Source: Sialis fuliginosa
Taxonomy: Eukaryota; Arthropoda; Insecta; Megaloptera; Sialidae
Length of the DNA stretch: 64,000 nt
Assembly (NCBI GenBank): GCA_961205875.1
Contig: OY540821.1
Coordinates: forward strand, 13,578,001 to 13,642,000
Reading direction: 5' to 3'
The notes below the pieces were generated by a model, which was given only the letters and a program-made list of their open reading frames with translations, did not search any database and was not told the DNA's origin. Positions 1 to 64,000 of this stretch are shown here, piece after piece; the stretch's first letter is position 1, and each line of letters begins with the position of its first letter. Made by a program: the position numbers and the translations under genes.

Positions 1-219
1 ATATATCTCGTTAATGATAGTCTTATAATTATTAAGTATTAAGATTTATGGTAATTAGCAACGTTCTTTGAAACATTAATTTAGCATGATACAAAATAGA
101 TACAACGGGGCCTTGAATTTGAAATTCGTTTTACTTAATCCATCGACGCGAAAGTCGACTATAAAGTCGACGACATTACCTTTACATTACATATATGTAT
201 TTAAATGCTATATGTACGC

Positions 220-237
220 AAAAAAAAAAAAAAAAAA
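220..237. repeat. Poly-A tract of 18
   Basis: An uninterrupted run of 18 A. No retroelement body was recognised on its 5' side, so it is listed as a simple repeat rather than a poly-A tail. Confidence 0.9.
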
Positions 238-1264
238 CATATTCGTCAATTTTTCTATAAGTCGTTGTTAGTCAATATGTACAATTTTTTACCATTTATT
301 GAAACTAATGAGCGGTAGTGTATTATTATAAAATACTGTATATACACAAGATACCCAAAAATGAACAAATTCAACAAAGAAAAAATGCTTTGTATCACTT
401 CTATTAAATACCTCCCCCCTATTAGATTATTAAATGTCTACTTTGTCTCGTATATTCCACTAAATATCACATTTAACAAACAGGGTTTCTCTGGATATTA
501 TTAAATTAGTGTCGTTTATGATAATTAAATGGTTGCCGTGTTTGTAATTTGAAAAACTCGAGCACTTTTTTTTTTAGAAATACACATATTTTTAGTCGTA
601 ATCTTTCTGTGTCGGTTGTAATTTCCGGGTTTATTTTTGTTTGTATTATTTTTAGACGTGCGTGTGTAAAAATAAAGCAATTGTTGTCTAATGAGATGAA
701 GCAATTTGGATTTACATTTGCAATAAATTAATGAACATGCAAAATAACGTCACAAAAAAATAACACAAATGTACGCTTTCTGGTATATTTTACAATAACG
801 CCCACAGCAAATCAAGTTGAAGCTCAGAAAAATTTCTACAAATTAAGCACATTTTTATTTTTTTATTTTTTTCATTTCTTGGCATTCTTCAGCCAGTGAA
901 CTTTCTGGAGAAATGATATTTTTTATTTCAGTGAATAAATTTTACATATTACGGGACACAAATAAGTAATTAGAAGTTGTCTCTGTGCCTACCAAGGCAG
1001 GATTAAGCAAACAGTACTGCATAGGTGTGGTTATGTACTAGTACTACAAGATAGGTGATATTAAATTTTTTGATTTATTGTAAACTAGCGGACGTAATCA
1101 GTTTATATAAACCCTCACGGGGGTAGGGGTTTATAGGGGAAAAACAACCCTCTATCTCGCATAAGAACCGAGAAATTTGCGTTTTTTTCCGAACTGATTT
1201 ACTATTATAGAATAAAAATAGAATATAAAGAATAAGTAGTTCTCGAGTGATAAGCACCCGAACG

Positions 1265-1290
1265 GACAGACAGACAGACAGAGAGAGAGA
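1265..1290. repeat. (GACA)n-(GA)n microsatellite
   Basis: Four GACA units followed by five GA units. The complementary CTGT/TGTG words recur near 21089, 31630, 52992 and 63670, in some cases inside longer repeats, so this tract may mark a decayed repeat and not a free-standing microsatellite. Confidence 0.85.
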
Positions 1291-1580
1291 CGTTGCGTTT
1301 TATAATATATATTATTAAGAACTACTAATAATGAAACCAATTTAAGAACCGCGAAAGCCACAGAACCAATGCATTACAATACTATTGAAAAACAGATAAA
1401 AAAAAATAACATGAATTGAATTCTTCCAATGTTAGAAAATTAAATATTTCTCTCTTCCCGATGCAATGCAATAATCTGACTTTAACACGTACTCAGAAAT
1501 CTCATTCGGTTTCTCAAAGATGCATCAGCGATGAGTTTGTTGCATTCAATGGCCTTTTTCTTGTTCTCTTTGCGGGACAG

Positions 1581-1637
1581 TCTGGACGCAAAACACGCGG
1601 ACGTGCGGCAAATAACAAATGGCCAAAGAGATCAGAG
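1581..1637 (+). other. Weak candidate internal exon, 57 bp
   Basis: A pyrimidine-rich stretch ends in a splice-acceptor-like ACAG at 1577-1580. It is followed by 57 GC-richer bases with 19 open codons (SGRKTRGRAANNKWPKRSE), then a donor-like GTAGCG at 1638. The length is a multiple of three and the peptide is basic. No family is recognised and no partner exon was found, so chance is a serious alternative. Confidence 0.13.
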
Positions 1638-1661
1638 GTAGCGACGATGCATCGCTCATAG

Positions 1662-1694
1662 CTGACTAGATCACATAGTGGGTTGTTTGTAAAC
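1662..1694 (+). repeat. Short dispersed repeat, copy 1
   Basis: The words CTGACTAGATCA and GTTTGTAAAC occur here in the same order as at 3042-3083, with small insertions. This looks like two fragments of one decayed repeat family. Its ends were not found. Confidence 0.35.
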
Positions 1695-1867
1695 CTGTCA
1701 ATGTAGCCCAGACGTGGTCTGATTTAGATATATCGTGTGTGGATTTCAAGTCATATGAATTGCTAGAACTGTAAATATATTTGTGTTCGACATTAATCAT
1801 TATTTTAACCTAGTTAATATTTATAGATTTAACTATATACAAGATGGATATTGGGGTTATATATTAT

Positions 1868-2154
1868 TAGAGATTGGAAAAATAGTTGTTATTTTCAATG
1901 AAATAGTTACTTAGTTACTTAGTTGAATTTTTTACGGAAAATAGTTTTTTTTACGGTTTGATAATAATAAGTGCAAATGAAGCAGTAAAAAGTGTCGCAA
2001 ATAGTTTTAAAATAATTGGAAAGGTAGTTGCAAATAGTTGATTTAAAATCGTGTTCAATCAAACCAGTTTTCTGAAAACGGTGGAGATATGTAATAAAAA
2101 TTACAATAAATTCATTTTTACGCAATAGTTGAAAAACTATTTTTCCAATCTCTA
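1868..2154. mobile_element. hAT-type MITE with 20-bp TIRs and 8-bp TSD
   Basis: The element is 287 bp. Its first 20 bases, TAGAGATTGGAAAAATAGTT, are repeated exactly inverted at 2135-2154. The eight flanking bases TATATTAT occur directly at 1860-1867 and again at 2155-2162. An 8-bp duplication and a TIR starting TAGAG (the YARNG pattern) are hallmarks of the hAT superfamily. Several internal copies of AATAGTT, also present at the TIR inner edge, resemble the subterminal repeats that hAT transposases bind. There is no transposase frame, so it is non-autonomous and would have needed a transposase supplied in trans. The perfect TIRs and TSD suggest fairly recent insertion, although the AT-rich TSD carries less information than a mixed one. 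Confidence 0.88.
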
Positions 2155-2197
2155 TATATTATATATTACGATAGGGGAAAGTATGGTATATTGGACC

Positions 2198-2213
2198 ATA
2201 TATATATATATAT
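2198..2213. repeat. (AT)8 microsatellite
   Basis: Simple dinucleotide tract of 16 bases. Confidence 0.9.
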
Positions 2214-5200
2214 CTCGAAAGGTATTTCTCTGATTTCTTAGGCGCCTAAGTTCATTGCATATATTTTGAGTAATTCGTACTAAGGGTGTAGTTAGTACAA
2301 AGGTAAACATACAGCTTTTTTTAATTTATAGTTCGCAGCAGCAATTTATCAACAATTAACTGTCATGGATTAATTGCCGGCTTTGATAAGTTATGTTTTT
2401 GTTAGATTTTTTTTCTCATTTTTCACACTGTTGGTTAAAATGTACCGCACGTATAGTTGCCATAACTGGAATCATGAAACTTATAATAATTTATTATAAT
2501 TGTTCGATAGTCTGTAATTCAAAATATATATTATGTTTTGTTTAGTTAAGAATCTATTAAAGTCCAAATTAGCAACCCCGTGGTCCAATTTACAGTACCG
2601 GTTGGCTAAATTGAAACAAATTTTTATTTTTGTGGAGTTTATGGTAATTATGTTTATTAATACTTAACAAAAACAAAATCTATAAACTTCTGTTTCATTT
2701 CATAAAAAAAAAATTATCTAAACCTAAATCTAGTATATCAAATATCTTAATTTTTTTAAATGAATTTTATAAGAAGTCCTCATCAGAAGAAAATAAAGTT
2801 TCTCCTCTTTCTAATAGTAAATATATAAAGTTTCAAGATTTGTAAAGACTTAATTATCAACTTAAATAATTAATCAACTAGGTGTAAACACCTATCACCA
2901 TCTATAATTAAACTATTAATTCTACCACCCACATCTACTGAAAAACGACTGTCTGCAAATAGAACGTCGTTGAGAACATCTGCCATATGTCAAAGGTTAG
3001 TGCCACGTTTGTTACGCCACTGTTGTTTAAATACAGCATCTCTGACTGCCAACTAGATCAAACCAAGTGAGCTGTTTGTAAACATTGCGCTCCCATCATA
3101 CTTTATGTCCGACACGTACCTTACACATACTCGCCTGCATGTGTGTGTGTGTATGTTACTAAGATTAGTTTTATACGAACGATTCTAGAAAACTGATTAA
3201 AATTAATTATTATACCCAATTCTTATTGCTGACTCGATTTTTGTCACGATCATGCACGTTATATTACGCCATATTGTAAAATACAACATATTGAAATTAT
3301 ATTTATCAATTGATATATCCTAAATACAACAACGAAAAGTCAATTTTCCGAAAGAAAAAAAACACTATACCTTCTGCACCCACATAAACATATTTCTACC
3401 CGGCCATTCTATTTATATCCACCTGCTATGATCGACTCATCAGATATTTCTCACTCCGTCTTGTCCCCACAAACACATACATTTTCTCCAAATAACAAAA
3501 AACACATGGGGCTGTCCAAAATGGCTTAACCATCGATTTCAAATAAAGAATTTAAATTATTTATTTTTTAATAAAAATATTTTTAACAGTTTTTTTTACT
3601 ATTCATTAGTCAACATACTTCAAATATGTTATAAAATTAATGGTACATTTATGTACGTCTACCTTAAACAACCCTTTAGTAATTTTGTATGAATAGAATT
3701 AAAAGACCTCATTAGTTTTCTGTAATTACTTTGTAACATAAATATTCACCATTCAAATACTGTTACTTTATTTTAAACTTGAATATAATTTAAAAGCGTC
3801 ATTTTTGTTTACAGCGTAATATTTTGAAAAACAAAAATATGTATAATACTTAATTATTTCTTTAGAATATAAAAATAAAAAAACTAAAACATACAGTGGC
3901 TTGTAAACATTAAAAATATTAATATTACAATGAAATAAACTTTTTTTAAAGTTAAAAAATCACACTACACATAAAAAAGTTTATAACATAAAAACAACAC
4001 ATTTTGCGTACACTATTACATCACATACTGACCTTTACACAGTTTTTAATATGAGATTTCAGCTTGGAAAGCATAGGTCTGGCTATTTGTCAACAAAAGT
4101 AGTCTGTGGAGTACAATTACGTGTCCAAAAGAGAAGTAATGTCAAGTCCAAGGATAGAGCTATTGCAAAATGCTGTTCCAGAATGAATGGGATATACATT
4201 TACTTATGTATAAAAAACAATTAAATCACTGAAAAAAAAACAATATGTACAGGGTATCCCAGACATAGATGCGTTCTTTTTATGATCTTGTGTTTTATTT
4301 TAGAAAATACGTAAGTATGAATAGTTTTGTAACATTTAAAGTGCAATATCTAAAGATAAAATATCTCTGATTTGAATAAAAAATCAAACGATTTATCAAA
4401 AAAGATAGAATGCAATTTTTTTATTGTATTTACAGTTGCTCCTGCAACCGGGTATGTAAAAGATAACAAACAATATGTATCTTTAAAATCAAGACAAATA
4501 ACTATAAAAAATGGCTTTCATTACAGTTCTAATTCGAAAAAAAAATTAATTTATAAACCGATATACGAAATTAGTTATAAAATAAAATTACTGTAAGTGA
4601 AGACAGTATATTTCTACTTTAACCATTTGTTACAATTTAGAAGTAACATCATTTTTATTAAAAATTCAATATAGCATAAGTGAACTGAAGCATTAAAAAT
4701 ACAATATATATTCTAAAGCAAGAAAAACGTGGAAGAAAAACGAATTTAGTTAAAATCCACTAAGTTTTTTTTCTTTTTAAAATAGCTTGTCGTAAGTTTA
4801 TGGATGATTTGAGTATTTTAAAAGGTTTATCCAACATTTAAAACTTCAAGTTGAACAACTTTTTTTCCTTCAGAACTTCTTGGTAAGGAAATAGAAGATA
4901 AACTTGGAAAAATCTATACAAAACGTTTGCCTTATTTTCAATATATTAATACTCGTTTCAAATATGAGGTTATTAATTTCTATTAAAAATAAACGTGCCA
5001 CTTTAAATTACTCAAATGGGAATAGAACATTATATAAATACGAATATTGAAGTTGGTAAATAAAAGCTTTCGAATCTGAATTTGAATATTCATTAAATAA
5101 AATTCTGTATGATTATTTATTATAAAACATCACAAAATATTTTATGAAATCTACATATATACGTGTTCGAAGCAAATAAACGAATCAGATTATAAATTAT

Positions 5201-6002
5201 TTATATACATATGTACAATGTACCTACGTTTAAATTTAAATTTAATTTATGGTAAATCCCAAGGGCAAAATTTCTGATAGTAAATTTAGAAAGCTTTTAA
5301 TATAAAAAAAAGAATTTACCAGCCGTTATTTGAATATGATAGCAAATATCTGTGTATATCTGAAATAACATTCCATAGTTAAATTGAAAACTCAGTATAA
5401 TTTGGTAATTTATTTTTTAAATGTATTTGAACAAATATACAAAAGTTCCAGTTTACTCCACCACAAAACTATTTTATGTAGATAATCTTTGTACCAAACA
5501 CAAACAAGTATAAAATTCAATGAGCATACATACTCTCAACTATAAATACGTATTTGAAACCAAATAACTATTCTACTCTCCGACCAAATTTAAATACCAT
5601 CAACGGGAGAAGTGCAAAGCATGATTGTTAAATAAATCCTACCACATACACAGTGGATTCGATGTGATAGAAGTGCTTTGATCGACAAGATTCAAGAGCA
5701 GTGGCGCATTAAAATCCAAGTTACAAATTATATTTATATATTTTTTCAAAATAATAATTAAACGTTCAATAATTAGAGACCTAAGAACGCTAAAGAAACT
5801 AAATAAGATAAAACAGAAATTTTTGTTTAGGCGATGGAACCATAATATAAGAAAATTCGCATCTTTGAAGATCTAAATTATATAGAAGACGTAAGGAGAT
5901 ACTACGGGTACAATTTTTTGAAACTTAAGATATCTTTTATGAATACTTTAAGCTTGTACAATTTACGTTTTCTAATTATGCTTAATCGCTTCATTTGAAA
6001 CA
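2214..6002. other. Gene-free AT-rich stretch
   Basis: No gene seen. It holds the second copy of the 1662 repeat (3042-3083), a short TG tract at 3140-3153, and at 4248 a GTACAGGGTATCCC word of the kind found at ends of many insect transposons, for which no partner end was found. The rest is AT-rich without visible structure. Confidence 0.6.
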
Positions 6003-6236
6003 TAGGTTTGTAAAAAAAATCGATATTTTTTCCCCTCGTTCTCGTTACGAAATAAGGTAATATATGACCCAAAATAAATCCCCCCCACAAGTATTACCCT
6101 GAAGTGCCACAAGGGGGGTCTTGTTTCCCATTTAAATAACCGGGAAAAATATTATTTAGTTCTAAAGTTGGTATTACTGATTCATGATAACTGATAAAAC
6201 TTTAATGACAACATTTTGTAGAGAATAAAATTATGT
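6003..6236 (+). repeat. Dispersed repeat family D, copy 1
   Basis: Shares a collinear series of blocks with 47008-47225 and 62247-62480: an A-run then ATCGATATTTTT, a CTCTCGTTACGAAATA-like block, CCAAAATAAATCC, a TTTAAATAAC block, then TTGGTATTACTGATTCATG and AATAAAATTATGTT. Copies differ by substitutions and indels. No terminal inverted repeat or TSD was identified, so the class is unknown. A frame reading across it is fortuitous. Confidence 0.8.
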
Positions 6237-6239
6237 TCT

Positions 6240-8063
6240 AATAATGCTAGTTATTGGCTTGGTCATTTCTTTTTCGACAGCTCAGTAGTAGAGTAAAATA
6301 GTGCTATTTAATTGATATTTTTAAAAATTTGACGTTTAAATGTTGATTTTTGTTAAAAAAATAACAAATATTGAAAACGCTTATAAGTTTTAACTCTTTG
6401 TATTTAAATGATAATAAGTTACGAGTATATCAAATACTATAAAAACATCAAAAATCATGAATGTTAAATACAACCCTGTAAACAGCCAGTTAAGTTTTCT
6501 TCTGATTTAAAATAAAATTTGTTCATCAAACTCGTTAAACAATCCAGACAGCTTTTACTATTTGTTTTAAATTGTATTTTATTACTTATCTGTGAATCAT
6601 CAAGAAGTAGTTAATAGTCTATGTCAGAATTTAATTCTTGAATAAATATTTATTTGTTTATACGAGATGTAATTAAATCAAGAAAATTATAATATTTATA
6701 AACACTGAAGAAGTCTTAAATGTAGCAGATAATATAAAAATAAGGCTATAAAAATTGTTACCAAAATATTATCATTAAATGACAAAATTTCACAGTTATC
6801 TTAAAATAAATTAAACGTCTATATTTTCCAAGAAATAAATCTTAATTCTTCCTCTCAATTAAAAACACATTTACATTGAAATATTTATTTAATTTTAATT
6901 CATTTACAACTTTAGCAAATATTTTACTGCTTTTCCAATAAACTACTCTGAATATTCGTATTTTATGTTGTCTTTTAAATAATAGACAGTTCTTAGAAAG
7001 CTTATTAATTTTTTGTTTCTAATTAAAACAAGAATTACAACTTAATCTCTTGTATTTATCTCGAAAAGCTGATCTACCTTACCCGTTTCAATTACAAAGA
7101 TAATTCCTTTCGACATTAAACTTTGACGACTCAACGTTTTTAAGCTCCAACAATTTTATCACGGTTATAAATCAGCAAGTACCTTCAATGTACCATCATT
7201 GTAATACCAAAATCTAGAGGGCTTATGCGATAGAATTTACCAAACGAAGGTAATAGTATCATGGCTAACTTGGATACTACTTAACTTATATAACCTCTAA
7301 TGCAAAATTAATTTTGGTTTGAACGTGTGTTTAAAATCGTTAAAGAGGATACAAGATCCTTTTTAGAAAGACGAGTTTACGACTGGTTTTTTTTATGGTT
7401 AATAAAATTTAAATACAAGAAACTTTTTTATTTCTTGCAAAATCGCAAAAATAATTTTAATTCCAAAATTCAAATCATTACATTTTTTTTATATGATTTA
7501 AATAAAATACATCTATTTCATAGAATTTAACTGCAGAAAATAGGAAAATCAATGTTACTTCAGACACACACAAATATTTGTTCTCTTGTTAATGTAACAG
7601 TAAACACATTCTTATAAATTTAAAACTTGATCTAAAACCATTAGTTTTAAAGTTTATTATCGAGTTTGGTCATTAACACCAAAAGAAGTGCTAACAAATT
7701 ATTAACAAAGTGCAGAAAATAGAATGCTTTGAATTGTTTTATAACTTTATTAATTTCATTTTGGCATTAATACTTCGAGCTAAAGTATATTGTCGGCTAA
7801 AGGAGTAAATCTAGCAAGTAAAAATTTTGACGAGACTGAGATTTTTGTACGACTGTTTTGTTGGAAAAAACCTTCATAACTTACTCCTAAATGTCACGCA
7901 AAGGTAGTAATTTGGTACACGTAATTTTGCTATGCTGTATATACGTATATTTTATACAGTTTTTTTGCTCTTGACTTCAGAGAAATACACTCTTAAATCA
8001 ACGATATGAAACATTTATTTTTAATTAATAATACTTTATGGAAGCTTTTTAAATATTATAAGT
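6240..8063. other. Gene-free AT-rich stretch
   Basis: No gene, RNA gene or clear repeat seen. The open frames present are no longer than chance predicts at this composition. Confidence 0.6.
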
Positions 8064-8371
8064 CGGTGATCTTCAAACTATGTAGGGTGTATCTCTCTGG
8101 AGGTTCCGCGAGACAAAATAAAATTTTGAAAAAAAATTATTATAAAGCGCTCACACTTGTTGACTAGTGTTTATTAACTAACAATTTTTTTTTAAATTAA
8201 CGCACTCCAAGAAGTTACTAGTACACGTAAAATAGCTATGTGTGAGTTTTTCTGCTTTTAAAACTTACTTTGCGTATTATTTTAAGAGACATTTTTCGAG
8301 TGTGGGAAGAGGTTCGCCGAAAAAACTTTATAATTCTAAGGGTTCTATGAGTTGAAGTTTGAAGACCACTT
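8064..8371. mobile_element. Decayed hAT-like element with inverted ends
   Basis: The left end CGGTGATCTTCAAACT matches the inverted right end AGTGGTCTTCAAACTTC at all but a few bases. The pattern (CAGTGGTCTTCAAAC-like) resembles hAT termini. The total is 308 bp with no transposase. A matching 8-bp duplication could not be found, so either the true boundary is off by a base or the copy is old. Confidence 0.5.
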
Positions 8372-9134
8372 TATTTATTATGAATTAACAAATATCAAAA
8401 TAAAATTTTGTTGTAAAACAATTCAATGCAATTTGTTAATTAATAATGTATTATGTTGATGGTCAAACTCACTCATGTACAATATTTAATAAATGGTAAA
8501 TTTGGACCAAGCATCAATATAAATATATTTCAGGGGAAAATGTTATATTACAGAACTATTACTTCTACCTCACATGACCCCAAAAGTCGCAATATTAACA
8601 GGGGAGCAAATATAATAATAATACTATATTACTCCTTAATTAAGACATTGAAACATGAATTTTCTTATGTTATGTAGTTAAACTCTATATTCCACACCCT
8701 GTATATATACTTATTATGTACGTACACATACTATTCATTAGCTAATCTTTTATCTACATAATATTACTACGAGGATTTACTAACAATATAGAAACTAACA
8801 TAAGTTAAAACATTTAACAAATATTAGAATAATATACACCTGAAGTTATCAACATGTTAATACCCATCTCTAGTTAAGACAACTCGATGATCTGCAGTTA
8901 ATCCATGAATTTATAAACGTAAACATGTTCATTAGTTAGCCGCAAAACAAAACATTACGTTTACTATTCCTGTACACTAAATCACGTAGTACCTCACTCT
9001 GTAATATATTTGTGCTCTGTAGTTTCTAGTATTACGGTTAATTGCTCCATTAGTACAGCACCGATTGCACAAAGAAAATTTTAGATTGGTATTGTAGCAA
9101 TATTTAGTTTGATTATTTCTTATTATTATTTCAT
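8372..9134. other. Gene-free AT-rich stretch
   Basis: No gene seen. At 8690-8703 the word CACACCCTGTATAT (inverted ATATACAGGGTGTG) looks like one end of an insect transposon. Its partner was not found. Confidence 0.5.
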
Positions 9135-9165
9135 ACTAGTTGTGCCCCAGGCTTCGCTCGCTTAA
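9135..9165. mobile_element. ACTAGT...GGCTTCGCTCGC retroelement/Helitron-like end
   Basis: The block ACTAGTTGTGCCCC followed by AGGCTTCGCTCGC has the form of a widespread insect repeat terminus (read inverted it ends ...GCACAACTAGT). Assignment to RTE-like or Helitron-like elements is from general familiarity, not from a search. Only this end is visible. Confidence 0.35.
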
Positions 9166-10092
9166 ATATAAAAGTTTATTTTAGACCTTTTTATTCTACA
9201 CAATTCTTTACTACATTATATTGTTTATATTTAACGGTTTAGGTAGTGTATTGCAAAAGAGCACGCTGGCGGCAAACTTTTTTCCGACTTGATTTTCTAT
9301 TATCGTCACTGCTTATTATTATGTTACCTAACCAAACAAAATATATACCTGGGCTAAGAACATATCTTAATTAATTATTTACACTTGTCAATTTTTTTAT
9401 TATTCTATTCTGTTTTTCAAAAAAGCAATTTGAAAGATATGTTAACAGTTTTTTTAATCAGTTGTTAATAGAAAAAAATGTATAAAATAAAAGTTGTAGA
9501 TAATATTATTATCAAAAATTTAAGTATCAAGCAATTTTTCGTTATAACGCACCATTCTCAAGATATTTTATCTGTATAACGGTGTATAAAAAAGTCTCAT
9601 CGTTGCCATATTTAAATTAAAATTAAATTACTAATTAAAATGCTGACATTTAAACTAAAACAAACAGAACTTAAATTAATTCTAAGGAGTCTTTTCCTAC
9701 ATTCTAACATTTATTAGATGCATCGAAAATGTTAATCAAATGTTCTACAAATACCATTGTTGCACTGGAGAAGATGACAGACTGAATATTTTACAATAGT
9801 TCGTTTCCAACTAACTAGTACAGTTGCAACATCAAAGTGCATATTCTTGTATGCACTGGCGTACCATTTATGGTAAAATGATTGGTTAGTTTGCCTTTAA
9901 ACAATAACCGTATTGAGATGTTATATTTTGTCTATTTATGGAAAATATAATACAACAGAAGTACAAAACTTGTAAATTTTATTTAAACATTATTATATAT
10001 TTTTAAATATAACTATTTTTTTTTATTTCGACACAAATAGAATTAAAAAATAAATATAATGTAATTTGTTAGATAAAATACAAAAATTGTAA

Positions 10093-10498
10093 TTGTAATT
10101 GGATATCATCCTGAGATTCCTAAATGATTTTCTTTATTAGAAAAAAAACATACATTTTTGGGCATTATATTTCGATAACGGAGAAACATATTTGAATGCG
10201 CAATAATTTAAATTAAAGAACAATCAAGTGTCTTTAAAATATTATGTAACTGTATTTTTTTTATAATTAATCGTTATTTTTTTAGTGATGTTAAAATAAT
10301 CTTATTTTGAGGGCATTTTTCAAACAATTAACTATAACAAATGTTTAGCTGTTATATATCATTTTAAAGGTCTCTTTAATTTAAACTATTGCGCATTCAA
10401 ATATCTTTCCCCGTTACCGAGATATAATGCTCAAAAATTTATGTTTTTTTCTGATAAAGAAAATCATTTAGGGACCTCAGGATGATATCCAATTACAA
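10093..10498. mobile_element. 406-bp foldback element
   Basis: Two arms of about 150 bp face each other. The left arm starts TTGTAATTGGATATCATCC at 10093. The right arm ends with its complement at 10498. Within the arms, TGAATGCGCAATA and CTAAATGATTTTCTTTAT also pair. Arm identity looks high over most of the length and the unpaired centre (about 10240-10345) is very AT-rich. No transposase and no clear TSD were seen. The superfamily is unknown. If transcribed, the arms would form a long double-stranded RNA hairpin. Confidence 0.8.
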
Positions 10499-10984
10499 AT
10501 TCCTTTGGTAGGTGTTTTAAGGATATACAAATGCAAATTTTGCGTATACAGCGTTTCGAAGATTCGAAAAAAAATGTATATTATATTATATGTACAATTA
10601 CAAACGTAACTATGCACATGTGCATGTATAATATATATATGTTTCTAATGTACATCTTCTGTTCTTGTTACAAGAACACAATGGTTGCACGAAATGGTTG
10701 GTTGGGTTTGAGATCCGATTGCACACACATTGGGAAGATGAATTGTCAACAATATGTATCTGATTAATACAATCTACTCTTAACGAGAAACTAGTGTACT
10801 TAATATCATAAACAATATCAACGTTATAACACAATAAACATAACGTTTAAATGCAAGATATGATGTCAATTATAATACAATAATACGTTTCTATTGTTTC
10901 TATTATCCTTTCATAATTTCATAACGTGAAAACTGACATATTGGCCATTTTGTGTATAGTTTTGTGTATTCTTTCTGATTAATT

Positions 10985-11203
10985 CAGTTATCATGTTATG
11001 TCCTAAGACTACCGAATTTTTCTGCATACATATATGTATTACACTGACTATAAAAGCCATCCAGAAGTTAAAAAATGATTTGTTTCGGGAAACAAAAACA
11101 GTGAAAAAATTCAAATTGCTCAGATTTTTGCAGTTACCATGTTATGTCCTAAGACTATCGAATTATTCTACATATACTTTACTAGCCATCCAGAAGTTAA
11201 AAT
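10985..11203 (+). repeat. Local duplication, period about 145 bp
   Basis: A block starting CAGTTATCATGTTATGTCC and ending GCCATCCAGAAGTTAAAA at 10985-11075 is repeated at 11131-11203 with a few substitutions and a roughly 15-bp deletion. This is a head-to-tail duplication with spacer. The open frames here are copies of each other for that reason and are not taken as coding. Confidence 0.8.
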
Positions 11204-11350
11204 TAATTGTTTAATATTTAATTTATTTGCAAATAGGTTGAAAAACATTTGCATCTTTTACTTAATTATCAAAAAGATTTTTCTAGAATTAATCACGTTG
11301 GTATTTGCTTCGTTTTCATGTCATTATAATTTACCTACTGTAATAATATA

Positions 11351-12120
11351 ACAAAATAATTTTATTGTTTTTACATTTTTTTTTCAATACTATTAGAAAA
11401 TTATTAATAGTAAGTACCTAGGTATTATTTTTGCTTTCAAGTATTTATACATGTTATCTATTATATTCAACAACAATAAATAATCATAAGAAATATTTAA
11501 AACATACCTATTTCGCCCTATATTACTGACAACTCTAATTATTTATAAAATTGCAGTGACGCTTACCTAGAAAGAAAAATATAAAAAATGTAATACTTAT
11601 TTTATAAAACCACATGAATGAAAAAAAATTCAGTAAGTGATTGCTTTTACATATAAATTCATAATATAATTTTTTATATTATTTACTACACGCCAAAAGT
11701 CTAGATATACTTTTTATTTATATTTGACAGCTTTCCTGTAGAAGTTTTTTGCAATTCATTAATTAGTTCAGTCATAAGGTATATTAAATTAAGAAAACAA
11801 AAGAATTCTTAGAAATATCACAATAAATATGATGTACAAATATTTACTTTTATGCTCCATGAGAGATTTTAAGCTGCTGACTCCAAATTCTTTTTTTGCT
11901 TCTAATTTTTGTTTACATAAAAATGAGTTACTAAAAATATTTTAAAGTAATTACTGTCTATAGTTGAAATTATCAACATCACTAGCAACTGTCAGCTCAA
12001 AGTTTTAATAAAGAATCTTGTTACAATCCAACAAAAATGGAAAAATGTAAATACATTCCTTTTTTAATGAAGACAGTTTTGTTTCAGTTTATTATTTTTT
12101 TTTATCTTTTAATGGTGCAC
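11351..12120. other. Gene-free AT-rich stretch
   Basis: Nothing recognised; only A/T runs. Confidence 0.6.
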
Positions 12121-12205
12121 TAGAGCTGGGCGCGTGAATAATGTTTACTCACGATCACGCAAAAAAAATTTGTCACGCCCGGTCACTTAGGTTTACAGAA
12201 AAAAA
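12121..12205 (+). mobile_element. Possible hAT-like left end
   Basis: Begins TAGAGCTGGGCGCG, which fits the hAT YARNG start, and is followed by CACGATCACGC and CACGCCCGGTCAC words, unusually GC-rich for the locus. A right end ending ...CCCAGCTCTA was not found within 1 kb, so this may be a truncated copy or a coincidence. Confidence 0.25.
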
Positions 12206-12432
12206 TATCATATATACATATATAAAGTGCATACAAAATAAAACATTTTTAATCTGGATTTTTTTTAGAAGAGCTGGCAATAACAATATAGGACAAATGT
12301 TTCTTCTTAAAATGATTTTTATACTGTATATTTGTAAAATAAAAAGTTGTTTTAAAAGATTATTTATATTTATTCTTTTTAAAAATTTTATCAATTTTTT
12401 ACTAGCTGTGGATCATTGTTATTATGGCCAAA

Positions 12433-12522
12433 ATCACTGGTTGATCAGTGAAAACTGGTATATACCACTTACAGTGATTTTAATGTTCACTGAAGGAATC
12501 AGTGAAATTCTCACTGATTCAG
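12433..12522. repeat. Cluster of TCACTGA/TCAGTGA words
   Basis: At least six copies of CACTGA/CACTGG or the complement occur in about 90 bases, in both orientations, forming several small inverted pairs. This could be the subterminal repeat zone of the element starting at 12121, or a local binding-site cluster. Confidence 0.45.
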
Positions 12523-14299
12523 TTTAAGAGAGTATAATATAAAATATAAAATAATGTTTTGCTGGTTGTATATAAAAATATCAAAGCCAAAAACCACAAA
12601 AAGTTATATAAGTTAGTGTTTTATGTTCCACCTAGTCTATTTATCCAATTTATTAAGGTCGTTTTAAGAAAATATCACTTCATCGAAAGATGATCTAAGT
12701 ATAACCTAATAATTTCAAACAACTCATCTAACAAATTTATCCTACTGGAAACAAACACGAGATCAACAAAAAAAGGAACAATGACCTTAAAGAAAGGAAA
12801 ATGGAAAGAGAAAGAAATGACATTCATTATCTTTTACATCAGAGCAAACCCTTCCTTTTCTCGGTGTCAAAATGAGTGAAAATGTGACAACCGTAAATAT
12901 GATTATGGAGGAAATATAAAGTAACAATTTTGATATTCATTTGACAGAAATCTAGAAAACAAACATATAGATTTCCAACACGTCCGAACTTAAGTCGAAA
13001 AATAAATATTATTTGGACCTGCTTCTAAATCGAAGTTTCGTGATCTTAAGGTGATATAAGAGATTACGTTCGGTAAATTTTTATATTACTTACACAATAG
13101 TAAATACTATATTCTATTAGTATAAATTGTACTTTTTATGAATTGACTTTTATTTTAAAATATATGGCACGAACTCAGTTATTTGTTTTATTTTATTTTA
13201 TAGAATAAGATTCAAAAGATAAAATTGTGCTTTTAGAATTTAGTTTTATTTTAAAACAATGGTTTGAAAGTCTGGGAGAAGTTACCTTTTTACTCTGTTA
13301 CTTTAGATAAGTGGTACTAAAGCCGTATCTTATTTATCGTTCACATACCTGGACACTGTTATGCACTTATGTATCAAAGCACACAACTTTTATTCTTAGA
13401 TTTCAACGTTTTTGATACGCGCAAAAAATACATTTGAGATTTCGTTGTATATTTTTTTAATTGAAAAAAGTAATTGGGCGTTTCCAATAATTATTGTTTT
13501 TGTTAAATTACAATTTTCATCTTGTAAACTTAATAACTCAAAAATGATATTCTGTGGGGTGATACATTAATGCATTACAAAGTCCATCTACAGCACTATT
13601 AAAGTTTGAATTAAATTTAAAAATGGTATAAAAACAATGGGCAGGTGAAAAACAGTTTTACGATTTTTTTCGTTTGTGAAACGAAGATTTTATTAATAAT
13701 AAAACGTTTTCATATTTAAATTCCAATCATTTGATACCTTTACATGCCGGGATTGAATTTAAAAAAATATGGAATCCCATTTGCCACTCTTGAAATGCGT
13801 CAAAAACTATAATTTATCTACCATTTACTATAATTATACCAAACCTCAGCTTTCTAGATAAACACATAAGTATTCCATTATTTCGATTTTCGTATGGAAC
13901 ACTAAAAACGAAAAATTGAACAATAACCGTATAACAATATTTAATAATGTTGTTAAAACATAAGTTTATATCAAATATATCACCATTTTAACCTATATAA
14001 TGAAACAAAATATCCGACCATAACTAATATTTCATGCTTAAAGTATAAAAACCCCACCCAAACTCAATTTCGTTTCTTTCGAGAAAAAAGTGAAAATATC
14101 AAACCCATTATGGCGGGAACCCTTCAAACAGATATAATACTGTAGATAACAACATAATCAAGGGAGAACAATATCGGGCAGCCCGTTTCATCAGTTTTGT
14201 GTACGGCAATAATGATGAATAAAATATAAGCCAAGAACGTCCTAGCTATTTGTGAAACACCTCGCACAATCGCTACAATCTTATCCGATACACGCTCAG
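12523..14299. other. Gene-free AT-rich stretch
   Basis: No gene assigned. A 42-codon frame at 14094-14222 on the plus strand (ending FISFVYGNNDE) sits in slightly GC-richer DNA but is too short to separate from chance. Confidence 0.5.
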
Positions 14300-14330
14300 G
14301 TGGGTGTGTGTATGTGTGTGTGTGTGTGTG
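14300..14330. repeat. (TG)n microsatellite, interrupted
   Basis: About 30 bases of TG units broken by GGG and TATG. Confidence 0.9.
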
Positions 14331-15096
14331 AAGGGTTTGTATACATGTATATTAAAGCAGAGGTAACCAATCGATGGGCAATGCTTCGCATCCGGAACAT
14401 ACGATATTTTAGCGGATACAATACTGCAAAATAATTCGACCTAAATCGATATTTAGAAAGATATTATGTAAATAAGCAATCATGAAAAAATTCCGAGTCA
14501 AGATTTCAGCGGAATTTTTTGCAGTTCTAATTAATTACTTTACGTGCTACGAATAAAATCTATGTACATTATGTAAACTGCAATCAAATTATCGGTATAA
14601 TTTCTATTCGAAAACAAACATTTTTTTTTAAATTAATTAATTACTGAATGAATAAATTTAAAATAGTCTAGAGAAATACAGAACTTTTCTGAATTTTTCA
14701 GATCCATCGATCTAAACCAGAGAAAGCATGCAGACCATGAAGTAACGTTTTCCCAACCTAAAGAATTTCAATAAAAAAGATATAATTTTTGATAAAAAAA
14801 TGATAACCATTTATTTCGTACTTTTAAACGAGCAATAAATATTATGTCTTATTTTTAATAATATAGTCTGCCTTAAAAGTATTAATTTTAACCCCTTAAT
14901 TTTTTTTCTTACATTCAAACTGGAACGTGTATGTATTCGTATATAACTATGTATTGTACATATACATATGTATTACATTATTCATGTACAAGAAAAACAT
15001 TTTTAAAGTTCTTTTTCCATTTCCATATTTCAATTGTATGATTTACAAGATATAAATGCTTTTTAAGTATTGCTTCTCATACTTTAAAAGTAAACA
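14331..15096. other. Gene-free AT-rich stretch
   Basis: Nothing recognised. ACATATGTA-like words are frequent. Confidence 0.55.
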
Positions 15097-15339
15097 TATA
15101 CCGGGTGTACTAATAAAACATTCCAAATTTTTACTTTATTATACTTCTGAAAGTAGGTAAGTTACTTAAAGAAAAACTTATAATACTATGATACTTTTGG
15201 TGTTCCTAAGCTTTTTTAAATAAGAACTTATATATTTTTACAATGATATTGCCCCCTTCAAATTGATTAACTTTTGTTTGTAAACAGGTTAATTTTCGAA
15301 ATAAAAATTTGTGACTTTTTATTTTGAACATCCTGTATA
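15097..15339. mobile_element. 243-bp element with imperfect inverted ends
   Basis: The left end TATACCGGGTGTACTAATA and the inverted right end TATACAGGATGTTCAAAATA agree at about three quarters of positions over 20-odd bases. The TATACAGGGTG-type start is common in insect non-autonomous elements. There is no coding capacity. TSD is unclear because both ends lie in TATA-rich flanks. Confidence 0.45.
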
Positions 15340-18300
15340 ATATGTTTGTACATATGTATACACAAAATCCTAAAAATATAAACACAAAAAATACGCAATG
15401 CTCAGAGAATACATCTTTCATTATGTAAATTTTGTAACCATCATTTTAAAATAAATACTTTTTGAAACACAACATACATACATTATTTATAGGATCTGTA
15501 AATATCATATTTGATGAAACCGTATACAATATTTTTTTATGTTTGGCTTAGAAAATGATTTTATGAAAATCTCTTTGTAATAATTATAAAGCGTAGTTGA
15601 CGACTTTTATATTTACTTATTTTCATTTTATGTCCTCACAAAGTTTACATCATAATTCGTAATTTCATTCTACATAGAATAAAATAATCCAGTATGTTGG
15701 ATAAATATTTCTGCTAAAAGAAAATTTCAAGAGAAAATTTCATAACATTCTTAATTACAAAACATAAAATTAATTTACCTTATTTAATCTTTAAAACAGA
15801 TTAAAAAATAAATTAATTGTACTGTTAGCAAATGAGGACAGTAATACTATAAAAAATAAAAACTGTAAGGCGTTGGTGGAATATCTTCTTCATCTGGCCC
15901 AAGCACATCTTGAATTAGCTTTTCTTGTAATAGCCACTTTTAGAAATTGCAAATCCAATGTACTTTTTTTCTACTACATAGAACAAAATGCGTGAACGAA
16001 GTTTACGGTTTTATTGAATTTTAATTTTTCGAAATAGAACTGAGTCGATAACATTTCAGAAAATTAAAATATGTACAATATTTCTATAAGTTTTTAAAGT
16101 TTTAAATTAAAAAAATGTATCAATTTAGATTTTTTTTCTGGGATTATCTTAGGATTTTAGTACATATTTTTTTTCAAAATTACCTACCCTTCCAGAATTT
16201 AGACATTTTAAGTTTTAATTTTTTTATTGCTGTAAATTCGTTGATATTATGTTTTACTGAACTGTATCTACTAAAATATTTAATAAATAAAATGTTAACA
16301 AAAATAAATTTTAAGGTTGGAAACAAAAGAACTACATACAATGCTCTTAAATCAGTTAAATAAGATTTATAAGAAATGTAATTTCACATGCGCTTTTAAA
16401 AATATTACAGACAAGATACATTATACAAATAATTCAATTTGTCTCTTCATCTAAAACAGAATTACATACAACACAATGTGCATAGTTATGGATCTAGATA
16501 TTTTTATTTTATTCTGGTTTTGATATATTATATGCAAAATGCCGACTCGTGGAACATAATATAACAGAAAACAAAGATAAACTTTTGATATATGAATAAA
16601 TTATAAACTTTTTATATGATTTTTTGATATATATTCGTGTAGAATAATACAGATGGGTTACTTTTTTCTGGGATTTTATTTTAAATATACTTGCAATAAT
16701 AATGAATATCATATTAATTTTAGTCCAATAGCTTTAGGGTTTCACTACGAAAAAATTCACAAGTAGCTGAATTTTTTTTGTACCTATACACTTTTATTTT
16801 GTCTCTATAAATAAGGTGTCCAAATTCTAATCGATTCGTTGAGAGTATATTTTTTTACAGCTCATAAAACGTGCTAATAATTAGTATGGATAATTCGTCG
16901 TGGCTCCTTCTTTATAAAATCTACTCTCAAATATATTAAAATTCGTTTAATTTACTGCACTAATTGACTTACCATTTATAAGATATTTTTCAGAGATATA
17001 AGTTTTATTTTAAATAATACCTAAATCTATTTCCATATGTTGGGAGTTGGGTCGACTCACACATACTTTGTATTAATAATTATTAGGAACATGAGCATAA
17101 AGAAATCCTGAAAACGGTAATGTCTTCACCACCACATTGGCACGACTCATTTAATATACCCCATTGTTGAAAGCGAGCCATCTTGAGAATAACCTTCACC
17201 GGTTTTATGTTCTACACAGAGCCCGCAAAAACGCGTACAGTTATGACAGGGTACTTATAACTACGACAGGGACGTAACTACTAAACTTATTTTACTTTCA
17301 ACCTTAACATTTATTCAAGGGAACCTTTATTAAGAAGGTATATACCAACAAGTACGTGGGTACTAGATCTTTCACTTTTAAATTGAAGAATGCAGATACA
17401 AATTATATGTTAAATGTTAACCAAGGAATATCCCGCTCCTTGTTGTTGTCCTATGTCGCCCAATGAAGAACACAACACTAAGGAGCTCTCTGAAGAGGAA
17501 ATCATACAACAGACATGTAAATTATGAAGAAAACATTTTCTTATTTTATTTATCAATTTGTCATTTATCGTATCACTATCATGAATATTTAAGATTTAAA
17601 AAAAATATTGTTGATTCTGATACCCCACTTGCCTAAGTATATTATATGAAATATGACCCCCCTCTGGATATTTTTCTAAAATTTGTGCGTGTATATTTGA
17701 GGTTAAAGTTTAAAATTTCAAGTTTACGATTACATTTGATAAATAATTTTTCTACGGCACTGGTGAAACACATTTCGGTCACTACAAGTGCCTGTTCTTC
17801 GGACAAAGCACCATAAGGACTTTATTCGTTAAACATATTGACTTAATTTTCGTGAAACGTTCATTAATGCAGCTACTTTAACAACGCTGTTTTCGTTTAA
17901 TTGTATCTAACAACGTCTGCAGAAGACCAACTGGGTACATGCACAAGATGTAAATATTGACCTCAGCTGTAGGCCATTTAAACTCCCATCCCCTTGGGTC
18001 CATAAAATCGTTTCATAAAAATTACAACAGATGTGTTGAGAAGAAATTTTTTATAATTTATTTGTTCAAATTAATTTTAGATTTGCATTGTGTATTATTA
18101 AAAAAAAAATGTTAACTATTTCCGGTAGAACCGGAAGTTGTAGTAAAATTACATACAAGAATACATGTGTTTGGATTCTGGAGATCTTAAAGGGTAAAGG
18201 TTAATCAATCAATTGAGTTAAGCCAATTTCCTATCAAAACCAACAGTATTTATTTGACACTACGCGAAGAAAAGTAAAAAAAATGCAATGTGGATGAACA

Positions 18301-21204
18301 TATACTTTTATCTGTCAAAAGATATATAATTATTTACACTGAATACTGATATAATATAGGTATGTATATCATATATTTTCGTGAACAGACTGTAGCTGAA
18401 TTCGAGGAACGAATAAGCACCACCAAAACATATAATTAACAATATTTAACTATATAGAAACTAATATTTATCTTTATATATTTGTAACAACATGTTACCG
18501 CCAAAGTCTCAGCTCCAAAATACGCAAAATTTATATAAGCATACTAATAAGGTGTAATCATAAGTTAGGGTCTGGGAGCCGTACAAACTGTGGAGCTAAA
18601 ATATAGCCTTACCCAATTAACAATTGTATGTATAATTATTTCATTATTTATTATTCGAATGGTTTGTTCCATTCGTGCCTTACGGGATTTTCTATATATG
18701 TATGTTAATTATTATAATTATAAAGTAACAGCCACATGTGTACATTGTTTAGAAATAATAAATAAAATAACTAACGCACAGTGTGTTTTATAAATTTATC
18801 TATAATATATATATTTAAATAAAATTATTTAACGATTTTATCTTTGTAGAAATTCCGAAAAACTTCCAAGCAAAATTAAAATAAAATGAGTCTACTAAAA
18901 TCGCGAAATTATGTATTCACCAAAATTAAAAGATAATTTGCCAAGGCAAAGTTTGTACAAAATTTTCTTATCGATATAAAAGAGAATGCTCATTACACAG
19001 ATTAAATAAAAACTCGACAAATAAATACAAGATAGTTATATTTATTTTGTTATTGGAATTTTTATAACATATTGAAAAGTCACATTTTTGTATTTTTTTT
19101 TTAAATCTTTCGTTAATAAAATTAAGCAAAACTTGTAATTTATTGATTTTTAATATAAATTTAGCAATAAAATGCATTTTATGAAGAACTTCGTTTGAGG
19201 TCGTAAAACTGTTTTATTTTATTTCATGAAAATGTATTCCTGTAACTAAATTATAGCTTGAAAAGCAAACACTTTTGGAACAAAAATAAAGTAAAACGTT
19301 TTACAGATAAAATATTTTTCTACCACATTTTTCGGTAAAAAACATATTATAAGAAAGAGCTTTTAAGAGCATGCAAAACAAAATCAAATTTATTTAAAGA
19401 ACCCAAGCATATGGAATGCAAATAAAAAGCGAAATATGCATTTTTGTGCGTAGATTTATTGTTCAAAAATATTTTTTATTAAATATTGGTTTGATCTTTT
19501 CAATTTATAACTAATTATATATTGTATTGCAAATATAACATCATAATACCTAATTGTAAATATTTACATTTTCAGAAGCACACTCCAAAGATAATAAAGT
19601 CTTCTCATAATTAAGGTACATATAATATGGAGAATATCGTAGTGTCACTTAAGTATTTTCTAATTGAATATATTTCAAGACAGCGAGCTTTTAAAACCCT
19701 ACATTACGAAATTATATTATTTACATGAACAGCAGAACACGCCACTGACAAACAAAGATACGCTGCGTACGCTAAAACAAGGCGCTAATAACAAAGAGCG
19801 TTCTATTGCTACCGAGGCGTCCTCTTAGCGAAAAATCTCTAACGCAAGGAGGGTCACGTCCAACCTTAGAATGAAGAGGACACTCGGGTGATTTGGTAGA
19901 GTGAGCAGTGGAGGAAAGGCCTTTTATTACACTTATCTGTTCTGATTAAAAACGAATTAGAAAATTCTTTAAATGGACGATGAAATGCAATGTGTACAAG
20001 CCGGTTTCAGTTTGAAAAGTTTGTAAGAAATATAATGAGTGCTTTTTATATTTTTTTACGCGTAATTGAATTTTGTTGAAGAATATTATGTAGGTAGAAA
20101 ATTTTTATTAATAAACCTAGATTATAACAAGAAAAATTATACAAATATTGAAGAAACGGTATAATATTTTATACAAAAAAAATATTATGAACTCAACAGG
20201 TAAATGAGGGCCTCGTGAGAGATAATAACAAAAAAAAAAGATAACAAAATTTTGATGTTTTTTTTTTTGATATATTTCTAATATTTTTTTCAAAGGGAAC
20301 TTAAAATGTGTAAGTACGGTTCTGTATAAAATCAATTTTCTAATTATAATAAATTAAATGAAAAGAGTACAAACAAAAAATCTATCGTTTTTTAAAACTT
20401 TTAATTTATTCCGAGACAAGAAAATTTACAACTATTTCTTGCACTATCAAACAATACTTTTAATTACATGTTACTTTTTATCGTTCGAATTTCAACATGT
20501 AAATCTTAATTAAAAATCTTAATTGTCTTATATAATGAAAATTTAAAGTTATCTATAGTAGAATAAATCTTTAATAATAATCGTAATTAAGATTGTCAAT
20601 TGTATTCCAATTTTAGCTCTGTTTAAAATTTAATATGCTTATTAGAGAAATTTGTTATAGATTTAATTTCGAAAATAAAATGAAAACAGGTATAAGCGTG
20701 ATTTTAATTTTATTTTGAATGTAATATTCATTAAAAAATGTTTTTTGATCATGAAATTAAAATTTTAATTATAGTAATCAACAATTATATAGTGTAAAAA
20801 TTATCTATTAATAATTATAATTGATAATATCTAAAATAATTTACATGTGTGTTTGAATTTATAATTTTGAAATTTGATTAAATATTAAATGTTAGAATAA
20901 TAACAAATATATTTAAAACTAGATTATTAAATCTAAAAATGATTTAATTTCTCAAAAACGAATTATCTCTCATATACTTAAGTAGATACGTCCATTGTAA
21001 TGTGTAATGAAACATAGGAAAAATAAGTTTCATCAAATTCTAGTAACAGTTTATTACTCAATGCTTTGAGTATGTCAAATGTGATAATACAGACAGACAC
21101 ACACACAAACACCTGATGTACTAATTCGAGAAATCCGCAGGTAGGTAAAATATACAATCTCCAAAAACAATCTAAATTCAAATCAGACCTAGGGTGTATG
21201 TAAT
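15340..21204. other. Long gene-free stretch
   Basis: Nearly 6 kb with no supported gene. GC-richer patches at 17041-17300, 17401-17520, 17741-18000 and 19740-19930 carry no frame that stands out. No paired repeats were seen. It could be intron or intergenic DNA. Confidence 0.5.
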
Positions 21205-21224
21205 TTAAATTCATATCAATATTC

Positions 21225-21312
21225 CGTGAGTCTCGCGTGCGAAAACGTTTAACTGTTGTCCAGAATCGAACCCGTGTCAACTGGGAAATGTTTTTGTCAG
21301 CACGCTCTTCAA
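21225..21312 (-). ncRNA. tRNA-like remnant (SINE head or decayed tRNA)
   Basis: Read on the minus strand, GAAGAGCGTGCTGAC is followed about 20 bases later by GACACGGGTTCGATTCTGG. This places an excellent RNA polymerase III B box (GGTTCGATTCT, complement of 21262-21272) at tRNA-like spacing from a D-arm-like segment (GAGCGTGCTGAC). The 5' half of the A box and the acceptor stem are not tRNA-like, so an intact tRNA is excluded. A tRNA-derived SINE head or an old tRNA pseudogene fits. A 117-codon minus-strand frame overlapping it is not considered coding. Confidence 0.42.
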
Positions 21313-22189
21313 TATGTAACACTATTATCAAAATCTATACTGGACATTGATTAAGTAGATTAAAATAATATATTACTAGTACGAAATTGAGTAGCCACAT
21401 TTTAAATTTTTATAATACACTTCTCTATAAGGTAACGTCCATAAACCGCTTAACGCTTTTTTATTGAATTTTTTAATTATTTAATCTGCATTTTGTTCTA
21501 AATAATATTTATAAATTAAAAAAAATATTTCAGCATGTATTAAAGATTATAATAAATATGAGTTAATCGTCCAATAATGTTTTGTATGTTTTTGTATGAA
21601 ATAATGTAACGTACCATTTGAAAATGACCCCCTACCCCCATGTAACTATAGAGCAATATCCTCTATTAAAAATTACTTCCCTATTTTCGGAATATGAACA
21701 CAATTGTCAAAACGTATCGGTTTCTCCAAATATATACTACAGTATTTTCATCATTTTACCTTTATACTAGAAAAATAAATTAGAATAGCAGTAGAATACA
21801 TTTTCTATTCTAAAAAAAATTGATTCAAGATAAATGTAAAAGAAAAACAATATAAAATAATTATTAAATTATGTTTTCCAATAAGATCTTCATAATTTAA
21901 ATTCTTCGCCTACACTAATTTACGAACACAAAATGAAAAATTACGAAAAAACAATTTTGTTAAGGACTGCACGTTTTATTTTCCAATAAAGTAGGTAGAT
22001 GTACAATATTTTAATTTTTCACATTTGAATATTGCATTCAATATTTTCATATTAATTAAGGAAGTTTGAATAGAAACACGATTTAAAGAGAATACTCATT
22101 TTCTGAAGCAGTAGGTACTATTCACCTGAGATGTAATTAAAGTTTACATATTTTAATAAATTACCTTTGAAGTTTATTAAAATATGATA

Positions 22190-22497
22190 TTAAAATATAT
22201 ATTAATATATAAAAACGTTGGTGCGTATGTATGGCCTGAACCACTGGAAGTATCGACGCCATATTCACACCATATGTTCGTTTGGTGGTCCGTTAGGTTT
22301 GTCTCTTTTTTGGACCCGGAAGGTGGCGCTGGAGTCGAGATATTTACAAAAATATGTATTTATGGTCAGATTTTTAAACAAATTATTTTTGGACAGAACA
22401 ACGTTTGCCGGGTCAGCTAAAACAACAATTTCAACCCTCCGTACGTGACAAGGGTGAAATATTAACTCCTGTGTAAAGCCGGGACTGGTCTGCTAGT
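22190..22497 (+). mobile_element. Helitron-like non-autonomous repeat
   Basis: A TATATATTAATATATAAAAAC start, a GC-richer body with GGTGGTCCGTTAGGTTTG, then GAACAACGTTTGCCGGGTCAGCTA near 22390-22415 and a final GGTCTGCTAGT at 22487-22497. The TATATATAAAAA start and the ...GGGTCAGCTAGT / CTAG end recur in insect Helitron-like repeats as I remember them; a second 5'-type fragment lies at 44631. The exact 3' end is ambiguous between 22415 and 22497. Two overlapping frames here are incidental. Confidence 0.45.
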
Positions 22498-22499
22498 TG

Positions 22500-23445
22500 T
22501 TATAGGTTTAAATATATGAAAATAGTTCAGAAATACAAAAATATAGGCAAACAAATTTAAGTCAATTCAATGAGATAATAAATAATACAAATTAAAGTTT
22601 ATAAGATAACATTTAATTGAGCCTTTATATATAAAATATGGTCAATCCCCTCCCTCCCAAGTTACTTTTTTTTATATATTTAATTTTTCCAAGAATTCAT
22701 AACAAGAAAAAGAAACTTTTTTGAAAACTTCGCAATAAAGTTTACCAATTTAAATTTCACTTGTAGAATTTAATTTAGATATTACATTTCAAACAACAAA
22801 AACCCTAAAACATTTAATTCACCTAATCGAATTTCATTTATGAAACAAAAAACCATTCTGTGTCACAAAACGGTAAAGATATAAAAGTTCTCTGCTTGTT
22901 TTCGGACTTTCCTTGTGGCCATATTTCGCTGTTCTCAGCGTCATCGCCCTACGTAGTGATACAAATGATACTAAAATAAATTGAATAATATTACTATTTT
23001 ACTTTCAGTTTTATGTTTTCAGGATTTCTTTTGCTTTTTCGCACATTCAAACTGTTTATTTAATGATACTTTCACCAACAAATGAAGATTGTTAGTTAAA
23101 TGGAAATAATACCCAATATAGTATCTACAATAAACGGTATTGAATAAATTCTAAAAAGTTGTAAAAATGTAGTAAATGTTAAAAAATATACGGGATGAAT
23201 AAAATTATGGAATATTGTTTTTATTTTCTAAAATATTCATTATTAAAAAAAAATATTTCTGTTTTTAGAGATATTATTTCCTATGTATGCAACTATCAGT
23301 TACGTTGATATAGTAGCCAACTCTTTTTTTTTAATGAGAACATATCTTTCTTATTAATTATATGAATAGATTTTATTTTCTTGAATACAACTCTGTATTT
23401 ATAAATTTTGAGAAAAATTAACTTTTATAATCTCAGATCACATCA
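22500..23445. other. Gene-free AT-rich stretch before the palindrome
   Basis: No gene seen. ATACGGGATGAATAAAATTATG at 23189 resembles a transposon end and may mark the left boundary of the element that contains the palindrome. Confidence 0.4.
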
Positions 23446-23523
23446 CAAACCGTTCTCGAGATATAGCCTCACAAAGTTTTAGTTTTTTCAAATTTTTGGA
23501 GAAAAAAGGCCAACTCTTTTGAA
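23446..23523 (+). repeat. 78-bp unit, direct copy outside the palindrome
   Basis: CAAACCGTTCTCGAGATATAG through TTTTGGAGAAAAAA to CTTTTGAAC. The same unit recurs directly at 23709-23797 and inverted at about 24055-24145. The outer copy ends exactly where the palindrome starts. Confidence 0.85.
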
Positions 23524-24326
23524 CACTCTCAATTATAAAACTATAATACCTCTACGTTTTATTTTCTTGTATTTTAGTCGATATTTGTATGACGAGTTGA
23601 AGTTCACTGCAGGAAATTTCACTAAAAAATTCAAAATTTTTTATTTAGTTAAAAGTATGTTTATTGTATAGAAAATGACGTGAAAAGTTGTTTGTTTCAA
23701 ACCGCAGGTTTGTATCTCAAACCGTTCTCGAGATATAGCCTCTCAAAGTTTTAGTTTTTTCAAATTTTTGGAGAAAAAATGCCATAACTTTTGAACGTGT
23801 GGTCGGAATTGATTTTAGTTGACGGATTTGGAATCAGCGAGTCAAAATCTATATAATGACATGTATTATACCTTAAAACTCGAAAAAAAAAATTTCGCGA
23901 AAAATCGAAAAAATTCAAAGGGGTATACCTTAAAAAAACGTCGATTTTTGACCAAAATTTTTTTGTCGGATTTTAAAGTGTTATACATGTCATTATATAG
24001 ATTTTGACACGCTGATTCCAAATCCGTCAACTAAAATCAATTCCGACCACGCGTTTAAAAGTTATGGCCATTTTTCTCCAAAAATTTGAAAAAACTGAAA
24101 CTTTGAGAGGCTATATCTCGAGAACGATTTGAGATACAGACCTGCGGTTTGAACAGTTCAACTTTTCAAGTCATTTTCTATACAATAAACATACTTTTAA
24201 CGAAATCAAAAATTCGAAATTTTTTAGTGAAATTTGCTGCAGTGAACTTCAACTCGTCATAGAAATATCGACTGAAATACAAAAAAATAAGACGTAGAGG
24301 TATTATAGTTTTATAATTGAAAGTGT
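23524..24326. repeat. About 800-bp near-perfect palindrome (foldback)
   Basis: The left arm starts ACACTCTCAATTATAAAAC at about 23523. The right arm ends GTTTTATAATTGAAAGTGT at 24326. Pairing is nearly continuous inward through GACGAGTTGAAGTTCACTGCA, TAAAAGTATGTTTATTGTATA, the 78-bp unit, GACGGATTTGGAATCAGCG and ATATAATGACATGTAT, leaving a loop of roughly 30 bases around 23912-23938. Small differences between arms (for example GTGTGGTCGG versus CCGACCACGCG) show that it is not a simple sequencing reflection. A 62-codon frame across the centre is a by-product. It has no transposase; a foldback-type transposable element is the likeliest identity. Confidence 0.92.
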
Positions 24327-24743
24327 AAATTAATATTAAATGCTATTTTCGATTTTTGGTTAAAATGTTTTTAAATTATTCATTAAATGAAAACACAGAT
24401 TTGTATTAGTTTACCCATAAAGTAAGGGAAGCACTGCTTCCAAGGACGCTTCGCCGCTGCTTTGTAAACCACTAATAAATCATATCGTGTATAAAAAAAA
24501 CCGTAATAAACAAAACTACCTGCTTCACCCAATCAGACTTCAAAATAAAATATAAAAAATGAGTGAAAATACGTTGAAAATGAAAGTATTTGTTTTCTAC
24601 ACTCATTCGGAATTCTAGAGTTTGTCCGTAAATTACATACAAATATAAAAACTATATGTGAGTGCAAAGTTTGCGCGACTCGTTTTATGATGTAACATAT
24701 ATTAAATCCCCATAAACATTATAATGTCAGCAGAAAAAAGCAG
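24327..24743. other. Gene-free stretch
   Basis: Mostly AT-rich. GGAAGCACTGCTTCC at 24429-24443 is a 15-base hairpin-like inverted repeat beside a small GC-rich patch. No function assigned. Confidence 0.4.
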
Positions 24744-24935
24744 GTGCTGTTTACCGACTTGATCAACAAAAAAGTTACTAACAGAACTCACATCTGGCGA
24801 AAAAGTAAACGCGTCTCTATCGCAGAGGCCCGGGCAATTTATTCGGAACGAAGACAAAACAAAGGATATCGGAGGAAAATTGAAAACACGATGAGAAGAA
24901 AACATTCGGTCATCAGAAAAAAACCATCCTATTAA
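24744..24935 (+). other. Weak candidate terminal exon, basic peptide
   Basis: A frame of 63 codons in GC-richer DNA, starting right after an acceptor-like AAGCAG and ending in TAA. The peptide is strongly basic, with clusters such as WRKSKRVS, RRKIENTMRRK and VIRKKPSY. No domain is recognised. The length is within chance for this window, but composition and codon variety are better than average here. A minus-strand frame overlaps it. Confidence 0.18.
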
Positions 24936-25393
24936 CCGCGAAATATTTCATCCATACATAGTGACAAAATAAATAAGGTTTCCATATATCTTGTATTTAC
25001 AAAATCAGTCCACGTTTTTTCTTCTTCCCCTTCTCGGCAACAGTTATATGTACCGTAAAATAGATTGATCTTATTTCCGGGATGGATAATTGTTATTAGA
25101 AATATTACTACTAATTTACGGAAATATAATAATTAATTATGTATTTCATATTATACTTATCATACATTAATATATAGATACTCTATTTTTGTCAAGCAAA
25201 GTAATAAATAAGACAACCCAGTGGCGTAGATATTTTTTATGCCATATTTAAAGTACCTACTCATAATTTATTTTCCACTTCTGATGTCTAGACATTCTGA
25301 ATTTCAATGACATATTTAATTAAATAAACAATTCGTTTTAAAGTCATTTTCAGTTTTCTATTTACATTGTTTATTATTATTATATTATTTATG

Positions 25394-25580
25394 AAATAGG
25401 GACCGATATTACCCGGGGGTTTAAAAATATAAACTGCTCAGTTATTTTGAACCGAATCTTATAGCACTTTTCGAGATTTCAAGGAACAATTTGGTACAGG
25501 TTTTATCAAAATCGGTCCAGTAGTGTTTGAGATTACTTCGGTCAAATACACAAACTTTCTTTATGTAATATTATTATAGA
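25394..25580 (+). mobile_element. RTE/SINE-like 3' tail
   Basis: Contains ATCAAAATCGGTCCAGTAG, then TTTGAGATTAC, then ACACAAACTTTCTTTATG and TAATATTATTATAGATT. This order is the familiar 3' end of a very widespread insect non-LTR (RTE-like) or related SINE family. No reverse transcriptase frame remains. A weaker relative lies at 56280-56345. Family assignment is from memory of the motif order. Confidence 0.5.
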
Positions 25581-26374
25581 TTTATATTAACAATATATTT
25601 TATTTTCTGAAAATTACTAGAACCTATATTAATTAATATCTATTATTTTAAAAGTAACTTATTTTTATGTCAATTCGTTGTAAAAATATTATTACGGAGA
25701 AATTTAATAAAGTACGTCTTTATTAATATTTTCATAAAATTTGCTTTTGAACATAAAAATAATTACTATCTTCATAAAACAGTGAAGAAAGGCAATGTTC
25801 TTATAATATTATAGGTGTAAAATAGAAAAAAATAGTGGCGCGTAATTGGGGTAACTGTATACAAAGACAGATCAAAATTGCTTGAATAGTAAAAAAAGGT
25901 CCTCACGCATTCGAATACCTATCTAAAAAAATATGTATTTTTTTATTTTTTTAAGTCCCCAACTTTCATAACGCGCTACTGAAAAAAAGATCACAATTTG
26001 ATAACAAAAATTAGTTAGGTGTTTCAGTTCCTGAAAGGCCTATTTATGTTATTCAACACGAAGTAGGTACGTTTATCTTCATCACCTTTACTCCAATTTG
26101 AAAATCTGTCAACAACATCGAGCCACACATCTAAGAAAGTACGTTTTAATTAATTTAATACATTTGCAGAATTACAGCCGGCTATGAAATACGGTCATGC
26201 CATGATTAATTAAGCAAATGGTTACAGACAAAAGTAAATTGAGTATGCGAACAAAATCTCAAATCAATAAACCGTGACGTGTGCCTAAATAAACATGTTA
26301 TCTAAATTACAAGTTACTTGTGTTTGTGTGTGTGTTCGTGACAGTGATGATACATATAATAATACAGAGCCGTA
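25581..26374. other. Gene-free AT-rich stretch
   Basis: No gene or repeat recognised apart from short A/T runs and a GTGTGTGTG word at 26324. Confidence 0.5.
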
Positions 26375-26382
26375 ATAGTCAG

Positions 26383-26770
26383 CAGGGCTTCGAATCGTTA
26401 TTTTTTTCGTTTCGGTTTTCGTTCCGGTTCGAGTAAAAAAATATATTTCGGTTCGGTTCCGATTTTCGTTCCGCAAAAAATAACGGTTTTCCGGTTTTTT
26501 CGGTTCAGCTCCGAGTGATTAATTAAAAAAAAATTATTTGTATTAAAAAAAAATTTTCTACCATAATTTAGAATATTTTATGGTACTTGTATGATAGTCC
26601 GAACGACAATTGAAGTGGGGAATAAGATCATGTTAACGCGCGTATTTTAACATGTACTGAACCGTAAAAACCGTTATTTTTATTTCGGTTGTGTTCCGGT
26701 TTTCGTTCCGGCAAAAAATAACGGTTTTTCCGGTTTTTGGTTTTCGGTTCAGTTCCGGTTCGAAGCCCTG
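26383..26770. mobile_element. hAT-type MITE, CAGGGCTTCGAA ends, 8-bp TSD
   Basis: The element is 388 bp. The left end CAGGGCTTCGAA (26383-26394) is exactly inverted at 26759-26770. The eight bases ATAGTCAG lie directly at 26375-26382 and at 26771-26778. TIRs beginning CAGGG with an 8-bp TSD define a hAT insertion. Inside are many copies of a pyrimidine-rich word (TTCGGTTTTCGTTCCGG, AAAAAATAACGGTTTT) arranged as two long direct repeats at about 26444-26510 and 26685-26760, probably transposase-binding subterminal repeats. There is no transposase. A minus-strand frame at 26285-26476 is a shadow of the repeats. Confidence 0.92.
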
Positions 26771-26816
26771 ATAGTCAGGCAAAGCTCAAAGTTCTAAAAA
26801 TAATAATTTTTAATTA

Positions 26817-27880
26817 CAGTGAAACTTCGTTATAACGCTCTTGAGCAAATCGGATCAAAAATGTGTTAGAAACGAGATAGCGGGAAAAAATTAGAAAATA
26901 AATATTTTTAATTTTAATGTACTTATAATTTTATCATAATATAAAAGAAAAAATTACATACGAAATATAGATACTTTAATTCTTCGTAGAATACAATTTA
27001 TCAAACGTTCGACTATATATGGACTATGTTATGCAGTATGTAATGTATTAAATTATGTTTTCTAAAATAGGTATACCTAATATAATTTAATAGCAACACT
27101 TACTGCAAAAACTCTTTACTTTACACAAATGTATTTTTCTTTTTCGCACATTAAAAACGTTGTTAATCTCATGTTAACTGTTGTTTTTAAATGAATATAC
27201 CTATGTCCAATGTTTATTACAGTTTCGAGATAATTTAAGTTTTGCGTTTCAACATTTATGGGAACTCCATTCAACGACGAAATTACTATCGATTTGCCCA
27301 ATTCGAATTACTAATTCGTAGGGAAATTGAACTGTAATGAATATAATATGTTAAAAGGAAAAATAAGACTTGTATGAAATAGAAACTAATATTAGTTTTA
27401 GTTTTATTCCCTAAAAATTGGATGGACAATATTATCTAAATTAAATAGAATAAAATAAATAATTTAGTTTGCCATCGTTTCTCCCTTGAAAGAAATAATT
27501 AATAAATTAATGAACTAGCTCTAAACATAAACTTTTTTCCTCCATTTAACTGTGTTAACTATTCAAAAGTACATTATATATTACGTGATTTTATATTAAC
27601 ATGGAAGCTTTATTTGTAGCAGCTAGGAAGAATTTTCTAATCAAATTTTAATATCGAAATGTATTTTCATTAAATAGAAATACGTTTTGAAAATTTGTAT
27701 TTCATATCATCCCACGTTTCAGCCATGATCACCCCAAGGCAACATCTATTGCCTTCGAGTAATCGTAGTAAAGTGTTGAATAGAATACCCATAAACGATT
27801 TCATATAAATTTTCCTCCACTTCTATGAGCGACCGTTTTTTTTAGTAGCCATAGCTGGTCATTTTACAGAAGTTTAACTG
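26817..27880. mobile_element. pogo/Tc1-like element with TA target sites
   Basis: The left end TA|CAGTGAAACTTCGTTATAACG and the right end ...CAGAAGTTTAACTG|TA (ending 27880) form inverted ends with TA on both sides. CAGTNNAACNTCGTTATAACG is the classic pogo/Tigger-type terminus. A second right-type end, GAACTG|TA, stops at 27334 and has a GCAAATCG word at a similar distance as the left end, so the real unit may be 26817-27334 (about 518 bp), with a second partial copy beyond. No transposase motif was found in the interior. Confidence 0.6.
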
Positions 27881-28054
27881 TATTTAGGGTAAGAGAAAGA
27901 GGGTAACAAAGTGCACAACGTATCTCACAGCACCACAATAACAGTAATCCGTGCAAAATCTAATCAGCTACAGATTACTAGTCGCAGTTAATTCGAGTTA
28001 ACTCGTATAAGGTTTAGAATTGTGTCGGCGCCAACTCGATATCGGTTAGGGCAG

Positions 28055-28118
28055 TCCGGTTTTGAACCCACGCGCGCCAGGATGCGGGTTTCCAGGACGT
28101 GCGTCATCCTTTAGATCA
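28055..28118 (-). ncRNA. tRNA-derived SINE head, A and B boxes
   Basis: On the minus strand TGATCTAAAGGATGACGC (A-box region, complement of about 28101-28118) is followed 37 bases later by GTGGGTTCAAAACC (B-box region, complement of 28058-28071). The order and spacing are those of an internal polymerase III promoter, and the segment between is GC-rich (CCTGGAAACCCGC). The T stem does not pair properly, so it is not a functional tRNA. The body that follows (CCGATATCGAGTTGGCGCC) would be the SINE body. No second copy was found in this window. Confidence 0.45.
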
Positions 28119-28125
28119 AAGTAAT

Positions 28126-31100
28126 CGTTACGGGTCGTAACTTTAGTTTACGATGTGGACAAGCTATATCATCAAAATTATAACAAACATGAACCGGTAT
28201 AAAATGATTATTTAGGAAATTGAACATTTAAATTAAACGAAAGTCATTTTCACAGTTGTATTAAATAAATAAATTAATTAAATAAATGGTATTAAGCTGC
28301 AGCAACTCAGACGCCGCTCCGTTCTTCTAGCTAAATAAATAATATCGCTACACATATTTTTCTGTTAATATAAAATAATAACAAATATATTTTTTAAATC
28401 TATTATCTCATTAGTTTACTTTTAACGAAAAGAACATAAATTATGTATATAAGTAAATAATAATATTATTTACAAATTTAAAAATTGACAATAGTAAATA
28501 TCCGTTTCCGGTTTGTAAGATCTTTTTCAAAAAATATGGTAAAAATAGTCAGAATAAATTCAGGGAAGGTGAAAATAAATGAAAATACAAAATTAGAAAA
28601 AAATCGGCTATACTATATTTCTTCTAATGTTATTAATATATTTAATATATGTGGCAGTATAAAAATACGTAGATATACGAATTCTGTGATAATTGTTATT
28701 TTAAAAATGATTTAGTTAAGTGTATTAAAACCGACCTTTAAAAAGTATTTGAGTTGATAACAAAAACTTCTTGCATATATTTAAAAAGTCTTTTTAAAAA
28801 CCAATTAAATATATATCAAGTGCTTCGATACTTGAATATTGGATATTTTTTCATGGTAATTAAATATTGAAGAACCCTTGTAAGTATATAAGATTTTTTT
28901 TAACCACGAAGAATTTTAAAAATAAATAAAGCCAAAGAATTTTTACGATAATAAGGATCAGTCCTTAAATTTATTAAGAAAGTTGATTTTACGAGTTTGG
29001 AATACGTTTTTATAATTTTAACTTTCAAATAAAAATGAGTGATAGGTGAAAATCGCATATAATATTTTCTACATTATAAGTTGTGATGCGGTTATTATGG
29101 AATATAAGTGAAAAAATATGTAAAAGATAGCGCCAAAGTTCGAAAATAAGACGAGAAACTTTTGTGAAACTAATTTTACTTTTCTAAATAAAAAAGTTTT
29201 TAATAACGAATCGTATTATCACATTTCAGTTTTTCATTTTATTTTTCTTTATACCTATTTACGATATAGTACAACCAAGAATTATAAAATTATGCATTTC
29301 ATTTTTCAAAATTATATATTTTGTTACTTTACAATCTAAATTTTAACCGAACTAAATTTAATTTTTTAAATATTTCTACTTGAAAATAAGTCTATATATT
29401 CAAGTCTAGAACGATTAAAAATTTCAACGTTATTTTTATAATGTTTTGTATTTTTACATACTTATTTATACAAAACACAGTGTTATAAAACAGCATTGAT
29501 TTAAACATGTTAGAACAATCGGTTTATACTTTATACTGTAAAAATATGGAAATAAAAATAAATATTCGTCCTTTATTCCCTAATGCAACAAAAAGTGTCA
29601 TCAGCGTAAAAAAAACATTCGCTCGTCTCGGTTATTAATTGTTTCTGTGTGCAGCAAATTCCTAGAATGATCCATGTTGGCATTGGAAAATACTGGATGA
29701 CTGACAACGCAACTTTTTACACCCATTTATTTTAATGTATAAAATAAAAAGTTTACCAAAAACACATACAAAAATAAATTGATCAATACATTTTCGTTGA
29801 TAAAAACATTACTGATTTGTACGAATAATGAGTAAAAATAAACATGGAAAGATATTAGAAATTTATGTAATCAACGATATGTAAACAATTTAATAATCAA
29901 ATATAACTTAATTATGCGTAGGATATTGTAGAAGTCAACAATAATTAAATATTCATATCAAATTATTGTTTTATCGTTTTTTATAATCTAATTGATTTTT
30001 TTTACTTATTGTTAATTATCTTAAATGTAAATGAGTAAGTACCATTATGTAAGGGAAAGCGAAATCAGTGTATTAGTATAACAATTTTTTCTTTATCATA
30101 AACTAACTCTTCATCCGCGTTGTTTTCATTTTTATGAACATTAAATAATTTTATATATTATTTATTTTTTTAATGGAAAGGAAACAACCCCTTAAATTTA
30201 TTTTTTCTAGATCTAGGAGTTTGGACTGGGCGTTGGTGATTCAGTCACTTAGGACCAGTAATTAATAAGACAGATAATGCAGTATTAATTAATTAATTAA
30301 TTATATAAGAATAATCTAGAATAATAAATGTATGTTATTGTTCAGACTGCATAGAACTGTGGTAGCGAAAACAAGCATGTTAGAATAAAATAAAGTTTAT
30401 TTAAATTAAAAAGAACCAGTGTCTAAGTATACCTTTAAATATAACAGATGGTGGTTTTAATATAATTTTTAGTTTTAATCCACTCTACAGTAATTATTTT
30501 GTTCATTTTATTATCTATCTTTTATTCAGTATATTTATAAATCATTTTTTTCTAATAAATTTTTCTTAAAAATACATCATTTTTAAATTAAGAAATAGAA
30601 AAAAAAAAAAAATCGGTAGTTCTTGTACCTCGACACAGCCTTACAAAAATACATTTTTATACATCTTATACAAAACTCTTAAAACTAAATTCATAGTTAA
30701 TCCTTTCAACATATCAAAAAGTACTGAACTGACAAAAAAAACTCTAGTACAGTAATTGCGCACAAATTTTTTTTTTATATTTGTAAGTTATTGGTTTGAA
30801 ATATTTATTTTCGTTCAGTACCTACATGAATACCTGTGTAAGATGTATGCACATTGCACGTGTATGTTGCATATATTTATAAATCGTTTTATATCAAGAG
30901 CATTCATACATTTATAAGCACCTTAGAGCAATGCAATGAAGTATGACTAAATGCTGTAAATAGTACCTACAGAAATCAACCTAGTTTTCTAGTTCAATAC
31001 GTGCAATAAATTTTAAAAAATGTATACACTATTACATAAATAAAAAAACATCTGCTAAGTAAATGCACAGTGCTTCCTCGTGCTAAATTCATCAAAGGTA

Positions 31101-31502
31101 TTTTAATAAACAGCGATAAAGTATTCCCATTAATTTTTTTTCGTATATGTATTTTTTAATTATTTACAATTTCAATTTAAATCTAAATTTGTATCTTGCA
31201 AACGTCAATATGTAAAAGAAAATAGAAATTAAAAAAACAAATGACGATTTTATAAAACAAATTGAGATAAATCTTTGTAAGGGAATATTTTGCAACAAAT
31301 AGCTCAATTTGGTCTATTTGAATATATCTATACAAGACGTCTTTAATAATGATTCGTGAATTAATTACGTTTTCACCAAAATGGATCGAAACTTTATAGA
31401 CAACCTATATAAATAAAAGAAGTATCTTATATATCAGGTTTTTTTCATATAATCCTACTTATAACTATTTTTAAATAAACCTAAATTTGCTACCTCTTTA
31501 TA
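28126..31502. other. Long gene-free AT-rich stretch
   Basis: About 3.4 kb without a supported feature. An ATTAATTAATTAATTA run lies at 30286-30301. Plus-strand frames here are AT-driven. Confidence 0.55.
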
Positions 31503-31810
31503 TTTTTACTTCCATGTTCCGAAGGAAATGGAAGTATTGTAATACCATCGAAAAATCGTATCCGAGAAAATGACAAATTCTGATTGTACTAACTTCAAAA
31601 CGTAAAGAAAAGTTAATTTCCGCATGGCGGCTGTGCGTGTGTCTGTGTGTCTGTGCGGATGTAGAATTTTCTTTCGTTCACGATAACTACTGTAAAAATG
31701 CACCGATCTGAATTCTTTTTGGGGAAAATGTTTGTCTCAGTGAGTACTCCAGACCTATTGATTTTGGTGCTAATCGGATTAGGGGTTTTGGAAATATTTG
31801 CAATTTTGTA
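31503..31810 (+). repeat. Dispersed repeat with GTGTGTCTGTGTGTCTG core
   Basis: Starts TTTTTACTTCC and soon has GGAAGTATTG, then about 120 bases on a GTGTGTCTGTGTGTCTGTG core, then CGTTCACGATAACTACTGTA and GGTGCTAATCGGATTAG. The minus strand of 52985-53135 has the same order (TTACTTTC, GAAAGTATTG, GTGTGTCTGTCTGTAGACG), so both belong to one loose superfamily of insect repeats. Ends and class were not determined. Confidence 0.45.
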
Positions 31811-33100
31811 ACTTTTTTCGTCTAAAAAGTGAATATTGCGAGTATTATCTCACTAATTTTGATAAGATTTGGTACATTTGCAGTTCAATTGAATCTAAGG
31901 GACATTTATTATTTGTACGTGCCTAAATAGCCATTAAAGAGGTGAAAAACACACTTAAAATTTGAATTTTAAACACTAATATGTCATTAATTCATGTTTC
32001 CTTGGAAACAAATGCAACTAAATTCAAATTGTCAAATTAGTACGAATGTGTTTTATGTTTTTGACATTAGAAAACTAATATTTATATACAAATGGTAAAA
32101 AGAGCTGTAACTGTTGTAAGTATTTATGCTTTTTTAATGTATTACGATATATAGGTATATATATTCATAGTAGTAGGTTATATAAATAAAATATTTAAAA
32201 ATTATTTAAAAAGATAGATAGAACATGGAAGTCATGTATGGTTCTCCATACCGATATTTACATTTTACAATAATTGCAGTTTTTATCGGTATCAACACAG
32301 TTTGTTTATTGATTGTCAGATATACGTCCATAATATTCCAATCTTCAATACATGGTAAAATGTCCACAGCTCGATTTCACCGAACAGAGAATATATCAAA
32401 ACACCGATAATTTGATCTTAATTAGGTTGAAAAAAGTCAAAGTTACCATCCACTGTTGTAGCCAACTGTGGCGGTACTTTTTTATTGTCATTTATTCAGA
32501 CAGTGTTCGGGCAAAACAAAAAAACACAACAACGATAATTGTGTTATATAATGACCGAACCTAAAGCCGCCCGTTCACGTTAATATTTTTAAATCATCTT
32601 TTATTTAAAAAAAAGCTTTTATTATCTTGCTTGTTTAAAAATTATAACCAATTTTTTATATGGATTTTAGGTATTAGAAACGAGTAAATAGATAAACTAC
32701 CATTCAAAACTATTATTTTATATACAAATGTTACTTTTGATTTTATGTAGTTTTTTTAATAGAAAAAATAAGATTTGATAATTTATCGAGTCAAATATTT
32801 AAATTGTTTTGTTACAACTTTGACATATTAAAATTATCAATACGTTTAGCTTTGATCAATATATCAGAAAAATTTGTGACTAGCTCACTAAAAAAGTTTC
32901 ACTTCAAAAATACTAAAAAAAAATGTACCCGGAAATTCTTCATGCGGGAGCTACATCTATATAACTTTTTACTAAAGAATTTCCAGATACATGTCTATAT
33001 AAACTTTTTTAGTTGAAATAACTTCCTCAATCAACTGTTAAAGTTTTGGTGAGTCATAATATTCATATATATTCTAAATTCACTAATTTTTTTTAATGTA
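31811..33100. other. Gene-free stretch
   Basis: No gene supported. Two overlapping plus-strand frames at 32225-32564 have ordinary composition, one rich in hydrophobic residues; neither looks coding. Confidence 0.45.
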
Positions 33101-33101
33101 G

Positions 33102-33290
33102 GTGCAAAATTTCGCCTTAACTTTTAACAGTAGGAACACAAATTGTCTTGTGTATGGGCAGCGTAACTCGCTATTCCAATCCGCCGGACAGATTTTGATT
33201 TTTCAGAGAGAACATGCAGATAGAAAACCCAATTACCGAATGGTGGACTCACAAAATTGCATCAGTTTCCCTTGTTTATTAATGTTATAA
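33102..33290 (+). other. Weak candidate exon after a good splice acceptor
   Basis: A T-rich tract and AATGTAG end at 33101 and are followed by 62 open codons to TAA at 33290, in GC-richer DNA. The peptide has mixed composition (for example NSLFQSAGQILIFQREHADRKP). No domain is recognised. The nucleotide words GCGTAACTCGCTATTCCAATCC also have the flavour of dispersed insect repeats, so a repeat fragment is equally possible. Confidence 0.15.
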
Positions 33291-33291
33291 A

Positions 33292-33796
33292 TTTGTTGTT
33301 TGTGCTGTAATTGTCGGTAATTTTTGTGTATATTTCTGTAATTTTATTACAGCCATTCTGATACCGTAAATTATCACATTTTTTTTTATTTTACAACGAT
33401 GATGTATTTTTTTTATACATGCATTTAATTTACAATCGACATGAAATGAAAAATAATTAGATTTAATTTAATTGATTAAAAGATATTTAAATTATAATTT
33501 AAATTGGAATATTTGGAACAAATCCAAGATTGATAAACTGATAATTCAATTAAGAGGTGTTTTATATTTAATTTAATTTTTTCAAAATAAAGTATAATTG
33601 AATCGGTAAAGAAAATAAAAATAAATACCTTTTTTTAATTTTATTTACAAGACTCAGAAAGACATATTGATAATAAATTTTCTTGATTACATTCAATGTG
33701 TTTCATTTTATTTTAAATTTAAGCTTATTGTTAGCAGGCCTTATTATACCCACAAGTACTTTATTTATAAATAGATAAAAACAATCAACAGCCAAA
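33292..33796. other. Gene-free AT-rich stretch
   Basis: Nothing recognised. Confidence 0.6.
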
Positions 33797-34012
33797 CTAA
33801 TCAAAAACCGATTTTAATAGCACACAAAACAACGAAATAGAGTTGCAAGAACAAAGTGACGAAGAAGAGATGTGAAATCGACTTGGGGTAGCCGGGGACG
33901 CATTCTCTTGGGTATAATTCGCCTGTCCCGTGGAATAATGATAGCTACTGACGTACACCTGCCCGCGTACTGTTGACATCCTCTTCGTCACAGCAACGGT
34001 GATGGTGATGTT
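33797..34012 (-). other. Weak candidate exon in a GC-rich patch
   Basis: Minus-strand frame of 71 codons between stops, centred on a patch (33880-34030) whose GC is far above the surroundings. The peptide is rich in Ser, Thr and Tyr (VYVSSYHYSTGQANYTQ). A plus-strand frame over the same patch is also open for about 40 codons, so the strand is uncertain. No domain is recognised. The patch could be an exon, a regulatory element or an old insertion. Confidence 0.2.
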
Positions 34013-34030
34013 TCACGTCGCTGTCGCCAG

Positions 34031-35037
34031 GAGGCGCTCACGTTTATGTTTTTACGATGAATGTGTGTGATCTTATTCGGTCATGTGCGTCTACACGTCA
34101 ACACAAGTTGCATTTAAAGATGTATGGCAGTATGCTACGTATCTATTTTACTGGAGAAGTTAATCCTTAATATATGTAAAGTAAACACAAATGTTCAGAA
34201 TCGTTCAAAAGTAACTTTTATTTCATAATTAAATTTAATAGTTTATTTGTTTTAGTATTTATTAATTTATTTGTACGTAGCATAAGTAGTACCAAATGCA
34301 AAACTTAAAAGTATTATAAGGCAATTTTACCCCTATTAGAAGATAACGCGATAAACGTGTATTTTTATTTTAATAGAAAAGTATTTTGCTTATTCACCTT
34401 TTTAGGTTGGATTAAACAAAAACTTATCAGATTGAATATTATAGAAATTGGTATATTTGGTATTTTCTTGAACTTTTCTTATACCTATGTATATAAAAAA
34501 GATGAGTTTTACACACTCAAAATTAATGAGCCTCTATTTTCTATTCAGCTGCCTCCATTTTGCACTCACTTGTAAAAATAAATATTAAATTTATATCGCA
34601 CAAGTTGTACTCTTACATTATAAGTATTACATCCATTTTTTATTATATGAAATGACAATCAGTAAAAAAAATCATAAAAATCCAACGGAAATAGAACCTC
34701 AACATACATACATAAAAAAGTATTGCCAGATGCTCTATGTCCACCCCTCCCCCTTACATATGTACATATTTTTTCGTTCTATCTCTTTTTATAAAAATAT
34801 ACATCATTCACCTAAAACTACAAAATCCTATACGACATACGACATTTAAAATTGTTGATACAGTATAGTATATAATAAAATTAATTATGAATTACAAACA
34901 ATGCACTTAATCATTAGCAGGTTTTTTTACGTATGTTTTCATATTTACATAGAACATTGTAATCCTAAAGGGACGACGTATACGATTATACATACATACA
35001 CGTATATTCTCTCTCTTTATCACACACATACACAGAT
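34031..35037. other. Gene-free stretch upstream of the CpG island
   Basis: No gene recognised. A CTCTCT / CACACATACACA simple-sequence zone at 35010-35037 leads into the island. Confidence 0.45.
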
Positions 35038-35230
35038 AAATGCGCGTATTGGTCGAGAGTTATTTGGTTAGAATGCTGTTCACGTAGCGCGGACGGTTAT
35101 GGGCCGCCGCGTCCGTCATTTCGCCGCGGAATGGGTTTCGAAAGCGTACGTAATGGCGACGATTTGCCGCGAGGGCCCCGGGACCCCCGTGCGCCGCCCC
35201 CGCGGGACCGATTACTTTTCAACGCGATTA
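35038..35230. promoter_or_regulatory. CpG-dense island, possible promoter/first exon
   Basis: About 190 bases contain roughly 30 CpG dinucleotides, including runs such as CGCCGCGTCCG and GTGCGCCGCCCCCGCGGG, in a window that is otherwise AT-rich. This is the sharpest compositional break in the sequence. CpG-dense islands of this size in AT-rich insect DNA are often promoters or 5' exons of developmental genes; here that is inference. No TATA box or initiator can be assigned and the direction of transcription is unknown. Confidence 0.4.
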
Positions 35231-35269
35231 TTGAGTGCGAAAGAAACGTGTGCAATATTTATGTATTGA
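35099..35269 (+). other. Short frame in the CpG island
   Basis: ATG at 35099 opens 56 codons to TGA at 35269, beginning MGRRVRHFAAEWVSKAYV. A second frame starts at 35131 (MGFESVRNGDDLPRGPRDPR) and runs 121 codons into AT-rich DNA. A donor-like GTACGT at 35147 could end a first exon. In GC-rich DNA stops are rare in all frames, so openness alone proves little. Confidence 0.15.
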
Positions 35270-35572
35270 TTGACGTATCGATAAATGACAACTGTTATGA
35301 TCGATTGATATTTATTTATCAAATCAAATTAATAAGTAATTTAGATGTTCGGAAGGTATCGCGACTAAAAGCAGTTTTTGTAGATGTTCATTTTCTTTTT
35401 TTTATAAATCGTTGCATACTTGAATCCAATTTTTTAGTATTCAATCACATTATTTTTACCGTTGTTTTATTTCTAATTCACTTTATCCTTTACTAACCAA
35501 CATTGATCAATATTATAATATAATACGTATATATTTTGGTTTAAATGCCATGTTACACATACTGTTAAAAAC

Positions 35573-35727
35573 TAAAAAAATATTGCTTTCTTTCTTCTTT
35601 CAATTTGTAATTTTATTCTAATAGTATTGCAAACAAAATTTCATTACACGTAAAAAAATATTGCTTTCTTTCTTTTACCAATTTGTGATTATATTTTAAT
35701 AGCATAGCCAATAAAGTTTCTTCACAA
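35573..35727 (+). repeat. Tandem duplication, 77-bp unit, two copies
   Basis: TAAAAAAATATTGCTTTCTTTC begins each copy (35573 and 35651). The copies then share CAATTTGTAATTTTATTCTAATAG with several substitutions. Divergence suggests an old duplication. Confidence 0.85.
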
Positions 35728-35822
35728 ACTTGTTGATCTAAACGTCAAAATTTATTCAAGAAAAGGTAACCGCAAGCTTTCGATTCAAAGAATAAATTTT
35801 GACGTTAAGACAAACAAGTTTG
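35724..35822. repeat. 98-bp inverted repeat
   Basis: CAAACTTGTTGATCT...AACGTCAAAATTTATTC on the left pairs with GAATAAATTTTGACGTTAAG...CAAGTTTG on the right, about 34 bases per arm with a short loop near 35765-35785. It directly abuts the tandem duplication. It could be a small MITE or a hairpin. Confidence 0.75.
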
Positions 35823-35990
35823 TTTTTATTTATATTTAACGTCACTATTATATTATCATACTGTATATATACATTAATAAATTTCATTTAATATACTGGA
35901 ATTTCATCATAATCAACATTAATAACTGGTCAGCTTTATCACAGATGTTAATCCACACTGAACCCCCACATCAAAAGGTATATTCACAAA
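35823..35990. other. Spacer
   Basis: AT-rich; nothing recognised. Confidence 0.4.
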
Positions 35991-36167
35991 TCAACGATCC
36001 TCACAACGCCGCCACTGACATTTCAAACAATGGGTGTAATTTTCAAAGTTACGATCTGGGATGCCTTTGAAATAAAACACGACAGCGACATTATCCAGTT
36101 TATAATTTAATTTTGCGCGTCCATAAGGATCTTTCAGATCTATGTTGGCTTTGTTAATACCATTGTA
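35991..36167 (-). other. Candidate coding fragment, 58 codons, unrecognised
   Basis: Minus-strand frame between stops with protein-like composition: it contains NKANIDLKDPYGRAKLNYKL, then DNVAVVFYFKGIPDRNFENY, then THCLKCQWRRCEDR. The codons used are more varied and GC-richer than in neighbouring frames. There is no start codon at its head, so it would be a 3'-terminal exon or a pseudogene piece; no convincing acceptor is seen just upstream on its strand. No family is recognised. Confidence 0.25.
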
Positions 36168-36807
36168 TTATCAGCACAGTTAAGAGGCCATACACAATGT
36201 AAAGTAGGCACCTAACGGAGGTTCCGGCTCATGTGCGAATCAAAGCCAGTGGCGGGTCATTGTCGTAATCAAGGACTGAAGTTTTATAAACAATCTGTCC
36301 TCTGTTAAAAGATTAAGTAGATTTGGGTTCAAAATATCATGTTTAATATCAAAGAACAAGGGATAAAGTACACACTCAATAGCAACACTGCTATAAATGA
36401 AAATCAAAGGAATGTGTGGATTTACAAGTGGCTATTATCATGTGATACTGAATTTTATATATGTATAGTGTATTCCAAGTTGATTAAACTATAGGAAATT
36501 TAACATAGAAATGAAAGAAAACTTAGCAAAATTAATACTCAATAAATAAAAAATAGCATGGTTTTTTAATGCAAACATACCAAGAACTCGAGATAAACAT
36601 TCAATCTTTGTAATTTGCAAAAAAAGTCATACCTTTGAATAAAATAATTAAAATAAGTACAACCGATTATTATAATAAAATATGTCAGTTGCAGCTACTG
36701 TGGCGCTTCTCGGTGGATATTTTTTTAACTATCAAATATTTCACAATCCTTTTTTTTATAAATTAATAATAAAGGTTTTATATTGTCTTTAAAAGTACTT
36801 AAGTATT

Positions 36808-36933
36808 AATTGATTAACAGAGAAACGTCTATTTGGAACTATCATCTCTTATACACACGACTCTGGGATAATATGAATGGAAATGACAATAGTGACATTT
36901 AAGAAAATATGGCCGCCGTAAAATTTTGGTAAC
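36808..36933 (+). repeat. Dispersed repeat family E, copy 1
   Basis: Shares AACAGAGAAACGTCTATT at its start and TGACATTT.A.AAAATATGGC with CGCC at its end with 38880-39043. The intervening sequence differs in length. Confidence 0.6.
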
Positions 36934-37190
36934 ATTTTTACACCTTTATGATCTAGGAAGTTTTAAATGATTCTTTATTGAAGTTAAAAAGAAAACACTA
37001 TTGACTAAATTAAAATTTACCGGTAAGTTTCGATGCGGAATTTGATACTAATGTTAAATTTCGTATTGTAGGTAATTATAATTTTGTTTTTCTCCATTCT
37101 GTGAACAATTTCCTAAATATGTATTTTTTCAGAAACGCGAATTCACATATACTTCATTTCATACTTGTTGTTCTGGTTGTCCAGATTTAA

Positions 37191-37496
37191 ATAAGCACTC
37201 TCCTTAACACGGAACCGCTACTGAATGATGGTAAGGGGGAAGGAGACGTACCACCGACCGCTGCCATTGAGAATTACCCGCCCATAATTCATCAGTGTTT
37301 GTCGGACAGTGCGCTGGCCATTTGCGAGACCGACCATAATAAATATGTCCACGCGAAATACTTCCTTCGAGCAGTTGGGATTCCTACCACGGGAACATAT
37401 GCTGAGGATTACGGCGTGTTGTATCAACTATTGTTCCGCCTTTTTATTGCTACTGCTACTGACAACATGTACTTTATTGGATTTTGTAAAATATAA
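37191..37496 (+). other. Candidate coding fragment, 101 codons, unrecognised
   Basis: Open from after a TAA at 37188 to TAA at 37494. The GC-rich part 37205-37440 encodes a protein-like stretch including EGDVPPTAAIENYPPIIHQC, SALAICETDHNKYVHAKYF and VGIPTTGTYAEDYGVLYQLL. The last 25 codons, in AT-rich DNA, are less convincing, so the coding part may stop near 37440. An overlapping minus-strand frame (37218-37427) is the main rival. No ATG, acceptor or known domain supports it. It could be an exon, a pseudogene or a relic of an inserted sequence. Confidence 0.28.
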
Positions 37497-38296
37497 ACTA
37501 TTATATACTTCGTAAAACGGAGGATTATATTATTGACATTTTTTCATGACTTTTGGCCTTTGGATGCACATACATATCTACTATCTAATTCGTACAAAAT
37601 CCATTTTTAAACACTTAATCGAATAAGTATTTTAATATTAAAATCAGGGACCTGAACCAGAATCTTTTCTTGGATAACCGGTAATCATATATTTTTAAAA
37701 GGTTCAATAAATTAATTTTAATATTTTTCTCCAATAATTTTTAAAAAACGTTATAAAATGTACTAACTAGAAATCTGTTAGAATTTTATTGTATGAGGTG
37801 AGTTATCAATTTTACATAAATAATAATTAATCAAATTACATTTCAATTTGCAGAAAAAATCTGAAAAGTGGAGATTTTAATCTTTAAATTGTTAATTTAT
37901 TTTTTACTCCTTATTTATTTATTAATTGTAATTTTTATTTTCTAACAAATAGAGGGGGCAATTGATAAAATATAAAAAATAATGGAACACATAAACGATA
38001 GATAATAATCTTTTATTCAAAAAAATTTTTATAACGAGCGGTTTCAATGATAATTGGAAAATTTGATAACTTCCATAAAAAAGTTTCGTTTATAAATTAA
38101 AACTGCAAGGGAGGCAAGGTCGGATAAAATTAAAAAGCTAACTATAACAAATCAAGTATAGTAGTATTGAAAACTCAATTTTATTGATTGAAAAAAGCTA
38201 TAAAATATTTTTTATTTATACTACAAAAGGTTCAACCAATTTTATACTTTCGTATTTACATAAGTCTAGATCACGTCAAACAACACAATAAAATAT

Positions 38297-38334
38297 ACAA
38301 AAAGCGCATTTATATTTTCTTTTTGCAAAGCAAA
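38297..38334 (+). repeat. 38-bp direct repeat, copy 1
   Basis: ACAAAAAGCGCATTTATATT plus TTCTTTTTGCAAAGCAAA recurs at 38789-38825 with three or four differences. The two copies lie about 490 bases apart. Confidence 0.7.
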
Positions 38335-38879
38335 TAATAATCGTCCAAGTATCATAAACCATTCGCACAAAAAGAAAAGTAAATCGAAAACTCATCATTT
38401 CGGGTATAAACAAATCGAATATCAGACAGCCTAAATCAACAGAAAATCGAGCAAAAGTGGTAACTGGGAATAAATCTAAAAACAATAACATTTGAACATC
38501 ATCTCTTGCTATCTTGGGTATAAAAGAAACGATAAAACCAATGAACCCTTGTTACCTAGGATCCGGGCATGGATTTAGCTCCGGATGTCCGAAAAAAATA
38601 CGAGGATAAGTGCTTTGTTGAAAACATGTTACAGAATGATAGAATTTACGCAGTTGATTTCATTAACGGAACAACAAATTGGAAAATCGATAATACGATA
38701 CATTAGACGCTTTAAGAAGTAAATGATAAAGTGATAATGTAACAAAATTTATCTTAACAGGTCAAATTTTTTTACTCTCTTAAAACACACAAAAAGCGCG
38801 TCTATATTTTCTTTCTGCAAAGCAAAAAAACTCTATTGTTGGGAATTATAAAATTAATTGCCTTGAAAAATATTTCAGT

Positions 38880-39043
38880 GATAATTGAATAACAGAGAAA
38901 TGTCTATTCGGATTCATATTTTTTTACAGACCAAATTTAACTTGAATTTAAATAATATTTGCATATTACAAAATACCAACTGACGTCTACGTGATACTCT
39001 GAAAATGACATTTGATAAAATATGGCCGCCATCAAGTTTTAAC
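38880..39043 (+). repeat. Dispersed repeat family E, copy 2
   Basis: See 36808-36933. It contains AACAGAGAAATGTCTATT and TGACATTTGATAAAATATGG. Family E copies and the 38-bp repeat together suggest a partly duplicated 36.8-39.1 kb region. Confidence 0.6.
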
Positions 39044-39335
39044 AGTAGTTTCATATAATAGACTAGGTTTTTTGTTATACATCTCTCATTAAGTATAAAA
39101 TGAATATACATTATTGTTATAGAATTTAATTAGATCAAGAAAGGGTTAAAATCTGTAATCTTCAATAAATATTTATTTGTACATTCCCAGTTAATGTTAA
39201 AATACACGACTAACATGTGCTAAACGCAATAAATCTTTATGTTTCAATACACAAAATTCTACGATATCAAAAAATAAAACGAGTCAATAAGGCATTAAGG
39301 GGATAATTCATTTCCGGTTCAATACAGCCTCAGTT

Positions 39336-39440
39336 ATGACGGCGGAAAATGTGGCAGTTACGCGGAGAATAGCGCAGCAGGGTAGGTCAGAATGGACAAC
39401 AGGAACCTCTACAGAAAAGAGTACGGTTGGAAGACTTTAA
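39336..39440 (+). other. Weak candidate first exon, 34 codons
   Basis: ATG in a GC-richer patch opens MTAENVAVTRRIAQQGRSEW and continues to TAA at 39438. A donor-like GTAGGT at 39382 would end a first exon after RIAQQ. The region is about 45% GC in AT-rich surroundings. It is too short for identification. Confidence 0.17.
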
Positions 39441-41222
39441 TCCACTACATTCCCCTCACTGTTCCGTTACTCCAGTGGTTTCGAATGTGAAAACTGTCGC
39501 TGTTTTAAACTTACTATCATTTGATTCTTATTATTTTGACCTTAGCTTATATTTTTTAATGTTACAGGTATAAATAATTAGTTTTTTAATCGAACAGAGA
39601 AATTTTTGGTGCTACTATTTTTTAATTACCCATGTTCTATTAAACAAAATATATTTATAGTTTAAAATGATATAAACAAGTGCTAAATACATTTATTCGA
39701 AACATTCCATCACTTTAAACTAAATAATAATAAAATACACATGTCACTATACGTATTTTTTCAATTTCCAGCTAAAGAAATATATTTATGTTCTCAATAA
39801 ATACAGTTTTATATATTTATTTTTGGAAGAACCAAATGTCGTATTAAATAACATATAGCTTACCGGGATAAGACAAAAAACAAGTGTTCCTAAATTTGAA
39901 TATTTTTGTTAAAGCCCATTCTTCGAATTTTGGGAATTATTGAAGTCTTGGAACGTAAAATTTAATCAAAATTGAGCTAGGTCACATATCGACCAAATTC
40001 ACTAACGTGCTGAAGGGTAATAATAACGAATATGTATAAATAAAAATGTTATTTTGAGGACCACTGCGTTCTGCAGATACAAAAACTCTCGATTTGCACT
40101 AGAATTTATTTTTTCTATTTCTCTCTTTTGCATGTAAGTTTTATCCCTTGCCATTTGATCGTCCTGCTTCGGGTAAAGATTTTACTAAACTGAATGTTTT
40201 TGAATACATGATTTGACTTGTGATGACGGTCGTTCATTTGTTTGGTAGAAAAATATAAAACAACAACAAAAAATACACCATACGCCAAATTTCATCTTCC
40301 CTTATCAAACATACTTCCGGATCACTTCGATGATAGATTGACGGGGGTTTAAAAGATTTTGCATAAAATTTATCGATAAGGGTTATATTAGTTATCTATG
40401 TCGTTCTGAATTCAAAATGGATAACTATAAATATTTAAGTTTAAATCGGGGAAAAGGTTTATTTATTCTTTAAATTAAATATTTGATCGATATGTTTCCG
40501 GCAAATCGGGTATTATATAAAATGCCTAAAATCATTAGGAATTGTATGAAATTATTTTTTTTTAATTTTAACATTTCCTAGGCATTATATAGACTACCTA
40601 ACTAACATAAATAGGGTGAACTAATCCACTTTTGTCCAGATAGAGATGGCTGACTTTATGTTATAAAAAATGCAAATACATATGTATATAATAAATAAAT
40701 CTTGGATCATTTTCAAAATTAATTAATATTTAATATACTAAAATAATATCTAAAATAATATAGTACATATATCGTTTTGCCGCAGAATTTAAAACTTAAA
40801 ACAACACATAGTATAAAGAATGTAAATTTATTTTAAAAGTATGCTGCAATTCCCCTTTCATGACTCAATTAAATACTTCACTGAAAAGAACAAAATTATT
40901 TCATCTAGGTTTCAAATTACGACATAACAATAAAATCACACATAGCGAACGCCCGCAGAAGTTGTTCTTACTGTACAATATTTTATTGTAAAACAAAAGT
41001 CCACATCCTTTGTTTATCTAGCAAAGATAAAATTGTATCAAACCAATAAGAGCAAACTGCATAACTTTTTATGTGTACGTTTCTCCTCGCCAAAGGCGAA
41101 AACAGATTAAGAAAATGTAGAAATTTTGTATTTTCTAATTTCGCAATAAAATTGAATGCATAAGAGACATGCATACATTTTCCTAAACGATATGAAAGTT
41201 ATCTTTACGAGACAAAATGCGT
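39441..41222. other. Gene-free AT-rich stretch
   Basis: No feature supported. A minus-strand frame at 40983-41174 is of chance length. Confidence 0.5.
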
Positions 41223-41674
41223 TACTGGCACCAGTCTTGGATCATACCCCAGTGTTGGATTCTTGTTTTATTAAATGTACTAAATCAGAAATATTTGTTG
41301 ATATTTGATTAATGCCATTACTGAATCATAATCTATAGACAATTAACATTAAAACAGCTTAATTTGATGCTAATCGTCCAATGAATGTTAAAATGGTGAA
41401 CATAACTAATTACTAGTTAATCTATTTATCAATTATTATATTATCATACCTAGCATCTGCTTTACACTGATTCAAATTTTACGATTTTTTATTTTATAAC
41501 CTAACTTTTGTGTCGTAGTACTTATCATTTTGAAATAATTGGTTTTACTTTATCCATTACTGGAGAAAAAACATAAACAAAATAAAAGGCTATAAGTATA
41601 ATTAAAAAAAAAAACTAGTAGGTACTTTTATTAGTAATCTAGCTCTTAAAGCGGCCAAAACTGGTGCCAGTACC
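41223..41674 (+). mobile_element. TIR element family C, copy 1 (complete)
   Basis: The ends TACTGGCACCAGTCTTGG (left) and the inverse of CCAAAACTGGTGCCAGTACC (right) are near-perfect inverted repeats. The body is about 450 bp and non-coding. A second full copy lies inverted at 58272-58747 (shared inner words TACCCCAGTGTTGGA and TTTTGTGTCGTAGT.CTTATC) and a partial copy at 47226-47370. TA lies outside CTGGCACCAG at both ends, which would fit a Tc1/mariner-type TA target, but GGTACTGG is shared between copies, so the exact border is uncertain. Confidence 0.82.
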
Positions 41675-42179
41675 TTAAAACATCACATTTTTAATGTTTT
41701 TATTGCAGTAATCATACTCATTTTTCAATCTATTGAACTTAAATATTAGTAAATGATATGATGTTAAAAAATTTTATATCGTCCAATTAGGTCATCAAGA
41801 AACTACGTTTTCAAAATATATTTACATAAAAGTTCAAATGTTGAAATATTATTTCGCAAGGATACATCCAAATACTTGTATCTACGCTGATATCCCTTTT
41901 ACGAATCACTGCCTCTAAATAAGTAGAACTACAAAATAAAATATGCGAGCTGATTCCCGACTTCTAAGATTGGTCGCATCTTCAGCCAAGTGAAGAAAAT
42001 GAAACCCCTCAATTTTGAAACATATTGGACACTAGTAAAATATATTATCCTTACAAGAAACTTCAATGCATTCATTTTATTATTATTATTAGGTATATTA
42101 TATTATTGCTATCGTCAGTTCACTTAATAGAATTAATCATTTTCTGGTAAAAGGAAAACTAAAGGGCCCCACATAAATT

Positions 42180-42907
42180 AGGGTACCGTCAAATTGGCTG
42201 AATCTGAAATATGATATAGCTCGTGACTTGATGATCAAAAGTTTCCATGGACACAAGGTCCGGAAATGGGTAGATTTTTAATTATTCAGGATCAAAAGTT
42301 AGAAATTTAAATACTTGAAAAAATAGGGTTAAGTCAAATTGGTTGTAATCAAATATTTCTTTGGACACAAGGTACAAAAATGACCAGTTTTTTAGTTCTT
42401 TCGGGGTAAATATGAAACACCAAAAAGCTTGCAACTAAAAAACTAATTTGTTTATAGGAGAATTATAAAAACTGACATCATCATTAAAGGTTTGTTAAAG
42501 CGACCTGAAAATATGAATCAATGTCAAAACGTGTGAATTAAATTTTAATTCTTTGCACATAACTTTCTGTATAGCTCAGATATTAATTAAAGTTACGATT
42601 TCACATTGATATACCACAAAGAAGATAACTCAAAGTTGCCTTTGTAGCTTTTCTTTTCATTTTTCGAAAAATATTTTCCATTAGAGACCTGTTTCACTTT
42701 TTCCCAAATTAGAGGTTAAAAATGAAACACACTTTTTTCATTTTTAAAGTCCGTGTTGTATCGTATAGTTCAAATGACGTAAGTATTTAAAATGGTTATT
42801 CATAAGCGCATCTAGTAGAAAAAGTTAAAGTATGAATTTGTATCGTTAACTGTCAAAAAACATTAAAGATTTGTATTTTGTTTCACTTCCACCCCAGTTG
42901 ACCCTAC
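42180..42907. mobile_element. 728-bp repeat with GGGTACCGTC/GTTGACCCTA ends
   Basis: Left TTAGGGTACCGTCAAATTGG and right CACCCCAGTTGACCCTA are roughly inverted. Inside, GTCAAATTGG (42188, 42333) and TGGACACAAGGT (42249, 42364) occur twice as direct repeats, and TGAAACAC-type words recur. No long frame. It is probably a non-autonomous transposon; the superfamily is not determined. Confidence 0.45.
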
Positions 42908-43540
42908 ATTTAAATAAAATACAAAAATTATAATATGTATGTTGTAATAATGTTGTATATTGTACAAGATACAAATTTAAAACATTTGTTTGTATTTATT
43001 TAACGAATAGTAAACAAACTATGTAATATTTCTGGAGTTTCAACTAGAACAGTCTAGTTTAAATGCCTCGTAAAAGATAACGGTAGGATTGCACTTGAGT
43101 GTGAGACGTTTTTAGAGAAACTTCGACAATGTCTTTTGGCAAAATCCAAATCACTAAATCAGCGACCACTTAAGACAATGAGAATTTCTTGAAACTTTTA
43201 TGACAAGACTCGTCAATTTTCAAATAGCATCGTAAAGTGGAATAGTACTCACGTAAAATTATCGTGTTATATAACTTTATACCTTTAGTGGATATTTTTT
43301 ATTAATATCGAATAGAACATAATTTATTTATGTAGGTTGAGGAACGTACAAAATAATAAATCTCAATTTTTTTAAAAGCAATGTTACCATTATTAAAATT
43401 GTAAGGTTTTTATTTATTATTATATTATTATTTCTTGGATTTTTTTGTTTATATTTAGCTATATTTTTTGCTTAATAGGATTTAACAGATCGACAAAAAA
43501 AAGTTTACTCAAAAATTATAGCCTGTACACTGATTTGAAC

Positions 43541-43638
43541 CAAAAAAGTCACTCATGCACAATTGTGCGCCGCCCCACCTGGCCTGGCGCCCCGGGCGGT
43601 TGCCCTAGTTCGCCCCCCCCCCCCTAAAGCCGGCGCTG
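43541..43638 (-). mobile_element. hAT-like terminus with poly-C/G tract
   Basis: Read on the minus strand it starts CAGCGCCGGCTTTAGG, then 12 G, then CGAACTAGGGCAACC and GCCCGGGGCGCC. The CAGNG start and GC-rich subterminal G-run are typical of several hAT families. No matching far end was seen upstream, so it is probably a truncated copy. Confidence 0.5.
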
Positions 43639-44630
43639 TATGTACAATGTACATGCAACAAACAAGTATTAAACGAATTAATTCATGATTCCTAGTGGTT
43701 TATTTAAACATTTTTATCTGCAGCATAAAACACATTTTGTTTTTATATTTACATATGATGTATTATAGTACAACAATTAATTATATAAAAACACACACAT
43801 ACGTTTTATATCAAATGGTGCAAAAAGACAATGATAAAAATAATGCAAATTGTGAATTTCAAATGAATTAATACCAGGATACTTGTAATGTTTATTTTAA
43901 ATAAAATTAATGTAATTTTATACATGTAGGTGTTTTATAATAACAAATAATGTATCAGCTTATTTTTTTTTTGTATTATAACTTTGTATAAAAAATACAA
44001 AAATAGAACAATATACAATTTCGGGTTTCGATATATTTTTTCAACCTTACAGCTGCGAGATAATTACCAAGGATTATGCATTTTTTAATCCTTTATGCCA
44101 AATAAAATTAAAAATTATTTTGGTATTTAATACCTTGGTACATACAAAAATATACCTTTTAATATTTGATAAAAAACCAATATTCCCATTATAAAATATT
44201 CAATATATAAATAAAAATCATTTACATAATAAGTCCATTTTTTAAATATAAAAACTTTTGTTCTGTAGAAAATATATGAAGCAGATAATATGTAATATTT
44301 TTATTTTGTTTTCTGAGCATACATTTGGCGATATGCCCTACATATATTCATTTTCCCAGAGTTCTCTTGTGCATTAAAAAACGCGAACATTATTCCCCTT
44401 TTAATTGAAACACAGGAAGTGGGCGCTCAAGCTGTTGTTTGTGCTTTATTTATTAAAATATCTTCTACGGAAAGAACGAAATCATGCATCACTTAAATTA
44501 TTTAATTAAGGGTGATTTTTTTGACGTACATTTTTTATTATGTAATTTATTTCAAATATTTAATTTTAGTTCTGATTTCATTTAATACGAAACAATTTTT
44601 AAAATTTCTTCATTAATTTTGTTTATATTT
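43639..44630. other. Gene-free AT-rich stretch
   Basis: Nothing recognised. Confidence 0.55.
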
Positions 44631-44676
44631 CTATATATAAAAATGAATGTTCGTTTGTATGAGGCTTATATATAAT
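44631..44676 (+). mobile_element. Helitron-like 5' fragment
   Basis: CTATATATAAAAATGAATG then TTCGTTTGTATG matches the start motif of a widespread insect Helitron-like repeat, compare 22190. It is cut off by the next repeat after about 45 bases. Confidence 0.4.
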
Positions 44677-44677
44677 A

Positions 44678-45064
44678 ATTTTAACAAATCGGCGCCCCTG
44701 ATTACGTAATAAAAGGAAAACACCCTTAAAAAAAATTTGAGTCTGTAGGATCGCGCCAAGCTGAGATATTAACTATTCAATTTACTTCTTTGTTAGTTTA
44801 TGAGTTTTAATTTGTTTTTAAAAAGGGAAGGAGGTCGCGAGGGTCTTTAAGTGCGTGATATTCTTAAAGATAATAGTGTAAGCTACATTAAAAAAAAATT
44901 TGAGTCTGTAGGATCGCGCCAAGCTGAGATATTAACTATTCAATTTACTTCTTTGTTAGTGGGGGGGGGGTACATGATATTATTATTTTATCTTATATAA
45001 TAGAGGAGGGAGTTCAAAAAATTTGCCCCCCCCCCCCAATATTTTTAACAAGTCGGCGCCCCTG
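44678..45064 (-). mobile_element. Nested hAT-like ends with 72-bp duplicated unit
   Basis: Two minus-strand ends, CAGGGGCGCCGATTTGTTAA (from 44700) and CAGGGGCGCCGACTTGTTAA (from 45064), have the hAT CAGGG form. Between them a unit running from an A-tract through AATTTGAGTCTGTAGGATCG to CTTCTTTGTTAGT occurs at 44726-44797 and again, practically identical, at 44888-44960. A G10 tract (44961) and a C12 tract (45026) flank 55 bases. The nested duplication points to a rearranged or tandem insertion. Confidence 0.7.
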
Positions 45065-46589
45065 GTAAGTAGGTATATCATAAAACCAAAATAAAAATAA
45101 AACATTTAATCTACAACATATTTTCTCGTCTTTTTTTTGTTGTCTTTTCATAAATATGTTTTCCATAAATATGGAATTATTGCACAGTACTTTCTATGTA
45201 TCACCATTATATAAAAATCGCTTAAATAGTTTTTTATCGGTTGGGAGCTAGAAAAAGTGCAGAATTCTTTATATTTAAATATTTTTTATGGATCTAATTT
45301 ATTTATAAATGTTATAAATAATTTTAATAAAAAATTAACAAAATTTAATTATTTCCGGAAAAAAATATATTTAAATTTGATATTTTCGACGTAGATAATT
45401 CAAAACACGAATAGTTTAATATATTACGCTCGACTATACATGTTCATGTACATTGTACACGTTTGTCTAAAATTACAACTATAATAATAAGGGTTTTATT
45501 TGATTTATTACGTATTGCTATGGAAATTAATAGCCATTTAAGATTCACGACATTTCAGTCGGCGGAGTTAAATGAGGTACCCCTAGAGATTATAAATGTC
45601 ATTTTGTAATTTATCATGTACTGTATTAAATTTAATTCTCTTACCGCAACCATAATTATTTAATGTAATATGCTAACATTTATGTCAGTTATTGATACTT
45701 TTCACTGAGGCCCCGTTTAAATTACATTTTATGATAAATAGATACAATATATTAAATAAATATTTCTTTGGTGGTCACAAAACATTTTATATCTAATCAT
45801 ATTCTTTTCGTATTCATATAAATAAATTACTTTTTATTTTTTTTCCATTATGAATTTTATCATTATTTTTTATACATTATTCGGAATTCACAATCAGTTA
45901 AAAGTGAAATACAAAAGCATAATTACCTATACATTCTATCTCAAACTGTTTAACTATAACTATGTTATATTATATTATAATTTCGACTATAATATACAAA
46001 TAATAATGTATTGATAGTTCTATGTTTTTGACACAAATTGCAATCGGTACAAGAAATGTAAACAAATGGCTCCATTCAAATTAATATACAGAGAGTTAAT
46101 AATTCCAATATTCATATAATGTCTGTTTACAAATGTCAAAGAGCAAAATAAAATAAAAAATTGGTAATAAATGTGTTCCCCTTTAACTCTTTAAACATTT
46201 GTAAAAATGGGCGTGACTGTGTCGGGATGCACATCAACTTTTTGAAATGCTCTGGCCTGAAACTCTAGCCAAAAAGGTCTAATATCTCTGTAATAAACTA
46301 ATTTATAAACTTTATTTTATATTTTTATAATATAAAATTAAAACTAATCGATATTATAAGTTAATAAGAAGACTTTAATATGTGATATCAGAAAATGTAA
46401 ACTTTTAAATGGGTTGCTGATGAAATTTAAATTTATCAACGTGACATATGCAAATTTTGTTCAACTGAAACGCACATAGTTTTTATTTATTTAAAAATAA
46501 CTATTCTGTTACAAATATACATGTTAATAGCTTAGTGTCAAAAGTTACTGAATATACACATTTTACTATGAAATCATAGAAAACCCAAG
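45065..46589. other. Gene-free AT-rich stretch
   Basis: No feature supported. Confidence 0.55.
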
Positions 46590-46800
46590 ATGCATTTAAA
46601 ATCTCAGAGCTTACTTCAATTTAAATCAATTGAAAAATATTTCAACATTCTCGTCCACATTGTAATTCTAATAGGGGTTAACCTCAAGGGAGATAAGTTC
46701 TATTTGCAGTTCATTCTGAAGTACGAGTCATTATGCTCTGCATCTCGTTTCCCAATGTATTGTTTGCAAAAAGTGGATAATTTACCGCTAGTATTACGTG

Positions 46801-46853
46801 TGTGAATGTGTGTGTGTGAGTGGGTGGGGAGGTGAGGGTGTGTGTGTGTGTTT
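46801..46853. repeat. Compound (TG)n/(GGTG)n microsatellite
   Basis: TG units broken by GAGTGGGTGGGGAGG. It follows a 71-codon plus-strand frame (46590-46805) that I do not consider supported. Confidence 0.9.
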
Positions 46854-47007
46854 GCATTAAATGCTTCACTCCATTTGCTTGTTAAAGATGGCGAAAGATA
46901 TTTTCTACGTATTATATTGTAGTTGTATTTGCATATGACATTGTATAAAATTGTATTATTCTAATGATTTTTTTTTATTTGTATTATATTAATTTATTTA
47001 TTATTTA

Positions 47008-47225
47008 AGGGTGTGGTAAAAAAAATCGATATTTTTTTCTCGCTCTCGTTACAAAATAAGACCAAAAATAAATCCCCCCACAAGGATTACTCTGTAGTTC
47101 AATTTTAAGAGGTTCCACAAGGGAGAGTTTTGTTTCTTATTTAAATAACATGAAAACATTATTATTTAGTACTAACGTTGGTATTACTAGGACGGTATTT
47201 TGTAATGAATAAAATTATGTTGTAT
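47008..47225 (+). repeat. Dispersed repeat family D, copy 2
   Basis: Same block order as 6003-6236 and 62247-62480, including TTGGTATTACT and AATAAAATTATGTTGTA at its end. It abuts the partial family C copy at 47226. Confidence 0.8.
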
Positions 47226-47370
47226 TTGTGGACTTTGGTAGTTAAATTGATTCAATAAAAAGTTACTTGTTTAATTAGTAACATGAGTTCATGATAATTA
47301 CAAAAAAGAAGCCAGTCAATCACAAAAACAGTCAACTTTGTTTTAATAGCGGCCATAACGTGCCAGTACC
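47226..47370 (+). mobile_element. TIR element family C, partial copy
   Basis: GACTTTGGTAGTTAAATTGA, CATAAGTTCATGA-like and GCGGCCATAACGTGCCAGTA match the right-hand third of family C. The left end is missing and replaced by family D, so one element probably inserted into or recombined with the other. Confidence 0.7.
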
Positions 47371-49576
47371 TTATTTATTTTTATTTATTATAAAGTTAGC
47401 GTTTGTATTGTTAAATTTATTACAATATATCAAAGCATAAACTATTAACATTTTCCTATTAAAATACTGTATTGTAATATGTAATAAAACACTTTAATAT
47501 CAAAGTTAATATTACCACTGAAAGTTTAGAAATCACTGGTTTGCGCTAATTTAGCATGAAACATGATTAAGTTTTACTAAAAAGCTTCAAACCGGAAACT
47601 AATTGCATAACCATATAAACGGAAACCGCATTATAATTTAAATGATGAGAGATATTTTCAATATGAGATGAAATAACGTATGCATACGTTAGTAGTTTCC
47701 AATCAGCGGTTCATTATAAGTACAAAAAATGACTGCTTACAATTTTACAATTTCAATAAATATAAATACATATATAAATTGTAATTTTTTTACAAATATT
47801 TATTATTAAACAGTTTTAATGATGAACATTTTCTTCTTTTGATATCAAAACAGTTTATTAATTATTTACATATGTTTATACATCAAAAGTCCACAATTCG
47901 CATCAAAATGATTCATTTTTCGTAGGTTTGAAACAAATTTATATAAAGTTATATTTTAAAAAATATTTCGAGGTTGTAAAATTATGTGTGTCATTATAAA
48001 AATACATGTAAAATAAAAATATTTCAGAAAGCCTTAGGGAAAATAAGTATAATATTTTAATTATACAGTTAAACAAACAACAAAATACGCGAACTGATAT
48101 ACGCTTAACAATAACTTCCGTTATTTAAAAACATATAAAATAAATAAAAGAAATTGAGCCCTTTATACGCATCAATATGCTCATTGTTATATTTTCATTT
48201 TCCAGTAAAAGCATGTAATGGAAATGTATGTTTATGTTAAAAATGTTTCTTCAATTCATAACAGAACTGTATAATATGAAAATTTGTTATTTAGGTTTGT
48301 ATACGTACGAGCTAATAATACAACTATGAAAAGAATTTGCTTGCTTAATATTTCTTTGTGTTTTATATTTGAAATTACAGTGAATATGTTTACCTTTTTA
48401 GACCTTTTGAATAATGTGTTTTGATTTTAAATGTTGTTGATTTTTAACGTACATAATTTTTTCAGCCAGGAAAACGTTCTGATATTTTTTTTAGTACAAA
48501 TAAATAGGTCAAGTGTAAGATTATTTTGATTTGAATTTCACTTGTGTATACAAAAAAATTTAACAAACTTAAGAACTAATTAAAAATAATATCAATTAGT
48601 TTACACACTATTGAAAACGTAGCAGCACAAAAGAAAACAAAAATAATAATATTAGTAGTTCATATGCTTACATATATGAAAAAATATGTAATAAAAAAAT
48701 CATAACATTTCAGTACGCCGTATTTTTATTTTTTTTCAATATTTTTCTTGCAATTTAGTTACTGTTTATGTATAAAAATTCATATTAAACTTGTTACTAA
48801 ATATGTAAGTGACGTATTGTGAAAATTGCAAATTTTTCTCGATGATTGAACAATGTGTTTTATTGGAATTTAACCGTTAATACACCATTCTGCCATTTTA
48901 TTGTAAAACATTCTGAACTTTTCTGTGGGTACTTTAGATTTAGATACTTGCCATACATTCTTAGTAAATAATTAACTACTGCACATTTATTACATTCAAT
49001 CAATAAAAATATTGATGCAAAAGACAAATTCGATCAGAGGAAGTTTTGAGGAAAAAAGTTTTTGGCATTGACTAAATGAACATTTGTCAATCACCCTTCT
49101 CGGAATACTAGGCGCATGGTCTCTCAATATGTATCAGTATTCTTTCTAGAGGAAGTTTATTTGGGACAAGGGTATTGTAGGTTTGATAAATTGAGATCAT
49201 TTTTTTCTGCGAAAATTTTCACGAGCTATGGGACTCTCAGTTCAAGACTTTTCCTGGCATACTAAACTAAGACACGATGATAATACAGATATTTTTTATT
49301 CTACAGCATATGTAGACATGTATACATATTTGATATTTTTGTTCTAAACATACATTTGAAAAAAATATGTTACAGAAAAAATACGAGGTAAATAAAATGA
49401 TATTTTTTGTATTCAATGAAAATTATAACGAACACTGTCAAACATTTTTTGGACCTCCCCCCATATACTGAAAAGTTAACTCACATTTTTCTCCTAAAAT
49501 GCTACAAAAAAATATTATATGACCTTTTGATTTTAACCCATCAGTCACGAATTATTTGTTTTTAAATGTCGAGCGT
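47371..49576. other. Gene-free stretch
   Basis: No gene supported. An 18-base perfect palindrome, TAACGTATGCATACGTTA, lies at 47674-47691. 49081-49290 is slightly GC-richer without a frame of note. Confidence 0.5.
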
Positions 49577-49589
49577 CCCCCCCCCCCCC
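49577..49589. repeat. Poly-C tract of 13
   Basis: C13 followed by ACCCC. Similar C-runs at 43613 and 45026 lie inside hAT-like ends, so this may mark another truncated copy. Confidence 0.8.
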
Positions 49590-51246
49590 ACCCCATTCCA
49601 GAATGTAGATTTTATTTAGTACTTCCAGTTTCAATGAAAATTAAATCGAACACTAGCAAAAATAGATTATGAAAAAATTTGAAATAACTCTTTTTTTACA
49701 AATCGTAATGACTACAACACGCATTTGGTCGTTTTATTTTGCTAATGTTTTTAAATTCATAGTTCTGTTTACCTTTAAAATACCTAAACAATTTTCAGAC
49801 AACCGATATAATCAAAAATAAATACAATCTATCATCATTCTAAAAAAACTATTAAAGAATAACAACAATGATCAGATAATATATTTCTTAGAAGAGATGG
49901 TACTCAAATTTGTCACCAAATTTTCTCACTTTCGACATAATATACCGTGAGTGCCATAGCATCTTATTGAGTTGCTGTTTTGAATGGCGGTTGAATTGAA
50001 TGACATTGATATATGCGTCGAACAAAGTGCTTCTGTGTACGAGAAAAAAATGACAGGTTAGATTTTATATTAATCCTCCCACTCCCTTCGTAGCAACTAA
50101 TGAAGTGGTACAAAAGATGAATATACTCAAGAATCGCTTCTACTATCGGTAATGTACCTTTTTTGTCACACATATGCCCAGATTCGGAATGAAAAATGTT
50201 CTGACAATTAAATAATAGTCATGTTTTTCTATAAATAATGTATCTTTTTCCACGCATTTACCCAGAATGATTAAATGAAAGCTTCGGCTATTCATATATT
50301 TGTCAGAAAGCTATTCAGTACTGTTTTGATTACAATGTATTTACATATTTTATTATAAAAACGCTAAATAAATAAATATAAGTTATACAAATTAATGGAA
50401 ATTTTTTTAATTTTTCATCATAAATAAACATATAATTAAATCAGCAGAACCGAAAAGTGTTAACTCCATTAACCAAAATGTCGTTGTTACGTGTGCATGT
50501 GATATTTTTCGATGGAATAAGTTTATGGTGTTAAACGAAGAAAAAAACCAGCTGTTAACATCGAAAATTGTCGTAAGTTTTTTTAGTTTTAATTATAAAA
50601 TGAGGTGAATGAAACTTATATCATTCGAAAGGTACTGTGCCATAGATGTGCACAAAAAATCATGTGTGTATGTTGCCGTTAAGACAGGTATAATATTGGT
50701 CAAATATCGACTAGTTGCAAGTAAAATGTAACAAATAATATGTATTAATAGTTGAAAATAAATTAAATATTATGAAACTTTTGATATCTTATTAAACATT
50801 TTAGCAACTAACCTCATCACGATCATTTTTTAACCCCAAATATATAAACGTTTAAATTAATATTTAATCAAAGCGGAGAAAATAATTTTAATTATATAGA
50901 AATCATGAGACCCCATTCATTTTTTCCCTCAATCCTGCTCTGCATATTTTGATACACTCCTTTTACTTCTGTCACTAAAATATGATGATGCTGTAACTTA
51001 ATTTAGCGGCGCCTTTCTTGAAACAGCACCAAGACGTGATGTATAATACATCAAGTTATGTTTTTCTACAGTTTTAATTATAATAAGAAGAAATGTCAAC
51101 ATATTTTAACGTCATATCCCGTGATAATGTGTTCTACTGTAGGGAATATTGTACACGGTTTAAATATCATGTTACAAAATTAATTTGATATTTTATCTAT
51201 CAAAAGTTCATTTACGTCAAATATATTTGTTTTCAATTGTATAGAG
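49590..51246. other. Gene-free stretch
   Basis: No gene supported. A minus-strand frame at 49964-50173 overlaps a mildly GC-richer patch; its C-terminal end (HFVRRIYQCHSIQPPFKT) looks protein-like but the frame is of chance length. Confidence 0.4.
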
Positions 51247-51365
51247 CAGCGGTTCTTAAACTTATATGGTCTAGGGGCCCCATTTTGAACAATTATTTTT
51301 CAGGGAATCCCCTCCCCCGGATAGAAAAACAAATGAGGACTCAATTACTAAGCTGATACTATTTT
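51247..51365 (+). mobile_element. hAT-like element family H, left part
   Basis: Starts CAGCGGTTCTTAAACTTATA, the CAGNGGTTCTYAAAC type of hAT end. From 51302, CAGGGAATCCCCTCCC then GGATAGAAAAACAAATGAGG aligns to 61246-61310 on the same strand. No right end is present here. Confidence 0.6.
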
Positions 51366-52012
51366 TCATTGTATATTATCAATTTAATCTGTTTATGTAT
51401 GTTGTTTTTGTTGCAGTGTTCAGAGAGGAATATCTCTCACGGATATATGTAAGTTAATTAAGTTGGTACACACGGAGTCAAGTGTTTTATAACTCATTTA
51501 ACAATTTCATTTAACATTTTAAACCAAAAACTCACGTCAACTTGAAATATATTTTCTTAAATATGTAGTCAGTTGATATACCACGTGTTATTTTCTTTCA
51601 TTAACTAAATCCAAGCCTTCAAAATGAGTTATACTAATTCTGAATACGCGAATTTATCTAAAAGTGACACAAATACTAAGAATTTTACCTCTTTGTGGTA
51701 TTATCCGGGAATATAAATGAATCTTTAATAAACCTATTTAACAGTTTTCACTTATCGTTAAGTATTTACATAGTGCACGCAAAGATATTTCTGACTTCAT
51801 AAAATTTACACAAAATGTCCATAAATTAAACATCTAAGCCTTCCTCGTGAAACACCCTCTATCTATTAGAGAAAACCGGAATAAAATCCGTTCAGTAGTA
51901 ACTGAGAAAATCGACTTTGTTTTAAATTACACGTATGTAAAGTATTGTATAGATAGATATATTCTTGCCTCATATTTTTTAAGTTTTGTTTGACGAATAA
52001 GCAATTTACAAA
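51366..52012. other. Gene-free stretch
   Basis: Nothing recognised apart from a short AAATCCGTTCAGTAGTAACTGAG word (51884) of RTE-tail type. Confidence 0.4.
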
Positions 52013-52030
52013 ATATATATATATATATAT
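52013..52030. repeat. (AT)9 microsatellite
   Basis: Simple dinucleotide tract. Confidence 0.9.
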
Positions 52031-52050
52031 ACTAGTATATAATATCAGTT

Positions 52051-52344
52051 TTAAACAAACCAAAATTGATATTCATCATATGTAATAATCAAAATTTCGT
52101 AATCAGAGACAGGAATTTCGTAAACTAAAAATACATAAATGAAATTAGCTTGAAGCAAATTAAAGCCATACAAGTAGAACAGCATTGTTGGTTTAAACTC
52201 ATACATGCGTAAACGCAAAGCAATGTTATTCTGTGCTAACAAAATGTACGCGCGGCCTTGACAATAACGATGTTCTGAAACCCCCGTACCCACACTACCA
52301 ACAATTAGCAATGTAACCTTTGTTTTAAATAAATGTAATTGCAA
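52051..52344 (-). other. 97-codon frame, not supported as a gene
   Basis: Starts at ATG and stays open for 97 codons. The N-terminal half is mildly GC-richer (LLIVGSVGTGVSEHRYCQG). The rest is dominated by AT-driven Phe, Leu, Ile and Tyr. Length is within the chance tail for this window and no domain is seen. Confidence 0.1.
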
Positions 52345-52545
52345 GCTGTATTAACCGGTTAACTTATTAACTTAGGTTTCAGACCACCTGCATTTTCATT
52401 CAGCTGAATGGGTTTTAAACTATTTTACTTTGTATTCACTGTAATAAAATAGGTTTATTTTTTGCTATATCTAGTTGAAATAAATGTTGGTATTACGTTG
52501 TAGACTCCAGACGTGTTATAAAAAATTAAATTAAGGTACTATTAT

Positions 52546-53135
52546 ACAGGGTAATAGAAAAATCTGGAAACGGTTAAATGTCTCAAAACGTTTCTGAGAA
52601 AAATGTTTCGAACCAAAGTGTAGGGTTTTAAAAGTTCTTCGTTTGACCTTGAGTGGAGGGGTCAAGATGAGGTCAAAGTCAACATGATTTTTTTAAATAG
52701 AACATTCCATTTTTTCTCACACAGTGATGAACTTTTTTTGTTGAGAATTGTTTGAGTTATGAGTTTTAGAATTTACGATTACACCAGCATTGGTATTATT
52801 CAGGATTTTTTTTTGTATTGACTATTTTCTAGTATCCCTCCTCCTCCCCTCCTCCCAAAAAACATGTTTTTGGTACATTTGGTATATGTATATAACATAT
52901 ACAAATATTAATATCCTTTTTCGATTTTAAGTGTATTTTGAAACGTATATTAATCCTTAATTTAACATTTCTATGTTATGTCAAAATTTATTTACAGCGT
53001 CTACAGACAGACACACATAAATAGTGGCGAAAGTAGCAAGAATAGATTAAGGAAAAATCAAAACGGATATTTCCATCAAAATTACGAAAAAATCGGCTAA
53101 GCAATACTTTCATACGAATGGCCGTATAAGAAAGT
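52546..53135 (-). mobile_element. Composite dispersed repeat
   Basis: One end has ACAGGGTAATAGAAAAATCTG, then GACCTTGAGTGGAGGGGTCAAG and GATGAGGTCAAAGTCAAC. The other, read on the minus strand, starts TTACTTTCTTATACGGCC and carries GAAAGTATTG and GTGTGTCTGTCTGTAGACG, as in the repeat at 31503. It may be one element or two adjacent ones. No coding capacity. Confidence 0.45.
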
Positions 53136-53350
53136 AAAAATATGAATAGTACTTAAATTTAAAAAACAAATTAAGAAATAAAAATAACTATTATTATTAA
53201 TAATATAGTGTTTAATGTTAAGCAATGCTGAATAAATATACATTTTAATTTCCACCGAGACTTTTTAAAATGTGTTTCAGGACACCCTAATAACAATATT
53301 GTAAAATGCTCATAAATATTCTACTATGAAACAAAAACCTCAATCTTTTA

Positions 53351-53590
53351 TTAAAAATTCACATACTGTAACATACATATATAAAATAAAATAATAGGTA
53401 GCTCCAGCCTCGCACAGAATGTAAACTGTAAAGCCGTACGATTTTGTAGAATCAGCAATCTGTGTCCTTGACCCCAACCTCCCGTACTCTCACTACTACT
53501 GAGACATGGACCGCCTAATTTGAATCGACATACGCAGCAGAGTGCTATAGATTCACCGTCACCATCGATCTCTTTGCATTTAAATGTAAC
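53351..53590 (-). other. Candidate coding fragment, Cys/Gly-rich, 79 codons
   Basis: Minus-strand frame between stops, preceded by an AG (TTGTTAG) that could be an acceptor. The GC-rich part (53400-53590) encodes TFKCKEIDGDGESIALCCVC, RFKLGGPCLSSSESTGGWGQ and GHRLLILQNRTALQF. The plus strand is full of stops. The last 18 codons are AT-rich and probably non-coding. The cysteine spacing recalls small metal-binding or disulfide folds, but no family is recognised and no start codon is present. Confidence 0.27.
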
Positions 53591-53918
53591 CTAACAAGTT
53601 ATTCACTCATTTAATCTTAAGAGATTTTTTTCGTCTTTATATCCACGTTGACGTTTTACAACTAGTCGTGTAATTTCCCGTTTTATGGTTGAATGTATTA
53701 TACCGAAATACTTTATGTGCTTTTTCCAGTGATTTAATCTAAAGATATTAATCTTGGGTAGTTATTTTCTGTTTTTCTCGTACATGAAAACCCATTTTCT
53801 TTTCGAATAGATTCTTGAAATAAAAAGTTTATTTTCAAATTAAGGTTATCGTACTCATCTTAAATGAATATATCAACAAAGTTATAGAAAAATAAACATA
53901 AAAAAATGTGTCATGTGC

Positions 53919-53957
53919 AAATCGAACCTCGCATATTAGAGTCCCGTACCGTAAAAT
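53919..53957 (-). ncRNA. tRNA-like fragment with B box
   Basis: Minus strand: CGGTACGGGACTCTAATATG then CGAGGTTCGATTTGC. The B box GGTTCGATTT lies at the complement of 53919-53928 and GGGACTCTAAT resembles a tRNA anticodon arm with a CTA/CTAA loop. No A box is seen in the AT-rich sequence beyond. It is a remnant of a tRNA-derived SINE or tRNA pseudogene. Confidence 0.35.
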
Positions 53958-53999
53958 TTTTAAATTTATTCGATAGTTTTAATTTAATTAAATAGTTCG

Positions 54000-55866
54000 T
54001 CAAATGTGCATTATACATAATAATATATATATTTGTTAGATAGTTTTATAGATACTTTCAATAAAAATATACATCTTTTCAAGTAAATTAAACAAAAACA
54101 AAATACAAAGTTAGTAAATGTATCAAAATATAATACAGGGAATTTAATTTCATGAAAATAATTATTTATATCAATTGAAAAATACAATAATAAACCCATT
54201 TCAATGGAACGAAATTTCAATTTATACACATCAGAATTTAATTTATATAAATGTAAATTCGTAATTAATTATATTTTAACAATGTTTCAAACTCCTGTGA
54301 TTTATAAACTAGTTTATGAAAAATGAGCTGATAAATCATTATGAACTCAGACATACTTTGTTAGTTTCGGTTTTGAAGTTTCTTTAGTATTGATTGCGAT
54401 ATTTATAGCCGATAATATTAAGAACATTGCGAAGAAAACTATCTAGAAACAAAGTTTTATTCTATTCTTAAAATTATTTTATGCACATTTTTAAAACAAA
54501 ATACGAGTTTATACGTAATTTTCTACTTTTTAGGAAAAAGAAAAAATCGTTCTTTATTTCAATTTCTATTTCCAACATTTAATAACTTTAAATTAGGTTA
54601 CTCATTTTGGCTACTGAACAACTAATAACACTTGTACGTTCAACTAAGCTAATAACTAGTTTTGAAATAATATATTCAAGCAGAAAATATGTATGTAGGT
54701 ACCTGGTACATACCTATTATACATAGTACATACAAAGAACTAAAAAAATGAATGAATTTCTTATGTGCATATACATACTTTTCGTATTACATAGCACCAT
54801 TTATAATTTACACAAAGCACGTATGCAAGAGGTTACGTAATAAATCAAAAATTTATATAGAATACAAACCTCGCGTATTCGTATGTACATATATGTGAGG
54901 GTGTTTGTATGGGTTAGTTACTTTTTTAAACGCTAGATGCACTTTACGTGTTGTGGCCTTTAAAAATGCACGGCTTACACATATGCACGTATTTTTATAT
55001 GTATAATTTATATCTATATACATTCACATACAAAATGTTAACATATATACATAGAGCAATTTTAAAGCAGAAAATATGATATATGTAATATTTACGTAAT
55101 GAAAATTTCTTTAAAAGCATAGTTAAGAGCTTAAATTACCTTAAGTACATACGTATTATAATTTATACGAGTTCAAAAAAACGTTTTGAATAAAATATGC
55201 AACGAATTTCTGTTGAGATGTATTTAGTATTAAAAAATAACCCATTAAATAACCTATATATGTTCTGTATAGTTAAATATTTATTGACATATATTAACTA
55301 AAAAAATGAATCCGAATTATACGTAATATTTTAAACATTCATATCTCATAATCTAAATAATTTAAAAATAAAAATATGTACTGTAGATTCCTACAATCAT
55401 TTAATAAAAACCATATATTTTTTTTTGAACGATCAAATTACTATAGCCTTCTAATTTATATATATTGTGTAAAGTTTAATTTATTATTTATTTGAGTTAT
55501 ATTTGCTAGAGATCATTAACTTTTACTCATATTCTATTAAATAGCCCCTCAATTTTTTAAATGAATATTACGTCTAGGTTTGTTTTATCTTAAATTATTC
55601 TTAACTGCTACATTTGCTATTAATAATACATAATAATTATTAATTAAAATGCTACATGTTAATTGTTTAAATCGAAATATAACTATAATTTTTGATAAAT
55701 AAACGTGGGGATTACGAACTTCCGGCTTATGAATATATGAGAAAATATAACATGATGTATACAAAAAAAGTTAATATTTTAGTTCTACCCGTCGCGTCGT
55801 TTGCTTGCCAAAGATTTCTCCAAAGTCAGAGTTATTAAATTTGTAACTCTTTGTAATGCTAGCGTT
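54000..55866. other. Gene-free AT-rich stretch
   Basis: No feature supported. ACATAC/ACATAT words are very frequent at 54690-55040. Confidence 0.55.
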
Positions 55867-56145
55867 TCATTCGGCGCATAATATTTCAGTGTTGTTTTTG
55901 TTTTTTATTATTACCACTCCTTCCTCCTGCCCCCCTTCGGCAGATTGAAAAATCCTGGCACGTCGTTTTTCATGCGCCACGCGGTAAATTTTAATTTCAA
56001 ATTCGCGAGTGTTTGTGGAAGAAGCGAAGTAATACATATGGTTGGTTAAACATCTCAAACATACTGTGTCATAAATAACATTCATTTGTTCAAAGAAATT
56101 GAATAAAAATCTATCTTTTCCAAGTTTACCAACTCCAAATTTCAA
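55867..56145 (-). other. Weak candidate ORF, 92 codons
   Basis: Starts at ATG and runs to TAA. The GC-richer C-terminal half is charged (VAHEKRRARIFQSAEGGQEE). The N-terminal half (KLGKDRFLFNFFEQMNVIYD) is AT-rich. No upstream promoter or intron signal is evident and no domain is recognised. A dispersed-repeat origin of the GC-rich part is possible. Confidence 0.17.
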
Positions 56146-56279
56146 AGAAAATTTAAATTTTTAATTTAACTTTCCCCAGATGTTGATATAATTTCATATC
56201 ATATTATTATTTTTATTATAATAATAAAATATCAACTGTAATTTTTCTTCAACACAGGCATAGTCGTATTCTAACAGTG

Positions 56280-56345
56280 AAAGTTACATTAAAATCGGGT
56301 CAGTAGTTTTCTCGTCAGATTGTAACAATTTGTGTTAAATAAAAA
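56280..56345 (+). mobile_element. RTE/SINE-like tail fragment
   Basis: TTACATTAAAATCGGGTCAG then TAGTTTTCTCGTCAGATTG follows the same order as the tail at 25500. It is short and diverged. Confidence 0.35.
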
Positions 56346-57162
56346 AAATCTTTCTTACATACAATTATTATTAAATTCATTACGACATTCTTAACAATTA
56401 CATATATATACAGAAAAATATAATTTACATTTTAATAATAATTTTACTGTCAGTGGTTATGAAAGAGTAGATAAAATTATAAATAACTTTTTTATTTATT
56501 TCATACCTTGACAGCTATCATTAAATACTAATCCAATCATATGCTTGAGGTGAAATTTACTGTTTAAAAAATACATTTATTTGAGATAAAATTACAAAAT
56601 TAATCTGTATTTTAAAATATTTATTCCACAGTTTTGATTACAGCTAATATTTTGGTACGCTATGCTTCAATATTTTTATTAAAAACACATTTCCCTCTTT
56701 TAAACAAATAATTGATTAATAAAATTATGTACTTAATTCGCATTGTATAAACTATATATTTATTTATAAAACGAATAGTTCAATAAAATTTTAGCAAATA
56801 TATGTATATGTGGTATTGAAAGTTACGTATGTTATTTAAGATAAATCCAAATATTTACTTTTCTGTTAATATTTCGACAAATTCGCAAGTCTATTTTTCC
56901 AACGCTTGAACCTTTACTCGAAATTGGCTGTAAAATTTAAATTAAATTTAATTAAAAATTAATAAAAACAGCAAGATTTGGATTGTATTAATTTAATTCA
57001 TAATTCTATGCTGTTTCCTGTGTTTATGACCTAACCCGAAGACAAAATTACGATATGACAGTATATTTAAATTAAGCATAAAATTTACAAGAAAAAAATA
57101 TATCTACGTATTTGTCGCTATATTTACATGAGATTCTATATTTGAGTAGATAAAATAATATT

Positions 57163-57515
57163 GGTAAACTGTGACTCGGAAGCCACATGTGGCTACGTAC
57201 GTGCTTTGAAGACCTAAAATTGAATGTTAAATAAAAAAATATAGTTTTAAAACATAGTACACTTGAGTAGGTATAAATATCAAATAAAAATATTTAAAAA
57301 CAACTCAGGTGTCTGATAAAACTAATCATCCTAATGCCAATGTGAAAGAAAATTTTTTGCTCGCCAATGAGACAATTCCTTAGAAAAATTTGATATTTTT
57401 TCTTTATTTAATAAAGACATTTAAACTTTATTCGTAAAAATATATTTATGGCTATCGAAAAATGTTTTAATCGTTGTGAAGGACTTCTGTCATAAAAGTT
57501 TTCCGACCTCTGTTA
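57163..57515. mobile_element. Possible hAT-like element
   Basis: The right end, read inverted, starts ACAGAGGTCGGAAAACTTTT, a typical hAT CAGNGGTCGGNAAAC end. The left end AACTGTGACTCGGAAGCC is only loosely similar, and AGCCACATGTGGCT next to it is a 14-base palindrome. No TSD was found. Confidence 0.35.
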
Positions 57516-58271
57516 TACCTTATGAATTTAAGTTGAACATTGCTGTACAAAAAGAGTTTTTTTGGAACTAAAATCTGAATTAAATTGAAATCGCATACAA
57601 ATCAAAAAAATAGTATTCAAATTTGAAATCCATATTTTGATTAGATACAATAAACAAAGAAAAATTGTTATATGATTTGTAATTTAATAGTTAATTTTCA
57701 AACAGGCCGATACAATGAAAAATCTAGCAAACTTCAAAATACAACTAAAATTTGCAACAGTAAAAACAAATCATCACAAATTTGATGTACTAAGTGTCCA
57801 TTAGTCAAGTACTAATTGAACTTTTAACGCCCGATAAAGCCAATAAAAAAATACAAGCGTAAGTTACATACATACATCAGTACATAGCTACTGCATTCCC
57901 CCTGTCCCCGAAAAAGAGTTACGATCCAACGGGACAGAACAAATGAACATACTGCTATAACCGGATCATTTAATGGCAATATGTTGGACATTTGTTTGTT
58001 TGTTTTTTTTTTCCAACAGGCTATATTTTTTTATTATAATTTCGGAACATTTCGATTGGGTTATTTTATACAGGATGATTTAATGATCTGCATTGTGGGT
58101 TTCAACAGTTTTTACTCAAATTACAATTTTAGCGTACTTGTTCATTTATTCGTCAAGAGCCCTTTAAATTTAATATTTCACGAAGTCTGCTAGATTTGGC
58201 CAACTGCAAAATTGTGAATTTTATTTTACATACATTATATATATACATATTTTAAAAGGATTCCCATTTGA

Positions 58272-58747
58272 GGTACTGGCACCAATCTTGAACGCTTTAA
58301 GAGCAAGGTATATTGTTTTTTGGGATTGATGGGCGACTTTCTCATGAACTTATGTTTATAATAAAACAACTACCTCTTATTAAATCAATTTAATTACCAA
58401 AGACTATAAATATAGTTTGGTTTTTTAATTATTGTCTTTTCTCCAGTAATAAACAATGTAAAAACAGTAATGAACACCCAGTGATAAACACTTAAGAAGT
58501 TTACAAAATGATAAGAACTACGACACAAAATTTATAACATAAAGAATTGTTTTTACTTACTTCACAAATTATTTACATACGAAAATGTATTTTACTTGAT
58601 AGTCTTTTTAAACAAAATGATCAATTATCATCAAATCACGCTGTAAGACAGTTAAATGTATATAAATTAATATCCAATAGTGGCAGTAATCAAATATCAA
58701 TAAAAATGTCCAACACTGGGGTATTGTTCAAGACTGGTGTCAGTACT
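58272..58747 (-). mobile_element. TIR element family C, copy 2 (complete, inverted)
   Basis: Left GGTACTGGCACCAATCTTG and right CAAGACTGGTGTCAGTAC are the family ends. Read on the minus strand it carries ATACCCCAGTGTTGGAC and TTTTGTGTCGTAGTTCTTATC in the same order as copy 1 at 41223. It has no transposase; a 72-codon frame inside is incidental. Confidence 0.82.
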
Positions 58748-58759
58748 TTATCTGTATTT

Positions 58760-59282
58760 TTGTAAATCGTCGAATTTAATTTAACTTTTTAAATCAGCAT
58801 GTTAATAAATATCTATATGATATTGTTAAAACGAAACAGATTTTAATGTTAAAGTATGTACAATCAATATTAAATATTTGTATAAAGTAAATATGAAATA
58901 CAACAATAATTCTTACAAATCGAATTAAATATAATGAGAGTATCATGCTACAAATTTTCATAATAGCGACATACATGCATTAATTAAACAAAATCTAATT
59001 AAAATACACGTAAAACACATATCAACATATTCATTAAAGACCACCTACAACATGAAATCAGCTTTAACTCTTGTATTAATGGATGATTTGAAAAAACATA
59101 TCGATTTCCTATCGATGAATTATCGAAAGCGATGAAAAAAATATTTTTTTTCTTCTAAAAATTACATTTTATTGATAAATAAAAGCATTTACTTCCTCGT
59201 CATAGGGGAAGCTATGTGCTCATTTCTAAAAATAAACACTTTCTCTGTGTGTATTTTTTTCTAGCAACGTTAAATTTCATTG
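58760..59282. other. Gene-free AT-rich stretch
   Basis: Nothing recognised. Confidence 0.5.
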
Positions 59283-59286
59283 TTAA

Positions 59287-59721
59287 CCCTTGTGTAAATG
59301 GATAGGTACCCGTCTATATTTTTCGATTTCATTCGACGAGTTTAGTAAGTAATTATTTTTTTAATTTTATGGGCATTCAGGAATGCCAAGATCCATTTAT
59401 TGTTATGCTATTTTTGAAAAAAAAGTTAAAAAAAATTTAGAAGTAACAGATTTTTAGGCCTAGAACGTTGATTAATGGAAAAAGTACCCAGGTATATTAA
59501 TTCTCTCATTTATGTACAAATTAAGATGAAATTAGGTATACGGACGTAGATTGATAATCCAAAGAAATAAAAAAAAAATTTGGACCCCTCATAGACTGAA
59601 AAGTGTTATAAAAAAATTTGTTTTTACTTTCCCCATTGAGTAAACATAAGTACAAATTATATGAAGGTACTCGGGTCTATCCTTTAAGGAATGTATAAAC
59701 ATGTATCCATTAACACAAGGG
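59287..59721. mobile_element. piggyBac-type MITE with TTAA target site
   Basis: The element is 435 bp. TTAA lies immediately outside both ends (59283-59286 and 59722-59725). The left end CCCTTGTGTAAATGGATA is inverted at the right as CCCTTGTGTTAATGGATA, 17 of 18 bases identical. A TTAA duplication with CCC...GGG ends is diagnostic of piggyBac elements. No transposase frame is present. A weaker second inverted pair (GGTACCCGTCTAT near 59306 with GGTACTCGGGTCTATC near 59666) lies just inside the ends, as piggyBac subterminal repeats often do. Confidence 0.9.
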
Positions 59722-59725
59722 TTAA

Positions 59726-60478
59726 AATCATTCCGATACGATTTTGCACCATTACAATTTGTTGATGCCAAATTACTTGCTTCAACCATATATCACATAT
59801 CTCGTAATAGAATTTTATGAGCACACATTTCCTACGACAGAAAATTGAAAAAAGAGCTATTTTTCATTGACAGAAGCATACTTAGTCGGTGACAGTACGT
59901 ACGATATATTAGCTATTTACGACATACAACTGGAACGATGTGTTTTCAAAATCCGATAACGTATATATCACTTCATTTTCCAATGCGAGATATTCACGAC
60001 ACATTTTTCTACATAAACATTTGATTACTGGATAAATTTATGTCCTGTAATGAGTTATCAAATCAGATTTATACCCGTATTCAAATTCAGATCTTATTTT
60101 ATTGAAATCGTTCTTCAAGCGTGTTCGATGGATTCATATTTTTATGAAGAAAAAATCTGTTTGACCTAAGGCAACACTTTTCAAAGTGAGTGTAATATTT
60201 ATACGGAGTAAGTAATTTATTTTTTTTTTATTTGTTAAAAATATTTTTTTAAATAAAGTTATTTTCTTTTCCGGTTTTTGAACTACGTACCTCCCTAATG
60301 TAAAGGAACTATATTATAATAATTTTAAATTGATACAATCTAAAAGATATTGGCAGGTCTTCATAGTAAGTTTAACCCAGAAACCGGACAGATATAGTGT
60401 TAAGTAAATATAACGAACTTCAGAAAGGCACTGATATCCTTGTAGAACTCCGGAATACAAGTTTAGACTTACACGTGT
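59726..60478. other. Gene-free stretch
   Basis: No feature supported. Confidence 0.5.
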
Positions 60479-60564
60479 TTCAATAGTAATGCTATCATCA
60501 TCAGAATCTTAAAGACACTAACTGTTAGTGTATTAAAAATTCTGATAATAGCACTGCTATTGAA
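60479..60564. repeat. 86-bp imperfect hairpin
   Basis: TTCAATAGTAATGCTATCAT...CAGAATCTT pairs with AAAATTCTGATAATAGCACT...GCTATTGAA, apex CACTAACTGTTAGTG at about 60516-60530. There are a few mismatches and a 3-base bulge. The size and shape would fit a small-RNA precursor or the core of a foldback element. Confidence 0.65.
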
Positions 60565-61239
60565 GCTCTATCTCGAAATAATTATGGGATTATTTATAAA
60601 TCCGGATATCTATTAATTTTTATTATGTTGAACTTAACTTCCAACATATGTTTAACAAATCTTGTTCACAAAGTTTCGCCTTTACAAGCGGAATCACATT
60701 TTGGAGTGAAAATATATACTTTTTAAAAGAGTTTGTTAAGAGTAATAGCTAACATCTGAATTAAATACAAACATTTATTGAGAGATAATAAAGATGTTTA
60801 CTCCATAAGGAATAAAAATACACTCCAGTATCAATTTTGTGAAAAATGTACCATTAAACCTATTAGTAAAAATGTATAACCATTTACATTATTCTATAAA
60901 AACATTTAAAATATAAATTACTATATAAAACACTTAAATATTAACATTACATTAATTCGGGGTTTCAATTATTGTTTCAACTTGTATGTATGTAGTTAAT
61001 AATCAAATAAGAAAAATACGTCCTTTTTTCGTTTAAATCTGCAACTACCGCCCCAATTGCAAAATTTTCATCCATCATGTTTCCCAGTCAAAAAAAAACC
61101 ACATACACAAATTACAATTCTCACTCAAATTCAAAAACATTCTAGAATATTACGAAAGAGACGCAATGTACCAGCCAAACGAAATCAAAATCTGTCATAT
61201 TTAATTATTTTTAAATCGATTATTATTATTATTATTTAT
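60565..61239. other. Gene-free AT-rich stretch
   Basis: Nothing recognised; ATT trinucleotide run at 61215-61235. Confidence 0.5.
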
Positions 61240-61370
61240 GGTCCAGGGAGCCCCTCCCATAGATAGAAAAACAAAGTAGGTCGTTAGATACTAATTAATC
61301 ATTGGTAAATAGAAATGTAAAAGTACTTTAATTTATACCAGTTCAGCGGACCCTTGTTTAAAAACCACTG
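61240..61370 (+). mobile_element. hAT-like element family H, right part
   Basis: Ends GTTTAAAAACCACTG at 61370, the inverse of a CAGTGGTTTTTAAAC hAT end. CAGGGAGCCCCTCCC and GATAGAAAAACAAAGTAGG at 61246-61290 align to 51302-51350. The left end is absent. Confidence 0.6.
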
Positions 61371-62040
61371 ATTTAGAGTAGTGACTTATTAATAAAAAAG
61401 GTGCAGTTTTTTTTTGTCAATTCACTCACCTTCACGCTTATTAAAATAATTATGAATAAACAAAATGGCACTTTTTCTATTATAGTCTGGCAAATTTGCT
61501 ACGTATACAAAGTAAAACTTTTATATGTAAATAATTTAATAATACGGTTTTGTTATGAACTACATACATTGCCTGAAATATTATACCATTATATTTTCAT
61601 TCCGCCCAATTTTTGCTGTATGTAAATTTTTCTTTTAATTAAATGTGAGAAAAACTCGTCCGGCATCATATTATGTACATATCTCAGTTATCAAATTAAA
61701 CAATAGGTTGTGTTTTTATGGCTTAGAATAAATACGTCTAATTAAATATATTTTTTACACACCAACCTTTTTGAATAGAACTTTAAAATATATATTGAAC
61801 AAAAAAATATTTTAAAAATAAACAAAATTCCTTAGAAATTAGATGTAGCAAGCAAAATATAAAACCGATATAAATATATTAGTAAGCTAATCTTCCTTTT
61901 TTATTCAAACGATTTTATGCTTAAATCCAAGTGACAGGTTAAGCTCTCTCTCTTTTTTTCTACTTGGGTGATATGTGTACATCCCCATTTGTTATGAATA
62001 TTTGGCGACATGGGCAATAACATTCTGCTGACATATAACC
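61371..62040. other. Gene-free AT-rich stretch
   Basis: No feature supported. Confidence 0.5.
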
Positions 62041-62046
62041 TATCTG

Positions 62047-62068
62047 ACACACACACACATACATACAG
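62047..62068. repeat. (AC)n(ATAC)n microsatellite
   Basis: ACACACACACAC followed by ATACATACAGAC. Confidence 0.85.
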
Positions 62069-62246
62069 ACTCTCAATGCAAGATGTCGAAATTTATTGGT
62101 AGAGGCATTTCACACGTTCGTACAGTCAAATGTAAAATGTGAAGTCAGTGGTAGGTACAGAAAAAACAAAATTTTGTTCAAGTAAAAAATTTTAAATATA
62201 TTATTTTCTTGAAAAGCAAATAATATAATTTATTTCTAAATTATAA

Positions 62247-62480
62247 TTAGGGTGTGTCAAAAAAAAATTTCTCTCGTTACGAAATACATAATTTTTTTAC
62301 CAAAAATAAATCCTCGCCTGTAGTTCAATTTTAAGAGACGCCGCAAAGGGGAATTCCGTTTCCCATTTAAATAACATGTGAAAATGATTATTTAGTACCA
62401 AAGTTGGTATTACTGATTCATGATAACTGAAGAAAATTTATTAAGGGTATAATTTTGTAGAAAATAAAATTATCTACAAA
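62247..62480 (+). repeat. Dispersed repeat family D, copy 3
   Basis: Starts AGGGTGTGTCAAAAAAAAAT and carries CTCTCGTTACGAAATA, CCAAAAATAAATCC, GTAGTTCAATTTTAAGAG (shared with copy 2), TTTAAATAACATG and TTGGTATTACTGATTCATG (shared with copy 1). It is intermediate between the other two copies. Confidence 0.82.
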
Positions 62481-64000
62481 AGTGTAGACAAAGTCATTGC
62501 TCTCAATTCAACGTATCAATTCATGATTAAACTTAAATAACGTAAGATTAACTAACCATGCAACTTTAGTTAAAAAATAAAAGTATAAATATTCCCGATA
62601 GGCGGCGCTACTGATAAAAAGTAGAAACTAAATAAAATCTACCATAACCATTGTACGAAAGTCACAGAAGCGAAAATTCAAAACAAGGGCGTTAATAAAA
62701 AATGTTGTTGACATATCTTAACATGAATAGTGGATATCTAGAGGTGTTTTTAAATTGCAGATGGTACTTTGAAATGTCTTTTAAAAGTCTACCTAAACTT
62801 GTGAATATTTTCAAGAACAAGGGAAATGGTGTCGGTTAATATAAACTTTTAGGTATTATAATATATTAAAATAAAGAAGTGATACGCATTTAAACCGTTT
62901 TGTATTTATCTTAACAGTTTAAGAAAAATAATTATATATACGTTTTTTATCTATACATACATAGATAAAATCAATGAATTGATTCCAGTAAATTGTAAAA
63001 AAAAAATTACCGCCACCCGTTCTCTAGTCAATGAAAATAAGTAAAATCGAGTCCCACTTCCTAAAAATGTAATCTTTATTATCTAAAAAAAATTCTGCTA
63101 GACAAAAAAATAGTTTTTTGAAATAATATGTCACCACAATCCAAATTACAAATCTACGGTGTAAATTGTAAATGAACCTTAACAATAGAAACAGAAACAA
63201 TGGCGAGAAGATAGCATCAAGACAAACTCCTTTATAGAACGGATAGAGATAGGAATACCTTGTGAACTTAAATATTATTACTCGCTCCTTAATTTCATTT
63301 AAGCGAAACGTATTGTATTTTAATTGTCTTTGTTTTACCGCCTGCCCAAAATGCGCGATGGAATTTCAAACAGAAAAAGAACATTCGGTAAAACAGAATA
63401 ATCAATTATTTTTAAAGAAATTGGAATGGTTTCGACGGTGTAATTCGAAGTTCTTTTTAATAGCTTTAGCTTAATGAATATCTGGTTGGATACTTATTTT
63501 ATTAGGTCATATTTTAAATGTAGCTACGGTTTTACTTTACTTTTTATACATACATAAAACGTTCTGGGTAATAAAAATAGTGTTCGTGAAATAATTCGAA
63601 TTTGAGATTTCAGCTAAATTACGTGTTTTGAATGTCCTTGGATCAAATGCGACTTTTATCTCAATTGCGTCTGTGTGTCTGTCTGTCTATTTGTAGGGAG
63701 CTAAAAGCAGTATTTAATTTTGTCGATCCTCCCACTAACTCAGCTCAAAAAATCTGAAAAAATTGGCTTTGGTGGGACTACCAACGACAAATACTAAAGT
63801 CAACAATATAATTTTAAATTTTTGAATAATAAGGAGGGGCGTCATAGAATTCTTGATTTTTATTTTCATATCTAGTGGTGTCGAAATGTAGATCTTAATT
63901 AGTAGAATATGACCGTATTCTTATATTATTTTTAACGCAAAATACACCTGGGGCTACAAACGGAACCCTTATGGCATACACTTGTATATATCTTGTCCGA
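62481..64000. other. Gene-free stretch to window end
   Basis: No gene supported. A plus-strand frame at 63262-63474 contains CPKCAMEFQTEKEH but is of chance length. A GTCTGTGTGTCTGTCTGTC tract at 63669-63687 again suggests a decayed repeat of the type at 31503. Confidence 0.45.

Follow-up and report, generated by a model that had tools for sequence, protein, structure and literature searches.

The question raised by this locus is whether the long palindrome in it is young, is an old foldback repeat with diverged arms, or was produced by faulty assembly, and separating these matters mainly for annotation. The window referred to below is the whole stretch of DNA that was analysed, 64,000 nucleotides in length. 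The first-pass annotation had described a near-perfect palindrome of 800 bp, with a loop of about 30 bases and a third copy of an internal 78-bp unit at its edge. The palindrome, of about 800 bases, is genuine and in excess of chance, but it is not near-perfect: the two 386-nt arms are 91% complementary, and their gapped alignment of 387 columns contains 353 identities, 32 mismatches and 2 gap columns. Local alignment runs continuously inward from 23523/24326, with breaks consisting at most of single-base gaps. The outer copy exists as well, although the repeated unit, named module U here, is 83 nt rather than 78 nt in length. The order of segments is U1-A-U2-B-loop-B'-U2'-A', where U1 adjoins the left arm from outside in direct orientation, overlapping the start of the arm by two bases, and the spacing from U1 to U2 is 272 bases. 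No outer U' matching U1 was seen at the right edge. Nominally the loop agrees with the earlier figure, yet it would comprise about 128 bases instead of 32 if the poorly matched, low-complexity columns beside it are discounted. Coordinates are listed in Table 1.

Table 1. Parts of the palindrome, in positions of the window.
Feature	Position	Strand	Remark
U1, outer 83-nt module copy beside left arm	23442..23524	+	6/83 differences from U2, 9/83 from U2'
Left arm, inverted repeat (segments A, U2, B)	23523..23908	+	91% complementary to right arm
U2, module copy within left arm	23714..23796	+	Repeat family and alignment
Nominal 32-nt loop	23909..23940	.	49 flanking columns (left side: from 23861) A/T-rich, poorly matched
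Right arm, inverted repeat (B', U2', A')	23941..24326	-	Alignment
U2', module copy within right arm	24053..24135	-	5/83 differences from U2

The excess over chance can be observed in two measures. With the span limited to 1000 bases, exact inverted repeats reach a maximum length of 41 bases here; the corresponding maximum is 23 in the window once the palindrome region is removed, and 10 first-order Markov shuffles gave 15-19. The RNA fold has a predicted energy of -539.3 kcal/mol, while 20 dinucleotide shuffles gave a mean of -166.4 kcal/mol and 0/20 reached the real value. A transcript is predicted to form a duplex of approximately 380 bp in which perfect runs do not exceed 41 bp, and of the 448 21-mers in 23442-23909, a span that takes in U1, 74 are matched by an exactly complementary sequence in the right half. 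The earlier expectation of long dsRNA upon transcription is therefore borne out as a property of the sequence. Moreover, the locus displays both the long self-complementary arms that are a feature of hairpin-RNA (hpRNA) loci and long, possibly terminal, inverted repeats with little between them, a feature of foldback/MITE-like elements.

Analysis of divergence demonstrates 32 substitutions between the arms among 385 compared bases (17 transitions and 15 transversions), corresponding to a JC distance of 0.088. With gaps counted, differences number 17/191 in A, 5/83 in U, 2/64 in outer B and 10/49 in inner B. The 49 columns on the loop side are more divergent than the remainder (10/49 versus 24/338, gaps counted; Fisher p = 0.005), and pairing there may be partly spurious since the sequence is A/T-rich. 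If insects are assumed to accumulate 3e-9 substitutions per site in each generation, the age of the arms would be about 15 million generations, provided that no arm-to-arm conversion has occurred. Such conversion was considered and set aside: a perfect run of 41 bases is expected, being reached by 5355 of 10,000 random placements, and the difference between U2 with outer B (7/147) and A (17/191) is not significant (p = 0.20). Arm divergence of approximately 9% disfavours both youth and an assembly foldback, and the suggestion in the first-pass annotation that the copy could be young finds no support in the three U copies either, which differ mutually at 5-9 of 83 positions. Judged from its sequence, the element looks like an old, worn and imperfect foldback repeat rather than a young palindrome.

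The window is AT-rich, with 23-31% GC in 2-kb steps, and contains only two ORFs of at least 120 aa (bacterial code). No tRNA was found in it and no Rfam match at gathering scores, and a Pfam search revealed no convincing protein domain in the stop-to-stop frames of at least 60 aa, of which 110 out of 124 were covered. A coding reading was rejected, as the families obtained at E <=0.05 in those 110 frames numbered 13, each in one member, the best at E 0.0075; the palindrome stretch is apparently non-coding. No target-site duplication above chance was detected with the presumed ends, although 8% divergence may have been enough to erase one of small size: the best candidate, AAATTAA (7 bases), was equalled by 616 of 2000 random stretch pairs, and when U1 was excluded the flanks matched over at most 4 bases, a length that 1976 of 2000 random pairs also attained. 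The 64-kb window holds no second copy of the element and no shared 18-mer, the best blastn match elsewhere in it being 25-30 bases (E 0.013). When U, A and B were each compared with both flanks in either orientation, none of the 12 tests yielded a clear match; the best score, that of U with the right flank reversed, was attained in 3/100 shuffles, and the other scores in at least 26/100. No tandem array was reported at the palindrome, and head-to-tail monomers are absent at this place.

Several other repeats are present in the window. A 70-base repeat at 44728-44797 and 44891-44960, with 100% identity and a spacing of 163 bases, looks recently duplicated. At 35573-35726 an AT-rich unit of 78 bases occurs approximately twice in tandem, with its copies 83-84% alike; the place is unrelated to the "78-bp unit" ascribed to the palindrome. 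Pieces of a dispersed repeat, with copies 77-89% alike, are located at 6040-6204, 47092-47188 and 62272-62440, and an inverted dispersed repeat at 41288-41585 / 58421-58710 consists of two blocks, 73-75% complementary, approximately 17 kb apart.

A second foldback is located at 10093-10498, with arms at 10093-10276 / 10322-10498 of which 153 of 172 aligned bases are identical, in addition to 15 gap columns; no target-site duplication above chance was detected for it. Both of its arms and module U contain the core CCGTTnnCGAGATATA or a close variant. With at most 2 mismatches allowed, CCGTTnnCGAGATATA has 6 matches in the whole window, namely one apiece in the 3 U copies and the 2 arms of the second foldback, plus one at 2-17, against an expectation of 0.25, a figure that overstates the case because the core was picked post hoc and the five places in the foldbacks amount to two independent ones (the U copies and one inverted pair). 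The palindrome and the second foldback gave 8 alignments. For 4 of these the score was reached in 3, 11, 5 and 3 of 500 shuffles, and for the other 4 in 58-183 of 500; in 8/8 the best shuffle outscored the real sequence. The sharing of the core by both foldbacks is thus suggestive only.

Outside the window, the collections searched were viral, plasmid and prokaryotic and, to judge by their descriptions, contain few if any sequences of animals or plants, so that misses in them are weakly informative. Neither GTTCTCGAGATATAGCC nor GATTTGGAATCAGCGnGTCAAAAT occurred in any stretch of the viral contigs, and GTTCTCGAGATATAGCC was found in 5 stretches of prokaryote contigs. DNA-word matches in viral contigs numbered 11 stretches for GGATTTGGAATCAGCG and 7 for GCCATAACTTTTGAACG. 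When both foldbacks were compared by blastn with the resulting 23 word-match loci (E <=0.01), 7 alignments at 6 loci were obtained, all of them with the palindrome and 19 bases long, and no likeness to the element was found around the 18 viral loci. All 23 loci were taken as chance matches and rejected as relatives. A blastn search of 23400-24400 against phages and plasmids gave no match, and six 15-base words of the element had none in the papers searched, the sole sequence search made in print.

Taken together, our analysis points, with a probability of roughly one half, to a decayed non-autonomous foldback/MITE-like interspersed repeat that carries module U in its arms and lies in AT-rich non-coding DNA, a likeness to foldback elements that is one of shape and not of assignment to a named family. 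This reading is favoured by arms that are continuous inward, by the want of convincing coding content, by the second foldback with the core, and by published elements with modular arms. It is weakened by the failure to find a target-site duplication above chance or another copy in the window, and by the one-sided U1, which would not be expected in an intact element. Beyond the anatomy and divergence observed, we infer past mobility, a later loss of activity, and a eukaryotic host, perhaps an insect, with this AT-rich stretch in its nuclear DNA. A hairpin-shaped element may once have been mobilised by a transposase encoded elsewhere, with the extra U on the left being either the remnant of an originally longer end or a piece of a neighbouring copy; the arms would then have diverged through substitution, and at present the element probably has no role except its capacity to fold.

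Two other origins appear unlikely but deserve weight. The locus may have come from a satellite-like repeat with large dyad symmetry in its monomer, of which it would be a dispersed fragment, as the order U-A-U-B-B'-U'-A' recalls monomers in which direct and inverted subunits are combined. In the part of the published account drawn on here, such monomers include TmSat2 of Tribolium madens, with imperfect inverted segments of about 300 bp in a 704-bp monomer, a T. brevicornis satellite with inverted segments of about 470 bp in a 1061-bp monomer, and a Trichogramma brassicae satellite with 80-bp inverted segments in a 385-bp monomer (PMC13081366). Against a satellite fragment stand the lack of a tandem array here and of a clear match of U, A or B in the flanks, the best being the one reached by 3/100 shuffles. 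The same evidence bears on the earlier proposal that the palindrome grew from a tandem array followed by inversion. The order U1-A-U2, with its 272-base spacing, and the similar divergence of the three U copies agree with it, but only U stands in direct repeat, no array is reported at this place, and neither flank gives a clear match to A, B or a further U. The other origin, of comparable improbability, is a one-off local event in which U was duplicated and neighbouring DNA then underwent inverted duplication through a template switch or fold-back repair, in line with the first-pass proposal. The similar divergence of the U copies (6, 9 and 5 of 83) would suit such an event, as would the lack of another copy in the window and of a target-site duplication above chance. 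It demands, however, that two inverted copies separated by a short spacer survived long enough to accumulate 8% divergence, and long, closely spaced inverted repeats are described as unstable in excerpts of published work.

Rather improbable is the idea that both foldbacks represent a class of palindromic repeats not described so far, in which the short core CCGTTnnCGAGATATA would serve as the binding site of a shared protein or be maintained by a shared mobilising enzyme while the arms otherwise differ. Should the core prove general, it would indicate a common factor behind such a class.

An hpRNA locus, whose transcript would be diced into endo-siRNAs, is less probable again. The predicted duplex of about 380 bp, with perfect runs of up to 41 bp, would suit such a locus, and a local tandem duplication of the left arm, described for one Drosophila simulans hpRNA in the passages cited (PMC10317233), provides a precedent for an extra copy beside an arm. 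The mismatches between the arms nevertheless give no hint that pairing was preserved for one transcript, with G-U accounting for 9/32 on a + transcript and 8/32 on a - transcript, in a count made without a control. Short-looped inverted copies are known to arise as artefacts, but an assembly or sequencing fault in which a read folded back on itself, a possibility noted in the first-pass annotation, is highly improbable here, given that such a read should yield nearly identical arms while these differ by 32 substitutions and 2 gaps spread over every segment and an extra U copy stands outside them.

Comparison with known systems places the locus as follows, each as characterised in parts of the published descriptions. 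Drosophila hpRNA loci resemble it in long hairpin potential and in an extra copy beside one arm, both observed here in DNA alone. TmSat2 and the major satellite of T. brevicornis likewise have monomers, 704-1,061 bp long, that contain imperfect inverted segments of 300-470 bp; compared by description, they differ in being tandem, whereas the present element is single within 64 kb. The decayed foldback repeat favoured here has its nearest counterparts in Tetris of Drosophila virilis and in Galileo. Tetris has arms of up to 1,735 bp with several internal repeats of about 220 bp and target-site duplications of 8-10 bp (PMC4079207), while the present arms, again compared by description, measure about 386 bp and carry a single U apiece, and the duplication is not seen above chance. 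Galileo is a foldback element with long, internally repetitive arms (PMC3573991), of about 300 bp to 1.2 kb by description, against about 386 bp here. Like the element in this window, both Tetris and Galileo have long inverted arms that carry repeated modules, and many of their copies are devoid of coding sequence.
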